Positions 1-64,000 of a stretch of 64,000 nucleotides of DNA are shown here, piece after piece. How positions within the stretch are numbered: position 1 is the first letter of the stretch; every line of letters begins with the position of its first letter. Origin of the DNA: Chloroflexota bacterium (GTDB taxonomy: Bacteria; Chloroflexota; Anaerolineae; Anaerolineales; Anaerolineaceae); assembly GCA_029548365.1 (NCBI GenBank), contig JAKPNN010000019.1, positions 1 through 64,000 of the forward strand, read 5' to 3'. Under the pieces are notes generated by a model, which made no database searches, was not told where the DNA came from, and was given only the letters and a program-made list of their open reading frames with translations. The position numbers and the translations under genes are program-made.

Positions 1-8
1 TATTGAAA

Positions 9-1175
9 TTATTGAGATGGCTGAGTTTCGTCTTTTTGACGTGGATACAGTGCCAGCAACAAAAATGCCAGGCCGATAGCACCCAGGATGATGTTGACCC
101 CCCAAACAGCACGGATCCCAAACCACTCTAAAATCGCCCCAGCCAGGTACGCACCCAATGCAGCCCCGATGCCGTTTAAGCTCGCTGAATATAATCCCTG
201 ACCGGTTGCACGCCAGCGAGGGTTGACCAATTGATCAACGAACCCAATACCGACCACATAAAAACTAACCACGGCAACACCGTGGATGACCTGGGAAGGA
301 ACAACCCATCCTGGCGTTTTTACAAAAAAGTAAATAAGCCAGCGCAGTGGCAATAACACTGCACCCATTAAAATAACCCAGCGTGGTGATCGATGCTTTA
401 ACGCCAGCGGAACCAGCAACATTAATGGGATTTCCACAACTGCCTGCAAAGAAATCGTTAGTCCCACCAGCCAGTCCTGAGCTTTTAATGATTGGAGGAA
501 CAGGGTGATGTTATTGTTGTACACAACCAGCGATGCACCAATAAAAACACTGCCGATCAGAAAAAACACCAGCCGCGGATTGCCAGATAGGATCTCACTA
601 ACCTTCGTCTCCGAGTGTTGAACTTGGTTTCGCTTTTCAGGCAATGTCAGGCCTACCAAACCCAGTAAAATGTAAATCCCTCCGGTCAACCACACCAGGT
701 AATCCGTGTTCTCTCCCAGAAACAGGCTGCCCACTACCATACTGATGATGGCAAAGCCCACCGATCCCCACACGCGAAACAGGCTGTAATTATCCAGTTC
801 GTCGCTTTCCTCTAAATATTCCAGCAACATTGCGGTGCCGATCGGAATGATAGGCGCACTGAATGCAGCGAAAAAAACAATCCAGATAAATGCGGCAACA
901 TAGGATTTCGACAATCCCAATCCAAACATCGCCAGTCCCATGCCCAAGCAGCTGATCAATAATAAGGCTTTACGGGCGTTCAGTCGGTCGCTTAAATAGC
1001 TCCAAACCGGCTGCAAGCCCAAGACCACAATGGGCATTGTGCCCAGAAGTAGCCCAACCTGAAAACCAGAGAAATTCCTGTTGTAAAAAAACAGGGGCAG
1101 ATAGGACCCATACACGCCAAATGCGCCAAATTGAAAGAAAACAAAGATTTTAAATCGGGTATTCATTTTCATCAT
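9..1175 (-). CDS. MFS transporter, HcaT/MFS_1-like
   Basis: This is an integral membrane permease of the major facilitator superfamily, about 388 residues with roughly 12 hydrophobic segments. The N-terminal FFQFGAFGVYGSYLPLFF stretch and the following G-rich helices resemble the phenylpropionate/LacY-like MFS_1 group, but the substrate cannot be read from the sequence. The frame is open further upstream to 1271, but the MFS-like part begins at a cluster of ATG codons at 1175, 1172 and 1166, and the ~390-residue family length fits these. No strong ribosome binding site separates them, so the exact start is uncertain. The gene diverges from the acetyltransferase at 1259. Confidence 0.8.
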   Translation of the reverse strand: MMKMNTRFKIFVFFQFGAFGVYGSYLPLFFYNRNFSGFQVGLLLGTMPIVVLGLQPVWSYLSDRLNARKALLLISCLGMGLAMFGLGLSKSYVAAFIWIVFFAAFSAPIIPIGTAMLLEYLEESDELDNYSLFRVWGSVGFAIISMVVGSLFLGENTDYLVWLTGGIYILLGLVGLTLPEKRNQVQHSETKVSEILSGNPRLVFFLIGSVFIGASLVVYNNNITLFLQSLKAQDWLVGLTISLQAVVEIPLMLLVPLALKHRSPRWVILMGAVLLPLRWLIYFFVKTPGWVVPSQVIHGVAVVSFYVVGIGFVDQLVNPRWRATGQGLYSASLNGIGAALGAYLAGAILEWFGIRAVWGVNIILGAIGLAFLLLALYPRQKDETQPSQ

Positions 1176-1196
1176 TAAACCAACGCCAAGTATACC

Positions 1197-1225
1197 TTCA
1201 ACTTCTACCTCAATTGATTTATAAT
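1197..1225 (+). promoter_or_regulatory. Candidate promoter of the acetyltransferase gene
   Basis: A perfect TATAAT lies at 1220-1225, with a weak -35 match (TTCAAC, 1197-1202) at 17 nt spacing. The gene's AAGGAG ribosome binding site follows at about 1247, 7 nt before the ATG at 1259. Confidence 0.4.
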
Positions 1226-1258
1226 CAAAGGGATTTTCGCAATCAAGGAGAAAAATAA

Positions 1259-2584
1259 ATGTCAGAGTCATTCATTCGCGACCTGGGCGAAGGTTTGATC
1301 ATCCGCCGCTCAACCTCTGAAGATGCGCAAGCACTGGTGGAGTTTAATATACAGATTCACAGCGAAGATGAATGGGATGCTAAGGGCCTGGAGGATTGGA
1401 CCTTGGACCTGATCAGTGGTGAAGCGCCAACGTTTAATACCGATGACTTTTTAATCGTGGAAGATACACGCAGCGGTGAAATTATCTCATCGAGCTGCCT
1501 GATCTCGCAAACCTGGTCCTATGAGGGCATTCCCTTCAGGGTTGGACGTCCAGAATTGTTCGGGACCAGGAAAGAATTCCGCCGGCGCGGCCTGGTGCGG
1601 CAACAGATGGAAATTCTGCACGAATGGAGCGCAGCGCGGGGCGAACTTGTCCAGGCGATCACAGGCATCCCTTTTTATTACCGCCAATTCGGGTACGAAA
1701 TGGCTCTCAACCTCCACGGAGGGCGTTCAGGCTACAAGGTCCATGTTCCAAAACTGGAGGATGGGGAAGAAGAACTCTACACTTTTCGGGAGGCAACCAC
1801 CGCAGACATTCCCTTCCTGATGGCTACCTATAACCGTGGTTGTCAGCGTTCGATGGTCTATGCCGTGTGGAATAAGCACCTCTGGCTGTATGAACTGACC
1901 GGAAAACACCGGCACAACATCAATGCCCGAGACATTTTCATCATCGAAGACCCGGCAGAAGAACCGGTTGGCTTTATTGGCATCCCACCTGTCAAATGGG
2001 GTGACAATTCTGTCCTGACGGTTTATGAATTGGTGCCGGGGGTCGCCTGGCCATCTGTAACACCAGGTGTAGCCCGTTTTTTGTGGAAACAAGGCGAAAC
2101 GCTGGCTGAAAGCCAGGGTCTTCCCCAGGAAAGGTTTGGTTTTATGCTGGGAGAAACCCACCCGGCTTACGACGTCATCGCCTCCTGCTTACCTTTCAAC
2201 CATAAGCCTTACGCATACTATATGCGGGTGCCCGATCTGCTGGCATTTATTCAAGAAATGACACCGGCGCTGGAAGCGCGCCTGGCAGACACACCCTTTG
2301 AATATTACACGGGAGAGGTTAAGCTGGGATTCTACCGTGACGGAATCAGGCTGGTGTTCAAAAATGGACACCTGGAAGCGATCAATAAAATTGACCTGGA
2401 AGCCCTTGGGGATGCAACCGCAAGATTCCCGGGATTAACGTTTCTGCAACTTCTGTTCGGGTACCGAAACATGGACGAACTGGGGCATGCCTACGCAGAT
2501 TGCTTTGCCAGTAAAGAGGAAAATAAAAATTTAATCAACACCCTCTTCCCCAAGCGGTCATCCGATATTTGGCCGATATCCTGA
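1259..2584 (+). CDS. GNAT acetyltransferase, Eis-like three-domain type
   Basis: A predicted acetyl-CoA-dependent N-acetyltransferase of 441 residues. Residues about 10-150 form a GNAT domain with the acetyl-CoA-binding RRRGLVRQQM loop (motif A type, R/Q-x-x-G-x). A second GNAT-like region follows, with an SCP2-like C-terminal end from about residue 335. This three-part layout and the length match the Eis/enhanced-intracellular-survival family, whose members acetylate amines, including aminoglycosides in some species; the substrate here is unknown. A good AAGGAG ribosome binding site supports the ATG. The gene is monocistronic and ends at a hairpin terminator. Confidence 0.8.
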   Translation: MSESFIRDLGEGLIIRRSTSEDAQALVEFNIQIHSEDEWDAKGLEDWTLDLISGEAPTFNTDDFLIVEDTRSGEIISSSCLISQTWSYEGIPFRVGRPELFGTRKEFRRRGLVRQQMEILHEWSAARGELVQAITGIPFYYRQFGYEMALNLHGGRSGYKVHVPKLEDGEEELYTFREATTADIPFLMATYNRGCQRSMVYAVWNKHLWLYELTGKHRHNINARDIFIIEDPAEEPVGFIGIPPVKWGDNSVLTVYELVPGVAWPSVTPGVARFLWKQGETLAESQGLPQERFGFMLGETHPAYDVIASCLPFNHKPYAYYMRVPDLLAFIQEMTPALEARLADTPFEYYTGEVKLGFYRDGIRLVFKNGHLEAINKIDLEALGDATARFPGLTFLQLLFGYRNMDELGHAYADCFASKEENKNLINTLFPKRSSDIWPIS

Positions 2585-2605
2585 GCCATTCACAGACCCC
2601 AAAAC

Positions 2606-2650
2606 GCCCGCAAACGAACCTGTTTCCGGGCATTTTTATTTAATTTTTTT
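2606..2650. terminator. Intrinsic terminator, probably bidirectional
   Basis: GCCCG-x-AAAC pairs with GTTT-x-CGGGC across a 6 nt loop (2606-2631), followed by a T-rich run. It sits between the converging acetyltransferase and M48 protease genes, and an A run at its left end would also serve the minus strand. Confidence 0.75.
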
Positions 2651-2659
2651 ATTCAGCGT

Positions 2660-3601
2660 TCAGGGAGTCTGCCTGGGTTTTAGCCATGGCCAGCGTTCTT
2701 CCGGTGTGAGCTCCGTTTCAAGGGGCGTGTTCGTTTCAGGTTCAAGCTGCACGGGTGCGATAAACATTGCCGCAGGCGCTGAAGGCGCAGCTCCCAGGTT
2801 GCTATTCATCCCGGCCTGGATGCGCTGGTATTCCGTTGAACGGGCATAATCCCTCAGCGTATTGATACGGCGGATGAGCATCGGGTGCGTTTGGAAAACC
2901 TCTGCCAGGCGGTTAGATACCGGGTCGTCTTCAGCATCGATCATGGCCAGGGCGCTCTCAAAATCGGCTTGCGTGCGGATTTTTGGCGCGGCCAGCTTGA
3001 CCAGCGCCGAAATTGCGGTGTGGATATCACCGCAAGCCAGCAGGCCCGCCCGATCGGCTGAAAATTCGCACATGCGATTCCACCACCGAAAGGCGGTGTA
3101 CAAGATCACCGCGGCACCAAAGGGGGCAGGAATACCCGCCATGCCGCCGATGATCGTGTTCAGCCAGGTGTGTCCCAACACCACGTGGCCCATCTCGTGT
3201 CCGATGATGAATTTAAGCTCATCGACCGTCATTGCTTTGACCAAAGGGGTGAACAAAACCAGTACCTTGGGGCTGCTGATCCCGAATGTGTAGGCATTTA
3301 CCTGCTTTTGATTGACCACAAACACATCCACCTGTCCGGGCTGCAGTTTTACCCCGCATTCTGCGACCAGGTTTGCCAGTTCGGGCGTGCGAGCACGATC
3401 AACACGCAACGCGTGCTGCATTAATGATTGATGGTGCGAATGGATCATCACAGCGCTGATCAAGAACATCCCCAGGATAAAGACCGCACTCAGGCAAATT
3501 GTGGCTGTGGCGGTCAGGATGATCACGCCCAGAACCAGCAGGATCGTCAGGATAAGGACGACCTGTTCGTTTTCATAGCGATAGGCGCGGGTTTTAAACA
3601 C
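2660..3601 (-). CDS. M48 family zinc metalloprotease, HtpX/Ste24-like
   Basis: A membrane-anchored zinc endopeptidase of 313 residues, likely in membrane protein quality control. Two hydrophobic segments occupy residues ~13-53. The zinc site HEMGH is at residues 135-139, and the third ligand lies in the CEFSADRAG segment near E179, the usual M48 ExxxD arrangement. Another hydrophobic stretch lies between them. The start is GTG at 3601, with AGAGGAA upstream. It begins 8 nt after the pyrFE stop codon, so it is most likely the last gene of the pyr operon. The C-terminal ~45 residues are proline-rich and unlike the core family. Confidence 0.85.
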   Translation of the reverse strand: MFKTRAYRYENEQVVLILTILLVLGVIILTATATICLSAVFILGMFLISAVMIHSHHQSLMQHALRVDRARTPELANLVAECGVKLQPGQVDVFVVNQKQVNAYTFGISSPKVLVLFTPLVKAMTVDELKFIIGHEMGHVVLGHTWLNTIIGGMAGIPAPFGAAVILYTAFRWWNRMCEFSADRAGLLACGDIHTAISALVKLAAPKIRTQADFESALAMIDAEDDPVSNRLAEVFQTHPMLIRRINTLRDYARSTEYQRIQAGMNSNLGAAPSAPAAMFIAPVQLEPETNTPLETELTPEERWPWLKPRQTP

Positions 3602-3609
3602 GGTTCCTC

Positions 3610-5049
3610 TCAGCCTGAAGCGCCTGTTTCCTGCAGGAAAGCGCGCACGCTGGCAATTTGATTGGCGGGCAGGCGTTGAGTCTCATCCCAGTGATCTAAA
3701 AGTTGCGAGAGGGTCAATAATGCGTGCATCCGGTAGCCGGCTTCTGCCAGGGCTTCCCTGGCCCCGGATTCGCGGTCGATCAGGACCACCACATCACGTA
3801 CGTTCAAGCCCGCCTCTGCCAGTTTCTCGATCGCCTCAAATTTGCTTCCCCCGGTTGTGGCCAGGTCGTCGATGACCACAACTGTTTCACCAGGATGGTA
3901 GATGCCCTCAATCGCCACGCCAGTACCGTAATCTTTAACATCTTTGCGGGGATAGATCAACGGGTAATTGCCCTGCAGGCTGATGGCTGTTGCGATCGGC
4001 AGGGCGGCATAGGGCAGACCTGCGATTCGGTCAAATTCCAGTTGAGACAATTGCTGAATATACACAGCAGCCACCTGGGTCATCCAGCCCGGGAAGGTCA
4101 CCAAACGCCGCAAATCAATATAGATCGGTGAAACCAGCCCCGACTTGAGGGTAAATTCGCCAAATTGGATGCAGCCCATCGAAAGCAGGCCCTCCACCAG
4201 TGAGGCGATCAGAGGGGGAGTTTGGCTTTCCCTGGCAGGCAGAGGCTGATTGATTTCCAGTTGCGCTTCGCGAAAACTTTCAACCAGCGCCCGTGCAGCC
4301 TGCCTCGGATCCTGCGCGCGGGAGATGCTGCGGCTGACATTGATCAATAAGCCCAGCCCATCGGCTCGCAAGCCGGCTCGCATCGCCTCCTTCAGATCTG
4401 CGCCCTGCGCGCCCAAACCCGGCGAGAGGATCCATTGATCCGGTGCAAACTGGCGCACCCGCTGTAATGCCTCGGGGAAGGTAGCGCCCACCACCAGCCC
4501 CAGGCAGCAATTGGCGCCCCATTCATGTGCTAAACCGGCTACTTTTTCGTACACGGTCATCAAACGGTAGTGACCGCCCAGAGGCAGGTCCTGCAGGTCA
4601 ACTGAGCCGGGATTGCTGGTCTTGCACAGCAGGAAAATACCCTTTTCGGGGTCGGTCAGGAATGGCGAGAGAGAATCGTAGCCCATGTAGGGGCTGAGGG
4701 TGATCGCATCTGCACCCAGAACTTCGAAGGCCGAGCGGGCATAGGCCTGGGCTGTCGAAGAGATATCACCCCGCTTGGCATCCAGGATGACGGGGATGCC
4801 CTCGGGCACAGCCTTGATAACCCTATGCAGTGCAGCCCAGCCCTCCGGTCCCAGGACTTCAAAAAAGGCAGCATTGGGTTTAAAAGCCAGGGCGTATTCC
4901 TGGGTGGCGTTGATCAACCGGATACAAAAAGCTTCGGCTGCTTCCGCGGTTTGCTCCGGCAGTTCCTCCGGGTGCGGGTCCAATCCCACGCACAATAAGG
5001 AATCGATGGTTCTGGCGCGCTGGTTGAGTTTTTCAAAAAAAGTAGGCAT
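3610..5049 (-). CDS. pyrFE: Bifunctional orotidine-5'-phosphate decarboxylase / orotate phosphoribosyltransferase
   Basis: This 479-residue protein carries the last two steps of UMP synthesis in one chain. The N-terminal ODCase half (about 1-270) is of the class II type, with the catalytic D90-A-K92-R-G-D95 motif. The C-terminal OPRT half (about 285-479) carries the PRPP-binding loop VVVIDDLATTGG ending near residue 401. The order is decarboxylase first, the reverse of animal UMP synthase. Inverted fusions are known from trypanosomatids, cyanobacteria and some other bacteria. A TTGGAGG ribosome binding site precedes the ATG. It lies downstream of pyrB, with a 109 nt gap that may hold its own promoter. 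Confidence 0.93.
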   Translation of the reverse strand: MPTFFEKLNQRARTIDSLLCVGLDPHPEELPEQTAEAAEAFCIRLINATQEYALAFKPNAAFFEVLGPEGWAALHRVIKAVPEGIPVILDAKRGDISSTAQAYARSAFEVLGADAITLSPYMGYDSLSPFLTDPEKGIFLLCKTSNPGSVDLQDLPLGGHYRLMTVYEKVAGLAHEWGANCCLGLVVGATFPEALQRVRQFAPDQWILSPGLGAQGADLKEAMRAGLRADGLGLLINVSRSISRAQDPRQAARALVESFREAQLEINQPLPARESQTPPLIASLVEGLLSMGCIQFGEFTLKSGLVSPIYIDLRRLVTFPGWMTQVAAVYIQQLSQLEFDRIAGLPYAALPIATAISLQGNYPLIYPRKDVKDYGTGVAIEGIYHPGETVVVIDDLATTGGSKFEAIEKLAEAGLNVRDVVVLIDRESGAREALAEAGYRMHALLTLSQLLDHWDETQRLPANQIASVRAFLQETGASG

Positions 5050-5089
5050 GTTTTTCCTCCAAGGATGCGGTCTGTCGTAACCTTATTGT

Positions 5090-5117
5090 AATATAAAACG
5101 GGCTGAATCACGGACAA
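5090..5117 (-). promoter_or_regulatory. Possible internal promoter for pyrFE-htpX
   Basis: On the minus strand TTGTCC (5112-5117) and TATATT (5090-5095) are spaced by 16 nt, about 40 nt before the pyrFE start. The match is moderate; expression may equally come from the pyrC promoter. Confidence 0.3.
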
Positions 5118-5158
5118 ATGCCGGGGTCGCCGATTTAATACATGCCCGGTGATGTACC

Positions 5159-6151
5159 TTAAGCCTTGCCCAACACCATCGCCAGCAACGCCATGCGGAT
5201 ATACAGACCGTATTCCATCTGGCGGAAGTAAGCCGCGCGCGGGTCAACATCCACAGCCATGTCGATCTCCCACACGCGCGGGAAGGGGTGCATGAGGACC
5301 ATTTTGTTCTTGGCCTGGCGCATTGTTTCAGTGGTAATGACATAACTGCCTTTGAGAGATTCATGCTGGGCAGGATCTTCAAAATATTCCTGTTGCACCC
5401 GGGTGACATAGAGTACATCCGTCTCGGGCAGGACGGACATCAGGTCGGCAAAGCATTCCTGCGGGATGCCCTTGACCGCAATTTCATCCTTAATCTCATC
5501 GGGAACGCACAGGCTCTCCGGCGAAACATAGTTCAGCCTGACGTCATACTGGCTCAATAAGCGCACCAATGAATGTACGGTGCGCCCATATTTAAGATCG
5601 CCCATCATGGTTACGGTCATGCCGTCCACCCGCCCCAGTTCCTCCTGGATCGTGAATAGGTCTAACAGCGCCTGGGTGGGGTGCTCGCCTATGCCATCGC
5701 CCGCATTGATAACCGGTTTCTGGGCATATTTGGCCGCCAGGGCAGAGGAACCGACCTCCGGGTGGCGCAGCACGATCACATCGGCAAAGGCTTCCAGGGT
5801 GCGGATGGTATCGGGAAGGGATTCGCCCTTGGTGACCGAAGAATAGCTGACGTTGTTAATCGGGATCACGCTGCCGCCCAGGCGTTCCATGGCGGAGGTA
5901 AAAGACGATGAAGTACGTGTGGAGGGCTGATAAAATAGATTCGCCAGGATTTTCCCCTTCAACAGGTCAAAAGAGCCCACCCGGGAGACCATTTCATACA
6001 TCTCGTGAGCCACCTCAAAAATATAGGTCAACTGCTCACGGTCAAACTGCTTGACCGTGATGATGTCAGTGCCATAAAACGGCGAGTCTTGCATATCCCC
6101 AAAGGGTAGGTGCGAGTTTGTTGAAATAAGTCTGGGGGTTAATTTGGGCAT
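5159..6151 (-). CDS. pyrB: Aspartate carbamoyltransferase catalytic chain
   Basis: Condenses carbamoyl phosphate with aspartate, the first committed step of pyrimidine synthesis. The carbamoyl-phosphate loop PSTRTSSSF and the [12 protein letters not shown] motif are present, as are the C-terminal HPFPR and DPRAAYF segments. The frame is open upstream to 6286, but the start at 6151 has a GGAGAAATAGC ribosome binding site and gives 330 residues, close to the ~310 typical for ATCase. No pyrI regulatory chain is visible. It follows pyrC after a 131 nt gap containing degenerate repeat sequence. Confidence 0.93.
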
Positions 6152-6282
6152 GCTATTTCTCCGAATTGATTTTTGATTTTCAACTTGTTCTGAAGGGTGA
6201 AAGGTGATCGGGCATTTGTCGGAGAAGGGGAGAAACTCCCATCTTCTATCTCCGGTCATCCATCCCTTCCACCTTTCGCCGA
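6152..6282 (-). repeat. Degenerate inverted repeat between pyrC and pyrB
   Basis: The gap holds GGTGAAAGGTGATCGGG and, about 75 nt further on, a near-complementary CACCTTTCGCCGATCACC. This could form a long imperfect hairpin in the pyr transcript. Its wording resembles the other dispersed GTGA-rich intergenic repeats of this window. Confidence 0.4.
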
Positions 6283-7341
6283 TCACCGATCTGGTTTCAC
6301 CGGCTCTATCTGCCGACCAAGCCCGGGCTGAGCCAGTACCTGGCCGTCCTCATAAACCGTGGCGCCGCGCAGCACCACCCTGCGCACAACACCATATACC
6401 GACCACCCTTCAAAGGGCGTCCAGCCTGCCTTACTGTGCATTCCCCGGGCAGTGAGGGTGTGCATCTGCTCCAGGTTCACCTCAACCCAGGTCTCGGGTT
6501 GGGCAGGGATACCGAAGATGCGCCGGACATTCGGACCCATGCGGTTCAGCACATCATCAAGGGTTAACCGCCCCGCTCGCACCGCGCTCAGCAGCAAGGG
6601 TAACGTTGTTTCCAGCCCCGGGAAGCCCGGCGGCGGATCATGGGCGGCTTTTTCTGCGGCGGTGTGCGGAGCGTGATCGGTGGCAAAGCAATCGATGACC
6701 TCCAGGTGCTTCCAGAGCGCATCCACGTCAGAGCGGCTCGCCAGCCGGGGGCGTACCTCTCCGTGACCGCCCGGCAGGTCAGCCGCGGTCAGAAACAGAT
6801 GATGCGGTGTGACCTCGCAGGTGATCTTCAAACCGCGCTGCTTTGCAACCCGGATCAGCAGGATCTCCTCCCGGGTGGCAACATGCGCCACGTGCAGCGG
6901 TCGATCCACCAATGCCGCCAGAAGGATAGCCCCGGCCAGGGTACGCCCCTCGGCATGCACAACCAGGGGTCGGGTTTTGGGCCAGGTCTGCATATGTGCC
7001 TTCCAACCAGTGATATCATCCAGACGCAGCGGACCGTAGGTCTGATCCAGGTAGAGTTTCAATCCGGCGCACTGACCCGCCAGATCCTCCGTTACAGACA
7101 GGTTATCGCGACTTGCGCCTAAATAGAGCCCAAAATCACAGCGTGCCCCCCTGGCCGCCAGTTTTATCGCTGCGGCAAGGGAGGGAGCATCCACAACGGG
7201 CGGGTTGGTGTTGGGCATGGCCAGCACCTGGGTGAATCCCCCCGCCAGGGCTGCGGCGGTCCCGCTGGCCCAATCCTCCTTGTGAACGGCGCCGGGCTCG
7301 CGCATATGCACATGGGGGTCAATTAAACCGGGAATACGCAT
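6283..7341 (-). CDS. pyrC: Dihydroorotase, CAD-like
   Basis: Zinc amidohydrolase forming dihydroorotate from carbamoyl aspartate, 352 residues. The metal ligands DPHVH (H10, H12) are at the N terminus. GLKLYLDQT carries the lysine carboxylated in the CAD-type enzymes. CEVTPHH and [10 protein letters not shown] supply further histidines and the catalytic aspartate. I place the start at 7341, because an AGAAGG ribosome binding site lies 6 nt upstream. An earlier in-frame ATG at 7374 falls in the loop of a terminator hairpin and would add residues the family lacks. It is the first gene of the pyr operon. Confidence 0.92.
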
Positions 7342-7463
7342 GATTGGCCTTCTGTTGCAAAAAAAGAGAGCCATTTAAGGCTCTCTAAAGAGGTTAATAA
7401 CGTCGCCGTACGCGGCGCAGGGTGCAGTCTATTAAGGGATGGGATCACCTTGGTCAATTGCAT
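7323..7463 (-). CDS. Candidate leader peptide of the pyr operon
   Basis: A 46-codon frame starts with ATG at 7463, about 6 nt after the predicted transcription start. It runs through the whole terminator hairpin, where the T run encodes Phe-Phe, and stops with TAA at 7325-7323, inside pyrC in another frame. This resembles the E. coli pyrBI leader, in which a ~44-residue peptide spans a UTP-sensitive attenuator. There is no Shine-Dalgarno sequence, so it would need leaderless-type initiation. A frame of this length could also arise by chance. Confidence 0.35.
7359..7386 (-). terminator. Attenuator-type intrinsic terminator upstream of pyrC
   Basis: On the minus strand AGAGAGCC and GGCTCTCT form a perfect 8 bp stem with a 6 nt loop, followed by a run of seven T. 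It lies between the operon promoter and the pyrC ribosome binding site, only 18 nt before the start codon. No minus-strand gene lies upstream that it could terminate, so regulated premature termination is the natural reading. Confidence 0.8.
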
Positions 7464-7475
7464 AACACTGTGACA

Positions 7476-7503
7476 ATTTTATGCTTTTTTTGACTTCTGT
7501 CAA
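7476..7503 (-). promoter_or_regulatory. Promoter of the pyrC-pyrB-pyrFE-htpX operon
   Basis: A perfect TTGACA (7498-7503) and TAAAAT (7476-7481) are spaced by 16 nt on the minus strand. Transcription would begin near 7469, giving a leader of about 128 nt before pyrC. Confidence 0.7.
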
Positions 7504-7599
7504 GATAAATCGGGTTAAACGATCACAAACCGGCTGCTCCTCCTGTCACCACAAATTCTCTATCAAAGGCTTTAGCTGCTTCGCCTTTTCAAATTATAT

Positions 7600-7628
7600 T
7601 TTTCATCAGGCTCAGAAACGGCTATAAT
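7600..7628 (+). promoter_or_regulatory. Candidate hutU promoter
   Basis: TATAAT at 7623-7628 has a partial -35 (TTTTCA, 7600-7605) 17 nt upstream. An AAGGAGG ribosome binding site follows, 6 nt before the ATG. Nothing else is evident in the rest of this divergent spacer. Confidence 0.5.
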
Positions 7629-7669
7629 CTATAAGTGAAGCATACCAACACCACACAAGGAGGCATCCC

Positions 7670-9328
7670 ATGTCACAACCCCGACCTGTGCGCGCCCCGC
7701 GCGGCACCCAGCTAACCTGCAAATCCTGGCTGACTGAAGCCGCCTACCGAATGATCCAGAACAACCTCGACCCTGAAGTTGCCGAACGACCGGAAGACCT
7801 GGTGGTCTACGGCGGGCGCGGTCAGGCAGCCCGCTCCTGGGAAGCCTTTGACGCCATCCTGGACACCCTGAAGAACCTCGAAAACGACGAGACCCTGCTG
7901 GTGCAATCCGGTAAGCCGGTGGCGGTTTTCAAAACCCACGCCGACGCCCCGCGGGTGCTGATCGCCAATTCTAACCTGGTACCGCACTGGGCTACCCAGG
8001 AACACTTTGATGAACTGGCAGCCAGAGGTTTGATGATGTTCGGGCAGATGACTGCCGGTTCCTGGATCTATATCGGCACACAGGGCATCCTGCAGGGTAC
8101 CTACGAAACCCTGGGTTCCCTGTCCCATCAGCGGGGTTGGCCATCCCTGCGGGGTAAGTTTGTGCTCACCGCCGGGTTGGGCGGCATGGGCGGCGCCCAG
8201 CCACTGGCGATCACGATGAACGAGGGCGTGGGCTTGATCGTGGAGGTTGACCCCGACCGGGCTCGCCGTCGACTGGAAATCGGCTATGTCGACGCAGTGG
8301 TGGACACCCTGGAAGAAGCCATGACCCTGGTGGAAGAAGCGCAGGCGGCGGAAACACCCAAATCCATCGGGCTGATTGGCAACGCTGCCGAGATCTTCCC
8401 CGAGCTGGTGATCCGCGGCGTGCTCCCGGATGTGGTCACCGATCAGACCCCGGCGCATGACCTGCTCAGCTATATCCCTGCCGGGTTGACCCTTACCGAA
8501 GCCGACGACCTGCGGGCGCGGGATCCGCAGGAATATGCCAGGCGATCGCAAGCATCCATGGTCCAACACGTCCAGGCCATGCTTGATTTCCAGAAAGCCG
8601 GCGCAGAGGTCTTTGATTACGGCAATAACCTGCGCCAGCGCGCCTTTGATTACGGCGTCAAAGACGCGTTCAACTTTCCGGGTTTTGTCCCGGCTTATAT
8701 CCGCCCCCTGTTCTGCGAGGGCAAGGGCCCCTTCCGCTGGGTGGTACTCTCCGGTGACCCGGAGGATGTTTATGCGACCGATGAAGCCATCAAAGCGCTG
8801 TTTCCGGAAGACGAGCACCTGCACCGCTGGCTGGATATGGCAAAAGCGAAGGTGCCCTTCCAGGGGTTGCCGTCCCGCATTTGCTGGCTGGGCTATGGAG
8901 AGCGCGCCCAGGCCGGGCTGGTCTTCAACAACCTGGTGGCTGAGGGCATCGTTTCCGCACCGATCGTGATCGGGCGCGACCATCTCGATTCCGGTTCTGT
9001 TGCCTCCCCTAACCGTGAAACTGAAAGCATGCTGGACGGTACCGACGCGGTCAGCGACTGGCCGATCCTGAATGCCCTGATTAACGCGGTCAACGGCGCC
9101 ACCTGGGTCTCTTTCCATCACGGCGGCGGGGTGGGGATCGGCTTTAGCCAGCATGCCGGGCAGGTGATCGTCGCTGATGGCACGCCAGAGGCTGCCCAAC
9201 GGCTGGAACGCGTTCTGACCGTCGACCCCGGCATGGGTATCGTGCGGCATGTCGATGCCGGCTACCCCCAGGCGATCCAGGCTGCTAAACGGCATGGGAT
9301 GCACATCCCCATGCTGAAGGAGGATTGA
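7670..9328 (+). CDS. hutU: Urocanate hydratase
   Basis: Converts urocanate to imidazolone propionate, the second step of histidine breakdown, using tightly bound NAD+. The 552-residue length is normal. The [12 protein letters not shown] segment near the N terminus, [21 protein letters not shown], the NAD-binding [12 protein letters not shown] and the C-terminal [19 protein letters not shown] segment are all family hallmarks. No other hut gene (hutH, hutI, ftcD) lies in the window, so the rest of the pathway must be encoded elsewhere. Two small membrane-protein genes follow and the first is translationally coupled to it. Confidence 0.95.
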
Positions 9329-9329
9329 G

Positions 9330-9683
9330 TTGCACAGGCGAACCTGGCGCTTCGTGTTCTTTGCCCTGGCGATTCTGGTCGGGTTTGCAGCCGGGCTTGG
9401 TTACGGCTGGGTTATCAACCCTGTTGAGTATCAAAGCATCGGCCCGCAGACCGTGCAAGTTGACTATCAAACCGATTTCGTCCTGATGGTGGCTGAGCTG
9501 TACCAGGCGGAAGGCGACCTGGCGATGGCTTTAGCCCGCCTGGATTTTTTAGGTGCCTCTCCACTGGTGACGATCAACGATGCGATCGGCTATGCCAATT
9601 CCCGCAGCTATGCCTCCGCTGACCTGTATTTAATGGAAAACCTGGCATTTGTTCTCCAGCAAGCGCTGGACGGGAGAGACTAA
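9330..9683 (+). CDS. Small single-pass membrane protein, paralogue A
   Basis: I do not recognise a named family. The 117 residues begin with a positively charged HRRTWR segment and one transmembrane helix (about 7-28), followed by a conserved-looking stretch: GYGWVINPVEY, a DYxxDF segment and YQAEGDLAMALARL. The next gene encodes the same pattern, so the two are paralogues. The start is TTG at 9330, 1 nt after the hutU stop, and uses the AAGGAGG sequence inside the end of hutU, which implies translational coupling. The soluble part is probably helical and extracytoplasmic. Confidence 0.7.
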   Translation: MHRRTWRFVFFALAILVGFAAGLGYGWVINPVEYQSIGPQTVQVDYQTDFVLMVAELYQAEGDLAMALARLDFLGASPLVTINDAIGYANSRSYASADLYLMENLAFVLQQALDGRD

Positions 9684-9700
9684 AAAAAGGCCCGGGAGCG

Positions 9701-10186
9701 ATGCTTGAAGACACCCGTGAGATCAGTGTAACCCCCCCAACTTCGGCGAAGCGCAGTTCATGGTACTTGCTAACAGGCATTATTTTAGGATTGATCCTGG
9801 GGCTGGCTTACGCCTGGTTGATCAACCCGGTGATTTACGAAAACGGCCCCCCGGCTGCCCTGGGTGAGCTGGATAAAGACTTTTACCGCGTCACCATCGC
9901 CCAGGTGTTCTGGGTTACAGGCGATTTGGAACGGGCATCCCTGCGCCTGGCGGTGCTGGAAGATCCCGACCCGGTGTATGCCCTGGGCTCCCAGGCGCAG
10001 CGGGCGCTGGCAGCAGGCAATGACACGGACGCTCGAGCCCTGGCGCTGCTGGCGGCTATGTTGCAGGGTTCCCCGCAGTACCCGTCGCTAATACCTGAAA
10101 GCACCTCTCTGCCAGCTACAACGACAGAGCCACCGCAGCCCTCGGTCCCTACCTATACGCTGCCGATCCCCACAAGCACTCCCTGA
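9701..10186 (+). CDS. Small single-pass membrane protein, paralogue B
   Basis: A 161-residue protein related to its upstream neighbour. It has a transmembrane helix at about residues 22-45, then LAYAWLINPVIYENGPP, LDKDFYRVTIAQVFWVTGDLERASLRLAVLED, and a low-complexity Thr/Pro-rich tail ending PTYTLPIPTSTP. The helical part could be a TPR-like pair. The function is unknown. It lies 17 nt after paralogue A with a GGGAG element before its ATG, so the two are probably co-transcribed with hutU. Confidence 0.7.
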   Translation: MLEDTREISVTPPTSAKRSSWYLLTGIILGLILGLAYAWLINPVIYENGPPAALGELDKDFYRVTIAQVFWVTGDLERASLRLAVLEDPDPVYALGSQAQRALAAGNDTDARALALLAAMLQGSPQYPSLIPESTSLPATTTEPPQPSVPTYTLPIPTSTP

Positions 10187-10294
10187 GCCCTGCAAGGATA
10201 TCGAGCGCCTGCGCTCGGCCCCTTCCGCTGCGCTTCAGGGACGATGATGGTGAATGGAGAGTGGTGAGTGGTGAATGGTGAGTAGTGATCCCAC

Positions 10295-10502
10295 TTCGCG
10301 CAGCACTCCCTGTGCCCTGCAAGGGTATTCAGCCATCCACGTGACATGACCGTTAGAAAATTTAAGGCCAAGCCGCCTAATAGGTATGTGTCAACATTGT
10401 TGATGGGTTGGCGAGCTGTTGGTGATAAAACGCCTTTTTGCAGGTGTGATTGTCTTGCACCTCCCGCCAACCCATCCTACGATTCCTGTAATCCTTATTC
10501 AG
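10295..10502 (+). repeat. Left arm of a ~208 bp inverted repeat
   Basis: This segment recurs in inverted orientation at 12673-12881, with only scattered mismatches by eye. It includes a 75 bp palindrome-ended element and a GACCGTTA/GCCGCCTAATAGGTAT module. The two arms enclose the beta-helix protein gene. Confidence 0.85.
10402..10476 (+). repeat. 75 bp MITE-like element, copy 1
   Basis: The element is bounded by perfect 12 bp terminal inverted repeats, GATGGGTTGGCG and CGCCAACCCATC. A second copy of identical length lies at 12699-12773. There is no coding capacity. Confidence 0.7.
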
Positions 10503-10550
10503 ACCGTTATAAAATTTTGGGCTAAGCCGCCTAATAGGTATATATCAACT
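10502..10550 (+). repeat. GACCGTTATAAAA / CCGCCTAATAGGTAT repeat, second copy
   Basis: A further copy of the module also found at 10348-10395, at 12781-12827 (inverted) and, partly, at 29609-29652. It is non-coding and about 48 bp long. Confidence 0.7.
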
Positions 10551-10577
10551 ACGTTTCATGAAAACCTTATCCGGTAC

Positions 10578-10640
10578 AGATCACTGCTTCCTGCTTCCTG
10601 ACCCCCAATTCCTACTTCCTGATTTCCAATTCCTGTTTCC
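10578..10640 (+). repeat. Heptanucleotide tract, TTCCTGN type
   Basis: Successive 7-mers read TTCCTGC, TTCCTGA, CCCCCAA, TTCCTAC, TTCCTGA, TTTCCAA, TTCCTGT. This is a degenerate 7 bp tandem array. Confidence 0.65.
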
Positions 10641-10707
10641 TATCAATTTTCACGCCAGTCAGGGTTAATGAAACCGGCAGTTGACGTCTTTTAACTCATT
10701 AAAAGTA

Positions 10708-10736
10708 TTGCAATTTTCTGAGGATATCTATATAAT
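10708..10736 (+). promoter_or_regulatory. Promoter of the beta-helix protein gene
   Basis: TTGCAA (10708-10713) and a perfect TATAAT (10731-10736) are spaced by 17 nt. Initiation near 10743 would leave a ~164 nt untranslated leader before the ATG at 10907. Confidence 0.6.
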
Positions 10737-10906
10737 ATAATTAACAATCTTCTGTTCTTTAATTTCCCTTCATACAAGCACTTTACAGAACCGCAAATTA
10801 ACAATTGAATATTTGCCCAGGGCAATTGTGAAAGACCAGGACCATCAAGTCTAGAAACAAGAGATCCGGTTTATTGACCATTCATCGATGATACAGGAGA
10901 CTCCCC

Positions 10907-12529
10907 ATGATTAAGAAACCCCATTATTATTTATTTATCCTCATGCCCCTGGTTTTCGGACTGCTGGCATGGGGCGTCGTGATGACCGCAATCCATGCTC
11001 AAGCAGCCGGGAACACCTACTACGTGAAAGTGGGTGGCAGTGGGAGTGGTAATTGCCTTGATTGGGATAACGCTTGCGACCTGCAGGAAGCCCTCAGTTT
11101 AGCCAGGGATGGCGATGAAATTTGGGTGGCTGAAGGCACTTACAAACCCACAGAAGAGGAGCCCATCGACCGCGCAGCCACCTTTGAGCTAAAAACTGGC
11201 GTAAAAATCTACGGCGGTTTCCCAGAGGATGGCGGCGAGATGAAAGATCGAGAATGGGAAGTTCACACCACCACCCTGAGTGGCGACATCGGAGATTCTG
11301 GTGATAAAACGGACAACAGTTACCATGTGGTCACCGGCAGCGATGTTGACAAAACAGCGCTGCTGGATGGGTTTATGATCACCGGGGGCAATGCAAATGG
11401 CGTCGGCAATCAAAAGTCTGGCGGCGGGATCTACAACGAGTCTGGCAGCCCCAGCCTGGTCAATGTGACGATCATCGATAACTCGGCAGATGGGTATGGT
11501 GGCGGGATCTACAACGCCTTTGGCAGCCCCAGCCTGGACAATGTGACGATCATCGACAACTCGGCAGAATGGTATGGCGGCGGGATCTACAACAACTCTG
11601 GCAGCCCCAGCCTGAAGGATGTGACGATCAGCGACAATGAGGCAAGAGATGGCGGCGGGATCTACAACGACTCTGGCAGCCCCAGCCTGAAGGATGTGAC
11701 GATCAGCGACAACTCGGCAGAATCGCATGGCGGCGGGATGCACATCGCCTCTGGCGACCCCAGCCTGAAGGATGTGACGATCAAAGCCAATAAGGCAGTT
11801 AATCACGGCGGCGGGATCTACAACCGGGAGGGCAGCCCCAGCCTGAAGGATGTGACGATCAGCGACAATGAGGCAGATTATGGCGGCGGGATCTACAACC
11901 TCTCTGGCAGCCCCAGCCTGGACAATGTGACGATCAGTGGCAACAAGGCAATAGATGGCAACGGCGGTGGGATAAACAACACCTCTGGCAGCCCCAGCCT
12001 GGAAAATGTGACGATCAGCGACAACTCGGCAGAATTTTATGGCGGCGGGATGCACAACTCCGGGGACAGCCCCAGCCTGGTTAATGTGACGATCAGTGGC
12101 AACTCAGCAACAGAGGGCAACGGCGGCGGGATCTTAAACGACTCTGGCAGCCCCAAAGTGGTTAATGGGATCCTGTGGGGCAACACCCCTGACCAAATCT
12201 ACATATATGGGGGAACCGTCTCAGTCACCTACAGCGTCATTCAGGGCGATGGCGTATACACAGGTGAGGGCAACCTTAATACCGACCCCTTGTTGCAAGG
12301 CCTGGCTGACAATGGCGGCTTTACCCTGACTCATGCGCTTTCGGAGGGCAGTTCAGCCATCGATGCGGCAAATCCGGATGAATGCCCCGCTTTTGATCAA
12401 CGTAATTATCGACGCCCGGTCGACGGCGATGGGGATGGCATTGCGGTGTGTGATATCGGCGCTTATGAGTTTGGCTCTTTTGAGATAATCCTCAATATCT
12501 ACTTCTTCTTGCCTTTGGTATTGAGATAA
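10907..12529 (+). CDS. Secreted beta-helix protein with Pmp-like repeats and choice-of-anchor Q end
   Basis: A 540-residue exported protein. A signal peptide occupies about residues 1-35, with cleavage likely near AQA-AG. After an N-terminal parallel beta-helix lead-in (YYVKVGGSGSGNCLDWDNACDLQEAL), ten tandem repeats of 22-25 residues follow (about residues 165-420). Their consensus is GGGIYNxSGSPSLxNVTIxDN, like polymorphic outer-membrane-protein repeats. The DNA repeats are highly similar, suggesting recent expansion. The C-terminal part (SSAIDAANPDECPAFDQRNYRRP through CDIGAYE) matches the choice-of-anchor Q domain, and the protein ends in hydrophobic FFLPLVLR. The role is probably at the cell surface. 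A CAGGAG ribosome binding site precedes the ATG. Confidence 0.88.
   Translation: MIKKPHYYLFILMPLVFGLLAWGVVMTAIHAQAAGNTYYVKVGGSGSGNCLDWDNACDLQEALSLARDGDEIWVAEGTYKPTEEEPIDRAATFELKTGVKIYGGFPEDGGEMKDREWEVHTTTLSGDIGDSGDKTDNSYHVVTGSDVDKTALLDGFMITGGNANGVGNQKSGGGIYNESGSPSLVNVTIIDNSADGYGGGIYNAFGSPSLDNVTIIDNSAEWYGGGIYNNSGSPSLKDVTISDNEARDGGGIYNDSGSPSLKDVTISDNSAESHGGGMHIASGDPSLKDVTIKANKAVNHGGGIYNREGSPSLKDVTISDNEADYGGGIYNLSGSPSLDNVTISGNKAIDGNGGGINNTSGSPSLENVTISDNSAEFYGGGMHNSGDSPSLVNVTISGNSATEGNGGGILNDSGSPKVVNGILWGNTPDQIYIYGGTVSVTYSVIQGDGVYTGEGNLNTDPLLQGLADNGGFTLTHALSEGSSAIDAANPDECPAFDQRNYRRPVDGDGDGIAVCDIGAYEFGSFEIILNIYFFLPLVLR
11410..12165 (+). repeat. Tandem coding repeats, ten units of ~66-75 bp
   Basis: Each unit carries near-identical DNA around GGCGGGATCTACAAC, TCTGGCAGCCCCAGCCTG and GTGACGATCA, encoding the beta-helix coils. 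High nucleotide identity makes the copy number prone to change by recombination or slippage. Confidence 0.85.
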
Positions 12530-12547
12530 TTAAGATAACTGCAAGCA

Positions 12548-12574
12548 GGGTGCGCGGGGCAATTCCGCGCACCC
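12548..12574 (+). terminator. GC-rich hairpin downstream of the beta-helix gene
   Basis: GGGTGCGCGG and CCGCGCACCC form a perfect 10 bp stem with a 7 nt loop, 19 nt after the stop codon. There is no T run, so it may act as an mRNA 3'-end stabiliser or a weak terminator. Confidence 0.5.
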
Positions 12575-12672
12575 ATACGCTGTGGTGAGCGATCAGTGAG
12601 TCGTCCCGCTCCGCTTCGGAGATGTCATGAGTGGAGAATTGGGAAGCAGGAAACAGGAAGCTGTGACCCGTC

Positions 12673-12881
12673 CTGAATAGGGATTAAAGGAATCGTAGGA
12701 TGGGTTGGCGGGAGGTGCGAGACAATCACACCTGCGAAAAGGCGTTGTATCACCAACAGTTCGCCAACCCATCAACAATGTTGACATATACCTATTAGGC
12801 GGCTTAACCCGAATTTTTATAACGGTCATGTCACGTGGATAGCTGAATACCCTTGCAGGGCACAGGGAGTGCTTCGCGAAG
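12673..12881 (-). repeat. Right arm of the ~208 bp inverted repeat
   Basis: Reverse complement of the 10295-10502 segment with few differences. It includes the 75 bp element (12699-12773) and the GACCGTTATAAAA module (12781-12827). The arms are about 2.2 kb apart. Confidence 0.85.
12699..12773 (-). repeat. 75 bp MITE-like element, copy 2
   Basis: Same length and same 12 bp perfect terminal inverted repeats (GATGGGTTGGCG / CGCCAACCCATC) as the copy at 10402-10476, in the opposite orientation. Confidence 0.7.
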
Positions 12882-13202
12882 GTCCGCCCCTACGGGTGAC
12901 CGGCAAATCAATACCTCTGCGAATGATAAATCAATCCGGCGGTTAATCCTGTTTTGAACCACAAAGAACACGAAGTAAAAAGCCTGATCCCTAATTCCTG
13001 ATTCCCAATTCCTGTTCCCAATTCACCATCATCGTCCCTGAAGCACAGCGGAACCCCTATAGCGAAGCGAAAGGGGCTGAGCGCAGCAAGTGGGATCACC
13101 ATTCACCACTCTCCATTCACCATCATCGTGCGTAGCAAGTGGGATCACCTATCAATACCGAGCAGTTTTTTGGTACAATTGATCATCTGAGGCAAACATC
13201 TT

Positions 13203-14351
13203 ATGAATGGTGAAATTAACAACATTCAAGACCACCCGGATTTTGAGTTTAACCTGCGTGAGCTGGCTGGCTCAATGGGTGATTTTGGCACCCTCTTCCC
13301 CCTGGCTGTCAGTTACATCGCCATCAACGGCATGAACCCGGCTGGCTTGTTCATCGTGCTTGGCCTGACCAACATTGCCCTCGGGCTGATCTACCGTTTG
13401 CCGATGCCCCTGCAGCCTAAAAAGATCGTTGCCATTACCGCCATAACCCAGAAATGGTCGCCCGATTTAATTTACGCCTCCGGGTTGGGTTTGGGCTTGT
13501 TGTGGATCCTGCTCACCGTGACTGGCTTATTGCGTTGGCTGGTGCGCATCACGCCGGATTACATTGTGCGCGGCATCCAGTTAGCCCTCGGGATTACGCT
13601 GGCCTGGCAGGCGCTGCAGTGGATGCGTCCCGAGCCGCTGTTGGGGCTTGTGGCAGTGGTGATCGTGCTGCTTTTGCGCGGCAACCGCTATGCGCCCGCC
13701 TCCGTGGTGCTGATGGTTTTGGGCGTTATCATCCTGGCCTGGCGGGGCAACTTGCCCGAACATTGGGACCTGCGGCTCACGTTGCCGGTGATCGCCGTTC
13801 CCCGCTGGGAGGATGTTTGGAAAACGATGCTGCTGGCTGGTTTTGCCCAGATTCCACTATCAATCTCAAATGCCATCATTGCCCCGGCAGCCCTCATTCG
13901 CGATTATTTCCCCAAGAAATCCGTCAGCGAAGAAAAACTCATGCTTAATATGGGCGTCATGAATGTATTCTCCTCCATACTGGGGGGCATGCCGATGTGC
14001 CACGGCGCGGGAGGACTGGCAGGGCAATACTATTTTGGGGCTCGCACCGGCGGCGCGCCGATTATGGAGGGGGTCATTGAAATATTGATCGGGCTGTTTC
14101 TCAGCGGCTCGATTGCCGCCCTGATGGCCGCTTTTCCAATGCCGCTGATCGCCGGGATGATGCTGCTGGTTGGCATTCAGCTTGCCAGGACGGCGAAAAA
14201 TTTACGCGGCTGGGAGTTAGGCTTAGCGCTTGCCACTGCGGTGCTCTCGGTAGCGACGAATATTGGCATCGGCTTTTTAGGCGGGTTGGTGGCTGCCCAC
14301 CTGCTCAAAGCAGTGAGAAGCCGGGGGAAAGAAAACAGGGGGGACCGATGA
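13203..14351 (+). CDS. Molybdate/sulfate transporter, MOT1-like
   Basis: A polytopic membrane protein of 382 residues resembling the MOT1 molybdate transporters (MFS_MOT1 / SulP-related). The LAGSMGDFGTLFPL segment near residue 20, the LPMPLQPKKIVAITAI stretch, and GGMPMCHGAGGLAGQYYFGARTG around residue 265 are the two signature regions of this group. Roughly ten hydrophobic helices are visible. A role in molybdate uptake fits the large cofactor cluster at 34.9-40.4 kb, although the genes are not adjacent. A TGAGG element 10 nt before the ATG is the likely ribosome binding site. The stop codon lies in the first unit of a 14 bp tandem repeat. Confidence 0.82.
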   Translation: MNGEINNIQDHPDFEFNLRELAGSMGDFGTLFPLAVSYIAINGMNPAGLFIVLGLTNIALGLIYRLPMPLQPKKIVAITAITQKWSPDLIYASGLGLGLLWILLTVTGLLRWLVRITPDYIVRGIQLALGITLAWQALQWMRPEPLLGLVAVVIVLLLRGNRYAPASVVLMVLGVIILAWRGNLPEHWDLRLTLPVIAVPRWEDVWKTMLLAGFAQIPLSISNAIIAPAALIRDYFPKKSVSEEKLMLNMGVMNVFSSILGGMPMCHGAGGLAGQYYFGARTGGAPIMEGVIEILIGLFLSGSIAALMAAFPMPLIAGMMLLVGIQLARTAKNLRGWELGLALATAVLSVATNIGIGFLGGLVAAHLLKAVRSRGKENRGDR

Positions 14352-14381
14352 CAGGGGACCGATGACGGGAGACCGATGACG
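14340..14381 (+). repeat. Three tandem 14 bp repeats at the end of the MOT1-like gene
   Basis: Three units of GGGGACCGATGACR lie end to end. The gene's TGA stop is in unit 1, so the repeat overlaps coding and non-coding sequence. Confidence 0.7.
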
Positions 14382-14483
14382 GGTCGACAACCAAAACTCA
14401 CAACTCACAATTCACCATCATCGTCCCCGAGCGCAGGCGCTCGATACCCTTGCAGGACACAGGGAGTGCTGCGCGAAGTGGGA

Positions 14484-14546
14484 TCACCATTCACTACTCA
14501 CAACTCACAATTCACCATTCACAATTCACCACTCACAATTCACCCT
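14484..14546 (+). repeat. Heptanucleotide array, YTCACNA type
   Basis: Nine consecutive 7-mers fit YTCACNA (TTCACCA, TTCACTA, CTCACAA and so on). The last unit supplies the stop codon of the convergent subtilase gene. Just upstream lies a CATCATCG/GAGCGCAGGCGCTCG phrase shared with 10200-10260. Confidence 0.75.
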
Positions 14547-17482
14547 CTCCCACCATTAACAAATCCCAAGATCAGCGACAGCAGATTGTTAAAAACCAGT
14601 TCCAGGTGATTCCAGTAGCTGACCAGGGTCACATCATAGCGGGTGACCTCGTCATGGCGCAATTCAACATCAGCCAGTCCGCTCAGATACAGGCTTTTTG
14701 CAGTCTTGACGGCAATAACCTGGGGGTTTTCAAGCATCGGTTGAAACATCCAGTAAAAACCATCCGGCAACCCAGGATCAACGGGTGTCGCCGAAGACAC
14801 CCCCCGCGCCTGGCTGTTCGAAACCACTGCCCCCACAAGCGGCTCACCAGAGTGGTCATCTGTAATAAAACCCGCCAGCAAGCCTCCATCGACCAGGGCA
14901 CATTCATGGCTGCCGATCTGAACGTTGTCAACCTGCCACCACCATTCTGCATTTGCATTGTAATAATGGAAGCGCACCCTCACATACGGCTGGTGGGCAG
15001 CCAATTCGCTGATATCCAGCGACTGCCGCGCTGGTTCGCCCTGGTCTTCAGTTTGCCGCAGCACGTTATACCACTCTCCGCCAACATAAACATCGACATC
15101 AGCAATTTCATCCAGGTTGCCCTGATAGCTGAAGAAATCCTGGCTAAAAGAGAGTATCACCGTTGATTCGTCTGAAAAATCCAGAGGGGGCGTGACCAGC
15201 GAGACATCCACATCCAGCGGACCGGGGTAATCGGAATCCACCATGGCAAACCCGCCTGAACTCCCGGTGAGGTTACTGCGCTCCGATTGATCCTCAAATC
15301 CCCAGGTGACCCCTGTCCCCGCGTGATCCCAGACCTCCCAGCCGGGCGGTAATTTCCGGCTGTCAAAGCTCTCTGCCAGGAGGTTGCGCGAGGTATATCC
15401 CGGCACCTCACACCCGGCGGTGATCTCAAGGGCGTAACGCAAGCTCTCAGGTTGGTCGCCCAGGATAATGCCTTTCTCCAGAAAAGGTTGATATCCCGGC
15501 ACCATCGCGCTGATATTCAGGTCGTAAGCCAGGTCATCATAGACCGTCACCTGGAACCGACCGTCAAACGGGTTCGTGTAAACAGCCTGGCTGTAATTTC
15601 CGCTCTCAAGCGTGATGCGGGCATACAGCGGGTAGCCATGCCCGCTGCCATCGGTTACGGTGCCTGTGAAAGTCATTAGATTCGATTTTGGCATCAGGTG
15701 GAAATGGGTGGTGGTCGTTCCCCCAGCGGCATCAACCAGCACATCCCCGACCGCTACCGGGTGGTACCCATGGGCAGAGGCTGTCAGCGTGTAATGGGTT
15801 GCGCTGTTGACATAGATACGGTAATGCCCATCCTCATCGGTCAGCGCCGAGACACTGGAAATCGGCTCTCCCTGTAAGGTGGCTTCGACCAGGGCGCCAG
15901 TGACTGGCTGCTGGTTTTCATTATCAACGACATGCCCGTCTAAATACCCGCCGGCACAATAAGAGCGGGCGGCGTTCACCGCCGCCTGGGCGTCAATCTC
16001 GCCCCACCCGGTGGCATGATTGGGCACAAAATCCGGCCCTTCATCCCCCTGACCGGTGTCGTAGGGGATGGGGTGGGCGGTTTCCAGGATCAAATCTGTT
16101 GTCGCCGCGACGTCGCCCAGCAGGCATTTGGCGGATCCCCACATCAAGGCTATCAAGCCCGTCACGTGCGGCGCAGCCATGGAGGTCCCGCTAAGGGCTG
16201 CATACGCGCGGTCATCGCTGCCCACCGCTGAGAGGATATCCACCCCTGGCGCCACCACCTCTGGCTTGATTGTTGGGTAGCCCTGGTTGTGAAATGCGTT
16301 GGTATCGTCTGTCGGCCCCCAGTTGGAATGCGGTGCATACTGTCCATCACTCCTGCCGGTAGAGCCTACCGAGGTCACATTGTGGGAGCGGGCCGGGTTG
16401 CCCACAGTGTTCAACCCGGAAGGCGAACCATAACCGCAATTGCTGTTATTCCCATTGGCGAACACCGGGTAAATCCCCATCGCCACCCAGGCATCGATCA
16501 CGCCCTGGTACCAGGCATTATAAGCCCGTCCACAATCTCCCCAGGAATTATTGACTGCCTGTGGGCGCAGGTTTGGATTGGGGTTCTCTCCGCTTAAATT
16601 CGTGGGAGCCGCCAAGAACTGACCGCACTTGATCAGGTCATTCCCCCAGGCGAACCCGCTGGCGCTGATCGCCTTGCAGGCGATCCAACCCGCCCCGGGG
16701 GCTACGCCAATCGCGTCCCCAGAGCCAGCTCCGCCTGCCATAATCCCGACCACATGGCTGCCGTGACCATGGTCATCATAGGGCTCATCCTGTCCATTGA
16801 CCGCGTCCCACCAGTGATAATGATGGCTGAAGGTCTCTACGCCCAGGTTGCCGCGATAGGACTCAACCAGGGCTTCATGGGTGAAGCGTGCCCCGGTATC
16901 AATTGCCCCGAGCACCACGCCTGTGCCCCGATCCCCCTGAGACCAGGCCTGGTCGGCTTTGATCTGCGCCAGGTTGGCGGAGACACCGGCGACCGTTGCC
17001 GGTTCGGTATCAATCCACTCCTCCTCGACCTGGCTGCCCGAAAACACCTGTGGAATCGAGAGCAGCGCTTCGATTTCAGCATAATTTAACAGCCCTACCA
17101 GGGTTTCGGCTGTGGATGACTGAACGGCAATTACATTCTGAATCCAGAAAGCTTCGTAAGGCGCACCCTGTTCAGCCAGGTAGGCGAGCACTTTTGCCTG
17201 TGAACTGGCAGAAAGCGCCGCCAGGGTTTCATACACAAACCAGCCGCGTTCTTCCCAGGATAGCGCATATGCCGCGCTCAGATCAGCCTGTTCCTCAAAA
17301 TAAATCAAGAAATCGAGCGGCTCGGAGGTCTTCGATTTCGCCAGCAGGGCTGGATCAACCCAGGGGATTTTTTGGTTCCCATCATCTGCTTTGACCGGCA
17401 GGCGCCCATTGCCCCACAGGGTCAGCCCAATCATCCCGATTAAAAGTAAAATTCCCGAACGCAGAACCAGTTTATGTTTCAT
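14540..17482 (-). CDS. Secreted S8 (subtilisin-like) serine peptidase, multidomain
   Basis: An exported protease of about 980 residues. A signal peptide (MKHKLVLRSGILLLIGMIGL, cleavage near KADD) is followed by a propeptide-like region and the S8 catalytic domain. Asp lies in VVLGAIDTGARFTHEAL, His in DDHGHGSHVVGIMAG and Ser in LSGTSMAAPHVTGL, so the triad is intact. Downstream come two or three carboxypeptidase-regulatory-like beta-sandwich domains (GYLDGHVVDNENQQPVTGA, LLAGFITDDHSGEPLVGA) and, between them, a choice-of-anchor J/cleaved-adhesin-like domain (NLLAESFDSRKLPPGWEVWD). I place the start at 17482, where the signal peptide begins; the frame opens at 17557. It probably degrades extracellular protein. 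Confidence 0.88.
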   Translation of the reverse strand: MKHKLVLRSGILLLIGMIGLTLWGNGRLPVKADDGNQKIPWVDPALLAKSKTSEPLDFLIYFEEQADLSAAYALSWEERGWFVYETLAALSASSQAKVLAYLAEQGAPYEAFWIQNVIAVQSSTAETLVGLLNYAEIEALLSIPQVFSGSQVEEEWIDTEPATVAGVSANLAQIKADQAWSQGDRGTGVVLGAIDTGARFTHEALVESYRGNLGVETFSHHYHWWDAVNGQDEPYDDHGHGSHVVGIMAGGAGSGDAIGVAPGAGWIACKAISASGFAWGNDLIKCGQFLAAPTNLSGENPNPNLRPQAVNNSWGDCGRAYNAWYQGVIDAWVAMGIYPVFANGNNSNCGYGSPSGLNTVGNPARSHNVTSVGSTGRSDGQYAPHSNWGPTDDTNAFHNQGYPTIKPEVVAPGVDILSAVGSDDRAYAALSGTSMAAPHVTGLIALMWGSAKCLLGDVAATTDLILETAHPIPYDTGQGDEGPDFVPNHATGWGEIDAQAAVNAARSYCAGGYLDGHVVDNENQQPVTGALVEATLQGEPISSVSALTDEDGHYRIYVNSATHYTLTASAHGYHPVAVGDVLVDAAGGTTTTHFHLMPKSNLMTFTGTVTDGSGHGYPLYARITLESGNYSQAVYTNPFDGRFQVTVYDDLAYDLNISAMVPGYQPFLEKGIILGDQPESLRYALEITAGCEVPGYTSRNLLAESFDSRKLPPGWEVWDHAGTGVTWGFEDQSERSNLTGSSGGFAMVDSDYPGPLDVDVSLVTPPLDFSDESTVILSFSQDFFSYQGNLDEIADVDVYVGGEWYNVLRQTEDQGEPARQSLDISELAAHQPYVRVRFHYYNANAEWWWQVDNVQIGSHECALVDGGLLAGFITDDHSGEPLVGAVVSNSQARGVSSATPVDPGLPDGFYWMFQPMLENPQVIAVKTAKSLYLSGLADVELRHDEVTRYDVTLVSYWNHLELVFNNLLSLILGFVNGGRG

Positions 17483-17601
17483 CGCTACATCCCATCTCGA
17501 ATGTTCATGCCAGGTAAGGCCGTCCTCCGTTGAATAATTACACCTTCTCAACAGCAAGATTCGTACCAGAGCCAGCCCGGTAATCCGCCTGGTTTTCCTG
17601 T

Positions 17602-17607
17602 TATAAT
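17602..17607 (+). promoter_or_regulatory. Candidate -10 box of the ubiD-like gene
   Basis: A perfect TATAAT lies 24 nt before the ATG at 17632, with no clear -35. AAAGG 8 nt before the ATG is the likely ribosome binding site. Confidence 0.35.
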
Positions 17608-17631
17608 TTAATCAGTCGCAAAGGCAACCCC

Positions 17632-18933
17632 ATGACACTGAGAGATTACCTTCACAGCTTAAACCGGGAAAACCCATTAATAGAAGTTAATAAACCGATC
17701 TCTAAACACCTGGCGCTTTCAGGATTGTTAAAGGCTCTGGAGCCCTCCCCTGTCCTGTGCAACCAGGTGATCGAATCCGCCTACCCGGTGCTGGGCAACC
17801 TGCTGTGCACCAAGGAGGCTTTCGCCGGCTACTTGGGCATCTCTGTGCAGAAGATGATCCCCCGGATGATCAGCGCCATCGAAACGCCGACCGCGCCCCA
17901 GCTCGCAGCGGAGGCTCCCTGCCAGACGGTGATCCACGAACAGCCAGACCTCGATGATCTGCCGATTCTGTTCCATTGCGAGGGAGACGGTGGCAATTAC
18001 ATCAGCTCAGGCGTGATGATCGCCGGTCATCCCCGCTATGGGCAAAATATGGATTTTCATCGCTGCATGCAGTTTTCTAAAACCGAGATGGCCGTGCGCG
18101 TCGTGAAAGGGCGCAATTTTGATGCCTTCCTGCAGGACCTGGGCCAGGTGGATGTTGCCATCTGCATCGGCGTGGCGCCCAACATCCTGGTCGCCGGCGC
18201 CACTTCCGTCCAGATTGGCGTTGATGAACTGGGCATCGCCAATGCCCTGTCGCCCTTCCGGGTGGTCAAAGCGCAAACATCTGACCTGTTGATCCCTGCT
18301 GAAGCCGAATTTGTGCTGGAAGGTAGCGTTTATCGCGACCGCCGCCACGCTGAAGGTCCCTTTGTAGACCTGACGGAGACCCGGGACGTGATCCGCCAGG
18401 AACCGGTGCTGGAGGTGAAGTGCATCACCCACCGCCGGGATGCGCTCTGGCATGCCTTATTGCCCGGTGGGCTGGAGCATAAGCTCCTTATGGGTATGCC
18501 GCGCGAGCCCACTATTTTCCGCGAGGTCAACCGCGCGGTTGAGTGCCTGGATGTGCACATCAACCCGGGCGGTTCCTCCTGGCTGCACGCCATCGTGCAA
18601 ATTCGCAAACACAGCCCGGATGACGGCATCAAAGCGATCCACGCCGCTCACCGGGGACACAGCTCTTGCAAGCACATCTTCGTCGTCGATGAGGATATCG
18701 ATATTTACGACCCCCTGGCGGTGGAATGGGCTATGGCGACCCGCTTCCAGGCCGACCATGACCTGGTACGCCTCGGACGTGAGCGCGGCTCCTCCCTGGA
18801 CCCCAGCGCAGAAAGTGACACCTATAACACCTGCAAGGTTGGATTTGACCTGACCGCTCCTCTGGGTTCAATCAGGAAAAGCTTTACAAAGGTCTCCTTT
18901 CCGCAGGTTGATCCGGGTCAATATTTGGGGTAG
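17632..18933 (+). CDS. UbiD family decarboxylase
   Basis: A 433-residue member of the prenylated-FMN-dependent UbiD decarboxylases. The N-terminal MTLRDYL and the central GVMIAGHPRYGQNMDFHRCMQFS region are typical. So is the VPAEAEFVLEG-like sequence, here LLIPAEAEFVLEGSVYRDRRHAEGPFVDLT, which holds the E-R-E type catalytic surroundings, and the C-terminal D-P-S-A segment. The family acts on aromatic or unsaturated acids; the substrate is unknown. No ubiX-like flavin prenyltransferase is next to it. It stands alone, divergent from the subtilase gene. Confidence 0.88.
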   Translation: MTLRDYLHSLNRENPLIEVNKPISKHLALSGLLKALEPSPVLCNQVIESAYPVLGNLLCTKEAFAGYLGISVQKMIPRMISAIETPTAPQLAAEAPCQTVIHEQPDLDDLPILFHCEGDGGNYISSGVMIAGHPRYGQNMDFHRCMQFSKTEMAVRVVKGRNFDAFLQDLGQVDVAICIGVAPNILVAGATSVQIGVDELGIANALSPFRVVKAQTSDLLIPAEAEFVLEGSVYRDRRHAEGPFVDLTETRDVIRQEPVLEVKCITHRRDALWHALLPGGLEHKLLMGMPREPTIFREVNRAVECLDVHINPGGSSWLHAIVQIRKHSPDDGIKAIHAAHRGHSSCKHIFVVDEDIDIYDPLAVEWAMATRFQADHDLVRLGRERGSSLDPSAESDTYNTCKVGFDLTAPLGSIRKSFTKVSFPQVDPGQYLG

Positions 18934-19092
18934 AGAACAGAAATGGGAAACTGTGAATTAACGCAAGGCCTTTTTTAAGGTTAGAACCCTGATTAATAAT
19001 TTGTCAATATTTAATGTTAGAATTTAAGGAACAGCCGGATAGAGCAGCTGAGCGACCAGGTTGATAATATCAGAATTTTATTGGAGGCAGAC

Positions 19093-19401
19093 ATGCGATT
19101 TAAGAATTTTCTCAGTTTTGAACGGATGATCACCCCGGTGATCATCAAAGTCTTGTTTTACATCGGTTTTGTCGCCAGTATCATTGGCGGGATTGTTGTA
19201 TTCATCGGTGCCGTGATTGCCGGGTTCGCAGACGGAGGCGTTGGAGCCATCTTGCTTGGATTTATCGGCGGCTTGATCGGCGGTATCCTGACCGCCATCC
19301 TGGGTGCGCTGGCTACCCGGATTTATGCTGAACTGCTGATCCTGTTCTTCCGCATCAATGAAACCCTGACCGATATTAAAGGCTTACTGCAGGATAAGTA
19401 A
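19093..19401 (+). CDS. DUF4282-like small membrane protein
   Basis: About 102 residues with two glycine-rich transmembrane segments (VLFYIGFVASIIGGIVVFIGAV and GAILLGFIGGLIGGILTAIL), preceded by the amphipathic FLSFERMITPVIIKV helix. The layout resembles the DUF4282 family, whose function is unknown. I use the ATG at 19093 because GGAGG lies 5 nt upstream; the frame opens 12 nt earlier at a TTG. The preceding spacer is AT-rich with no convincing promoter. Confidence 0.7.
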   Translation: MRFKNFLSFERMITPVIIKVLFYIGFVASIIGGIVVFIGAVIAGFADGGVGAILLGFIGGLIGGILTAILGALATRIYAELLILFFRINETLTDIKGLLQDK

Positions 19402-19416
19402 TTTTCCGGGCTCGTT

Positions 19417-19535
19417 AATGGTGAGTGGTCGTCGCCAGCAGATCTCACTTCGCGCAACATTCTTCACGCTGCTTTGCTTTAAAGCCTGCGTGGCTTAAAA
19501 CTCCCTACTCCCTACTCACCACTCACAATACTCCA
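19417..19535 (+). repeat. GTGA/TCAC-rich dispersed repeat
   Basis: Contains AATGGTGAGTGG, then ACTTCGCGCA, and ends with CTCCCTA/CTCACCA/CTCACAA heptamers. These are the same phrases seen at 10244, 13020 and 14484. Confidence 0.6.
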
Positions 19536-19572
19536 TTTGACCGCCAGCCTCGTTTGGAGTATTCTGCTGCCT

Positions 19573-20577
19573 ATGAATATGCATGCTACCGCGCTGGCAC
19601 ATCCCAATATCGCCTTCATTAAATACTGGGGGCTGGCTGACGAAACACGCCGCATTCCTGCCAACGGCTCGCTCTCGATGAATATCGACTGCCTTACGAC
19701 CCGGACCCGCGTGGAGTTTGACCCGACCCTGGCAGCAGATGAACTGCACCTCAACGGCCAGCAAGTTTTCGGCAACGGGCTGGCACGCGTCCAGACCTTT
19801 ATGGAGCGCATCCGGAGGTTGGCTGCAAAAAAACTGTATGCACACATCACCAGCGAGAATAACTTCCCCATCGGCGCCGGGCTCGCCTCCTCGGCTTCCG
19901 GTTTTGCTGCCCTGGCTTTGGCCGGGACCGCCGCAATCGGTTTGACGCTTTCTGAAAGGGAACTTTCCGCACTCGCTCGTTTTGGCTCCGGCTCGGCCTG
20001 CCGCTCCATTCCCGGCGGGTTTGTCGAATGGACCGTAGACCCTGCAACAGGCGAGACCGATGCGCAATCCATCGCCCCTGCCGATCATTGGGACCTGGTA
20101 GACTGCATCGCCATCCTGAGCCACGCTCACAAACCGGTTGGCTCGGAGGAGGGGATGCGCAGCGCTCCTTCCAGTCCGCTGCAGGCCGCGCGGGTCGCTG
20201 ATGCTGAACGCCGGCTCAAGCTCTGCCGCCAGGCGATCCTCTGGCGCGATTTCGCTGCCCTGGCGGAGATCACCGAGCTGGACTGCAACCTGATGCACGC
20301 TGTGATGATGACCTCCACTCCTCCCCTGTATTATTGGGAGCCCGGCTCGCTGGCCATCATCCAGGCGGTCAAAGCCTGGCAGGCGGAGGGGCTGCCGGTT
20401 ACCTTCACCCTGGATGCCGGCCCCAACGTGCATCTGATTACCACTCGCAGCAGCATGGACGAGGTCACCGGCCGTTTGAGGCGCTTCCCAGAGGTCATCG
20501 ATGTGCTCAGCGGAGGCCCAGCCGGCGCGGCGCGGCTCGTGGAGCAGGATTCACCATCCTTTTCAGCGCAGGTATAA
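19573..20577 (+). CDS. mvaD: Diphosphomevalonate (or phosphomevalonate) decarboxylase
   Basis: A GHMP-superfamily ATP-dependent decarboxylase of about 334 residues in the mevalonate route to isoprenoids. The N-terminal AHPNIAFIKYWGLADETRRIPANGSLSMNID is the family lead. The ATP loop PIGAGLASSASGFAALA is intact, and FTLDAGPNVHLI contains the catalytic aspartate. The canonical KYWGK reads KYWGL here. In Roseiflexus (Chloroflexota) a related enzyme acts on phosphomevalonate and pairs with isopentenyl phosphate kinase, so either substrate is possible. No other mevalonate gene is nearby. I take the start as the ATG at 19573; 19579 is equally possible. Confidence 0.85.
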   Translation: MNMHATALAHPNIAFIKYWGLADETRRIPANGSLSMNIDCLTTRTRVEFDPTLAADELHLNGQQVFGNGLARVQTFMERIRRLAAKKLYAHITSENNFPIGAGLASSASGFAALALAGTAAIGLTLSERELSALARFGSGSACRSIPGGFVEWTVDPATGETDAQSIAPADHWDLVDCIAILSHAHKPVGSEEGMRSAPSSPLQAARVADAERRLKLCRQAILWRDFAALAEITELDCNLMHAVMMTSTPPLYYWEPGSLAIIQAVKAWQAEGLPVTFTLDAGPNVHLITTRSSMDEVTGRLRRFPEVIDVLSGGPAGAARLVEQDSPSFSAQV

Positions 20578-20583
20578 TCATCA
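20555..20583 (+). promoter_or_regulatory. Candidate promoter of the site-2 protease gene
   Basis: A TTCACC box followed after 17 nt by TATAAT overlaps the very end of mvaD, roughly 70 nt before the protease start. The positions are approximate to a few nt. Confidence 0.4.
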
Positions 20584-20647
20584 TTAGATGCATTAATTAA
20601 AAAACTGTTTTCATGCGGGCTACCTCGTATGGATGATTGAGGAAACT

Positions 20648-21724
20648 ATGAGCGTGATTTTATTAATATTACAGGTTGTGATCATCATCGGCATTTTAAT
20701 TTTCTTCCACGAGTTGGGCCATTTTTTGGCCTCGCGTGCGGTTGGCGTACACATCGAGGAATTCGGTTTTGGGTACCCGCCTCGGCTGGCGAAGATCGCC
20801 ACCTGGAAGGGTACGGAGATCACCCTTAACTGGATACCCTTTGGCGGATTTGTGCGACCAAAGGGTGAAGATGACGACACAATTGAAGGGGGTATGGCTG
20901 CAGCGCCAGCCTGGAAACGTTTAACGATCGCAGCTGCAGGCCCGCTGATGAACTTTCTACTCGGCATCATCATCCTGGTCATCATCTACAGCGCCCTGGG
21001 CGTTCCCGCCTCTGACCAGGCCATGATCACCCAGGTGGCGCCCAATTCGCCAGCCATGCAGGCTGGTTTGCTTCCCGGAGATATTTTCATCAGCGTTGAT
21101 GACGTCGTCATTGAACACATGGATCAACTGGTTACTGTGATCAATGAGCGGGCTGGCTCGCCGCTTAACGTGAAGATTTTGCGCGATGACCAGGTCGAAA
21201 CCTTCATTCTCACCCCGCGGCTTGAACCGCCCCCGGGCGAGGGCGCCATGGGTGTAGCTTTGAGCAACCCGCTCAAGCCCACTCCCTTTTTCCAATCGGC
21301 GGGATACGCCCTCAATTCCACAGGCCTCATTATTCGGGAAACACTCTTGCTGCCAGTCCGGTTAATCCGCGGCACCGTTGACCCCGCGATGGTGCGCCCT
21401 GTGGGTTACAAAGGCATCTACGATATCTACAGCCAGGCGGTTGAGATGGACCAGGAAACCTCCATTGCCACAGCCGAGCCGGTGCCGATTTTCACCCTGT
21501 CGATCATTGCCAACATCTCAATCGCACTGGGCATCACCAACCTGCTGCCCATCCCCGCTTTGGATGGCGGCCGAATTTTATTCACTCTGCCAGAATTAAT
21601 CCTGCGCAAACGCATCCCTCAAAAATGGGAAAACGCGATCAACACCGTCAGTTTCTTGCTGCTGATCCTGCTAATGGTCGTGATTACTGTGCTGGATTTT
21701 ACCAACCCGATTGTTCTTCCCTGA
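20648..21724 (+). CDS. M50 site-2 protease, RseP-like
   Basis: An intramembrane zinc metalloprotease of about 358 residues. The active site HELGH is at residues 21-25 in the first transmembrane segment, and the second metal site is NLLPIPALDGGRI near the C terminus. A single PDZ domain lies between (about 125-200, QAGLLPGDIFISVDDV). This matches RseP/YaeL proteases that cleave anti-sigma factors or signal-peptide remnants. The ATG at 20648 has TTGAGGAAACT upstream, so I prefer it to the one at 20633. No sigma or anti-sigma gene adjoins it. Confidence 0.9.
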   Translation: MSVILLILQVVIIIGILIFFHELGHFLASRAVGVHIEEFGFGYPPRLAKIATWKGTEITLNWIPFGGFVRPKGEDDDTIEGGMAAAPAWKRLTIAAAGPLMNFLLGIIILVIIYSALGVPASDQAMITQVAPNSPAMQAGLLPGDIFISVDDVVIEHMDQLVTVINERAGSPLNVKILRDDQVETFILTPRLEPPPGEGAMGVALSNPLKPTPFFQSAGYALNSTGLIIRETLLLPVRLIRGTVDPAMVRPVGYKGIYDIYSQAVEMDQETSIATAEPVPIFTLSIIANISIALGITNLLPIPALDGGRILFTLPELILRKRIPQKWENAINTVSFLLLILLMVVITVLDFTNPIVLP

Positions 21725-21747
21725 TCACGTCAATCGAGGATTAAAAA

Positions 21748-22755
21748 ATGAACTATTCAAACCAGAAAGACTTTGAATTTAGCACCGTCAAAATAGCCCT
21801 GCTCAATGCAGATGCGCCCTTTCCGCCTGGGATGATCGATTATTTCTCCGACATTTCGGAGAAAGACCTTGAACTGTTGAAGGGTGTTTGGCCCCAGGTC
21901 TGGATTGAGCGTCGCCGAGGACTGCTGGAAGACATGGAAGACCTGGCTGAAAGCGATACCCTGTTAGATTTTGACCCCGTTGCGATCATGTGCCTGGAGG
22001 ATGAAGACCCGGTCGCCCGGGCTACTGCCATTCGTTTGCTGTGGCAGTCTGATAGAGAAGACCTGGTGCCCCTGTTACTGAAGCGTTTGCAGGAAGACAC
22101 TGAAGCCATTGTACGCTCTGCGGCTGCCACCGCGCTGGGCACTTTTGTTGAGCTGGGCGAGCTGGAAGAGATCAGGGTTGAAACCTTCCAGCAAGTTGTG
22201 GACTCCCTGATCAGAACCTACCAGGATGCCAGGGACAAGCTGATCTGCCGGCGTGCGCTTGAATCCCTCAGCTACTCCAGCCACCCCGATATCCCGGATT
22301 TTATCCGCCGCGCCTACGAATCCAATGACGAAGAATGGTTGCAATCGGCCTTGTTTGCCATGGGTCGCTCCTATGACAAACGCTGGACGCACCAGGTTCT
22401 GGAAATGTTCGCTCACCCCGACTCCGAAATTCGTTGCGAGGCAATTCGCGCTGCGGGTGAGCTTGAAACCCAGGATGCCCGCGAATTGATTATCGACCTT
22501 CTGGAAGAGGGCACCGATGATGAAGAACTTTATTTTGCTGCCATCTGGGCGCTTTCAAAGATTGGCGGTGAGGGTGTGCGCGAGCTGATCGAGATTGCCC
22601 TGGAAGAGACTGAAGACATGGACGAGGTCCTCCTCCTTGAGGATGCCCTGGCCAACCTCGACTTCACCGAGCAGGTCAGCCGGTTCGATTTGATGAACTT
22701 TGACGAGGACGACCTGGACGACTGGCTTGATGATGAAGATGCGGAAGAGTATTAG
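21748..22755 (+). CDS. HEAT-repeat protein
   Basis: A cytoplasmic, acidic protein of 335 residues. From about residue 60 to 310 it shows alpha-helical HEAT/PBS-lyase-type repeats, such as EDEDPVARATAIRLLWQ, TEAIVRSAAATALGTF, EDSEIRCEAIRAAGE-like and LYFAAIWALSKIGGEG. The C terminus is strongly acidic (NFDEDDLDDWLDDEDAEEY). HEAT proteins scaffold protein interactions and no enzymatic motif is visible. A CGAGGA ribosome binding site lies 7 nt upstream. It follows the site-2 protease by 23 nt and is probably co-transcribed. Confidence 0.82.
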   Translation: MNYSNQKDFEFSTVKIALLNADAPFPPGMIDYFSDISEKDLELLKGVWPQVWIERRRGLLEDMEDLAESDTLLDFDPVAIMCLEDEDPVARATAIRLLWQSDREDLVPLLLKRLQEDTEAIVRSAAATALGTFVELGELEEIRVETFQQVVDSLIRTYQDARDKLICRRALESLSYSSHPDIPDFIRRAYESNDEEWLQSALFAMGRSYDKRWTHQVLEMFAHPDSEIRCEAIRAAGELETQDARELIIDLLEEGTDDEELYFAAIWALSKIGGEGVRELIEIALEETEDMDEVLLLEDALANLDFTEQVSRFDLMNFDEDDLDDWLDDEDAEEY

Positions 22756-22801
22756 CCGTTTTCCCCGGTGTTTGATGTTCTAAATAAATGAATATGAGCC
22801 G

Positions 22802-23095
22802 ATGACCGAACACAATACCCATCGTTTGCATGCCCACGTAGAGGGGATGGTGCAGGGGGTGGGTTTTCGCTATTTTGTCCTCAGGTCAGCCCAGGCACTG
22901 GGGTTAACCGGCTGGGTGCGCAACCGCTACGACGGTCGCGTTGAGGTGATGGCGGAGGGCACACTAACCAATCTCAACCGCTTGCTTCGGGAATTGCGCA
23001 GGGGTCCTCATCGTTCGGATGTGTGGAATGTGAACTATCAATTTGAAGAAGCCCGGGGGGATTTTGAGCGCTTCAGCGTGTTATCGACCGGGTAA
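22802..23095 (+). CDS. acyP: Acylphosphatase
   Basis: A small cytosolic hydrolase of acyl phosphates, 97 residues. The phosphate-binding loop VEGMVQGVGFRYFV, with the catalytic Arg in GFRYF, is present. GLTGWVRNRYDGRVEV has the catalytic Asn, followed by VEVMAEG. It is preceded by a 46 nt spacer after the HEAT-repeat gene and converges on uvrB with a 37 nt gap in which I see no strong terminator. Confidence 0.92.
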   Translation: MTEHNTHRLHAHVEGMVQGVGFRYFVLRSAQALGLTGWVRNRYDGRVEVMAEGTLTNLNRLLRELRRGPHRSDVWNVNYQFEEARGDFERFSVLSTG

Positions 23096-23132
23096 ACAAC
23101 CCATTGATGGTATGCTCGATAGCCTGCTATGT

Positions 23133-25169
23133 TTAATCTCGACCGCCGGTCATTAACTGCACTTTTTTCCACGGCGGAAGGTCTGATTCATCCGCCAACA
23201 TAGCTCGCAGCTCATACACCTGATCGCGCAGCATGGCTGCACGCTCAAATTCCAGCTCACGTGCGGCGGCTTTCATCTGTTGTTCCAGCTCGTTGATCAT
23301 CCTAAGCAGCTCTTTCTGTTCCAGTTTACTGGCCTTTCCGCGCAGATTATCCCCGTCTTCAGCGCCGACATCGCGTGCCAGGCGGTCTGTCAAGTCACGC
23401 ACGGCTTTGACCACGCTGGCAGGCTCAATATGGTGTTTCTTGTTATAAGCCACCTGGATCTCTCGGCGGCGGTTGGTCTCATCAATGGCATATTGCATCG
23501 CATCGGTGACCCGATCTGCGTACATGATCACCTGCCCGTGCAGGTGTCGGGCAGCTCGACCAATTGTCTGGATCAGTGCTGTGCCCGAGCGCAGGAAACC
23601 CTGTTTATCTGCGTCAAGGATGGCGATCAGCGAAACCTCCGGCAGATCCAACCCCTCGCGCAACAAGTTGATCCCCACCACTACGTCAAACACCCCCAGG
23701 CGCAGGTCGCGCAGGATGCCCACCCGTTCGAGAGTTTCGATTTCAGAGTGCAGATAGTGTACCTTCAAGCCCAGTTCCATCAGGTAATCCGAAAGGTCCT
23801 CTGCCATGCGCTTGGTGAGAGTGGTCACCAGGACACGCTCGCCCACATCCACCCGCCGGGTGATTTCGCCATACAGGTCATCAATCTGGCCCTCCGTCGG
23901 ACGGATGATCACCTCGGGGTCCACCAAGCCTGTCGGACGGATGATCTGCTCCACCACCTGGTCTGCGATGGAAAGTTCATATTCAGCAGGAGTGGCTGAA
24001 GTGTACAGGGTGATGCCCATCTGCTGCTTGAACTCCTCGAACTTTAACGGGCGGTTATCCAGCGCAGAGGGCAGGCGGAAACCATAATCGATCAACACCT
24101 GCTTGCGCGAACGGTCGCCATTATACATGCCGCGGATCTGGGGAATCATCATATGGGATTCGTCGATCACCAACAGGTATTCCTTGGGCAAAAAATCGAT
24201 CAGCGTCCAGGGCGCCGTCCCGGCAGCCCGAGCGTCGATGTGGCGGGAATAATTCTCAATCCCCGAACAATAGCCCACCTCGCGCATCATTTCCAGGTCA
24301 TAGCGGGTGCGCTGTTCCAGGCGTTGAGCCTCCAGCAGTTGACCTGCCGTGCGCAGCTCAGCCAGGCGCTCTTCCAGCTCGCGCTCGATGTTCAGCAGGG
24401 CTTGCGCCATGTGCTCATCTTCAGTGATATAGTGCTTGGCAGGGTAAATATCTACCGTCTCATGCTCGCCGAATACCTCGCCCGTCAGGGGATCCACGGT
24501 GATGATGCGCTCGACTTCATCGCCAAAGAAACTGATGCGAAAGGTACGCGTGTCATCGTAGGCGGGTAATATCTCCAGCGTGTCACCCCGCACCCGGAAC
24601 ACTCCGGGTTTGAGCTCAAAATCGTTGCGGGTGTACTGGCTTTCCACCAGGCGGCGCAGCAGGGCATTTCGCCGGTAGATGCGTCCCACTTCCAGTTGAA
24701 TCACCGTGCTGCGGTAAGCCTCAGGATCCCCTAGCCCGTAAATCGCTGACACCGAAGCGATGATGATCACATCCTTGCGCGATAATAACGCGGTGGTCGC
24801 TGCCAGGCGCAGGCGGTCGATTTCCTCATTGATCGAGGTTTCTTTTTCAATGTACAGGTCGCGCTGCGGTACGTAGGCCTCAGGCTGGTAGTAATCGTAG
24901 TAAGAAACGAAATACTCCACCGCGTTATTGGGAAAGAATTCCTTAAACTCGGCGTAAAGCTGGGCGCCAAGGGTTTTGTTGTGCGCCAGCACCAGCGTGG
25001 GCAGTTGCACCTGTTGAATCACGTTGGCAACGGTGAAAGTCTTACCGGTGCCGGTGGCGCCCAGCAGCACCTGGTGACGCATGCCGCGTTGAATCCCTGC
25101 CACCATTTCGGCAATCGCCTGGGGCTGGTCTCCGGTGGGTTGATAGGGGGCTTGCAATTCAAAGGGCAT
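23133..25169 (-). CDS. uvrB: UvrABC system protein B
   Basis: The damage-verifying helicase of nucleotide excision repair, 678 residues. The Walker [15 protein letters not shown] is near residue 40, and the beta-hairpin region [12 protein letters not shown] follows. [10 protein letters not shown] is the Walker B/helicase box, and the QTIGRAARH motif VI is present. The C-terminal UVR domain ([26 protein letters not shown]) that contacts UvrC is complete. uvrA and uvrC are not in the window. The gene begins ATG at 25169 with an AGGAAAAAC-type upstream sequence. Confidence 0.96.
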
Positions 25170-25236
25170 GGGGTTTTTCCTGGGTTATCCTTCGTGCTGA
25201 ATTCAATTAATCTGCAACAGGATTTTACCTTCGGGG

Positions 25237-25310
25237 ACGATGATAGTGAATGGTGAGTGGTGAGTAGTGAGTAGTGAATAGGAAGCAGGAAGCAGGAGTT
25301 AGGAGCAGCC
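25237..25310 (+). repeat. GTGA-rich and AGGAAGC heptamer tracts
   Basis: The spacer between uvrB and the aminotransferase gene contains GTGAATG/GTGAGTG/GTGAGTA/GTGAGTA heptamers, followed by AGGAAGC/AGGAAGC/AGGAGTT. This is the same repeat family as at 10244, 10578 and 14484. Nothing else is seen in this ~286 nt spacer except a TATAAT at 25404-25409. Confidence 0.6.
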
Positions 25311-25455
25311 TGTCAACTATTGCACTGCGATTATTTTTTTCTACGCTCTAAGTTCTAAGCTCTATCAGCTACGAGCTATCCTAATCCCTATCCCAAAAAA
25401 CGTTATAATTAGAACCGTGACATATGCAAATACACCTGAGAAATGGAATAACCTG

Positions 25456-26664
25456 ATGAAAATCCCCATGTCCTCTCCGATTATCACCGATGCCGACCGC
25501 CAGGCCGTGCTGGAGGTGCTCAACACGCCCAATCTCTCCATGGGGCCCAAGATTGAAGCCTTTGAACGCGCCTTTTGCAACCTGACCGGCGCGCAGCACG
25601 CCATCGGAGTCAATTCGGGCACAGCGGGACTGCACCTGTGTGTGCGGGCAGCCGGGATCGGCGCGGGCGACCTTGTCCTGACGACACCTTTCTCCTTTGT
25701 CGCCTCTGCCAACGTTATCCTGTTCGAGAAAGCCATTCCCGTTTTTGTGGATGTGGACCCGCTGACGGGCAACATTGACACCGAGCAGCTCGATCGGGCG
25801 GCGGAAGACCTCAGCCTGGGGGGCGACCTGGCACGCAAATGGCTGCCCAGGAAACTGCCCGCAGAGGGTGAGGAACGCCTGGGAGCCGTCAAAGCCATTT
25901 TGCCCGTGGATGTGTTCGGACAGCCCGCAGACTACGATCGAATTAACGCCATTGCCCGGAGGTACAACCTGGCGGTGATCGAAGATTCCTGCGAAGCCCT
26001 GGGCGGGGCATACAAAGGTCAGCCGGCTGGGACCCTGGGAGATTTCGGCGTATTTGCCTTTTATCCAAACAAGCAGATCACCACGGGCGAAGGTGGAATG
26101 ATTATCACCAACGATCAGGAGGCAGCGAATTTCATGCGTGCTCTGCGTAACCAGGGCCGGGCGCCAGGGGATACCTGGTTACAGCATACTTACCTGGGGT
26201 ACAACTACCGCCTGGACGAGATGAGCGCCGCCCTGGGGTTGGCTCAACTGGGGCGGTTGGAGACGCTGCTTGAAAACCGGGCGCAGGTGGCTGACTGGTA
26301 CGCAAAACACCTGGCGAAGATCGACCGGATCTCCCCGCCGGGACTGGCAGACAGCACCTCCCGCGTGAGCTGGTTTGTGTACGTGGTCCGCCTGGACGCA
26401 TCCATCAACCGCGACCGACTGGCAAAAATCCTGGAGCAACGGCGCATACCGGTCCGCCCGTATTTTTCACCGATCCACCTGCAGCCCTATATGGTGAAAG
26501 CCTTCGGTTTTCAACCGGGTGACTTTCCGGTGACGGAAGACCTGGGAAAGCGCAGCCTGGCGCTGCCATTTTCTGGGGCGATGACTGAAGAAATGGTGGT
26601 TGAGGTCTGCCAGGCGCTGGCTGAAGCGCTGCCTGCATCTGAAATTTCTGCAATGGGGCGGTAA
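25456..26664 (+). CDS. DegT/DnrJ/EryC1/StrS family aminotransferase
   Basis: A PLP-dependent sugar or amino-sugar aminotransferase of about 402 residues. GVNSGTAGLHLCVRA is the cofactor phosphate region. The AVIEDSCEALGGAYKG motif includes the PLP-contacting Asp, and FYPNKQITTGEGGMI carries the Schiff-base lysine (NKQ). Such enzymes make nucleotide-linked amino sugars for glycans or surface polysaccharides. The ATG at 25456 begins the conserved IPMSSPII sequence; an in-frame GTG at 25417 just after a TATAAT is an alternative. The partner glycan genes are not nearby. Confidence 0.87.
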   Translation: MKIPMSSPIITDADRQAVLEVLNTPNLSMGPKIEAFERAFCNLTGAQHAIGVNSGTAGLHLCVRAAGIGAGDLVLTTPFSFVASANVILFEKAIPVFVDVDPLTGNIDTEQLDRAAEDLSLGGDLARKWLPRKLPAEGEERLGAVKAILPVDVFGQPADYDRINAIARRYNLAVIEDSCEALGGAYKGQPAGTLGDFGVFAFYPNKQITTGEGGMIITNDQEAANFMRALRNQGRAPGDTWLQHTYLGYNYRLDEMSAALGLAQLGRLETLLENRAQVADWYAKHLAKIDRISPPGLADSTSRVSWFVYVVRLDASINRDRLAKILEQRRIPVRPYFSPIHLQPYMVKAFGFQPGDFPVTEDLGKRSLALPFSGAMTEEMVVEVCQALAEALPASEISAMGR

Positions 26665-26668
26665 GGAC

Positions 26669-27553
26669 ATGGATCATGCGTTTTATCCCCCACGATCAGC
26701 TGGCATCCTGCTGCAGGGCGGGTTGATGCTGGCTTTCGTGGGCGCGGGCGGGTTTTTCTTTTCCCGTGCCACACAGGATCCTTCCGGGGTGAACTTTTTG
26801 CTCTATATGCTGATTGCGCTGATCCTGATGGTTCCCCTGCCGCTGCTGGGGTACCGACTGTACGCCCTGAACAATGCCGTTTACATCTTGCGCAGAGAGG
26901 GTTTGATGATCCGCTGGGGATTGCGGCGCGAGGACATCCCCCTGGACTCCATCGAGTGGATGCGACCCGCCAATGAGATCGGGTTTCGCCTGCCCCTGCC
27001 CGGGTTGCGCTGGACTGGCGCATTCCTCGGCAGGCGTACGGTGGCTGAGCTGGGGCAGGTGGAATACCTGAGCTCAGACCTGCGCCATATGATCCTGGTG
27101 GCTACGCCGAGCAAGGTGTTTGCCATCTCACCCGAGGACGTCAGAGGTTTCATGGCAACCTTCCAGCGAATGAACGAGCTGGGCAGCCTGACGCCGTTAG
27201 ACGCCCAATCGGTGTATCCCCAGGTGTTTATCGGAAGGGTGTGGGAGGATCCCATCGGGCGCTGGCTGCTGATAGGGGGATTTGGGGTTGGACTGATCGT
27301 TTTGCTGGTAGTGGCCATAGCCGTCCCGGGATTGGGGGAAATCCAGTGGGTGGAACCCGGTACCACTGCGCCTGGGGAGCGGCTGCTCTTGCGGCCGGTG
27401 TTGAACAGCTTGGTCTGGATGGTCAACCTGGGGGCGGGGACGCTGCTCTATCGGCGGGGTAAAGACCTGAAAATTGCCGCCTACATCCTGTGGGGGACGT
27501 CGGCGTTGACCGGTCTGTTGATGTTGATTGGCAGTTTATTGCTGATCTTTTGA
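26669..27553 (+). CDS. Membrane protein with bacterial PH-like domain
   Basis: About 294 residues. Two N-terminal transmembrane helices (about 10-60) are followed by a soluble domain, NNAVYILRREGLMIRWGLRREDIPLDSIEWM, typical of bacterial PH (bPH2-type) domains. Two or three more C-terminal helices follow. The function is unknown. The start at 26669 has TAAGGAC just upstream and lies 4 nt after the aminotransferase stop, so the genes are probably co-transcribed. The frame opens earlier, inside the aminotransferase gene. Confidence 0.72.
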   Translation: MDHAFYPPRSAGILLQGGLMLAFVGAGGFFFSRATQDPSGVNFLLYMLIALILMVPLPLLGYRLYALNNAVYILRREGLMIRWGLRREDIPLDSIEWMRPANEIGFRLPLPGLRWTGAFLGRRTVAELGQVEYLSSDLRHMILVATPSKVFAISPEDVRGFMATFQRMNELGSLTPLDAQSVYPQVFIGRVWEDPIGRWLLIGGFGVGLIVLLVVAIAVPGLGEIQWVEPGTTAPGERLLLRPVLNSLVWMVNLGAGTLLYRRGKDLKIAAYILWGTSALTGLLMLIGSLLLIF

Positions 27554-27615
27554 TCAGGCAGTTGTTATGACGGGGGATTTCAGTTATGATTACCAAAAAT
27601 TAAACGGATACAGCA

Positions 27616-28464
27616 ATGGTCAATTTTTTCATCGGGATGTTTGTGGGCGTTAGCGTGGCTTACCTGGCCTACCGGGCGCGAGCTCTCAATCGGGGCGGCG
27701 CCGTCGCTGCGGCGGTGCTGGGGACGGTAGTTTTTGGCTTGGCTGGCGCAGGCTGGGCTGTGGTCATGCTGACCTTTTTTGTGTCCTCCAGTCTGCTTTC
27801 GAAGCTGTTTAATGCCAGGAAAGCGGTTACCGGGCCTGATTTTGCGAAGGGGTCCAACCGTGACGCGTGGCAGGTGCTGGCTAACGGCGGGGTGTCCGGG
27901 GCGGCAGCGCTGGCGTATTTTGTTTTGCAGCAGGTCCACCCAGCCGGGGCACTGGCGCCGATCCTGTGGGTGGGGTTTGCTGCCAGCCTGGCTGGCGCCA
28001 ACGCCGATACCTGGGCGACGGAGCTGGGCATGCTCAATCCCCGGCAGCCGCTGCTGCTGACCACCCTGCGTCGTGTTCCCCAAGGCACTTCGGGAGCGGT
28101 CAGCCTGGCAGGGACGCTGGCTGCACTGGTTGGCTCTGCCCTGGTGGGCGGGATGGCTGTCTGGGTGACCGGTATGGGCTGGGCGCCCGCACTGGAAACC
28201 CCACCCTGGAAAGCTCTGGTGGCGATTGCAGTGGGCGGAGTGCTGGGTTCGCTGGTAGATTCCCTGCTGGGTGCCACCTTACAGGCGATCTATTTCTGCC
28301 CGGCCTGTCAAAAAGAGACGGAAAAGCATCCGCAGCACACCTGCGGGGGAAAAACCGTGCACCAGCGCGGGCTGGCGTGGTTGAACAATGATGGGGTCAA
28401 TTTTCTGTGCACACTCAGCGCTGCCCTGGCGGGAGTGATTATATATTTTATGCTTATGATATAA
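27616..28464 (+). CDS. DUF92 (TMEM19-like) integral membrane protein
   Basis: A 282-residue polytopic protein. GGAVAAAVLGTVVFGLAGAGWAVVMLTFF, GANADTWATELGMLNPRQP and the GTSGAVSLAGTLAALVGSALVGG stretch are the conserved DUF92 regions. A cysteine-containing loop near the C terminus (CPACQKETEKHPQHTCGGK) could bind metal. In some organisms DUF92 proteins include phytyl-phosphate kinase-like enzymes (VTE6), but the bacterial function is uncertain. It has a weak ribosome binding site. The stop codon overlaps a TATAAT that may drive the next gene. Confidence 0.8.
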   Translation: MVNFFIGMFVGVSVAYLAYRARALNRGGAVAAAVLGTVVFGLAGAGWAVVMLTFFVSSSLLSKLFNARKAVTGPDFAKGSNRDAWQVLANGGVSGAAALAYFVLQQVHPAGALAPILWVGFAASLAGANADTWATELGMLNPRQPLLLTTLRRVPQGTSGAVSLAGTLAALVGSALVGGMAVWVTGMGWAPALETPPWKALVAIAVGGVLGSLVDSLLGATLQAIYFCPACQKETEKHPQHTCGGKTVHQRGLAWLNNDGVNFLCTLSAALAGVIIYFMLMI

Positions 28465-28508
28465 TGAATTTATAGCAGACATTTCTCAAGTTTTATAAAG
28501 GATTTGTC

Positions 28509-29582
28509 ATGAGAAACACGATTATCGATATCCAGAGCAATATTAAACAAGGAAAATATCAAAGTGAAGCCGCGGTATCTCAAGGGATTGTGCAAAGAAT
28601 TCTAACCAATTTAGGATGGCCAATATTTAATACTACCATCGTAACCCCAGAATATAAGTTGGATACACGACGAGTTGATTTTGCTCTATGTCACCCAGCA
28701 AATAAACCTGTTATTTTTATTGAAATTAAGCAAATTGGTCAAAGTGATGGAGCCGAAAGGCAGTTGTTTGAATATGCTTTTTTATATGGTATTCCTTTTG
28801 CAATTTTAACTGACGGACAAGAATGGCATTTCTTTTTGCCAGCAGAACCCGGAGAAATTTCAGATCGTAGAGTATACAAATTAGATTTTCTGGAGAGAGA
28901 AATCGATGATATTGTCGCAATACTATCTAGGTACCTCAGTTATTCTAACGTTATTTCAGGTAAAGCATTGGATTTTGCAAAAAAGGACTATCGTAGCATT
29001 CATCAGAAACGAGAAGCACAAAAAACCCTTCCTGAAGCATGGAAAAGATTGGTTGATGAAGGTGATGAATTGCTAATCGATTTATTGATCGACAAGGTTG
29101 AAAGCCTGTGTGGTTTTAAAACCAATCCAGATCAAGTTACTGATTTTCTGAGTAACAATCTTGTATTAAAAGAAAACCATGAGTATCCGGTGGTAATTAA
29201 AATTCCGGACCATAAAAAAGAAACAAACAAGGATCCAGTTCCAACTCAGATTGGTTTTGAATTATTTGGAGAATATCATTCTGCAAAAACCGCGAGGGAG
29301 ATAATGTTTCAAGCCCTCAATTTGTTTGCGGATCGAGATGAAACTTTTCTCGATAGGTATGCGAGCTTACCAAAACACGGTAGAACACGTCGTTATATTG
29401 CCAAATCGAGGAGGGAATTAAATCCTCCGAGGCCAGATCTTGCTAAACAATACTCTTATGAATTTCGTAAAGGTTGGTTTGTAGATATTAACCTTTCAAA
29501 AAAATCGATAGATCAAATTCTTAGGTTAGCTTGTCAGATAGCAAATATCAAATATGGAAAAGATTTTGTGGTTTTCATGTGA
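28509..29582 (+). CDS. HsdR_N-type nuclease-like protein, probably horizontally acquired
   Basis: A 357-residue protein that is markedly AT-richer than its neighbours. The N-terminal ~160 residues match the type I restriction HsdR N-terminal PD-(D/E)xK fold: E in YQSEAAVSQGIV, D in TRRVDFAL and ExK in VIFIEIKQI. A tyrosine/acidic linker is followed by a C-terminal domain (about 240-357) with HGRTRRYIAKSRREL and GWFVDINLSKKSIDQILRLA, which I do not recognise with certainty. No HsdM/HsdS or helicase is adjacent. It may be an orphan nuclease or defence gene. A TATAAT at 28460-28465 lies upstream. Confidence 0.75.
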   Translation: MRNTIIDIQSNIKQGKYQSEAAVSQGIVQRILTNLGWPIFNTTIVTPEYKLDTRRVDFALCHPANKPVIFIEIKQIGQSDGAERQLFEYAFLYGIPFAILTDGQEWHFFLPAEPGEISDRRVYKLDFLEREIDDIVAILSRYLSYSNVISGKALDFAKKDYRSIHQKREAQKTLPEAWKRLVDEGDELLIDLLIDKVESLCGFKTNPDQVTDFLSNNLVLKENHEYPVVIKIPDHKKETNKDPVPTQIGFELFGEYHSAKTAREIMFQALNLFADRDETFLDRYASLPKHGRTRRYIAKSRRELNPPRPDLAKQYSYEFRKGWFVDINLSKKSIDQILRLACQIANIKYGKDFVVFM

Positions 29583-29608
29583 AGGCTGCTTGCTGTTCAA
29601 ACGTCGTT

Positions 29609-29652
29609 AGACCGTTATAAAAATTGGGCTAAGCTGTCAGTTCTATCAACAA
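29609..29652 (+). repeat. Partial GACCGTTATAAAA repeat
   Basis: GACCGTTATAAAAATTGGGCTAAGC matches the modules at 10348, 10502 and 12781, then diverges into CTATCAACAATGAGCTAAGAGC. It directly follows the acquired nuclease gene. Confidence 0.6.
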
Positions 29653-29670
29653 TGAGCTAAGAGCTACCAG

Positions 29671-30930
29671 CTATCGAAAGTCCTCTACAGCCTGGTAAAG
29701 TGCCAGCAGGTTTTCCACGGGGATGTTGGCCTGCACGTTGTGAACCGGGTTGAACACAAATCCGCCTCGGCTGCCGAAAGTTTGCATACGTTCTCGCACC
29801 TGGGCGCGCACCGCCTCCGGGGAGCCAAAGGGCAGGGTGGACTGGGTATCCACGCCGCCGCCCCAGAAGGTGACCCGTTCGCCGAATTGTTTGACCAGGG
29901 TGGTGGGGTCCATCGCCGCCGCGGAAGTCTGCACGGGGTTGATAATATCAAAGCCGGCTTCGATAAAATCGGGATAGAGCTTGATCACTGATCCGCAGGA
30001 GTGGATAAAGGTTTTCCAGGTCGTGTTTTCGTGCACCCAGGTGTTGATTATTTTGTGAAAGGGCTGGAACAGGCCGCGGTAGGCTTTAGGAGAAATCAAT
30101 GGTCCGTTTTGGGCGCCAAAATCCGCCCCGCTGACGAATAAAACGCTGACCTTTTCGCCGACCCTGGCGTGGATGCGCTTGAGGTTTTCCAGCCCGATCT
30201 CGCACTGTCCTTCGAACACCCTCCAGATATAATCGCGCCGGGTGATGGTGGACATGTACCATTCGGTCATATCGCGGATACCCGCGGGGTTGGGTAACTG
30301 GACACCCGGAACAAGGGCGATATCGCCGAACCCTGTCCCACCAAAATTCGCAAAAATGGCCTTATCTGTGGCGGTGAACAGCCGCCGGGCTTCCTGTTCG
30401 TAATGCGCCAGGTCAGACTGGGACACCAGCTGGAATTCGGCCAGGTTTTCCGTTGGGTCCAACCGGGCATCATCGATCGGCGGCTGGCGCACGATGGCGT
30501 CAAAATAAAAACCGCCTGCGGGCATGCGTCCGCTGGGGGCAAATGACGGATTGCCCTGCGGGTACATCAGGATGTCGCCGTTGGGTTCAGGTCGGGTGTT
30601 AAAGCCGCCTGGCACCAAAACAGGCGTGCCGTCGAAGAAGGTCCACGGTTTCCAATCCTTGAGGACATAGCCAAACATGCTATCCGGCCCCCACAGGGGC
30701 ACCACATCCACACCCAATGCGTCCAGCAGGTCAGGTTGGATCTCGCCCAGCATCTGGTAGGGTTCGATCACTTTTACGGGCGTTCCAGGAGGGTCCAAAC
30801 CCAGAGCCTGGCGTAATTTGTGCACTGAGCTGACGTGCATTCCCGTCACCGGGCTGCCGCCCAGATCCAGGGGAACCCGGTCGGGCTTCTGGTGGTTGAG
30901 GGTCAGGCTGATCCTTTCGCGAGAATTCAT
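29671..30930 (-). CDS. Uroporphyrinogen decarboxylase (URO-D) family protein
   Basis: A 419-residue TIM-barrel protein of the URO-D superfamily. The N-terminal SRERISLTLNHQKPDRVPLDLGGS is the usual opening. GADFGAQNGPLISPKAYRGLFQPFHKII and FIHSCGSVIKLYPDFIEAGFDIINPVQ are also conserved, the latter carrying the His/Cys that in MtaA/CmuA-type methyltransferases can help bind zinc. It is longer than heme-pathway HemE and has no heme genes around it, so a corrinoid methyltransferase-like or unknown role is more likely. It follows peptidase T by 26 nt. Confidence 0.8.
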   Translation of the reverse strand: MNSRERISLTLNHQKPDRVPLDLGGSPVTGMHVSSVHKLRQALGLDPPGTPVKVIEPYQMLGEIQPDLLDALGVDVVPLWGPDSMFGYVLKDWKPWTFFDGTPVLVPGGFNTRPEPNGDILMYPQGNPSFAPSGRMPAGGFYFDAIVRQPPIDDARLDPTENLAEFQLVSQSDLAHYEQEARRLFTATDKAIFANFGGTGFGDIALVPGVQLPNPAGIRDMTEWYMSTITRRDYIWRVFEGQCEIGLENLKRIHARVGEKVSVLFVSGADFGAQNGPLISPKAYRGLFQPFHKIINTWVHENTTWKTFIHSCGSVIKLYPDFIEAGFDIINPVQTSAAAMDPTTLVKQFGERVTFWGGGVDTQSTLPFGSPEAVRAQVRERMQTFGSRGGFVFNPVHNVQANIPVENLLALYQAVEDFR

Positions 30931-30956
30931 CGTCGAACCTTATTGGAAAACCGTGT

Positions 30957-32186
30957 TTATTCCGTGGCTGCCAGTTCGGCGATCTTCACCAGTACCTCAA
31001 CGGCTTTTTTCATGGCAAAGGTGGGGATGAACTCGTATTTACCATGTGCATAGTGCCCGCCGGTGAACAGGTTGGGGGTCGGCAAGCCCATATACGACAG
31101 GCGGCTGCCGTCCGTCCCACCGCGCACGGGATCAATGATGGGGGTCACGCCCACCGCCTGGATAGCCCGAATGGCGATGTCCATAATCTGCTGATGGGGC
31201 TCCACCTGCTGGCGCATATTGTAGTACTGATCCACAAGTTTGAGATCGATGATCTTTTCGCCATACTTGGCATTGATGTAATCCACGGCTTTTCCAAGGA
31301 GGATCTTTTTCTGTTCAAACCTGGTCCGGTCGTGATCGCGGATAATGTAAATCATGCTGGCTTCCTCAACCGACCCGCCAAACTGGAACAGATGGTAAAA
31401 CCCCTCGTACTTCTCGGTGTGTTCAGGGCGTTCAAAGACCGGTAAAAGCTCATTTAGTTCCATGCCGATCAGAAGGGCGTTGCGCATCTTGAGCTTGGAT
31501 GTGCCGGGATGCACGTTGCGCCCGTGGATGGTCAGCTCGGCGCCGGCGGCGTTGAAGTTTTCGTACTGAACCTGGCCGATCTCACCTCCATCAAGGGTGT
31601 AGGCAAAATCAGCGCCAAAGGCTTCGACGTCAAAATAGTCCACCCCTGCGCCGACCTCTTCATCGGGCGTGAAACCAATTTTGATCGTCCCGTGCTGGAT
31701 CTCGGGATGCTCGAGCAGGTATTCCACGGCAGCCATGATCTCGGCGATGCCGGCTTTGTCATCGGCGCCCAGCAGGGTTGTACCGTCGGTGGTAATCAGG
31801 GTCTTGCCGATGTATTTCTTCAGATCCGGGAATTCTTCCGGGTCCATAAAGATGCCCTTTTCAGCGTTTAATGTGATCACGCCGCCATCATAGTCTTCGA
31901 TGAACTGCGGGTTGACGTCTGTCCCAGACAGGTCCGGGCTGGTATCCATGTGAGCCAGGAAGCCGATCGTCGGCACGTCGCCTCGATCGATGTTGGCTGG
32001 CAGCGTGGCGGTGACGTAGCCGAACCCGTCCATGGCTGCGTCCTCCAGGCCGAGCTCTTGCAGCTCGTCGACCAGCAGACGCGCCAGGTTTAGCTGTTTA
32101 GCGGTGCTGGGGTAGGTTGTGGATTTATGGATCGATTGGGTGTCGATTTTTATGTAGCGGATAAAGCGTTCGATGACGGATTGCAT
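30957..32186 (-). CDS. pepT: Peptidase T (tripeptide aminopeptidase)
   Basis: An M20 family dinuclear zinc aminopeptidase of 409 residues, cleaving the N-terminal residue of tripeptides in the cytosol. GFLAHMDTSPD (zinc His and Asp), LLGADDKAGIAEIMAA (bridging Asp), FTPDEEVGAG (catalytic Glu and ligand) and the C-terminal LFTGGHYAHGKYEF histidine are all in place. The dimerisation domain lies between about residues 210 and 320. It probably shares a transcript with the URO-D family gene downstream. Confidence 0.94.
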   Translation of the reverse strand: MQSVIERFIRYIKIDTQSIHKSTTYPSTAKQLNLARLLVDELQELGLEDAAMDGFGYVTATLPANIDRGDVPTIGFLAHMDTSPDLSGTDVNPQFIEDYDGGVITLNAEKGIFMDPEEFPDLKKYIGKTLITTDGTTLLGADDKAGIAEIMAAVEYLLEHPEIQHGTIKIGFTPDEEVGAGVDYFDVEAFGADFAYTLDGGEIGQVQYENFNAAGAELTIHGRNVHPGTSKLKMRNALLIGMELNELLPVFERPEHTEKYEGFYHLFQFGGSVEEASMIYIIRDHDRTRFEQKKILLGKAVDYINAKYGEKIIDLKLVDQYYNMRQQVEPHQQIMDIAIRAIQAVGVTPIIDPVRGGTDGSRLSYMGLPTPNLFTGGHYAHGKYEFIPTFAMKKAVEVLVKIAELAATE

Positions 32187-32200
32187 GGGGACCTCAATTT

Positions 32201-32280
32201 ATCGTGAATGGTGTGTGGTGAATGGTCATTTGGAATCAGGGGAAACGCCTTTCAAGAGTGAACTGCCCACTACCCACCAC
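32201..32280 (+). repeat. GTGA-rich dispersed repeat between pepT and tupC
   Basis: Contains CGTGAATGGTGTGTGGTGAATGG and CCACTACCCACCACTTA, in the style of the heptamer repeats seen elsewhere. It separates two minus-strand units. Confidence 0.5.
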
Positions 32281-32952
32281 TTATATTTTCCAGTGATCGA
32301 GAAATTCTTGTATGACCGGGTGTTTTGGATGGTGCAGCACGTCTTCGGCTGGGCCCTGCTCAATAACCCTGCCCTCGTCAAGGAACAGAACCTCATCCAC
32401 CAGGCGCAGTGCCTGGGCGGGCGAGTGAGTGGAAAGGATCAGGGTGCAGTTGTTGTCATCGGCGTATTTAAGGAGCGCTTTCTCTATCTGGCTTGTGCCG
32501 CGAATATCTGCTGAGGCAGTGGGTTCATCTAATAAAAGCAGATTGCGCGGTTTGACAATCATGCGCGCCAGAGCCATCCTTTGTGTCTCACCGCCCGAAA
32601 GCTGGTTGCCGTAGGCGTGTTGAAGATGATCCATGCCCACCGCTTTAAGTGCTTCCAACACCTGGTCTTTAGAAACCTGTTCTTTATCCAGTGCGATGGC
32701 TACGTTTTTCTCTACCGAAAACCGGAATGCATAGGGAGATTGCGGCATATAGCCCATGTTATTGGTTGAGGTGCTGGTCACTTCTCCCAAGTCGGGTTTA
32801 AGGATACCTGCCAGGATGCGTAAGAGCGTGGTTTTTCCGCTGCCGTTGACCCCAATCAGGGCATAACGCTTTGTCAGGTCGAACACCAAGTGCGGGATAT
32901 TCAGCACGATGCGCTCATCGTAGACTTTTTTTACGTCCTTCAATACGATCAT
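32281..32952 (-). CDS. tupC: Tungstate ABC transporter ATP-binding protein
   Basis: The ATPase subunit, 223 residues. Walker A is GVNGSGKTTLLR, the signature LSGGETQRMALAR and Walker B LLLLDEPTASAD, followed by the switch histidine in LILSTHSPAQ. The start overlaps the permease stop codon (ATGA), so the two are coupled. The subunit is shorter than the ModC type and lacks the C-terminal mop domain, which suits TupC. The assignment to tungstate depends on the adjacent TupA-like binding protein. Confidence 0.85.
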   Translation of the reverse strand: MIVLKDVKKVYDERIVLNIPHLVFDLTKRYALIGVNGSGKTTLLRILAGILKPDLGEVTSTSTNNMGYMPQSPYAFRFSVEKNVAIALDKEQVSKDQVLEALKAVGMDHLQHAYGNQLSGGETQRMALARMIVKPRNLLLLDEPTASADIRGTSQIEKALLKYADDNNCTLILSTHSPAQALRLVDEVLFLDEGRVIEQGPAEDVLHHPKHPVIQEFLDHWKI

Positions 32953-33632
32953 GCATTCCCCCTTGATTCCAAATAGTTCACAAGTGCATTGATCCCAAAG
33001 GAAATCACCAGCAGAACGATCCCCAGTGAAATGGCGAAGTGAAACTTGCCCATATTGGTCTGCATCATGATGGCTGTTGTCATCACCCGTGTTTTATATT
33101 GCACGTTGCCACCCACGATCTGCACAGCGCCGACCTCGGCAATCGCTCGTCCAAATCCGACCAGTACGGTTGAGACCAATTGACTTCTGCACTCATAGAT
33201 CATCAACCCCATCTGGCGCCAGGTAGAGATACCCACGCCTTGCGCAGTCTCTCGAATGCGCGGTGCGGGGATGGATATGATGGTGGCGGTCAGACCGGTC
33301 ATAATCGGCGTGATCAGAACGACCTGTGCGATCACCATTGCGGTTACAGAGTAAAGGAGTTTTAACGAACCCAAAGGGCCGCTACGAGACAGCATAAGGA
33401 AGACAGCCAGACCCGCCACAACCGGCGGAACACCCATCAGGGTATTGGTAAAGCGCTGAACCCAGTGTTTCCCTTTGAACTCACGGCTGCCGATCAGCGC
33501 CCCCAGTGGGATGCCCACCAGGGATGAGATGCTCGTTGAAATTAAGGACATGCGCAATGTGACCGCGATGATCTGGCGCAGTTCCGGGTTCTCGCCAAAA
33601 AGCAGGTTGATGGCTTTAATTAATCCGTCCAT
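32949..33632 (-). CDS. tupB: Tungstate ABC transporter permease
   Basis: A 227-residue inner-membrane permease with about five or six helices. The ABC-permease EAA-like loop is AQGVGISTWRQMGLMIYEC, followed by GRAIAEVGAVQIVGGN, a motif strongly kept in TupB/WtpB-type permeases. The ribosome binding site is weak. A 10 bp stem-loop lies in the spacer from tupA, consistent with one transcript in which tupA is more abundant than tupBC. Confidence 0.87.
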   Translation of the reverse strand: MDGLIKAINLLFGENPELRQIIAVTLRMSLISTSISSLVGIPLGALIGSREFKGKHWVQRFTNTLMGVPPVVAGLAVFLMLSRSGPLGSLKLLYSVTAMVIAQVVLITPIMTGLTATIISIPAPRIRETAQGVGISTWRQMGLMIYECRSQLVSTVLVGFGRAIAEVGAVQIVGGNVQYKTRVMTTAIMMQTNMGKFHFAISLGIVLLVISFGINALVNYLESRGNA

Positions 33633-33700
33633 GGGGTTGTGGAGAGACCCTTTGATTTATTCTGATTTGCGTGGACTTCAAACCGATATGATTATCGTCA

Positions 33701-33734
33701 GTGAACACGGAGACGCGGTCATCCCCGTGTTCAC
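33701..33734 (-). other. Stem-loop between tupA and tupB
   Basis: GTGAACACGG and CCGTGTTCAC form a perfect 10 bp stem around a 14 nt loop. There is no T run. Such intercistronic hairpins commonly protect the upstream binding-protein mRNA after processing; that role is inferred here. Confidence 0.6.
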
Positions 33735-33748
33735 TTAATCATATTCAA

Positions 33749-34579
33749 TTATCGCATGGAGAAGAAGAGGGGCTCACCATATTCTTCAATGCCGTATTTA
33801 TCGATCAGGTCTAACGCTTTACCAGAAGTTATCCACTCGATGAAGGCTAAGGCGCCCGCATGGTTGGTGTCTTCCCAGCGTTCGGGGGTAATGGCAATTA
33901 AAGAATAGGTGTTTTTCATATCCTCGGCTTCTTCCTTCAGCAAGCTGAGGGAATTATCATGCGCAAGGAAGGTGGCTTTGTCGGAAAGGGTGTAAGCCAA
34001 TTCCTCATCTGCGACGGTCAGCGTCTGACCCATGCCAGCGCCTACACTGATATACCAATCCTCTTCCGCCGGGTCAAAGCCGGCATCTTTCCAGATATTT
34101 TTTTCTTTGACATGCGTTCCGCTGTCATCGCCGCGGCTGACAAACTTTGAGCCGCTATTGGCGATCGCTGCGAACGCCTCGGCCGCTGTGGCAGCGTCCT
34201 TGATGCCTGCCGGGTCATCTGCGGGGCCAACGATGACAAAATAGTTGAACATAAATGGCAGGCGCTCTTCACCAAAGCCTTCACCGATAAAATCCTCTTC
34301 AGAAGACTTGGCATGTACCAGCAGACAGTCTGCATCGCCCGTGCGAGCCTTCTCGATGGCGGCACCGGTTCCCGCTGAAGTAATCTCCAGTTTGTAGCCA
34401 GTGTCAGCCTCAAAATGGGGTTGCAGATAGGGCAGCAGACCTGAATCGTTGACTGAGGTCGTCGTGGAGAGACGGATCACAGGATTCTCGATTTCTGCGG
34501 CTGGTGGGGTCTTTGCTGTGCAGGCGATCAAGCCTAACAGCATCAAACAGGTAAAACAAACGATTAAATACTTTCTCAT
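33749..34579 (-). CDS. tupA: Tungstate-binding lipoprotein of an ABC transporter
   Basis: An extracytoplasmic solute-binding lipoprotein of about 276 residues. The signal peptide MRKYLIVCFTCLMLLGLIAC ends in a lipobox with the lipidated Cys. The mature protein opens with RLSTTTSVNDSGLL, the TTTS oxyanion-binding motif of TupA proteins. VHAKSSEEDF and FNYFVIVGPADDP follow, also typical. The start at 34579 has an AAAGGAG ribosome binding site; the frame opens earlier at 34681. A consensus promoter and a structured leader lie upstream. Confidence 0.88.
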   Translation of the reverse strand: MRKYLIVCFTCLMLLGLIACTAKTPPAAEIENPVIRLSTTTSVNDSGLLPYLQPHFEADTGYKLEITSAGTGAAIEKARTGDADCLLVHAKSSEEDFIGEGFGEERLPFMFNYFVIVGPADDPAGIKDAATAAEAFAAIANSGSKFVSRGDDSGTHVKEKNIWKDAGFDPAEEDWYISVGAGMGQTLTVADEELAYTLSDKATFLAHDNSLSLLKEEAEDMKNTYSLIAITPERWEDTNHAGALAFIEWITSGKALDLIDKYGIEEYGEPLFFSMR

Positions 34580-34717
34580 CTTATTCTCCTTTCCTAATAC
34601 GGGAGGCAACGCGGTTTCCCGCGAAACCCTTGAGCTTTTCCGGCATGTTGGGATTTTACCGGCAAGCTGCCGCTCGTACACCCATGGCTATTTCCGAAGG
34701 GTGCCGAGTCGAAGAAC
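34580..34717 (-). promoter_or_regulatory. Structured 5' leader of tupABC, candidate riboswitch
   Basis: The predicted leader of about 138 nt holds several potential helices: CACCC/GGGTG, GAGC/GCTC enclosing CGGCA/TGCCG, and near the 3' end either GGTTTC/GAAACC or CGCGG-GAAA-CCGCG. A GCCTCCCG segment follows and then the ribosome binding site. The two last helices are mutually exclusive. A molybdenum/tungsten-cofactor (Moco/Tuco) riboswitch is an attractive idea at this gene, but I cannot align it to the family consensus by eye. Confidence 0.4.
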
Positions 34718-34723
34718 AAAGGG

Positions 34724-34752
34724 ATTATAAATGATGAAATGGTATCTGTCAA
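34724..34752 (-). promoter_or_regulatory. Consensus promoter of tupABC
   Basis: A perfect TTGACA (34747-34752) and a perfect TATAAT (34724-34729) are spaced by exactly 17 nt on the minus strand. The rest of the spacer up to mogA (34753-34934) shows only degenerate repeat-like sequence. Confidence 0.85.
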
Positions 34753-34934
34753 ACGGGACGAGGGATAGTTAATAGTTGAGGAGGACGGATGACCGCTGGT
34801 CGCTGTTTGTTTGAAGAGGGGAGTTATTGGCTTAGCGCTTAGAATTTAGTACTGAGAGTATTTAAAAATGAACCACCAGCGATCCGCTTGGCGCCGCATT
34901 CCGTCGCCAGTCATCCGTCCCTTTCACCTGGCAC

Positions 34935-35426
34935 TTATGCGCTATCAGCACATTCGTGGGCGTCGCCGCGCAGGGTTTCCACGGCGTGCTCCAGGGTTGG
35001 CAGGAAGACCTGCACGTTCTCCAGGGCTGCCTTGGGACTGCCGGGAAGGTTGATGATCAGGGTTTTCCCGCGCAGGCCAGCCACTGCACGGGAGAGCATC
35101 GCCCGTGGGGTGATTTCCAGGCTGGCAGCCCGCATGGCTTCAGGGATGCCCGGCACCAGGCGCTCGATTACAGCCAGGGTGGCCTCGGGGGTTACATCCC
35201 GAGGGGAGAAACCGGTACCCCCGCTGGTGAAAATAATATCGTATTCCCCTGCATCAGCTAATTCAATCAATGTTGCTTTGATCACCTTGAATTCATCCGG
35301 GATGATCTGCACCGGGCTGACCCTGGTATGCGGTGACAGCGCTTCTATCAGCGCTGGGCCGGTCTGATCATCACGCAATCCCTGAGAACTTTTATCGCTA
35401 ATAATTAAAATAGCAACATTTATCAC
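34935..35426 (-). CDS. MogA/MoaB family molybdopterin-binding protein
   Basis: A 163-residue protein that probably adenylylates molybdopterin before metal insertion. IIFTSGGTGFSPRDVTPEATLAVIERLVPGIPEAMR is the diagnostic MPT-binding region, with DDQTGPALIEAL ahead of it and LIINLPGSPKAALENV towards the C terminus. The start is GTG at 35426, overlapping the MOSC-gene stop as GTGA. It is the last gene of the moeA-to-mogA run. MogA and MoaB cannot be told apart here. Confidence 0.88.
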   Translation of the reverse strand: MINVAILIISDKSSQGLRDDQTGPALIEALSPHTRVSPVQIIPDEFKVIKATLIELADAGEYDIIFTSGGTGFSPRDVTPEATLAVIERLVPGIPEAMRAASLEITPRAMLSRAVAGLRGKTLIINLPGSPKAALENVQVFLPTLEHAVETLRGDAHECADSA

Positions 35427-35860
35427 GGTAGAATCCTGATCTCATCACCGGCTTGCAGTGTTCCTTCAACAATGACTTTGGCAAAGATGCCCTCTGCGGG
35501 CATCACGCACATGCCAATCTGGCGGTAAACCTGGCAGTGGTGGTGGCATTCTTTGCCAATCTGGGTGACCTCCAGCTCGGCTTCGCCCACCTGCAAGCGA
35601 GTTCCCACCGGCAATGAAAACAGTTCAATATTGATGGTGGTGATATTTTCGGCAAAAATGCCCGGGGTCAAGCCCTTAACGCCCAACGCGGTCATTTTGT
35701 CGATGCTTTCCTGGGCCAGCAAGCTGATCTGCCTGTGCCAGTTTCCGGCGTGTGCGTCGCCCTGGATACCCTGATCGATTTTCAGGCAGATTTGCTCGAC
35801 GGGATGCTTGATCGTGCCTTTTTCCTCGCTGATGTTAACAGCAACCACATGCGGATTCAT
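35423..35860 (-). CDS. Stand-alone MOSC domain protein
   Basis: A 145-residue protein made of one MOSC beta-barrel. DAHAGNWHRQISLLAQESIDKM is the typical segment, followed by FAENITTINIELFSLPVGTRLQVGEAELEVTQIGKECHHHC with the conserved cysteine region that handles sulfur in Moco sulfurases. Its place within a moa/moe operon suggests a role in cofactor sulfuration or maturation. The ATG at 35860 begins 1 nt after the moaA stop, and GGAGG in the last codons of moaA is its ribosome binding site. Confidence 0.85.
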   Translation of the reverse strand: MNPHVVAVNISEEKGTIKHPVEQICLKIDQGIQGDAHAGNWHRQISLLAQESIDKMTALGVKGLTPGIFAENITTINIELFSLPVGTRLQVGEAELEVTQIGKECHHHCQVYRQIGMCVMPAEGIFAKVIVEGTLQAGDEIRILP

Positions 35861-35861
35861 G

Positions 35862-36809
35862 TTAACCTCCAATTTTTAACATTGATTTCGCGGATGAGAA
35901 CCCCTTTTCAAAGTGGTGTCGCATCGGCTTGTTGAAGATAGTGGTGCGTATCACTTCCAATAGCGCGTCATCGCCCGCCTGCAGGGCAGGTTGCAGGGAG
36001 ATCTCTGCATTGTTCCCCAAACAGGGGCGCAGCATCCCATCGCTCATCACCCTGATGCGGTTGCATTCCGAGCAAAAGCTGTGTGAGATGGGACTGATAA
36101 AGCCAACGCGTCCCTGGTGACCGGCGATTTTGTAATCGCGGGAGGGCTGACCTGAATAACTGGGCGCCACGGGTTGTAAATAAGGGCGGGCAGCGATCAG
36201 TTCGTCGTTGTTGATGCGCAGGCTTTCATCCTGCCCGAGAACACCAACCGGCATCAGTTCGATCATCCGCACGTCAAGTGGATTGTCCCTGGTGAGAGCG
36301 ATAAAATCGTCCACCTCATCATCGTTGATCCCGCGCACCAGCACCACGTTGATCTTGATCGGTAAAAGACCCTCGTTAACAGCCGCGTCGATGCCTTCGA
36401 AGACGTTCTTGAGCTCACCACCGGTGATTTGTCGATACCGATCTTCGCACAAGGAATCCAGGCTGATGTTAATCCGTTTTAACCCCGCTTTTTTCAAGCC
36501 CTCGGCATGTTCTGCCAAATATTGTGCGTTGGTGGTCATTGTCAGATCGATAAGTTCTTCCATCTGACCCAAACCGCCGACGATGTCGAGAATATCTTTG
36601 CGCAGCAGGGGCTCACCACCGGTGACGCGGATGCGCCGGATACCCAGATCGACACACGCCCTGGCGATGCGCAGGAAGTCCGCGCAGGAAAGCTCGGCTG
36701 CTTTGGGGCAGATACCCTCATCGGCGCGGCAATACACGCAGCGCAGCGTGCAGCGCTCTGTCACTGAAAGGCGTAAATAATTGATATCTCGGCTATATTG
36801 GTCAATCAT
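35862..36809 (-). CDS. moaA: GTP 3',8-cyclase
   Basis: A radical SAM enzyme for the first step of molybdopterin synthesis, 315 residues. The N-terminal cluster motif is CTLRCVYC (C-x3-C-x2-C). VTGGEPLLRKDI contacts SAM. The C-terminal second-cluster region SFCSECNRIRVMSDGMLRPCLG gives the CxxC...C ligands that bind GTP. It lacks the usual C-terminal GG tail in perfect form but ends in KIGG. The start overlaps the moaC stop (ATGA). Confidence 0.94.
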   Translation of the reverse strand: MIDQYSRDINYLRLSVTERCTLRCVYCRADEGICPKAAELSCADFLRIARACVDLGIRRIRVTGGEPLLRKDILDIVGGLGQMEELIDLTMTTNAQYLAEHAEGLKKAGLKRINISLDSLCEDRYRQITGGELKNVFEGIDAAVNEGLLPIKINVVLVRGINDDEVDDFIALTRDNPLDVRMIELMPVGVLGQDESLRINNDELIAARPYLQPVAPSYSGQPSRDYKIAGHQGRVGFISPISHSFCSECNRIRVMSDGMLRPCLGNNAEISLQPALQAGDDALLEVIRTTIFNKPMRHHFEKGFSSAKSMLKIGG

Positions 36810-37288
36810 GTCAGGGGTGATCCTTTTTCATAGTCGCCGGACAGCCCGCCGCTTTTTTTAAGCAATCCAATCTTGACAATCTCCATGCCACGGTCAACCG
36901 CTTTGCACATGTCGTAAATTGTCAGGGCAGCCAGGCTGGCTGCGCACAGCGCTTCCATTTCAACACCGGTGCTGTGATGGCACGCAGCCCGGGCGGTGAT
37001 TTTGATAGTATCCGATCCTTCAGGTTCAAACTCCACGCTGATGTGGGTCAATGCAATCGGGTGGCACAGCGGAATCAACTCAGCGGTGCGCTTGGCAGCC
37101 ATTATGCCGGCAATGCGCGCACAGGCAAGCACGTCACCCTTGGGCGCAGACCCGTCGATGATCATTTCAAGCGTGCTGGCTTTCATTTTAATCGCCGCGC
37201 AGGCTTCAGCAGTCCTGAGGTTGGCTGGCTTGTGGCTGATATCAACCATGGAAGCTTCACCGTGTGGGTTCAGGTGGGTTAATGCCAT
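36806..37288 (-). CDS. moaC: Cyclic pyranopterin monophosphate synthase
   Basis: Converts the MoaA product to cPMP; 160 residues as usual. LIPLCHPIALTHISVEFEP has the conserved CHP, and GVEMEALCAASLAALTIYDMCKAVDRGM is the other signature, with KSGGLSG near the end. The ATG at 37288 overlaps the end of the upstream moeA-PBP gene by 10 nt. Confidence 0.95.
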   Translation of the reverse strand: MALTHLNPHGEASMVDISHKPANLRTAEACAAIKMKASTLEMIIDGSAPKGDVLACARIAGIMAAKRTAELIPLCHPIALTHISVEFEPEGSDTIKITARAACHHSTGVEMEALCAASLAALTIYDMCKAVDRGMEIVKIGLLKKSGGLSGDYEKGSPLT

Positions 37289-39198
37289 TTGATGATCCTT
37301 CCAGGATGGGTCAGGGTGTATCCGCCTAGTTTTTCCAGACGGGTGGCAAAGGCCTGGCTTTGCAAGATTTCCAGGAATTGCTGGACCGTCTCCAGTTCCA
37401 GCGCCTCTTCGGCGATTAACAGGTCATACTGTTCATCGGCTACCGGGATAAAGTCCAGGTCGTAAATCCTGGCTGCAGCGAGGATGCCCAGACCTGCATC
37501 GGCGGTACCGGCTGCGATGGCTGCGGCGACGGCGGTGTGGGTGAATTCTTCGCGATTATAGCCGCGCAGGCTGGCGAGATTTATCCCAACCTGCCCGGCA
37601 AGGTGATCAAAGAGGATGCGTGTGCCGCTGCCCTTCTGGCGGTTAACGAATTCGAGTTCTGCGATGTCAGCAAATCCCCGAATGTTTTTCGGGTTACCTC
37701 CGGCTACCATCAGCCCCTGAGTGCGCTGCACACATTCAACCAGAACAACGCCGCCCTGGGGGAAGTATTTTTGCACATAGGGGATATTGTAGGTGCCGCT
37801 GTCTTCATCCAGCAGGTGAATGCCGCCCAGGTGTGCCTCTGAACGCCGCAGCGCCATGATGCCGCCCATGCTGCCCACATGCGATGAACCCACCAGGCTG
37901 CCCGGCCAGCGGTGCCGCATCAGGTCAGCGACCTCATCCAGCAAGGGGTCATGGCTGCCGGTGACCACCAGCATCGAGTGGATCTCTTCCATGCTGTGGG
38001 TCAGTCTGACCTGCACGCTTTCACCGGCTTCATAACCTTCGCGCTCCTGCGGGATATCGATGATCCCGTCAGCTTTCACAAAGGAGCTCACCACGCCGGC
38101 TCCCCTGCTGAGCGGCACAGCCACGAGTTTTCCGCTCACCAAGCCTAACCGGGTGCGGATAAACTCTCTGTATTTTAAGGAGGAGTTCAGGCGGCGGGAT
38201 AGCACGGCTTCAACGATTGCGGGCGTTTCAGTGCGCTGTTTTGTCAATGCATTGAGGACGGGTTTGAACACCAATTCCATCACTATGATGCCAGAAACGG
38301 GATACCCGGGCAGTCCGATCACCGGGATGACGCCATCCTTGTGGGGAGCTTTGACCATGCCCAGGACTGCGGGTTTGCCCGGTTTGATCCCAACCCCATG
38401 CAGGACAACCTCGCCCACACTGCGGATAGCAGCGGCTGTGAAATCTTCGCGCCCGGCTGAAGAACCGGCATTGATGATGACGCCATCACATTCGCCAGAG
38501 GCAATTTCAAGCACTCGGTGGAGCTCTTCAGGCTTGTCAGCAGCGATGGGATACACTTTTGGCGTGTAACCCCAATCACTGAGCATGCCACTGAAGATTG
38601 TTGAGTTGAATTCGATGACCTCGCCTTCCGCCGGGTTGTCGGTGGGCAGCACGATCTCATCCCCGGTGGGGATGATCCCGATGACGGGCTTTTTCAAGAC
38701 TTCAATTTGCAGTATGCCGCCAGCCAGCATGGCGCCCATTCCCGCGGGGGTGATGATGGTAAAGGAGGGCAGGATCATGTCGCCAGCGCTGATATCCTCG
38801 CCGATCTGCCGGATATGCTGCCAGGGCGTTGCTGCAGAATAAAGGATGATGGTATCACCCTCTTCCACCACGTCTTCCACCATGATCACGGAGTCGCAGC
38901 CTGCTGGCAAGGGATCGCCGGTATCCACCCAGGTAAAATCTGAGGATTTCAACCTCACGGGTGTTGTTTCAGTGGCGCCGAAGGTGATGCGCGCGTCCAG
39001 GGCGATGCCGTCCATGGCGCAGGCATTATAGTGCGGTGCGCAGATGCGTGCGTAGACCGCACGGGCAGTCACTCGACCCAGCGCATCCTGGGTTGAGATG
39101 CGCTCGTCGCCCAGGTTCAGCCCCTGCGCACTGAGCGCGTCGAGGTAGATTTTTACAGCTTCATCCAGGGGTGTATTGGTCAGGTATTGATAGGACAT
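37279..39198 (-). CDS. MoeA-like protein fused to a periplasmic-binding-protein-like domain
   Basis: A 639-residue fusion. Residues about 1-405 are a MoeA molybdopterin molybdotransferase: CAMDGIALDA, VDTGDPLPAGCDSVIMVED, GIIPTGDEI and VIGLPGYPVSG. Residues about 410-639 form a PBP-like domain (SHDPLLDEVADLMRHRW, GGNPKNIRGFADIAELEFVNRQKGSGTRILFD) with no signal peptide, so it is cytoplasmic. Such fusions occur in archaea and anaerobic bacteria; the extra domain may sense oxyanion or cofactor. A paralogous plain MoeA is directly upstream. An AGGAGATAAC ribosome binding site precedes the ATG. Confidence 0.9.
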   Translation of the reverse strand: MSYQYLTNTPLDEAVKIYLDALSAQGLNLGDERISTQDALGRVTARAVYARICAPHYNACAMDGIALDARITFGATETTPVRLKSSDFTWVDTGDPLPAGCDSVIMVEDVVEEGDTIILYSAATPWQHIRQIGEDISAGDMILPSFTIITPAGMGAMLAGGILQIEVLKKPVIGIIPTGDEIVLPTDNPAEGEVIEFNSTIFSGMLSDWGYTPKVYPIAADKPEELHRVLEIASGECDGVIINAGSSAGREDFTAAAIRSVGEVVLHGVGIKPGKPAVLGMVKAPHKDGVIPVIGLPGYPVSGIIVMELVFKPVLNALTKQRTETPAIVEAVLSRRLNSSLKYREFIRTRLGLVSGKLVAVPLSRGAGVVSSFVKADGIIDIPQEREGYEAGESVQVRLTHSMEEIHSMLVVTGSHDPLLDEVADLMRHRWPGSLVGSSHVGSMGGIMALRRSEAHLGGIHLLDEDSGTYNIPYVQKYFPQGGVVLVECVQRTQGLMVAGGNPKNIRGFADIAELEFVNRQKGSGTRILFDHLAGQVGINLASLRGYNREEFTHTAVAAAIAAGTADAGLGILAAARIYDLDFIPVADEQYDLLIAEEALELETVQQFLEILQSQAFATRLEKLGGYTLTHPGRIIKWH

Positions 39199-39207
39199 TG
39201 TTATCTC

Positions 39208-40410
39208 CTAAAATAGGTTCACTTCAACACGTTCGTTTTTTTGCAGACCCTCTTTGTCGCGAGGGATGCGAATATAACCGTCGGTGTTTGCTAGTGTGGT
39301 GATCAGCCCGGATTTACCAATTACCGGGTGTGCTTGCCCATCCTTTATTTTTACGGGCAACAGGTCTTCGCGTCCGTGGTTGCTCGGCACCGCGCGTGCT
39401 ATCGGCAACACCAGGCGAACTTCTCCTGTTGATCCGCTCATCATGGTCTGCAGGAGGGGTTTAACAAGTGCCAGGAACATAAAAAATGCGGCTACTGGGT
39501 TACCGGGCAAGCCAAATACGGGTTTTTCCTCGATGGCGCCCACGAGCGTCGGTTTTCCGGGTTTGGCTGCTACGCCATGTATCAGCAGAGTTCCCAGCTC
39601 CGAGACCAGTTCGGGCAATGCATCTTGAATGCCGACGGAGGTGCCGCCGGTGACGATCAAACCGTCGCAAGTTTTTAAGGCTGTAAGCATCCTTTCCCGG
39701 ATGACGGGTTTATCATCCTTGCAGATACCAAAGGCATGCGCCTGTGCGCCGCATTTATCTAAGGCTGCCTGCAGCAGGGGCTCATTCACATCGCGAATTT
39801 GTCCCATCCTGATGGGCTCGCCGGGTTTTACCAGCTCGTCGCCGGTAGAAATTAATCCGATTACCGGTGCCCGGTATACGGTCACCTGGGTGAACCCCAG
39901 CGCGGCCAGGGTGCCAACATCTGCGACATCGATTTTCTTTCCCTGTTGATAGATAACCTGACCTGGTTTGAGGTCGTCGCCCTTGAAGATCAGGTTGGCG
40001 CCCGGGGCAACAGGCTTGATTACGCCGATGGTGCCATCACCGTAATCTTCGGCATGTTCGAGCATGACCATTGCGTCTGCACCAGCCGGCAGTTCACCGC
40101 CCGTTGGCACAGAGGCGCATTCGCCCCGTCGCAGAGTTAATTGGCTGTGCTCACCCATCGCCGATTGCCCAACAACATTTAATATCGCCGGTATGCTTTC
40201 CGAGCTGCCAAACGCATCGGCGCTGATCAAGGCATAGCCGTCCACGGTAGAGCGGTTGAAATTCGGAACGAATTCGTTTGCCAATAAATCCTGGTACAGC
40301 CTCCTGCTTAAGGCTGCCTCCAGGGGTACATTTTCACCGGGCGCACGTAAATGACCAAAACGGTCGCTTATGATCTGGTTGACCTGTGCCAGCGTTTTTA
40401 CTTCCAGCAT
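39208..40410 (-). CDS. moeA: Molybdopterin molybdenumtransferase
   Basis: Inserts molybdate or tungstate into adenylylated molybdopterin; 400 residues. FNRSTVDGYALI, VPTGGELPAGADAMVMLEHAE, GLISTGDELV and VFGLPGNPVAAFFMF are the MoeA hallmarks, and the C-terminal domain IV is complete. It is the first gene of the minus-strand cofactor run and has its own promoter-like sequence. Two MoeA proteins side by side suggest separate molybdenum and tungsten functions, as proposed for archaea. Confidence 0.93.
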   Translation of the reverse strand: MLEVKTLAQVNQIISDRFGHLRAPGENVPLEAALSRRLYQDLLANEFVPNFNRSTVDGYALISADAFGSSESIPAILNVVGQSAMGEHSQLTLRRGECASVPTGGELPAGADAMVMLEHAEDYGDGTIGVIKPVAPGANLIFKGDDLKPGQVIYQQGKKIDVADVGTLAALGFTQVTVYRAPVIGLISTGDELVKPGEPIRMGQIRDVNEPLLQAALDKCGAQAHAFGICKDDKPVIRERMLTALKTCDGLIVTGGTSVGIQDALPELVSELGTLLIHGVAAKPGKPTLVGAIEEKPVFGLPGNPVAAFFMFLALVKPLLQTMMSGSTGEVRLVLPIARAVPSNHGREDLLPVKIKDGQAHPVIGKSGLITTLANTDGYIRIPRDKEGLQKNERVEVNLF

Positions 40411-40456
40411 CTTTGATAAGCTTTCACCAACTTATTGTTAAAGGTTGAGTATGGGG

Positions 40457-40486
40457 ATTATAGCTTTAATCGATCTGTAAAGCCAA
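40457..40486 (-). promoter_or_regulatory. Candidate moeA promoter
   Basis: On the minus strand TTGGCT (40481-40486) and a perfect TATAAT (40457-40462) are spaced by 18 nt, giving a ~40 nt leader. It overlaps a weaker plus-strand promoter-like pair (TTGTTA at 40435, TATAGC at 40459). Confidence 0.5.
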
Positions 40487-40624
40487 GGGAGCTTTGTTAC
40501 AAGCCTTTACAGGAACCTGTCACTTCCTCCCTGGCGGGTTTTTGTGATTTGGGGTCTTGTTCTCCTGGGATTGATTGAGGTGGTTAACCCAAAAGCCGCT
40601 CGCACCTCGAGCGGCTTTCTTTTT
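40470..40624 (+). ncRNA. Candidate plus-strand small RNA with intrinsic terminator
   Basis: The segment ends in an 11 bp stem (AAAGCCGCTCG/CGAGCGGCTTT, 40592-40618) and a TTTTT run on the plus strand, although no plus-strand gene lies upstream for over 10 kb. Upstream, CTGTAAAG (40475-40482) pairs with CTTTACAG (40505-40512). CCAAGGGAG (40483-40491) can pair with CTCCCTGG (40527-40534), a crossing, pseudoknot-like arrangement. A weak promoter pair precedes it. There is no credible ribosome binding site or frame. The identity is unknown. Confidence 0.35.
40592..40624 (+). terminator. Strong intrinsic terminator not attached to a gene
   Basis: A perfect 11 bp GC-rich stem with a CACCT loop, followed by CTTTTT on the plus strand. 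On the minus strand only TTTT then GGG follows, so the plus orientation is favoured. Confidence 0.75.
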
Positions 40625-40625
40625 G

Positions 40626-40672
40626 GGCTGTAGCACCCTTATCGAAAACTATCGAGGAGGGGTGCTACAGCC
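40626..40672. other. 13 bp perfect hairpin
   Basis: GGCTGTAGCACCC (40626-40638) and GGGTGCTACAGCC (40660-40672) pair perfectly around a 21 nt loop. On the minus strand the 5' arm lies inside the 19-codon frame described next, whose stop codon is at the loop edge. Confidence 0.8.
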
Positions 40673-40698
40673 GTTGATAAGTAACTACTGTCTATCAT
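40639..40698 (-). CDS. Candidate 19-residue leader-type peptide
   Basis: MIDSSYLSTAVAPLLDSFR is preceded by a perfect AGGAGG (40708-40713) at 9 nt spacing. A TTGACA (40797-40802) with a partial -10 (TAATAC, 40775-40780) lies further upstream on the minus strand. Its codons overlap the 5' arm of the 13 bp hairpin, and the TAA is in the loop, so a terminating ribosome would block that hairpin. This is the arrangement of a regulatory uORF, but the first gene downstream is moeA, about 230 nt away with its own promoter. Confidence 0.35.
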   Translation of the reverse strand: MIDSSYLSTAVAPLLDSFR

Positions 40699-40863
40699 TG
40701 TACACCACCTCCTCTTTAGTGGGATTGCAGATCCTCAACCAGAACCTGCACGGTGCCGGTTGGCGATAAGGAAAGTATTACACAAACAAGCGGGTTTGTC
40801 AATCAAACTGAAGGGGAGTTCGTTCTCCGTGCGGAGTCTTATTAACGCTGATATTGATTCGGG

Positions 40864-40869
40864 TATAAT
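40864..40869 (+). promoter_or_regulatory. Candidate -10 box of the aldo/keto reductase gene
   Basis: A perfect TATAAT lies 34 nt before the ATG at 40903. The -35 is weak. GGAAAGG 7 nt before the ATG is the ribosome binding site. Confidence 0.4.
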
Positions 40870-40902
40870 CGAGTTGGAGAAACCATAACGGAAAGGTCAA
40901 TT

Positions 40903-42054
40903 ATGCAATTTAGAAAATTTGGTTCGTTGGGCTGGGATGTCTCCGCCTTAGGGTTTGGCGCCATGCGTTTGCCGATACTCGAGGGTGATAGCGGCAAAAT
41001 CGATGAGCTGCTGGCCACAGCGATGATACGGCGGGCTATCGACGCCGGTGTCAATTATATCGACACCGCCTGGGGTTACCATCGGGAACAGAGCGAGCGA
41101 TTTCTCGGTCGGGTATTGAAGGACGGTTACCGTGATCGGGTACGTTTGGCAACCAAGCTGCCCTCCTGGCTGATTGACACACCGGCGGATTTTGATCGCT
41201 TCCTGGAAGCCCAGCTTGAGCGGCTGGATGTTGACCACCTGGATGTGTATTTATTGCATTCGATGAATGCGCGTGAATGGGAGAAGTATCAAAAGCTGGA
41301 TGTCTTCTCCTGGGCGGAGAAAAAGATGGCTGAGGGCTTGTTTCATCATCTTGGTTTTTCGTTCCACGATAAATACGAAGTTTTCGAAAACATTGTCATG
41401 GGATATGACAACTGGGCAATGGCGCAGATCCAATATAACTATATCGATATCGATCACCAGGCAGGGATGAAGGGATTAAAGTTAGCTGCGGACCGGGGTA
41501 TGGCGGTGGTGGTGATGGAACCGCTACGCGGTGGACAGATTGCTGTAAACCCGCCGCCCTTACCGGTGGCAGAAATCTGGGCGCAGAGTGAGCGGGATTG
41601 GTCGCCTGTGGCCTGGGCGTTGAACTGGCTGTGGGATCAGCCCGAGGTGTCACTGGTGCTGAGTGGTATGTCTGCGATGGAACATGTGGAAGAAAACCTG
41701 CTATTGGCAGCAGATGCAGCGGTGGGAAAATTGACCGATGCAGACCATGCCTTGGTGAGCCAGGCGCGCGAAGCCTACGTTTCATTAAAGCCAATCCCCT
41801 GCACCCAATGTGAGTACTGCCTGCCCTGCCCAAGTGGTGTGAATATCCCGCACGTCTTCAGCATCTACAACGATGCCGTTGCTTTTGATGCCTGGGATTC
41901 TGGCTACAGAGCCTATGACCTTTTCACCAAACCTGAAGAGCGAGCTGATAACTGCATCGAATGTGGAGAGTGTGAAGCTGTCTGCCCGCAGAACATTGAG
42001 ATTATCGAATGGCTGGCGACCGCGCATCAGAAGTTGACCACACCTGAAGGTTAA
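40903..42054 (+). CDS. Aldo/keto reductase with C-terminal 4Fe-4S domain
   Basis: An NAD(P)H-dependent oxidoreductase of 383 residues. The AKR TIM barrel covers residues 1-~280, with GFGAMRLP, the catalytic DTAWGYH (Tyr) and a conserved Lys in TKLPSW. The C-terminal ~100 residues carry a first cysteine set, CTQCEYCLPCPSGVNIP, and a second, CIECGECEAVCPQNIEI, the latter typical of a ferredoxin-type cluster. Such proteins are common in anaerobes; the substrate is unknown. It precedes a DUF2085 gene by 20 nt. Confidence 0.9.
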   Translation: MQFRKFGSLGWDVSALGFGAMRLPILEGDSGKIDELLATAMIRRAIDAGVNYIDTAWGYHREQSERFLGRVLKDGYRDRVRLATKLPSWLIDTPADFDRFLEAQLERLDVDHLDVYLLHSMNAREWEKYQKLDVFSWAEKKMAEGLFHHLGFSFHDKYEVFENIVMGYDNWAMAQIQYNYIDIDHQAGMKGLKLAADRGMAVVVMEPLRGGQIAVNPPPLPVAEIWAQSERDWSPVAWALNWLWDQPEVSLVLSGMSAMEHVEENLLLAADAAVGKLTDADHALVSQAREAYVSLKPIPCTQCEYCLPCPSGVNIPHVFSIYNDAVAFDAWDSGYRAYDLFTKPEERADNCIECGECEAVCPQNIEIIEWLATAHQKLTTPEG

Positions 42055-42074
42055 GGAAGGAAGCATTCAGCAAA

Positions 42075-42890
42075 GTGACTGAAGAACAATTCCCTAAAGC
42101 CCCACGTCGGGCCTCTCCCTGGCGCTGGATTTTGATCGGTTTTGCTTTGGCGCTGACGATCACCTGGTTGGCGCTGACGCCCAGCGGCCTGTTGGGTAAA
42201 GCCCAGGCTGTAGGATATTCGGTTTGCCACCAGATGGATATACGCTCCTTTCACATCCATGAACGGTCGTTCCCATTGTGCGCCCGCTGCTCGGGCACAT
42301 TCCTGGGGGCGCTGCTGGGTATGCTGTTTCAGGCGGTTCAGGGTAAAAAAGGTAAGATGCCGTCTATCGGCGCCAGCTTGCTGTTTGCCCTGTTCGCTCT
42401 GGCCTGGGTGCTGGACGGAGTTAATTCCTTTGCCATGCTGACCCCGATTCTGCCGTCCCTGTATCAAACCCAGAATTGGACCCGCCTGGCCACCGGGATG
42501 GGGATGGGGTTGGCGTTAGCGGCTTTTCTATGGCCTGCCTTTGTTCAGACGATGTTCAGGCAGTGGCGGGATCAATCGCCAGTGAGTACCTGGCAGCAAA
42601 TGCTGCTTCTGGTTGTGCTGGCAGGTGCCCTGGCCGGACTGGTGTGGTTGGAAATTGCGTGGGTTTTATATCCACTGGCTTTGTTAAGCTCCTGCAGTGT
42701 GATCATGCTGTTGACCATGGTGTACAGTATGGTGTTAGTGATGATATTCAAACGCGAAAACACCTTTGACTGTTTGAGGGAGTTATTAATCCCGCTGGTC
42801 AGCGGTTATGTGATCGCGTTGACCCAGATTGGGGCTATCAGCGTGGTGCGGTTTTTAATGACTGGCACCTGGGGAGGCTTTACCTTATAA
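42075..42890 (+). CDS. DUF2085 integral membrane protein
   Basis: A 271-residue polytopic protein. The DUF2085 core is near the first helices: GYSVCHQMDIRSFHIHERSFPLCARCSGTFLGALLG, whose Cys and His residues may bind metal. About six or seven further helices follow. The function is unknown. The start is GTG at 42075, with AAGGAAGGAAG about 12 nt upstream. It is likely co-transcribed with the aldo/keto reductase. Confidence 0.8.
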   Translation: MTEEQFPKAPRRASPWRWILIGFALALTITWLALTPSGLLGKAQAVGYSVCHQMDIRSFHIHERSFPLCARCSGTFLGALLGMLFQAVQGKKGKMPSIGASLLFALFALAWVLDGVNSFAMLTPILPSLYQTQNWTRLATGMGMGLALAAFLWPAFVQTMFRQWRDQSPVSTWQQMLLLVVLAGALAGLVWLEIAWVLYPLALLSSCSVIMLLTMVYSMVLVMIFKRENTFDCLRELLIPLVSGYVIALTQIGAISVVRFLMTGTWGGFTL

Positions 42891-42938
42891 TCACTTCCCG
42901 TTATAATTGACGATTATCAATTATGAAAGCAGGTGAAG

Positions 42939-43493
42939 ATGGATGTCATTGCAGCTTTTGGGCTATCAGCCAGCGCTGGATTAAATGCTTATATCCCCTT
43001 ACTGGTGGTTTCGCTGCTGGCGAAATTTACCAATTTGATCAACCTCTCTGAAAGCTGGCGTGCGTTGGAGAGCTGGTGGATTATTGGTCTGTTGATCGTT
43101 CTGTCACTGGTGGAATTTCTTGTTGATAAAATTCCGGCGGTGAATCATATCAATGATATCATTCAGACTTTGTTTCGCCCGACTGCCGGGGCAATCCTGT
43201 TTGCGGCCAGCGCCAATGTGATTACAGAGGTTAACCCGATTCTCTCGATTGCGATAGGTCTGCTGGTGGCCGGAGGCGTGCATGCGGCGAAATCTGTGCT
43301 GGTTCGCCCGATAACCACGGTGACCACAGCCGGGGCCGGAGATGTGCCGGTCAGCATCCTGGAAGATGTGGCTGCCACCACGATCTCAGTTCTCTCGGTG
43401 GTGATCCCGATTCTTGTGGCGATTATTTTGGTGGTCTTTCTCATCGGGTTGATCTGGTGGATCGCCAACCAATCGATTGAAAAAACAACTTGA
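42939..43493 (+). CDS. DUF4126 family membrane protein
   Basis: About 184 residues with four or five hydrophobic segments. The N-terminal GLSASAGLNAYIPLLVVSLLAKF and the later GLLVAGGVHAAKSVLVRPITTVTTAG are typical of DUF4126, a family of unknown function. The ATG at 42939 has AGGTG 4 nt upstream; a GTG lies two codons before it. Confidence 0.78.
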   Translation: MDVIAAFGLSASAGLNAYIPLLVVSLLAKFTNLINLSESWRALESWWIIGLLIVLSLVEFLVDKIPAVNHINDIIQTLFRPTAGAILFAASANVITEVNPILSIAIGLLVAGGVHAAKSVLVRPITTVTTAGAGDVPVSILEDVAATTISVLSVVIPILVAIILVVFLIGLIWWIANQSIEKTT

Positions 43494-43565
43494 GCTGAAA
43501 AACCCTGACACAGGGTTTGTTTTCATTTATAATATAATAAATCATCAGATTGATAGGAGCTAATA

Positions 43566-43892
43566 ATGACAAATCAAGGATACGGTCAACCGCCCATTTA
43601 TCAACAGACATCTACAATGGCTGTGATCAGCCTGATTTCAGGTATTGCCAGCTTTTTTCTCCTTCCCCTGTTAGGGGCAATTCTGGCAATTATTCTGGGC
43701 TATTCAGCAAAGAAAGAAATTGCACAAAGCGGCGGCGCGGTCACCGGTGAAGGACTGGCCCGTTGGGGCTTGATATTGGGCTGGGTAAATATCGGGTTGA
43801 GTTTGATTGGGATTTGCCTGGGCATCCTGCTGGTTGCCGGCGTTATAACATTGCCCTTTTGCTTTATTCCATTTGCAAATGGTTTTAATTAA
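43566..43892 (+). CDS. DUF4190 domain membrane protein
   Basis: A 108-residue protein with a short Q/P/Y-rich N terminus (NQGYGQPPIYQQ) and two transmembrane helices. MAVISLISGIASFFLLPLLGAILAIILGYSAKKEI and GEGLARWGLILGWVNIGLSLI are the DUF4190 pattern. The function is unknown. A GGAGC ribosome binding site lies 6 nt upstream. The upstream spacer has CCCTG-ACA-CAGGG followed by TTTGTTTT, a possible terminator of the previous gene. Confidence 0.8.
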   Translation: MTNQGYGQPPIYQQTSTMAVISLISGIASFFLLPLLGAILAIILGYSAKKEIAQSGGAVTGEGLARWGLILGWVNIGLSLIGICLGILLVAGVITLPFCFIPFANGFN

Positions 43893-43937
43893 TCGGATGA
43901 CAGGGATTCATAACACTTTAACAATTTGGAGGTATCA

Positions 43938-44153
43938 ATGACAGAAGACATCAGCTACATCCCGGAACTCCCAGAGCTGGATAGCGCAGTTCCAGAAAAG
44001 AAAAGCAAAAAGACCCTGTGGATCATTCTTGCGGTCGTTGCAGTCCTGCTCATCTGCTGTTGTGTGGCAGTGGTGATTGCAATGGTTGCTGGATGGTTCA
44101 ATTTAGACGGGTTAGATTTTCTATCCCTGTTGCCCTTTGTGAGCTTCGTATAG
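43938..44153 (+). CDS. Small single-pass membrane protein
   Basis: About 71 residues: an acidic N-terminal part (ISYIPELPELDSAVPEKKSKK), one transmembrane helix containing ICCCCV-type cysteines, and a short C-terminal tail. No family is recognised. The ATG at 43938 is preceded by GGAGGTATCA, a good ribosome binding site. It follows the DUF4190 gene by 45 nt and may belong to the same transcript. Confidence 0.65.
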   Translation: MTEDISYIPELPELDSAVPEKKSKKTLWIILAVVAVLLICCCVAVVIAMVAGWFNLDGLDFLSLLPFVSFV

Positions 44154-44179
44154 GCTTAGGGAAACATCAGCACGCAGGA

Positions 44180-44665
44180 TTATCCGTGCTGGTCAATTGC
44201 ATTGCCCAGCCAGCCAGATTGGGCAATGAACAATAAGGTCTCCAGTGCCTGACAGGCGTGACTGCGTGTGTGTGCATCGAGATTGAGCGCGTCAAATTCG
44301 TCCTGATCCAGCACCAGGTAACCGCCGTCCGGAAACACCAGCAGGTCCAGCGCCAGGTCAACATAGCTGATAGAGCCCGGGACGATCTCTGCCGGGGTGG
44401 TGACGTTGCAATACCAGGCTTTCAGATGGTCATCATCGCGGTCGTGGATTTCGAAGATGTTATACCAGCGGTTTGAGTAATAACGTTCGAGATAGCGGTC
44501 ATTTTCCCGCAGGGTAATCCCATGAAAGGGAAGGTCAGGGCGGTTGAAAAAGGCTTCGATCAGGATGCTGTCTGCCTCCTGGCTGAGAACACGTCCTGTA
44601 TAACGCCAGGTTTCCTGGCGTTGGATGTTTAATTTACGAATGATGACATTCAGGGAGTCAGGCAT
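44180..44665 (-). CDS. DUF402 family protein, coupled to the thiamine transporter genes
   Basis: About 161 residues. Residues roughly 45-150 match the DUF402 fold: GITLRENDRYLERYYSNRWYNIFEIHD, KAWYCNVTTPAEI, YVDLALDLLVFPDGGYLVLDQDEFDAL. Characterised members hydrolyse nucleoside di- and triphosphates. The ATG at 44665 lies 5 nt after the thiQ stop, with a GGAG inside thiQ, so it is the last gene of the TPP-riboswitch operon. A role in dephosphorylating a thiamine phosphate or a nucleotide is an inference from this context. Confidence 0.82.
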   Translation of the reverse strand: MPDSLNVIIRKLNIQRQETWRYTGRVLSQEADSILIEAFFNRPDLPFHGITLRENDRYLERYYSNRWYNIFEIHDRDDDHLKAWYCNVTTPAEIVPGSISYVDLALDLLVFPDGGYLVLDQDEFDALNLDAHTRSHACQALETLLFIAQSGWLGNAIDQHG

Positions 44666-44670
44666 GGGGT

Positions 44671-45720
44671 TCAAGCTCCATTTTCAAGGCATAATACATC
44701 TGAGGGTGGATAGTGCACCTGCAGACGCTCTCCGATGGCTAGCGGGTTGGGCAGTAGGATTTTGAACTCGGGTAACCGGTCATTGATGGTCAGGGAAACC
44801 TGATATTTTTCACCCTGGAAAACCTGGTCGCTGACTCGACCTGCAAGCAGGTTCACCTCTTCAACGGAAGTCAGTTGCGCCTGTGATGGGCGAAAAAGCA
44901 ACGTTGCCCGCTGACCTGGCGCTGGGGATTGGCGGTCGCAACTGGCGTGTATCAGCCCCAGGGCTGTTTCAACCTGTAAAGGAGTCCGGGAGACCACGGT
45001 GCCTTCAACCAGGTTGCCCAGCCCAAAGAACCTGGCTACCCACTCATTGCGGGGATGGTGAAAGAATTCGTGAGGTCGCCCGCCCTGAATAATGGCACCC
45101 TGGTGGAGCAGCAGCAGGCGATCTGCCAAGGAAAAAGCCTCTTCCTGGTCGTGGGTGACGTAGATGGCGGGTATTTTGCTCTCATGCAGGATACGGCGCA
45201 ACTCCTGTCCGAGGTCTTCGCGCAGGGTTCGGTCCAGGGCGCCCAGGGGTTCATCCAGCATCAGCAGGCGGGGGTTTGGGGCTAGGGCACGCGCCAGTGC
45301 AACTCGCTGCTGTTCGCCGCCGGAGAGCTCGGTCACCTTGCGATGGGCAAAACCCGCCATACCGATGGTTTCCAGCGCGTGTTCAACCCGGGCGTTGATT
45401 TCATCAGCCGGCAGATTCTGCATCTTAAGCCCGAAGGCAATGTTTTCGGCAACATTGCGATGTGGGAAGAGGGCATAATCCTGGAACATGAGCCCAAAAC
45501 GGCGTTTATGCGTGGGAATCCCCGCCAGGGAGGCATGCTTCCAGTGAACATCGCCGCCTTCGGGTTCTTCCAGGCCGGCGATAATGCGCAGCAGGGTGCT
45601 CTTCCCGCTTCCGGACGGTCCTAAAAGGCACACGGTTTCATTTTCGTCCACGCTGAAGGAGACTCCCTTAAGCAGAGGCTGGCCTTCGTAGGACTTGTCG
45701 ATATTGATCACAGAGAGCAT
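44671..45720 (-). CDS. thiQ: Thiamine ABC transporter ATP-binding protein
   Basis: A 349-residue ATPase subunit. Walker A is GPSGSGKSTLLR, the signature LSGGEQQRVALARALAP and Walker B LLMLDEPLGALD, followed by YVTHDQEE. A C-terminal TOBE-like domain (about 270-345) makes it longer than E. coli ThiQ and closer to iron/putrescine importers such as FbpC and PotA. The thiamine role rests on the riboswitch and on ThiN upstream. It overlaps the permease stop (TAATG). Confidence 0.87.
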   Translation of the reverse strand: MLSVINIDKSYEGQPLLKGVSFSVDENETVCLLGPSGSGKSTLLRIIAGLEEPEGGDVHWKHASLAGIPTHKRRFGLMFQDYALFPHRNVAENIAFGLKMQNLPADEINARVEHALETIGMAGFAHRKVTELSGGEQQRVALARALAPNPRLLMLDEPLGALDRTLREDLGQELRRILHESKIPAIYVTHDQEEAFSLADRLLLLHQGAIIQGGRPHEFFHHPRNEWVARFFGLGNLVEGTVVSRTPLQVETALGLIHASCDRQSPAPGQRATLLFRPSQAQLTSVEEVNLLAGRVSDQVFQGEKYQVSLTINDRLPEFKILLPNPLAIGERLQVHYPPSDVLCLENGA

Positions 45721-47453
45721 TAATTTCCGTCCTTTTCGGATTTTTGCAGTCTTTCAATGGTGAAGATGCCCGCAGCACACACCAGCATCAGGATGGTGGA
45801 CATCGCCAGGGCCTGGCCGTAGTTCAGCGCGCCGGGCTGGGAGATATAGCGATAGATGGCTACGGGGAGGGTGGGGTAATCGGGCCGGACCAAAAACGTG
45901 CTGGCGCCAAATTCGCCCAGGGAAATGGTGAGCGCGAAGATTGTGCTGACCAGGATGGACGGAGTCATTAAGGGCAGGTCGACCTCGCGCCAAACCCGCA
46001 GCGGGGAGGCCCCCAACACTCGGGCGGCATTTCGCAGTGAAGTGGAAATATTCCTCAGCGCCGGGGAAAGGGTGCGCACAATAAAGGGCAGGGCCACCAG
46101 GGTATGTGCAATCGGGATCAGGAGCGGAAAGCGCAGGGTGCTGAAGGGCGGGCGGTTGAATACAATAATAAAGCCCAGTCCCAGGGTGATGGCGGATGCC
46201 CCGAGGGGCAGCATCAGCAGCGGGTCCAGAATTTTATTTAACGGCGTCCTGTACCTTTGCGCATAGGCGACCAGCAAACCCAGTGTGAGTGTAAGCCCAA
46301 TGGTAATCAGGGCAAACAGGAAGGAATTGCGCGCAGCCGTGATTGGCGGGACAAAGAACAGGTCGCCGCGGCGGTTAACCGCCAATTCGCGATAGAACTG
46401 CAGGGTTAAGCCGCGTTCGATTTCGCCGCGCTCGCCCCGGGTGGGTTCCAGCTTGACGATGGAGCGCAATGCCAGCGAGGACAGGGGCGCCACAAGCAGA
46501 ACGAAGAGCGTGGTGATGATCAGGATGAGCACCACGCGTTCAATCACCCGGGTTGGTTTGCGGGGGGTGATTCCCCGGGCGGGCGGCGCTGCAACCAGAT
46601 CACCCAGCCCGGAGGCCCGGTTGTGCCCGAGGGTGATCAACAGAGTGCATAGCAATTGCAGAATCGATAGAACGCTGGCCATGGGTAAGTTCAACAGGTG
46701 CAGGGCCTGGACATAAATTTCCACTTCTAAGGTTGCATATTGAGGTCCACCCAGCATGAGCACGACGCCAAAACTACTGAAATTGAACAGAAACACCAGC
46801 AAGGTACCGGAAAAAATGGCGGGCTTCAACTGGGGAAGTGTGATTTCCTTAAACGTGTGCCAGGGGCTGGCGCCCAGCACCTGGGAGGCATGCTGCAGAC
46901 GGATGTTCTGCTGAGACCAGGCATTGGAGACCACGCGCAGGATGATGGTGGTATTGTAAAACACGTGTGCAACGAGGATAGCGCCAAAGGTATTGAGAAA
47001 CTGGATCGGGGGCGTCGCGAGGTTGAACAGGGACATCAACCCCAGGTTGATCCAGCCGCGAGGGCCCAAAAGTGCGTTGAACCCGGCCGCAACGACCACG
47101 GTGGGCAGGATAAAGGGCAGTGTCGTCAGGGTTTTAAGGAATTTCTTGCCAGGAAAAGTGAAATGGGTGAATGCCCATGCGCCTGGCAGTCCGAGGATGA
47201 GGGTCAGCAGGGTGGACAGTGCTGCCTGGCGGATGGTGAAGGAAAGCGGCCGCCAGATGCGGGTGAGGTTGAGCGCGCTCATGTCGAATTCCCAGCCCGA
47301 TAAGGCACTGCCTTTCAGGGCCAGGTTGAACAGGGCTAATAGCGGCTGGTAAAAGAAATAACCCAGAAAAAGCGCTGGCACGAGCCAGAACAGCAAGCCC
47401 CTGAAAGCAGGACGCCTGGTCCATCTGCGGAGGGAGCGGTGTGAGGCATTCAA
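45720..47453 (-). CDS. thiP: Thiamine ABC transporter permease, two-domain
   Basis: A 577-residue inner-membrane permease made of two fused BPD_transp domains, about 12 helices. The EAA loops are ASQVLGASPWHTFKEITLPQLKPA in the first half and ARVLGASPLRVWREVDLPLMTPS in the second. This layout fits ThiP and FbpB-type permeases. The start appears to be TTG at 47453, overlapping the thiB stop codon, which implies translational coupling. Confidence 0.9.
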   Translation of the reverse strand: MNASHRSLRRWTRRPAFRGLLFWLVPALFLGYFFYQPLLALFNLALKGSALSGWEFDMSALNLTRIWRPLSFTIRQAALSTLLTLILGLPGAWAFTHFTFPGKKFLKTLTTLPFILPTVVVAAGFNALLGPRGWINLGLMSLFNLATPPIQFLNTFGAILVAHVFYNTTIILRVVSNAWSQQNIRLQHASQVLGASPWHTFKEITLPQLKPAIFSGTLLVFLFNFSSFGVVLMLGGPQYATLEVEIYVQALHLLNLPMASVLSILQLLCTLLITLGHNRASGLGDLVAAPPARGITPRKPTRVIERVVLILIITTLFVLLVAPLSSLALRSIVKLEPTRGERGEIERGLTLQFYRELAVNRRGDLFFVPPITAARNSFLFALITIGLTLTLGLLVAYAQRYRTPLNKILDPLLMLPLGASAITLGLGFIIVFNRPPFSTLRFPLLIPIAHTLVALPFIVRTLSPALRNISTSLRNAARVLGASPLRVWREVDLPLMTPSILVSTIFALTISLGEFGASTFLVRPDYPTLPVAIYRYISQPGALNYGQALAMSTILMLVCAAGIFTIERLQKSEKDGN

Positions 47454-48505
47454 TCCAGGATGGTCTCCAGCCAGGCGTTAATCCAGGCTTCCCGTTTGGC
47501 GTCGATCAGTTCGGGCGGCAGGCTGGCGGGTTGATCGGGGGTGTCGACATGTTCCAGGAAGGCTTGCGGCAGGCTGGCCTGTGGATTAACCGGAAAGACG
47601 AACATCTGCAACGGGATATCTTCCTGGAAGGGGACGCTGAGCATAAAGTCCACAAAGATTTTTGCCTGGTCAGGGTTGGCTGCATTTTTGAGGATGCCAA
47701 CGAATTCGATTTGCCTGAAGCAGGTATCTGGCCCGATGATTGAGCCTGTGGGGGCCTGGGCAAGCTCGGTTTCTGCAAAGATTACCTCTGCTGCCGGGCT
47801 GGAGCCATAGGATACGACCATGGGCTGCGGTCCCCGCCCACTCGAGCCGCTGAAATTGGTATAGTAAGCCGTCTCCCAATCGCTGACGACGACCACGTCA
47901 TTGTGCTTGAGCGCAGCCCAGTAATCCAGGTAGCCGTCTTCGCCGAAGTGGGCGATGGTTGCCATCAGGAAAGATAGACCGGGCGATGAGGTGGCCGGGT
48001 TTTGCACCACCAGCAGACCGGCATATTGGGGCTCCGTTAACGCCTTCAGTGAGGACGGGACGGGCAGGTTGTGATCAGCAAAATAGGCTTTGTCGTAATT
48101 GATGCACACATCGCCATAATCGATGGGCAGGGCGAAGTTACCCGGGTCGAGTTTAAACGCAGCGGGGATGTGAGCCAACATCGGTGAATCATAGGCGATG
48201 AAGAGCTCTTCTTCCAGAGCGCGGGTCAGGAAGGTGTTGTCAAGACCAAAGAACACATCGGCAACCGGGTTTTCTTTGGTCAAAATAGCCTGGTTGAGCG
48301 TGGTGCCGGCGTCGCCGCCGCGCACAAAGACGACCTTCACATCATGTTCGGATTCAAAGTCTGCGATGAGCTCTTCGCTGATGGCGAAGGAATCATGGGT
48401 CACGACAGTTATGGATTGGGTCTCAGCCGGGCGGGCTGAAGGCGCACAGGCACCGATGAGCAGGGTAAAGATCAAAACGAGCAGGGCGAATATTATTTTT
48501 CGCAT
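47450..48505 (-). CDS. thiB: Thiamine-binding lipoprotein
   Basis: A 351-residue solute-binding protein. The signal peptide ends in a LIGAC lipobox. The mature part opens with SITVVTHDSFAIS and continues VVFVRGGDAGTTLNQAI, matching ThiB (family 1 extracellular binding proteins). YGDVCINYDKAYF and NPATSSPGLSFLMATI are also ThiB-like, the latter contacting thiamine phosphate or diphosphate in the E. coli protein. It lies 9 nt after thiN. Confidence 0.92.
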   Translation of the reverse strand: MRKIIFALLVLIFTLLIGACAPSARPAETQSITVVTHDSFAISEELIADFESEHDVKVVFVRGGDAGTTLNQAILTKENPVADVFFGLDNTFLTRALEEELFIAYDSPMLAHIPAAFKLDPGNFALPIDYGDVCINYDKAYFADHNLPVPSSLKALTEPQYAGLLVVQNPATSSPGLSFLMATIAHFGEDGYLDYWAALKHNDVVVVSDWETAYYTNFSGSSGRGPQPMVVSYGSSPAAEVIFAETELAQAPTGSIIGPDTCFRQIEFVGILKNAANPDQAKIFVDFMLSVPFQEDIPLQMFVFPVNPQASLPQAFLEHVDTPDQPASLPPELIDAKREAWINAWLETILD

Positions 48506-48514
48506 GGGTTTACC

Positions 48515-49180
48515 TCACTTTGTAGAAGGTTGTCGGGCTTCATGAATGCACAGCAGCAATCCTGATTGAATCGAAATACTGGCTGTGGGCGCGTTCATTT
48601 CATTGCTGATCCCGAGGGTGTTATCCGGGAACAGTGCGCCGTTATTCAGGGAATAGCGCAGGCCATCGGTGTGAACGCCGGTAACCGGTCCATTCAGCGG
48701 CAGCAGTGAGACCCGCTGACCGATTTCTCCGCGGAGTTTTGCTGATTTACGGATGAGAAAGACCTCGCTATGCCCGTCAATCAGGCGGATATTGACATCA
48801 GCCAGGTCGGGGCGGGTGAGGAGGAAGATATTGGCAAGGGTTTGGTCCAGGCGCCCTCCCAGGGCTGCGACCACACGGATCATGTCCGGCGCCAGTTCCA
48901 GGGCTGTGTCCAGGGCAAGGTGCAGATCGGTTTCATCTTTGTCGGTCGGGAAGGTCCGGATTTCAACCCCGACGAGGCGCAAACGCTGAACTGCGTCCGG
49001 GTCGGCAGAATCGAGGTCGCCGATCACCATGTGCGGGGTTAATCCCAGGGTTTCCAGGTGTCTTAATCCCCCATCAACGGCGATCAGATAGTCGGTATTC
49101 TGCAGGGTGGTGCGGATATTATCAGGTTCGGGAAGTTCGCCGTTAACAAACAGGAAAACTCGGATTGGGCTGTGAGTCAT
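48515..49180 (-). CDS. thiN: Thiamine diphosphokinase
   Basis: Converts thiamine plus ATP to thiamine diphosphate; 221 residues. The N-terminal catalytic domain shows LIAVDGGLRHLETLGLTPHMVIGDLDSAD, then FPTDKDETDLHLALD and ALGGRLDQTLANIFLL, all diagnostic of TPK. The C-terminal beta-sandwich includes LLPLNGPVTGVHTDGLRYSLNNGAL. It is the first gene of the operon. Its ATG follows directly on the T run of the riboswitch terminator, and its AAAGGG ribosome binding site is in the hairpin's 3' arm. Confidence 0.95.
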   Translation of the reverse strand: MTHSPIRVFLFVNGELPEPDNIRTTLQNTDYLIAVDGGLRHLETLGLTPHMVIGDLDSADPDAVQRLRLVGVEIRTFPTDKDETDLHLALDTALELAPDMIRVVAALGGRLDQTLANIFLLTRPDLADVNIRLIDGHSEVFLIRKSAKLRGEIGQRVSLLPLNGPVTGVHTDGLRYSLNNGALFPDNTLGISNEMNAPTASISIQSGLLLCIHEARQPSTK

Positions 49181-49214
49181 AAAAACACCCTTTCTTCCCG
49201 GAGAGGGTGTTTTT
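49181..49214 (-). terminator. Riboswitch-controlled terminator and ribosome-binding-site sequester
   Basis: A perfect 11 bp stem (AAAAACACCCT/AGGGTGTTTTT) with a 12 nt loop ends directly at the thiN ATG. The 3' arm holds the AAAGGG ribosome binding site, so the hairpin can block both transcription and translation. The upstream CCGGCGGAGGG of the aptamer is complementary to CCCTCTCCGG in the 5' arm and loop, forming a plausible antiterminator. Confidence 0.85.
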
Positions 49215-49227
49215 GGTGTTGATGCAT

Positions 49228-49314
49228 CATCCCTCCGCCGGCATTATCCGGATCAGGTCTTGCGGGTCGAGGACCTGCGTCCTCCTCTCAGCCTGAAGTC
49301 TCAGGCTCCCCGTT
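49228..49314 (-). ncRNA. TPP riboswitch aptamer (THI element)
   Basis: On the minus strand the conserved THI-box blocks occur in order: GGGGAGCC, CTGAGAGGA, GACC, ACCTGATCCGGATAATGCC and GGAGGGA. This is the thiamine diphosphate aptamer. With TPP bound, the downstream terminator forms and thiN-thiB-thiP-thiQ-DUF402 is shut off. Confidence 0.96.
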
Positions 49315-49333
49315 TAATCAATATTCTATAGAA

Positions 49334-49363
49334 ATCTTACCCCATATAAGGGTCGCCCGTCAA
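49334..49363 (-). promoter_or_regulatory. Promoter of the thi operon
   Basis: TTGACG (49358-49363) and TAAGAT (49334-49339) are spaced by 18 nt, placing the start just before the aptamer. Confidence 0.6.
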
Positions 49364-49387
49364 TCCGATGACCGGGGATGACGATTT

Positions 49388-50236
49388 TTAATCAAAGTTT
49401 GATCCTGGCTCAATGATGGTGGGTTGGGCCTCTTCCACCTTTTTCTTTCGTGCCAGCACGACGATGACAATCACGATGACAATAACGGCGATCAGAGTCA
49501 GGCAGCACAAACAGCCAACGACGTAAGGAACCCAGTTGAAACCCTCACCCAGGTCCAGGTCGGGTAACAGGCTGCTGGATTTGATCCTGTAAACCGCCCA
49601 AAATTCAATCGGCTCGGTCAGTTTCATCAAATCTACCAATGGAATTTCCCAAACGATGACCTTGTTGGTTGGATCATAGATCGCCATGGGGTCAGCTTCA
49701 ATAAATTCTTCTACGTGCAGCTCAAGCCTGTGTTTGTCTTCAGCCATGAAGGACTCGAACAAACCGAGAGAATCCTGATCAATCCCATCACCCATCTCTG
49801 AACCGTAATCCGTGGTTTGTGAGAACCGAAATGTGCCATCATTGTTATCGGTTATGGTAAAGGCAAAAGCATCCATTTCGGCGCCCTCATCGAATTGGAA
49901 TCCTTTGGTCATGTCTAACAATTCAATTTCCATGACGATGTGGAAGGCTCGATCTTCTGAGTCATAATAGCTGTTGACAGAAGCACCTTTAAGGTTTGGA
50001 TCGTCAGATGTCAGATCTTCCGGGGAGACAGCAAATTCCTGTAATATTTCTTCGCGGTTGTCCTCTGCCGTTCCTTCAAAGCCCATGAAAGAGAGCATAT
50101 TTTCTGAAAGGATCATTTCAACTTCATATTTACCCGAATTATCCTGGTTGTGCCATATTTTTTGAGTCACCTGCATACAACCACTTAAGGTAAGTATCAT
50201 TACTAAACTCAGAACCGCCAGCATCTTTTTATTCAT
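49388..50236 (-). CDS. Membrane-anchored lipoprotein of unknown function
   Basis: About 282 residues. The signal peptide MNKKMLAVLSLVMILTLSGC ends in a lipobox. A beta-rich extracytoplasmic domain follows (MQVTQKIWHNQDNSGKYEVEMILSENML). Near the C terminus is a transmembrane helix (VVGCLCCLTLIAVIVIVIVIVVLA) and a basic stop-transfer sequence (RKKK). Lipid anchor and C-terminal helix would tether both ends. It resembles the LppM/DUF3153-type lipoproteins loosely. An AAGGAGG ribosome binding site supports the ATG at 50236; the frame opens at 50266. Confidence 0.75.
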   Translation of the reverse strand: MNKKMLAVLSLVMILTLSGCMQVTQKIWHNQDNSGKYEVEMILSENMLSFMGFEGTAEDNREEILQEFAVSPEDLTSDDPNLKGASVNSYYDSEDRAFHIVMEIELLDMTKGFQFDEGAEMDAFAFTITDNNDGTFRFSQTTDYGSEMGDGIDQDSLGLFESFMAEDKHRLELHVEEFIEADPMAIYDPTNKVIVWEIPLVDLMKLTEPIEFWAVYRIKSSSLLPDLDLGEGFNWVPYVVGCLCCLTLIAVIVIVIVIVVLARKKKVEEAQPTIIEPGSNFD

Positions 50237-50340
50237 TTGTAGCCTCCTTCTATAGCCCGAGAACAATAGCTAATTCCTGAGTTTATCATGATTTTGGTAA
50301 ATATGACTCTTTCTGTAGAGGCACGCTATGCCTTGCCCCT

Positions 50341-50800
50341 ACGGGTTGAGCGAATATTTGCCATGATCGTAAATAAAAAAACGGGCCCGGCATATGGCCA
50401 TGACCGCAGGACTCCACATGGTAAGGGCACGGCACGCCGTGCCCCTACGGGTTGAGCGAATATTCGCCATAATCGTAAATAAAAAAACTGAGCCCTGCGT
50501 ATGACCATAACCGCAGGACTCCACGTGGTAAGGGCACGGCACGCCGAGCTCCTACGGGGTGAGCGAATATTCGACATGATCGTAAATAAAAAAACGGGCT
50601 TTGCGTATGGCCTTGACCGCAGGGCTTCACATGGTAAGGGCACGGCACGCCGTGCCCCTACGGGTTGAGTGAATATTTGACATGATCGTAAGTAAAAAAA
50701 CTGAGCCCGGCGTATGACCATAACCGCAGGGCTTCACATGGTAAGGGCACGGCATGACGTAACCCTGAGGTATGATAGAATATTCGTCATGATCGTAAAT
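50341..50800. repeat. Tandem repeat array, ~106 bp period, about 4.3 copies
   Basis: The ATCGTAAATAAAAA landmark recurs at 50366, 50472, 50579, 50685 and 50792, spacings of 106, 107, 106 and 107. Each unit also contains CCGCAGGACT/GCTTCACATGGTAAGGG and a palindrome GGGCACGGC-AC-GCCGTGCCC followed by CTACGGGTTGAG. An open frame on the minus strand is an artefact of the repeat. The remaining spacer to 50943 is AT-rich, with a possible TTGATG/TAGAAA promoter pair before the ABC gene. Confidence 0.95.
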
Positions 50801-50943
50801 AATAAAATTGATTATTTTTATTCAAAAACCGAAATCAGCTCCATTTCTTGCGCCAATTTACAATAATTTAATAATTTTGATGGTAAAATATTTCTTTTTA
50901 GAAATAGCTATCAGTTATTATTTAATTCATATTGGGAGGTTTT

Positions 50944-51888
50944 ATGCCACCGATCGTAGAAGTTATCAATCTCGTTAAAAAGTATGGCGACCTGACCGCG
51001 GTAGACGGGATCAGCTTTACCGTGCAGGAGGGTGAAATCTTCAGCCTGTTGGGCCCCAACGGCGCCGGAAAAACTACAACGCTTTCGATTCTTTCAACCC
51101 TGTTCTCACCCACCGCCGGGGAAGCCATCATCTGCGGTCACCCGGTGACCAAAGAGCCGATGGCGGTCAAACGAGTCATCGGTGTTGTGCCCCAGGAAAT
51201 TGCCCTGTACGAAGACCTGACCGCGTTGGAAAACCTGAATTTCTGGGGGAAGATGTATGGCCTGTCCGGACGTGACCTTTCCAGGCGCATTGACCAGGTG
51301 TTGGAGCTGACTGGCTTGAAAGAGCGTGCCAGGCAGCGCATCAAAACCTATTCCGGAGGGATGAAGCGGCGGGTTAACATTGGCGTTGGCTTGCTGCACC
51401 AACCGCGCTTGCTGTTTATGGATGAGCCCACGGTGGGGATCGATCCACAATCTCGGCGCGCCATCCTCGATTCGGTAAAAGAACTCAACCGGGCAGGGAT
51501 GACAATCCTGTACACGACGCATTATATGGAAGAAGCCCAGGAGCTTTCGGATCGGGTTGGCATTATTGACCACGGCAAGCTGATCGCCCTGGGTACCCAG
51601 GATGAACTCACCGCCCAGGTAGGTGAGATGGATACGCTGATTCTCCATTTGGGAGAGAACGAGGATCCCATTCACCTGGCTGAAGGACTTAAATCACTGC
51701 CGGGGGTGCTGCAGGCCAACCCCACGGACCACGAAGTGGCGATTGTCACGGCTTCTGCAGAAGAAGCGCTGGCGCCGGTTGTCTCACGAGCCAATGAGAT
51801 GGGGTTTAAGATTTATTCTGTGGACATGCGAGAACCCAACCTGGAGGCTGTCTTTTTGCATTTGACCGGACGGGCGTTAAGGGAGTGA
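50944..51888 (+). CDS. ABC exporter ATP-binding protein (ABC-2 type)
   Basis: A 314-residue DrrA/CcmA-type ATPase. Walker A is GPNGAGKTTTL, the Q-loop is VPQEIALYEDLTA, the signature is YSGGMKRRVNIGVGLLHQP, and Walker B is LLFMDEPTVGID, followed by TTHYMEEAQ. The C-terminal ~80 residues are the usual DrrA extension. The ATG at 50944 has GGGAGG 6 nt upstream. It forms an operon with the two permease genes downstream and is probably an exporter of a lipophilic or antimicrobial compound. Confidence 0.92.
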   Translation: MPPIVEVINLVKKYGDLTAVDGISFTVQEGEIFSLLGPNGAGKTTTLSILSTLFSPTAGEAIICGHPVTKEPMAVKRVIGVVPQEIALYEDLTALENLNFWGKMYGLSGRDLSRRIDQVLELTGLKERARQRIKTYSGGMKRRVNIGVGLLHQPRLLFMDEPTVGIDPQSRRAILDSVKELNRAGMTILYTTHYMEEAQELSDRVGIIDHGKLIALGTQDELTAQVGEMDTLILHLGENEDPIHLAEGLKSLPGVLQANPTDHEVAIVTASAEEALAPVVSRANEMGFKIYSVDMREPNLEAVFLHLTGRALRE

Positions 51889-51892
51889 GATC

Positions 51893-53146
51893 ATGGGCTT
51901 ACGAAAGTTATTTTTAATTGCGTTTAAAGATTTACGCCTGATCTTCCGCGACCCCGCTGCCCTGATCATGATGCTGTTAGCGCCGTTCCTGTTGACCATT
52001 GGCATGGGGGCGCTCACCGGGGGCTTCTCGGGCGGGGGTGGATCGACCTTCAGCGACATCCCTGTTGAGATCGTCAACCTGGATGAGGGCATTTTAGGGC
52101 AAACGCTGGTGGATGTGTTCACTTCACCTGAACTGGAAGCGCTGGTTTCGCCCAGGTTATCTACGGACCTGGGCGCAGCGCAGGCGCTGGTCGATTCCAA
52201 CCAGAGCGCGGCAGTGGTGTGCATCCCGGCTGGTTTCAGTGAAAGCCTCCTTTCACCCAGGACACAGGGGAGCTCTGCGGCGCCGATTGAATTTTATGCC
52301 AACCCCACCATGCCTAACAGCGCTGGCTTTCTGCGCTCCCTGGTGGACCAATTCGTCAACCAGGTGGAGATCGGACGGGTTTCAGGTGAGGTAATTGTCA
52401 CCCAGTTGCTGGAAAATGGCCTTATCTCCTACCAGCAGGCGCCGGATATCGGCGCGCAGATCGGTTATGAAATGGGGCAGGCATCCGCCACCAGCTCTTC
52501 AATTCGTATCAAGGCGGATCTTGCCGAAGGCGAAGCGCTGGAATTTAACATCCTGGCTTATATGGCGCCCAGCATGGCGCTGATGTTCCTGATGTTCACC
52601 GTCACCTATGGTGCACGCTCGCTGCTGGTGGAGGACCGGGCTGGCACCCTGCCGCGCATGTTGGTGGCGCCAACCTCCTCAGCCAGTGTGCTGGGCGGAA
52701 AATTTGCAGGGATTTTCCTCACCGCAATTGCCCAACTTACCATCTTAATTGGCGGCACATCGCTGATGTTCAGTTTGCAGTGGGGCGATACAATGGGTGT
52801 GATCCTGCTGATCCTGGCGGCTGCTTTTGGCGCGACTGGCTGGGGAGTCTTGTTCGCAGCTATCCTGAAGACGCCGGGTCAAATTGCGGTCACCGGTTCT
52901 GCGGTGATGCTGCTGTTTGGGCTGCTGGGCGGCAGTTTTTTTGACCTGAGCATGCTGCCGGGTTGGGTGCAGATGCTGAACAAGATCACACCCAACTTTT
53001 GGGGCAACGATGGTTTTTTCATCCTTGGCATTGGCGGTCAGGTGAAAGACATCAGCACACATTTGACCGCGCTGCTGATCATGGGTGGTGTGCTGTTTGC
53101 CTTTGCTTCCATCTGGATTGGCAAACGCGGACTGGCACGAAAGTGA
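51893..53146 (+). CDS. ABC-2 type permease A
   Basis: A 417-residue permease with one N-terminal helix, a large extracytoplasmic loop (about 55-220) and five C-terminal helices, the layout of ABC-2_membrane_3 proteins. The loop contains a VEIVNLDEGILGQTLVD stretch, and the first cytoplasmic part has KDLRLIFRDPAALIMMLLAPF. It begins 4 nt after the ATPase stop codon. Confidence 0.88.
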   Translation: MGLRKLFLIAFKDLRLIFRDPAALIMMLLAPFLLTIGMGALTGGFSGGGGSTFSDIPVEIVNLDEGILGQTLVDVFTSPELEALVSPRLSTDLGAAQALVDSNQSAAVVCIPAGFSESLLSPRTQGSSAAPIEFYANPTMPNSAGFLRSLVDQFVNQVEIGRVSGEVIVTQLLENGLISYQQAPDIGAQIGYEMGQASATSSSIRIKADLAEGEALEFNILAYMAPSMALMFLMFTVTYGARSLLVEDRAGTLPRMLVAPTSSASVLGGKFAGIFLTAIAQLTILIGGTSLMFSLQWGDTMGVILLILAAAFGATGWGVLFAAILKTPGQIAVTGSAVMLLFGLLGGSFFDLSMLPGWVQMLNKITPNFWGNDGFFILGIGGQVKDISTHLTALLIMGGVLFAFASIWIGKRGLARK

Positions 53147-53153
53147 GGTGGCA

Positions 53154-54347
53154 ATGAACAAGATCTGGTCCATCATACGCAAAGATATTCTCATCCGCTT
53201 CACCAGCCCTGTTGAATGGATGTTTTTCTTAATTTTGCCGATATTGTTTATCTTCATTCTCAGCGGCAGCATCGGTATCCCTGCTGATAGCCGCCTGGAC
53301 CTGATGACAGTCGACCAGGCGAATTCCCCGCTGTCAGCCTCTTTGATCGCAGAATTGGAGAAGTCCAGCTCGATCAAACCCCTGATGTCCGACCTGAAGA
53401 ACGCGCTGGATAGCTTTGAGTCACGCCAGGCTTCCTCTGTGCTGATCATCCCGAAAAGCTTCACCGTCGAGGCGCTGCAGGAGGGGCAGGCAGAGCTGGA
53501 GCTCAAACAGCAACGCAATAACCTGAATGCCCTGGTGCAGCAGCAGGCAGTGCAGACTGCAGCGGGGCGCATCAGCAGCGTGGTGGATATTGCCAATAAA
53601 AGCGTCGAGCTGGCGGAATCCCTGCAACCCTTTGCCAACGGCGTGGAGCGACAGACATTTTTTGATGAATCCTATGCCGCTGCGCAAAACCTGATGGAAT
53701 CGGCGCCCGAGCTTGTTACAACTCTGGAGGGGAAAACTGAAGACTCGATCAACTACGACCCGCGCTCCAACAACACCGCCGGGCAGATGGTCACCTGGGT
53801 GTTCATCCCGCTGATCGGTCTTTCAGCCATGTTTGCCCTGGAGCGAACGGGTGGGACGTTGCGGCGCATCCTGGTCACGCCGACCAGCAAAGCGCTGTAT
53901 ATCAGCGGGACAGTGCTGGGACAGGTGTTAACTGCACTGCTGCAAATGGCGATTATGGTCACCTTTGGGGCAGTGGTGATGAAGATCAACTGGCTGCACG
54001 CCCCCCTGGCTTTGTTCCTGGTGATGCTCACATCCGTACTGGCTGCCGCCGCCCTGGGGACGATGCTGGGCACCTTTGTAAAAACCGAGGGACAGGCCAA
54101 CGGCTTATCGATCCTGATTGGCATGGTGATGGCGATGATGGGCGGCTGCTGGTATCCGATTGAGCTATTCCCGCCGATGATGCGCACGGCTGCCCAGGCG
54201 CTGCCGACCTATTGGGCGATGAATGGGTTTTTGAACATCGCCGTGCGGGGACAGGGATTATCGGGCGTGCTGTTCGAAAGCGCGGTACTGCTGGGCTTCG
54301 CCCTGGTGTTCTTTGTGATCGGTGTGTGGCGATTCAGGTACGAGTAA
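53154..54347 (+). CDS. ABC-2 type permease B
   Basis: About 397 residues, homologous in design to permease A: one N-terminal helix (KDILIRFTSPVEWMFFLILPILFIFI), a ~170-residue external loop rich in Q/E/L that may form a coiled coil (EALQEGQAELELKQQRNNLNALVQQQ), then five helices. It would form a heterodimer with permease A. The ATG at 53154 has GAGGTGGC upstream; the frame opens earlier inside the previous gene. Confidence 0.88.
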   Translation: MNKIWSIIRKDILIRFTSPVEWMFFLILPILFIFILSGSIGIPADSRLDLMTVDQANSPLSASLIAELEKSSSIKPLMSDLKNALDSFESRQASSVLIIPKSFTVEALQEGQAELELKQQRNNLNALVQQQAVQTAAGRISSVVDIANKSVELAESLQPFANGVERQTFFDESYAAAQNLMESAPELVTTLEGKTEDSINYDPRSNNTAGQMVTWVFIPLIGLSAMFALERTGGTLRRILVTPTSKALYISGTVLGQVLTALLQMAIMVTFGAVVMKINWLHAPLALFLVMLTSVLAAAALGTMLGTFVKTEGQANGLSILIGMVMAMMGGCWYPIELFPPMMRTAAQALPTYWAMNGFLNIAVRGQGLSGVLFESAVLLGFALVFFVIGVWRFRYE

Positions 54348-54405
54348 AGTTGGGTGGAATATTTGGTGATAACCATCGTTTTACACTGTTCAGACCCAGT
54401 TTTCT

Positions 54406-54441
54406 AAAAAAAGGGGCTGCCTTATAACTCAGCCCCTTTTT
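54406..54441. terminator. Bidirectional terminator
   Basis: GGGGCTG (54413-54419) pairs with CAGCCCC (54430-54436), flanked by seven A on the left and five T on the right. It serves the ABC operon on the plus strand and the KDG-kinase operon on the minus strand. Confidence 0.85.
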
Positions 54442-54472
54442 CAGGTCATTATTCAGAGGGTTAAAGAATGGG

Positions 54473-55498
54473 TTATCTCTGAACCCTTCCAGAAGCATCC
54501 CCGCCCATCAAATTGAGCACATCAGCAATGCTGACAAGATTAAAATCGCCAATGATGGAATGTTTCAGGCAGCTGGCTGCCGCAGCAAACTCGAGTGCGT
54601 CCTGTTTGTCTGTGAACGCGTTCAACCCGTAGATTAAACCAGAGCAAAATGCGTCTCCACCGCCAACCCGATCGATAATATCGCGAATCTCATAACGCGT
54701 ACTGAGGTAGAACTGCTCCCGGTCATTCAAACAGCCTGCCCAACCGTTGATATCCGCACTCTGGCTTTCGCGCAGTGTTATTGCAATCAACTTCATGTCA
54801 GGATAGATTGCCAGAACCTGGTTGGTGAGTGCTTCGTATTTTGAAACGTCTAATTTGCCGCTCTCGACATCTGCATCAACTTTAATCCCCAGTGATTTCT
54901 GGCAGTCCTCCTCGTTGGCAATGGCAACATCCACGTACTTGACCAATTCGCTCATCACCTCAGGAGCATTTTTGCCGTATTTCCACAAATTTTTACGAAA
55001 ATTGAGGTCACAGGACACAGTAATGCCTTTTTCCCTGGCGGCTTTTACCGACTGAAGGGAAAGCAGCATGGCTGATTCTGAAATTGCTGGCGTGATGCCG
55101 GTGATGTGGAACCAGTTGATTCCTGAAAAAGCCTGGTCCCAATCGATATCACCGGGTTTAGCGAGGGCAATCGCAGAGAATTCTCGATCGTACACAACCT
55201 TACTGGGGAGCTGGTTTGCGCCAGGCTCCAGGAAATAAATCCCCATCCGCCCGGCGCCACGTTGAATCCTGCTGGTATCAACGCCAAATTTCCTGATGGT
55301 CTGGACGCAGGCGTCGCCGATCGCGTTTTTAGGAAGTACCGTGAGATAGCTCACATCCATCCCGTAATTTGCCAGCGATACCGCAACATTGGCTTCCCCG
55401 CCGCCGAAGGTTGCCTCAAGCATTAACCCTTGAAACAAGCGCTCGTGGTACGGCGGTTTCAACCGCAGCATGATCTCGCCAAAGGTTAGGAATTTCAT
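54473..55498 (-). CDS. kdgK: 2-dehydro-3-deoxygluconate kinase, PfkB family
   Basis: A sugar kinase of 341 residues that probably phosphorylates 2-keto-3-deoxygluconate to KDPG. The N-terminal [11 protein letters not shown] and [15 protein letters not shown], and the C-terminal [18 protein letters not shown] with the catalytic Asp and anion hole, are PfkB hallmarks. The neighbouring KDPG aldolase supports the KDG kinase assignment over other PfkB sugars. AAGGAG lies 9 nt upstream. It is the last gene of the 54-62 kb operon. Confidence 0.88.
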
Positions 55499-55509
55499 TT
55501 TTATTCTCC

Positions 55510-56472
55510 TTACTTTTGCAGAAGGTGGATAGCGAAACCGCCAAATTCATCGCGCAAATACACGGCAACCATCGAGTCGCCCTTGTATTTGGCGGTTTCC
55601 ATGTCAACTTCAAAGCCGCGCTTTGCCAGGTAATGCACGGCTCTTGTGATGTTGTTGGTCTTAATGGCGATATGACCCATCTCGCCGAGGTATTTTGATT
55701 TCATAACTTCGATACCAGGGCTGGCAAAGTTTGAGCTATTGCCTTCCTTGGTGGCAAAACCGAAAGCAGACTCAAATTGCTTGCACACCTGCAGGGATTC
55801 ATCGGCAGTGTCCAGATTAATACCAACGTGGGCCAGTTCAAACCCCAGCAGGATGTCGATGGCTTGTTTGACTACTTCTGTGATCGCGCTAAAATTGTGA
55901 TTGACAATATCAGCCGTTTTACACAACCAACCTCCACCAACAGCGTGGATGAATGGTTTACTCGCATATTCTGAGAGATTATCATTATTAACGCCGCCTG
56001 TGGGAATGAAATTAACGCCGACAGATTTAAATGGGCCGTTTAAAGCATTCATTGCAGCAACAGCGCCGTAGACATTGGATGGGAAGAATTTAACGGTGTT
56101 CACTCCCAGCGCCAGCGCCTGTTGGATTTCTGTCGGTGTGACGCAGCCGGGCGTAACGGCAACATCATGTTCCACACACCAGGCCACTATTTCAGCGTCA
56201 AAACCAGGAGAAACGATGAACTGAGCGCCGGCTTCAGCCGCTTCAATGCATTTTTCTAATGACAAAATTGTACCTGCGCCAACCAGCATTTCAGGCACAG
56301 ATGCGCGTACGTTTCTGATTGCCTCGATGCCCGCCGCTGTGCGCATAGTGATCTCCATGATGTCCAATCCACCAGCCAACAGCGCCCGAGCAGCTGGAAC
56401 CGCGTCTTCTACTTTGTCGATGACGACAACAGGGACGAGTCCAGCTTTTCCGATTCTTTCAATTACATTCAT
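55510..56472 (-). CDS. KHG/KDPG aldolase fused to a VOC (glyoxalase-like) domain
   Basis: A 320-residue fusion. Residues 1-~212 are a class I KDPG/KHG aldolase, with catalytic E40 and R44 in IMEITMRT and Schiff-base K128 in NTVKFFPSN. Residues ~215-320 have the VOC/glyoxalase fold pattern ([50 protein letters not shown]). The aldolase should split KDPG, or 4-hydroxy-2-oxoglutarate, to pyruvate. The VOC part may bind metal or a related oxo-acid; its role is unknown. It lies 11 nt upstream of kdgK. Confidence 0.9.
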
Positions 56473-56494
56473 TTCAACCTCTTTGGTGATTCAC

Positions 56495-57160
56495 TTAGAA
56501 TGAACCGTATTTCTTCTCGGCGTCAACTGCAGACATTCCACGTTCAATCGCCTCTCGGGTGTCTTTTTCTCCACGTACTTTCTCCAGTGTGACGGTGATT
56601 GCTTTGTCTTCGATTTCTTTAGGGATCACGACAACGCCGTCGATATCACCAAAAATCAGATCACCGGGGCGAATCAGGATATTTCCAATTTCAACCGGAA
56701 CGCCGTAGCGAATGACCTGGTTGCGAAACAATGAGCCCTGGGCATCTCGCCCCATACAGAACACAGGAAAATCCTGCTCTAACACCTGGCGCGTATCGCG
56801 GATATAGCCATCAATTACAGCACCCACCGCTCCCCTGCGTTTGATGGTTGCGGTCATGATTTCGCCAAAGTAGCTGCAGCGGCGGTCTCCGCCTGTTACG
56901 ATGTAAACCTCGTCCTCGCTGATATTGTCAATCGCCTCAGTCAGTAATCCCAGGGGTTTCTCTTGTTCACCATACACATCGCAAATGATGGTCGGGAATG
57001 CACGTCCCACCATCACATCTGTAAGACGAATCGATTGGATAACGTTAGGAAGATAAATATGGCTGTAGCCCAAGGTATCCATCATGTCGCAGATGACGCC
57101 GGTGTACAGCTCTTCCTTTATTATCTTGAATAATTCTTTATCATTTTTCCACTCACTCAT
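56495..57160 (-). CDS. RraA family protein (oxo-acid aldolase/decarboxylase-like)
   Basis: About 221 residues. The family motif GAVIDGYIRDTRQV contains the conserved Arg and Asp that bind substrate and metal, with FCMGRDAQGS and IRPGDLIFGDIDGVVVIP following. Members act as 4-hydroxy-4-methyl-2-oxoglutarate aldolase or oxaloacetate decarboxylase; the RNase-E-inhibitor role is confined to some bacteria. Next to KDPG aldolase, an enzymatic role is likely. The ATG at 57160 has GGAGC 5 nt upstream; an earlier ATG is at 57172. Confidence 0.87.
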   Translation of the reverse strand: MSEWKNDKELFKIIKEELYTGVICDMMDTLGYSHIYLPNVIQSIRLTDVMVGRAFPTIICDVYGEQEKPLGLLTEAIDNISEDEVYIVTGGDRRCSYFGEIMTATIKRRGAVGAVIDGYIRDTRQVLEQDFPVFCMGRDAQGSLFRNQVIRYGVPVEIGNILIRPGDLIFGDIDGVVVIPKEIEDKAITVTLEKVRGEKDTREAIERGMSAVDAEKKYGSF

Positions 57161-57190
57161 TTTAAGCTCCATTTCTAATCTAATTGATGT

Positions 57191-57742
57191 TTATAAAAAC
57201 CGGTTTGACAATTTGTCCAACAAATCTTGGGTTACCCTGGGAGGGATTTTGCGTCTTGCTACTGGAATAAATTTTTTGTAAATTCCGGGATCTCCGCCTA
57301 CAACGAATTCGAGTTTGTCGCTAATAAAAGTTGCTTTGTTTGATAGGGGTTTCAGTTTTATTTCTTTGATCTCTCTCCACTGCAGATGTGTTTGCTTTCC
57401 AAAGGCTGAAACGATAACCAATTTATCCTCACATGCAATGATGGTCTTCAGAAGCGAAAACAACAGGATTGCTGAGCCCGATACATTACACACTAGGATA
57501 AATGCAGCAGCCAGGAGGTATGAAGTCTGATCTGAACCCCCTGTAGAAGGATCGATCACTTTGAGAACCAGAATGAACAATCCCATGGCAATCAGCATTC
57601 CCCCTAAGACTGCTGACATCCAGGTCTCAGAGAGCCGCAGGATTTCATTTTCCATCTTTTTCGGCCTCTTAGTAAAAATAAGATAGAGCGCAACTCCAAC
57701 CACAACCAAACTTAATCCAAATGAAATGATCAAATAAATCAT
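57191..57742 (-). CDS. Two-helix membrane protein with PH-like soluble part
   Basis: A 183-residue protein. A first helix (about 1-24) is followed by a basic segment (TKRPKKMENE), then two hydrophobic stretches (about 43-65 and 75-100). A C-terminal soluble part (HLQWREIKEIKLKPLSNKATFISDKLEFVVGG) resembles the PH-like domains of YdbT/YvbH-type membrane proteins. The function is unknown. It begins 10 nt after the HExxH gene with AGAAGGTAAATT as ribosome binding site. Confidence 0.65.
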   Translation of the reverse strand: MIYLIISFGLSLVVVGVALYLIFTKRPKKMENEILRLSETWMSAVLGGMLIAMGLFILVLKVIDPSTGGSDQTSYLLAAAFILVCNVSGSAILLFSLLKTIIACEDKLVIVSAFGKQTHLQWREIKEIKLKPLSNKATFISDKLEFVVGGDPGIYKKFIPVARRKIPPRVTQDLLDKLSNRFL

Positions 57743-57752
57743 AATTTACCTT

Positions 57753-58406
57753 CTATTGTGTTGATTTGTTCATCATATTTAAGTAGTGCCGTTCTGCGGT
57801 AACGGGGTTTTGAACGTAAAGCAAGATGACATTAAAAATGAAGGGAGAGCATTGCAGTTGAACCAGCTCTCTGGTAAAAGCCATCGCGCCAATCTCACCC
57901 AGGCAGGTGATGCGGCTGACATTTTTAAAGGGACCAATTTGCCACACTTTTATACGCTCAGCTACAGAAAAAAGATCAGGCTGGGTCAGCTCAAAGTAGT
58001 GATACAGCTCGTGGGCGATTAATAGATCCGTTGTGTTAACCTCGCCAGTAAATTCACGCAAGCCCTTCTCGTTGATTAACTGATCTGCGGCATGAGCGAG
58101 ATCTGTAAAGACGTTGATCGTATCGGGCTCCTCAAAGCTGGCGAACATGGAATAGCCCGGACTGCTTTGAGAGGTTTTTTCCACAAGGTTCAGGTTCAGC
58201 TTTTTTACTAACTTTCTGGGAGAAACGTCCCCAAAATCGGTTTTAAGCTGTTCAGCCAGCGATGAAGCACTCTCTGCTGCCTTTCTGGCATATTCCTTTC
58301 GTTTTTCCGGTGGAATTCGATTAACTAATGGTTCGGAGCGGAAGGAATACCGCGCCCAATCCTCATCTGTGAGTGTAACCAATTCACCGATCCATTCGAT
58401 GATCAT
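57753..58406 (-). CDS. HExxH-containing protein, putative metalloprotease
   Basis: A 217-residue soluble protein of no family I can name. The LIAHELYHYFELTQPDLFSVAERI segment has a zinc-type HELYH motif, reminiscent of ImmA/IrrE and related minimal gluzincins. A possible third ligand is E in the later CLGEIGAMAFTRELV helix. The N-terminal part is helical (KEYARKAAESASSLAEQLK). The start overlaps the hydantoinase stop codon as ATGA, so the two are translationally coupled. Regulation by proteolysis or substrate processing is speculative. Confidence 0.65.
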   Translation of the reverse strand: MIIEWIGELVTLTDEDWARYSFRSEPLVNRIPPEKRKEYARKAAESASSLAEQLKTDFGDVSPRKLVKKLNLNLVEKTSQSSPGYSMFASFEEPDTINVFTDLAHAADQLINEKGLREFTGEVNTTDLLIAHELYHYFELTQPDLFSVAERIKVWQIGPFKNVSRITCLGEIGAMAFTRELVQLQCSPFIFNVILLYVQNPVTAERHYLNMMNKSTQ

Positions 58407-60532
58407 AGTATCTCGGTTCTTGAACTGATCAATATGATATCCTCATCTGGATCTGCTTCAAGAAATTCACTACGCATCACGACGGTGAGTTGATTAAAAT
58501 CCAGGGAGTTTGAAAAGTCCAGGACCTTTCCATTGATGCACAGGAAGATGTCGGGGGTGGAGAGCATTTCACGTCTGTAAGAGACTTGCTGGTCCCACAG
58601 TTTTTTGGTGTTACTTTCCCAATCCCTAGCTTTACACGCCGTTCCGATGGCATTGGAACATTGAACTTTCACAAAACCGCGGTGGTCGACCAGTCGCAAT
58701 TGTTGTTTATCGCCGACTTTCCGGCCAAACACATAAAAGATGTCCTGGTGTATGAGTAATTCGACCTCTTCCAACTTTGCGTTCATCGATTGAGCAGCAA
58801 TCTCTCGGGCTTCATCTGCGTTGACTTTCAGAGACAGATCGGTGGCCTGGACTTCGTTTGAACCCAATGCAATCGCGGTTACCTTTGAGCTTTGTGGGTC
58901 GATTTCAATATGGACTTCCACTGTGGATGGGACAGCACCGTTTTTGATGGCTAACGCAGCTGCTTCACGTTTGATGCGGCTGATTTCTTCTGTGGTCGGA
59001 TTGGGGATCACCCTTTCCACAACATCGCGGATCATCGCCAGGGCTACGCCGATCGAAGAAATGACTTCAGCATATTTGGGGATGGAGTAGTTCAGTTTCA
59101 TCACGCCAGAAGAATAGGGTATCAATGCTGCAGCGCCACCACCCACGCCAACCAGTGTCATCTGGTCGTGTTCAAGCCGATATTTTTCTGCGAACTCATC
59201 GATCACCGGGTGGATTTTTTCGTAGGCTTTATGCAGAATCTGTTGAGCAGTTTCTTCTACGGAAATACCGAGATAATCGGCGAGAGGCTGCATACAGCGC
59301 CGGGCAGATTCCTGAATACCGTATGAATAATCATCGGGCTGACATAAGCCCAACACATTCGCGGCGCAGCTATTGGTCAGTGTGACTCGCTTACCACTGG
59401 CAAGTTTGATCCTGACATAATCAGCAGGGTCGCCTTTTTTTGGAGAGAAAAACTCTAATTGGGGGTCTACAATCTCTTCCAATGGGGTATAAACTGCGTA
59501 TTTCAAACCAGCAATATGAGCTGAACGAGGGCCGACATCCACCAGGATGTTGTCTTTTGCCCGCACCATACTTCCACCGGCAACACCTAGCACACGCACA
59601 TCTAGTGAATTGATATATGTACGATGCCCGCCAACAACCGTGTATTCGACAGCCGGCCTGCCATTTTTGATGACGCCGATATTCGTCGATGTCCCCCCGA
59701 CCTCGAAATAAATGCCATTGGAAGCGCGCAGGTACATAAGGGCGCCCATGATGCTGGCGGCAGGGCCGGACAACATGGTCAGCACCGGGCGCTTCTTCAT
59801 CTCTATTACATCCATCACGCCGCCGTCGCCGCGCATAATCATTAAAGGTACGCTAATGCCAGCCTGACGAACGCTCGTTTCAGTGCTGTTCGCAGTATCA
59901 AGCATTTTTGGCAGAATGCTGCCATTGATGGCTGCTGTGCGTGTGCGGCGAGTGAGACCATAAAGTTTGCTGATTTCCGATGCAACGGTAACCATCATGT
60001 CATGCTTTTCAGCCACATCTTTAACAAGGTTTTCCTCTGCAATACTGTCCACGCCAAATGCTTTTGACGCCACAATAACGGATGCGCCCTGTTGTTTCAG
60101 ATCTTCAATCGCCATTTTCACTGAAGATTCATTGACATCCTTGAGTTTTAAGAAAGTATGGCAGGTGTGGATCTTCCTTCCGGTTCCCAGGTCAATATCA
60201 GGCAACTTTGATTGGCTTTTCGCCAGCAGTCCTTCCAGTCCGCCACCAGCCATGCCAATGATGCCAACTTTTGCCACATCGCCTTCGAGCAGGGCGTTGG
60301 TCGCCTGGGTTGTGCTGTGCGCGATGAAGACAACATCATCGGGGTCGATATTGTATTCTCTCATGCAATTTTCAAAGCACTCAATCACACCTGCTGCCAC
60401 GCCATCTTCGTGGTCATGGCTGGTCATAACAATTGATTCACCAATGATTTCGTTGGTATCGTTATCAAGGGCAACCGCTTTCGTGTGTGTTCCACCGACA
60501 TCAATACCAAATCGAATTTTTCGTGTGCTCAT
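58403..60532 (-). CDS. Hydantoinase/oxoprolinase family protein (HyuA-like)
   Basis: About 709 residues of the ATP-dependent hydantoinase A/acetone carboxylase beta superfamily. FGIDVGGTHTKAVAL is the N-terminal phosphate-binding site of the sugar-kinase/actin fold. HSTTQATNALLEGDVAKVGII and MLSGPAASIMGALMYLRASNGIYFEVGGTSTNIGV are the two conserved hydantoinase_A blocks. VGVGGGAAALIPYSSGVM follows. No HyuB partner is present, so the reaction is uncertain. The ATG at 60532 has GAGGCGAAAT upstream. It follows the transporter after a spacer containing a GC-rich hairpin. Confidence 0.87.
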   Translation of the reverse strand: MSTRKIRFGIDVGGTHTKAVALDNDTNEIIGESIVMTSHDHEDGVAAGVIECFENCMREYNIDPDDVVFIAHSTTQATNALLEGDVAKVGIIGMAGGGLEGLLAKSQSKLPDIDLGTGRKIHTCHTFLKLKDVNESSVKMAIEDLKQQGASVIVASKAFGVDSIAEENLVKDVAEKHDMMVTVASEISKLYGLTRRTRTAAINGSILPKMLDTANSTETSVRQAGISVPLMIMRGDGGVMDVIEMKKRPVLTMLSGPAASIMGALMYLRASNGIYFEVGGTSTNIGVIKNGRPAVEYTVVGGHRTYINSLDVRVLGVAGGSMVRAKDNILVDVGPRSAHIAGLKYAVYTPLEEIVDPQLEFFSPKKGDPADYVRIKLASGKRVTLTNSCAANVLGLCQPDDYSYGIQESARRCMQPLADYLGISVEETAQQILHKAYEKIHPVIDEFAEKYRLEHDQMTLVGVGGGAAALIPYSSGVMKLNYSIPKYAEVISSIGVALAMIRDVVERVIPNPTTEEISRIKREAAALAIKNGAVPSTVEVHIEIDPQSSKVTAIALGSNEVQATDLSLKVNADEAREIAAQSMNAKLEEVELLIHQDIFYVFGRKVGDKQQLRLVDHRGFVKVQCSNAIGTACKARDWESNTKKLWDQQVSYRREMLSTPDIFLCINGKVLDFSNSLDFNQLTVVMRSEFLEADPDEDIILISSRTEIL

Positions 60533-60573
60533 ATTTCGCCTCAACATTAACAATAAATAATCATAATATCCTT

Positions 60574-60601
60574 CGGGAGGAGAGAAATGACCCTCCTCCC
60601 G
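60574..60601 (-). other. GC-rich hairpin between transporter and hydantoinase genes
   Basis: CGGGAGGAG and CTCCTCCCG form a perfect 9 bp stem with a 10 nt loop, without a T run on the minus strand. It may set the ratio of the two products by mRNA processing or partial termination. Confidence 0.5.
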
Positions 60602-60688
60602 ATCATTACCTACTTAATTTTGGTTGCCCCGCATTGTTCAACAATCGTAAAGCAACTTTTCAACCATAGCGGAAGCTCATACAGGGGC

Positions 60689-62005
60689 TTAGATGACAAC
60701 ACGAGAAGCTAATAACACATAAGCCACCAATTCGAGCACCAGGGCAAGCGGCAATGCATAGGGCAAGGTTTGCGTCATGAATTCCTTGATGGTTACTTTT
60801 GTGTAACCAATAGCCCAAAGGTTCCAGGATTGTGTTGGGCAAACGTTCGTGGTGATTGTGGAGCAAAGGATATAGAAGAGGGGATACAGAATCGTCAGAG
60901 GATACAGACCGGTTCCTGCGATGATGGCAAATGTAGCTGCACCAGCACCCCAAATGGAAAGTGGACCTCGGAATAAGGCCAGGAACCCGAAGATACCGAA
61001 TACCAGGTAAAGCAGGAACACGTTTTGCGGCAGAATGGGGGCGACGATTGGCGCTAAGAAAGCTTTTGCCACGCTTGCTGAGCGAATGAACATCTGCAAG
61101 AAGAGCAAGAACCCGAGCACCAGCCCAACGTCTGCAACGCCTTCATAGAAGGTCTTTTGGACGACATCTGCAATCCCATTCCAGCCCTTTTTAAGATATC
61201 CAGTCCAGCCCAACGCCCAGATTACAGAAAGTACAATTGCGAGGATGGCGCTCATTTTCGTTATCAACGAAATGCTAACAGGCAGAAGGGGGGTCAGGCA
61301 AGCCATCAAATTGGCATTTTCGCCTTCCAAATTGACTTCTTGGGCTGCCCAGGCTGTGGATTTCTTCTTATTCCGCAAGCTGATGAGGACCATTACGATC
61401 ACAAAAGCCAGGTGAATCGCTATGGCTATGAACGCAAAGCGGGTCCATTCAGGGCTCCTGAAATCATAAATCTCTTCACCCATCTGCATCGTTCCAGCCG
61501 CCTGGCTGAGAAGTGCATTGTTGATATATAAGCCGTTGGTGATAGACATGGCAAAAGTTCCAGTTGCCAATGGCTTGGGTATCCCCAACGACAGCATAAT
61601 TGGAAAGACAATAACACCAATGGCAACCACGGCGCCCACACCATAAGCGGTTGTGAAAATGGCGGTTACAACAATGGCCAGCAGAATAACAGTAAGAGCT
61701 GGTTTATCGCCACCAAGTTCAACAGCCTTTTTAATAATTGTGCGTGCAATGCCTGTCTCAATCAGGACCCTTCCAAACCAACTACCAAAGATGATGTTCA
61801 CAGCTGTAGGGCCAAAGGCTTCAGGACCGCCCTGGAAAACCTGCGCGTTGAGGGTTGGCCAGTCAACAGCTCCGCCAATCCAACACAAGGCTGTCCAAAG
61901 AACTGCCATTACAAAAAGACCGAGCAAGAGGTTTCCACCCCTTGCAGCGTAAATAATAAAGATAAGGTATGTAATCAATAAGATTACACCTATTGCGGTT
62001 TCCAT
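60689..62005 (-). CDS. CitMHS/GntP-like organic acid permease
   Basis: A 438-residue polytopic transporter with about 12 helices, of the ion-transporter superfamily (citrate, gluconate, H+/Na+ symporters). NIIFGSWFGRVLIETGIARTIIKKAVELGGDKPAL is the conserved N-terminal block. TTAYGVGAVVAIGVIVFPIMLSLGIPK and LYINNALLSQAAGTMQMG are the re-entrant-loop regions. The substrate is probably a sugar acid or oxo-acid that feeds the operon. AAGGAG lies 8 nt before the ATG. A strong promoter is found upstream. Confidence 0.8.
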   Translation of the reverse strand: METAIGVILLITYLIFIIYAARGGNLLLGLFVMAVLWTALCWIGGAVDWPTLNAQVFQGGPEAFGPTAVNIIFGSWFGRVLIETGIARTIIKKAVELGGDKPALTVILLAIVVTAIFTTAYGVGAVVAIGVIVFPIMLSLGIPKPLATGTFAMSITNGLYINNALLSQAAGTMQMGEEIYDFRSPEWTRFAFIAIAIHLAFVIVMVLISLRNKKKSTAWAAQEVNLEGENANLMACLTPLLPVSISLITKMSAILAIVLSVIWALGWTGYLKKGWNGIADVVQKTFYEGVADVGLVLGFLLFLQMFIRSASVAKAFLAPIVAPILPQNVFLLYLVFGIFGFLALFRGPLSIWGAGAATFAIIAGTGLYPLTILYPLFYILCSTITTNVCPTQSWNLWAIGYTKVTIKEFMTQTLPYALPLALVLELVAYVLLASRVVI

Positions 62006-62336
62006 AAATAAGGCTCCTTGTTAATCTAAAATAAATTGTGCTTAACGATAAAACAACGAATAAGATAAAAGTCTAATAAACGCCTCCTTAATCATGAAAA
62101 TGCTCATGGTTGAAAAGCCAAGAAAATTATAACACACTTTTATAAGCACTCGTCAACACGTTTAGGATTGAAAAAGCTCAAGAAAACCCTGCTGAAGGAA
62201 TGCCATCTCAGTATATTATAGAAGGGCAAAATCAAATCTAATCGCAAAGAAAAACAATATTATTAGATCGATATCTAATTATTTAATTTTATTTTATTAA
62301 AATATATTGATTTACCACCCCTTTTGAAGAGAGCTG
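62006..62336. other. AT-rich spacer with operon promoter and possible operator
   Basis: A minus-strand promoter (TTGACG at 62151-62156; TATAAT at 62126-62131, 19 nt apart, or TTATAA at 18 nt) drives the 54-62 kb operon. A CATGA-N6-TCATG inverted repeat at 62093-62108, just downstream of the start site, could be an operator. The remaining part up to the rhomboid gene is very AT-rich, with no gene. Confidence 0.6.
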
Positions 62337-63020
62337 CTACCAGCGTTGCTGCTGCGGGGTTTGATGGCGACGTTTTTTAAACAGCAGCGCCAGCAGCACC
62401 CCGGCGATAAAACCGCCAATGTGAGCCCAAAACGCTGTTCCCCCGACATCCGGCCCACCCAGGGAGAGCACGCCGCTGAGGAATTGCAAGATGAACCACA
62501 TTCCCAGCACAATTATGGCTGGGACCGCCTTGAGCGTCATGAAATACCCAAGTGGGATGAAGGTGAGCACACGGCTGTGCGGATAAAGCACGAGGTAAGC
62601 GCCCAGCACGGCGGCGATGGCTCCGCTGGCGCCAACCGTGGGGACAACGGACAGAGGGTTTGTGATGGTGTGCACGAGTGTGGCTGTCACGCCGCCAACC
62701 AGGTAAAACACCAGGTAGCCCAGGTGTCCCCATGCGTCTTCTACATTGTCGCCGAAGATCCACAGGTAAAGCATATTTCCGCCCAGGTGCAAGATCCCTG
62801 CATGCATGAACATGGCGGTGAAAATATTGCGCAGGTTGCTGAATTTGATGGGTGCAACCAGGAAATCGTAGGGGACAAACGCAAATCGATATATAATGGC
62901 CTCGCTCTGCTCGCCGGCTAACAGCCATTGCAAGCAAAAAACAATCACGTTGACAATAATTAACAGGGCATTAACCACCGGTACCCTGCGGGCTTTAATT
63001 TCGTCTCGGATGGGTATCAT
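62337..63020 (-). CDS. Rhomboid family intramembrane serine protease
   Basis: A 227-residue protein with about six transmembrane helices. The catalytic Ser lies in VGASGAIAAVLGAYL and the catalytic His in FWAHIGGFIAGVLLA. FMHAGILHLGGNMLYLWIFGDNVED holds the conserved HxxxN oxyanion region. The family cleaves single-pass membrane proteins; targets are unknown. The C-terminal tail is basic (KKRRHQ). The likely ribosome binding site GGAAAGG lies 13 nt before the ATG. Confidence 0.92.
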   Translation of the reverse strand: MIPIRDEIKARRVPVVNALLIIVNVIVFCLQWLLAGEQSEAIIYRFAFVPYDFLVAPIKFSNLRNIFTAMFMHAGILHLGGNMLYLWIFGDNVEDAWGHLGYLVFYLVGGVTATLVHTITNPLSVVPTVGASGAIAAVLGAYLVLYPHSRVLTFIPLGYFMTLKAVPAIIVLGMWFILQFLSGVLSLGGPDVGGTAFWAHIGGFIAGVLLALLFKKRRHQTPQQQRW

Positions 63021-63114
63021 AATTACTTTTGTCCCTTTCCTGGGTGGAAAATCGAAATGGTTCAGTTTATTATAACCAGGTTTTTCAACGCTTACCAGTC
63101 ATGTCCGTCAGCTC

Positions 63115-63215
63115 AGCCGGTTATTAATGTACCAATCGATGAAACCAACGATTGCTTCGTGCTCAGCATTATAACTGCTGCGTATATTGATGATCAGTCA
63201 GCATGAACTGCGGAG
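63115..63215 (-). pseudogene. Possible decayed hydrolase C-terminus
   Basis: On the minus strand a stretch ends EHEAIVGFIDWYINNRLS before a stop, resembling the last helix of alpha/beta-hydrolase-type proteins. An in-frame stop lies about 30 codons upstream and no start or catalytic part is found. It may be a gene remnant, or chance. Confidence 0.25.
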
Positions 63216-63328
63216 TTTTGGTTGCCCCCCTTTACAAAACATGATTATTGAAGGATGATTAACATCCACCAGGGAGATCAGGTGTTAATTGGACTCAGAC
63301 CTTATTTTGACCAAATTGATTTTTTAGC

Positions 63329-63357
63329 TTGACTTTACATTATCGATTGGCTAGAAT
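63329..63357 (+). promoter_or_regulatory. Promoter of rpoB
   Basis: TTGACT (63329-63334) and TAGAAT (63352-63357) are spaced by exactly 17 nt. The start near 63364 would leave a ~93 nt leader. Nothing else is evident between the rhomboid gene and rpoB apart from the remnant noted at 63115. Confidence 0.7.
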
Positions 63358-63456
63358 GATAATTCGCGAATTGCGCGCCAGTATCTATTTAATAACATGG
63401 AAAGACCGATAATTTTCAGGAACACCCCAGTCGTCATAGCTTATCAGGAGCCCTAA

Positions 63457-64000
63457 ATGGCAGAATTGCCCATCAAATCATACCAAAATATTCCAGTAGG
63501 TTTGGACCTACCTCCCTTAATCCAGGTGCAGATCGATTCCTTCAAGCGGCTTAAGGAAAACGGATTTTATGATTTATTTGCTGAAATTTCCCCCATCGAG
63601 TCCTACAACAAAGGGATGCAATTATTTTTCCCCAGCAAAGATGCGATCACAGAAGAATGGGGTTTGAAGTTTTGGTACGAAGATCCTAAAACGACAATTG
63701 AGGAATGCCTGGAACGCGATCTGACTTATGCTTCGCCGCTGTACGTCACGGTATTGCTCAAGGGGAAGGAGATAGAGGAACCGATCACACAGGATTTATT
63801 CCTGGGCGATTTTCCAGAGATGACTCCCAAGGGAACCTTTATCATTAATGGAACAGAGCGGGTGGTGGTCAACCAATTGATTCGTTCTCCCGGGGTTTAC
63901 TTTGAGAGCGAGGTTGATCGGATGACGAATCGACACCTGTCGACATCCAAGATGATCCCCGACCGGGGAGCCTGGATTGAGATGGAAACCCGTAAGAACG
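63457..64000 (+). CDS. rpoB: RNA polymerase beta subunit, N-terminal part (runs off the window)
   Basis: The first 181 codons of rpoB are present. The protein starts MAELPIKSYQNIPVGLDLPPLI; then VQIDSFKRL, DLTYASPLYVTVLL, LGDFPEMTPKGTFIINGTERVVVNQLIRSPGVYF and the RG-WIEME segment are universal beta-subunit sequences. The ATG at 63457 has CAGGAG 6 nt upstream. The gene has its own promoter, and ribosomal protein genes rplJ/rplL, its usual upstream neighbours, are absent here. The reading frame is open to the window end. Confidence 0.97.
   Translation, partial: MAELPIKSYQNIPVGLDLPPLIQVQIDSFKRLKENGFYDLFAEISPIESYNKGMQLFFPSKDAITEEWGLKFWYEDPKTTIEECLERDLTYASPLYVTVLLKGKEIEEPITQDLFLGDFPEMTPKGTFIINGTERVVVNQLIRSPGVYFESEVDRMTNRHLSTSKMIPDRGAWIEMETRKN

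Follow-up and report, generated by a model that had tools for sequence, protein, structure and literature searches.

A putative free-standing RNA gene of Anaerolineae with an attenuator-like layout and an internal copy of the 16S rRNA tail

INTRODUCTION

The Sinorhizobium RNA rnTrpL derives from the leader of a biosynthetic gene. It is a terminated, attenuator-like RNA, and its short peptide, peTrpL, possibly acts away from the locus (PMC7298713). Leader-peptide attenuators, such as trp and the ilvB-II uORF of Corynebacterium (PMC10272879), place a short ORF amid mutually exclusive helices with a terminator last, while the uORF candidate motifs odc1 and fthC of Breaker and colleagues (PMC8632094, PMC11109978) combine a conserved ORF with a Shine-Dalgarno sequence (SD) held in a hairpin; in the fthC motif the stop codon lies in the next stem and the third stem is terminator-like. 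In the alpha-proteobacterial small RNA ar14 (RF02344), the loops are rich in CCUCC and resemble an anti-SD.

The element described here, found next to moeA in a member of the Chloroflexota, resembles each of these in part. Unlike the leader-peptide attenuators, it is followed by different genes in different genomes, often on the opposite strand, its terminator stands outside the switching helices, and its ORF holds no codon run for one biosynthetic amino acid. The odc1 and fthC motifs, in contrast, lie upstream of a fixed main ORF and in other phyla, and Chloroflexota are not named in the texts of the two papers; unlike rnTrpL, the element has no biosynthetic operon. Leader-peptide attenuation, SD sequestration and dual-function small RNAs are known in kind; to our knowledge, no free-standing gene that combines them in single copy across a class has been described before. 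A search of openly accessible journal papers found no description of the element.

RESULTS

A putative transcription unit on the minus strand

The window is a 64,000-nt stretch of contig JAKPNN010000019.1 (positions 1 to 64,000, forward strand; assembly GCA_029548365.1) from a bacterium of the Anaerolineaceae. Between moeA and an aldo/keto reductase gene, the original prediction had placed an orphan RNA unit with two strong hairpins, one with a plus-strand T run, and a 19-codon minus-strand frame with a perfect AGGAGG and a stop codon in a hairpin loop. A sequence scan recovered all of these parts, namely a perfect 13-bp hairpin (40626-40638 with 40660-40672), an 11-bp hairpin (40592-40602 with 40608-40618) with its T run, an ATG at 40698 with AGGAGG 9 nt upstream, and a TAA (40641-40639) in the loop of the 13-bp hairpin directly before the 3′ arm. 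Helices of at least 11 bp arose in 2.3% of dinucleotide shuffles of the intergenic segment and those of at least 13 bp in 0 of 300, and the segment folded much better than its shuffles on either strand (z = −5.0 and −5.4). A promoter scan added three promoters that had been missed, two on the minus strand and one on the plus strand. As judged from its sequence, the minus strand from 40802 to 40592 is a free-standing transcription unit with a strong promoter, an SD, a 19-codon ORF, a 13-bp hairpin and a terminator. The features are as follows, with helices named below by the segments that they join.

40842-40869, plus strand: promoter of the aldo/keto reductase gene (promoter scan)
40774-40802, minus strand: promoter of the element, TTGACA, 17 nt, AATACT, with TG before the −10 (extended −10); sigma-70, 10/12
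40720-40728, minus strand: segment 1, GCAATCCCA (consensus fold of 28 relatives)
40702-40714, minus strand: segment 2, extended SD, GAGGAGGTGGTGT
40639-40698, minus strand: short ORF of 19 codons plus TAA, MIDSSYLSTAVAPLLDSFR
40654-40672, minus strand: segment 3, the hairpin 5′ arm (40660-40672) overlapping an internal anti-SD, CACCCCTCCTC (40654-40664)
40626-40638, minus strand: segment 4, the hairpin 3′ arm, straight after the stop codon
40592-40618, minus strand: terminator hairpin with an A-rich stretch before it and a T-rich one after it, apparently bidirectional
40457-40486, minus strand: separate moeA promoter, TTGGCT-18-TATAAT, outside the element (promoter scan)

Promoter-like sites matching at least 9 of 12 consensus positions were found upstream of 78% of 140 relatives versus 11% of shuffles, and a terminator-like hairpin downstream of 85% of them versus 9%. 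The GCNATCC of segment 1 is kept across the class, and the consensus fold of 28 relatives allows segment 1 to pair, around the SD, with the 3′ part of segment 2. Within segment 2, AGGAGGTG is almost invariant among relatives, and deep members carry GGAGGTGAT, which is fully complementary to the 16S 3′ end. On balance, we read the element as a candidate single-copy RNA gene of about 170 nt beside moeA.

A crossing-helix arrangement had also been proposed at 40475-40534. The 8-bp arms (40475-40482 with 40505-40512) are present, while the second helix, CCAAGGGAG/CTCCCTGG as read from the sequence, is bulged rather than perfect, and the arrangement is not conserved: it lies outside the conserved block and is absent from the relative L005, which also has moeA downstream. 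Crossing helices of at least 8 bp arise in 2.5% of dinucleotide shuffles of the segment. The arrangement (40474-40534) sits upstream of the moeA promoter, overlaps its −35 region and is possibly due to chance; the −10 region of this promoter is conserved upstream of moeA in L005.

Conservation in the class Anaerolineae

In a nucleotide search, 40580-40810 was present in 34 of 147 genomes of the family, including 14 of the window's genus besides the window's own, and the conserved block ran from the minus-strand promoter through the SD, ORF and hairpin to the terminator. A first covariance model, built from 28 copies, found the element in 90 of the 147 family genomes (36 of 40 genera) and, across the class Anaerolineae, in 228 of 396 genomes (132 of 222 genera), with carriers that include Anaerolineales, Caldilineaceae and Thermoflexus. 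Each positive genome of the class had one match, with the sole exception of the window's own, in which the second match is the hairpin on the other strand. The proposal of an orphan RNA unit with a genuine short frame was upheld. Plasmid spread was not indicated, as PLSDB gave no match.

At the phylum level, a second covariance model matched 64 of 400 genomes. The 18 outside the class were all weak (E 1e-6 to 1e-3); most of those examined retain an SD, a short ORF, a hairpin and a GC-rich terminator-like stem, mostly with no clear 2:3 pairing. One weak homologue, in the genome L128 of another class (2983-3068, plus strand), points towards a 23S rRNA gene (3427-6001, minus strand) whose end is ∼360 nt away; two matches in L128's genus sit near contig ends. 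A search for the exact SD/anti-SD pattern across 84,980 species yielded 40 loci, 37 of them under Chloroflexota names. The other three, in Nocardiopsis, Neoroseomonas and Kribbella, apparently lie within genes; no further part of the element accompanies them, and they look coincidental.

Within the window's own family, the element was absent from all 14 examined genomes of one genus, g9 (G036-G049), one of them a one-contig genome, so it is not essential everywhere. This genus represents a natural loss while sister genera retain the element, and could reveal its function. Weak matches in g9 and in another genus, g26 (L189, L190), were rejected as they had no such architecture.

Two competing pairings of an internal anti-SD

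Helix 3:4 showed compensatory changes at 13 of 13 pairs among 101 relatives, with 93.5% of cells paired and 206 cells changed on both sides, which none of 500 shuffles equalled; this 101-sequence alignment was fitted to the structure, and an earlier MAFFT alignment of 28 sequences agrees with it. Sliding the partner arm abolished the signal.

Two partners are open to the anti-SD, the SD of the unit itself and the 3′ arm of the hairpin. In deep lineages, anti-SD GCATCACCTCC and SD GGAGGTGATGC share 11 complementary bases. Since the 16S of relatives terminates in GGATCACCTCCTTT, segment 3 reproduces nine bases of this tail, a similarity that arises partly because both are complementary to the same SD. 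The SD:anti-SD duplex had a mean of −21.1 kcal/mol versus −12.0 kcal/mol when shuffled, with p ≤ 0.05 in 92% of elements. Moreover, a variable SD base, A or G, is matched by T or C in the anti-SD (81, 1, 11, 25; p = 5e-16, not corrected for phylogeny), and the G-with-C combination is found in several families. The same variable base pairs also in helix 3:4, so that 2:3 and 3:4 are mutually exclusive.

Folding of the growing transcript predicted an SD that is free at first, hidden once segment 3 is out and free again once segment 4 is out. At fixed cut-offs, all three stages appeared in 90 of 141 elements versus 3 of 71 shuffles, the folding being at equilibrium for each length, of the RNA alone and with nested pairs only. 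Because segment 3, unlike the SD, was not preserved in the shuffles, the result indicates that the switch is built in and does not imply its use. Comparative computation establishes the transcription unit, the ORF, helix 3:4, the 2:3 complementarity and the switch as a predicted one.

Constraint on the short ORF and its peptide

Among 141 distinct elements, the ORF starts with ATG in 139 and GTG in two, 7-12 nt after GGAGG, and is 9-22 codons long. Its stop codon lies −6 to +9 nt from the hairpin 3′ arm in 126 of the 141, versus 12% with the body shuffled, a test that holds the start codon fixed and leaves the relatedness of the sequences uncorrected.

The constant retention of start codon, SD and short frame, together with the likeness of most of the peptides, would fit a micropeptide gene whose product is the peptide itself, of 12-22 residues (M-D-x-S-S-...-A-V-A-S/P-L/P...), with the RNA folds only tuning its expression. 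In 31 disjoint close pairs, second codon positions changed least in the N-terminal part (17, 6 and 20 changes at positions 1, 2 and 3), a mild deficit in the direction expected of such a gene. Against it, changes in the arm and loop part are spread evenly (13, 14 and 17), 33 of 44 being nonsynonymous, and in Thermoflexus (L145), L112 and L116 the anti-SD falls in a different reading frame and the peptides are unrelated. The serine codons of the short ORFs (226 AGT, 62 AGC and 17 TCN) also point to a constraint at the nucleotide level, and we consider the micropeptide explanation unlikely. The peptide itself is, on these comparisons, poorly conserved and weakly constrained; the act of translating and the place of the stop look more conserved than the product.

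TAGT occurs early in the ORF (codons 2-8) in 116 of the 141 elements, with serine nearly always encoded by AGY, mostly AGT; in 100 elements this creates a UAG in the −1 frame. The common serine AGT codons had prompted the idea of a serine-codon sensor, which was rejected, as Thermoflexus has none.

Known RNA families and the small-RNA alternative

In Rfam 15, no family reached its gathering threshold for the element in the window and 15 related loci, and only known RNAs elsewhere were found, so the original statement that the unit matches no known class held. An ar14-like small RNA (RF02344) on the plus strand was rejected, scoring 27 bits against the required 58.8 outside the conserved part and not being conserved. 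A Moco riboswitch at the locus was likewise rejected, the only RF01055 match lying 6 kb away (34726-34570). This aptamer (34570-34726, minus strand, 59.9 bits) shares the strand of the moeA-moaC-moaA run and lies ∼1.1 kb beyond its 3′ end; a TPP riboswitch (RF00059) lies at 49213-49322 (minus strand, 65.7 bits).

A small RNA on the plus strand, as one of the earlier options, is contradicted by the conserved promoter, SD, ORF and terminator, all of them minus-strand features; the T run is consistent with a terminator that works in both directions. On the minus strand, a free-standing unit with a short ORF, as in dual-function small RNAs, is present by sequence criteria. Such a unit with its own promoter and terminator, and with a conserved hairpin whose loop bears anti-SD bases, could belong to a trans-acting small RNA, in which the exposed CCUCC of the loop pairs with the SDs of other mRNAs and the ORF is secondary or regulates the RNA. 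However, the best partner of the anti-SD is the SD of the same RNA, with which it also covaries, and a stop codon set against the hairpin arm is unneeded by a pure antisense RNA; we regard this explanation as unlikely too, and a little more doubtful than a micropeptide gene.

Neighbouring genes and independence from moeA

Of 124 elements whose flanks were long enough to judge, 66 are followed by a gene on the opposite strand and 58 by one on the same strand. The neighbours, named by recognisable sequence, include photolyase, moeA, PFK, HNH endonuclease, ThiL-like and rhodanese-like genes on either strand. With the downstream gene in either orientation, the element is in general no cis leader. 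In the window, moeA is preceded by a separate promoter that lies beyond the terminator; hence the element is not the moeA leader, and the terminator ends the element's own transcript. The earlier suggestion of a uORF-controlled minus-strand leader of moeA therefore falls, as its promoter is downstream of the terminator and the next gene varies between genomes.

As in cis-acting leader-peptide attenuators, a short ORF with an SD lies upstream of alternative helices; a co-directional regulated gene downstream was not found as a rule among the 124 elements, and the terminator is not among the competing helices in the window or relatives, where helix 3:4 and the terminator are separate structures. 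Transcription attenuation of the next gene (moeA in the window, photolyase or another gene in other genomes) is thus highly improbable, for although the architecture is like that of leader-peptide attenuators and a same-strand gene follows closely in most members of the window's genus, that gene is on the opposite strand in more than half of the elements and highly varied in identity, moeA is separately promoted, and the terminator does not overlap segment 4.

DISCUSSION

The reading that we favour, with some reserve, is that this free-standing RNA gene would work like a four-segment attenuator with no downstream gene. With segments 1 and 2 paired, the SD would stay usable; when segment 3, the mimic of the 16S 3′ tail within the short ORF, becomes free, the 2:3 pairing would conceal the SD; and when segment 4 becomes free, 3:4 pairing would remove segment 3 and reopen the SD. 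In the folding model, an own copy of the ribosome's mRNA-recognition tail apparently lets the RNA open and close its own start site.

Because the stop codon adjoins segment 4 on its 5′ side, a ribosome that terminates there would cover segment 4 and also the edge of segment 3, and its release would allow 3:4 to form and the SD to reopen. The fold would therefore be chosen by ribosomes on the short ORF, and the RNA would respond to the capacity for translation initiation and termination. We infer that the element is expressed and that ribosomes drive the switch. Its output would be in trans, through the lifetime of the RNA or through the anti-SD loop meeting other mRNAs; with no fixed gene downstream, a trans effect is the simplest option.

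Tentatively, and with less confidence than in the attenuator-like layout, the RNA of this dedicated gene may monitor free small ribosomal subunits or translation termination and signal in trans, as a class-wide sensor of ribosome capacity with no known counterpart. It would do so with a maximal SD and, inside the same RNA, a copy of the anti-SD tail of the 16S. It is rare for a single-copy RNA gene to be conserved through much of a bacterial class and to have no entry in Rfam, and the maximal SD, the 16S-tail mimic and the positioned stop codon make the element a direct and testable case for a free-standing RNA that senses ribosomes and not a metabolite. Should the output prove to act in trans, the element would tie translation capacity to gene control in these bacteria independently of ppGpp or a protein sensor.
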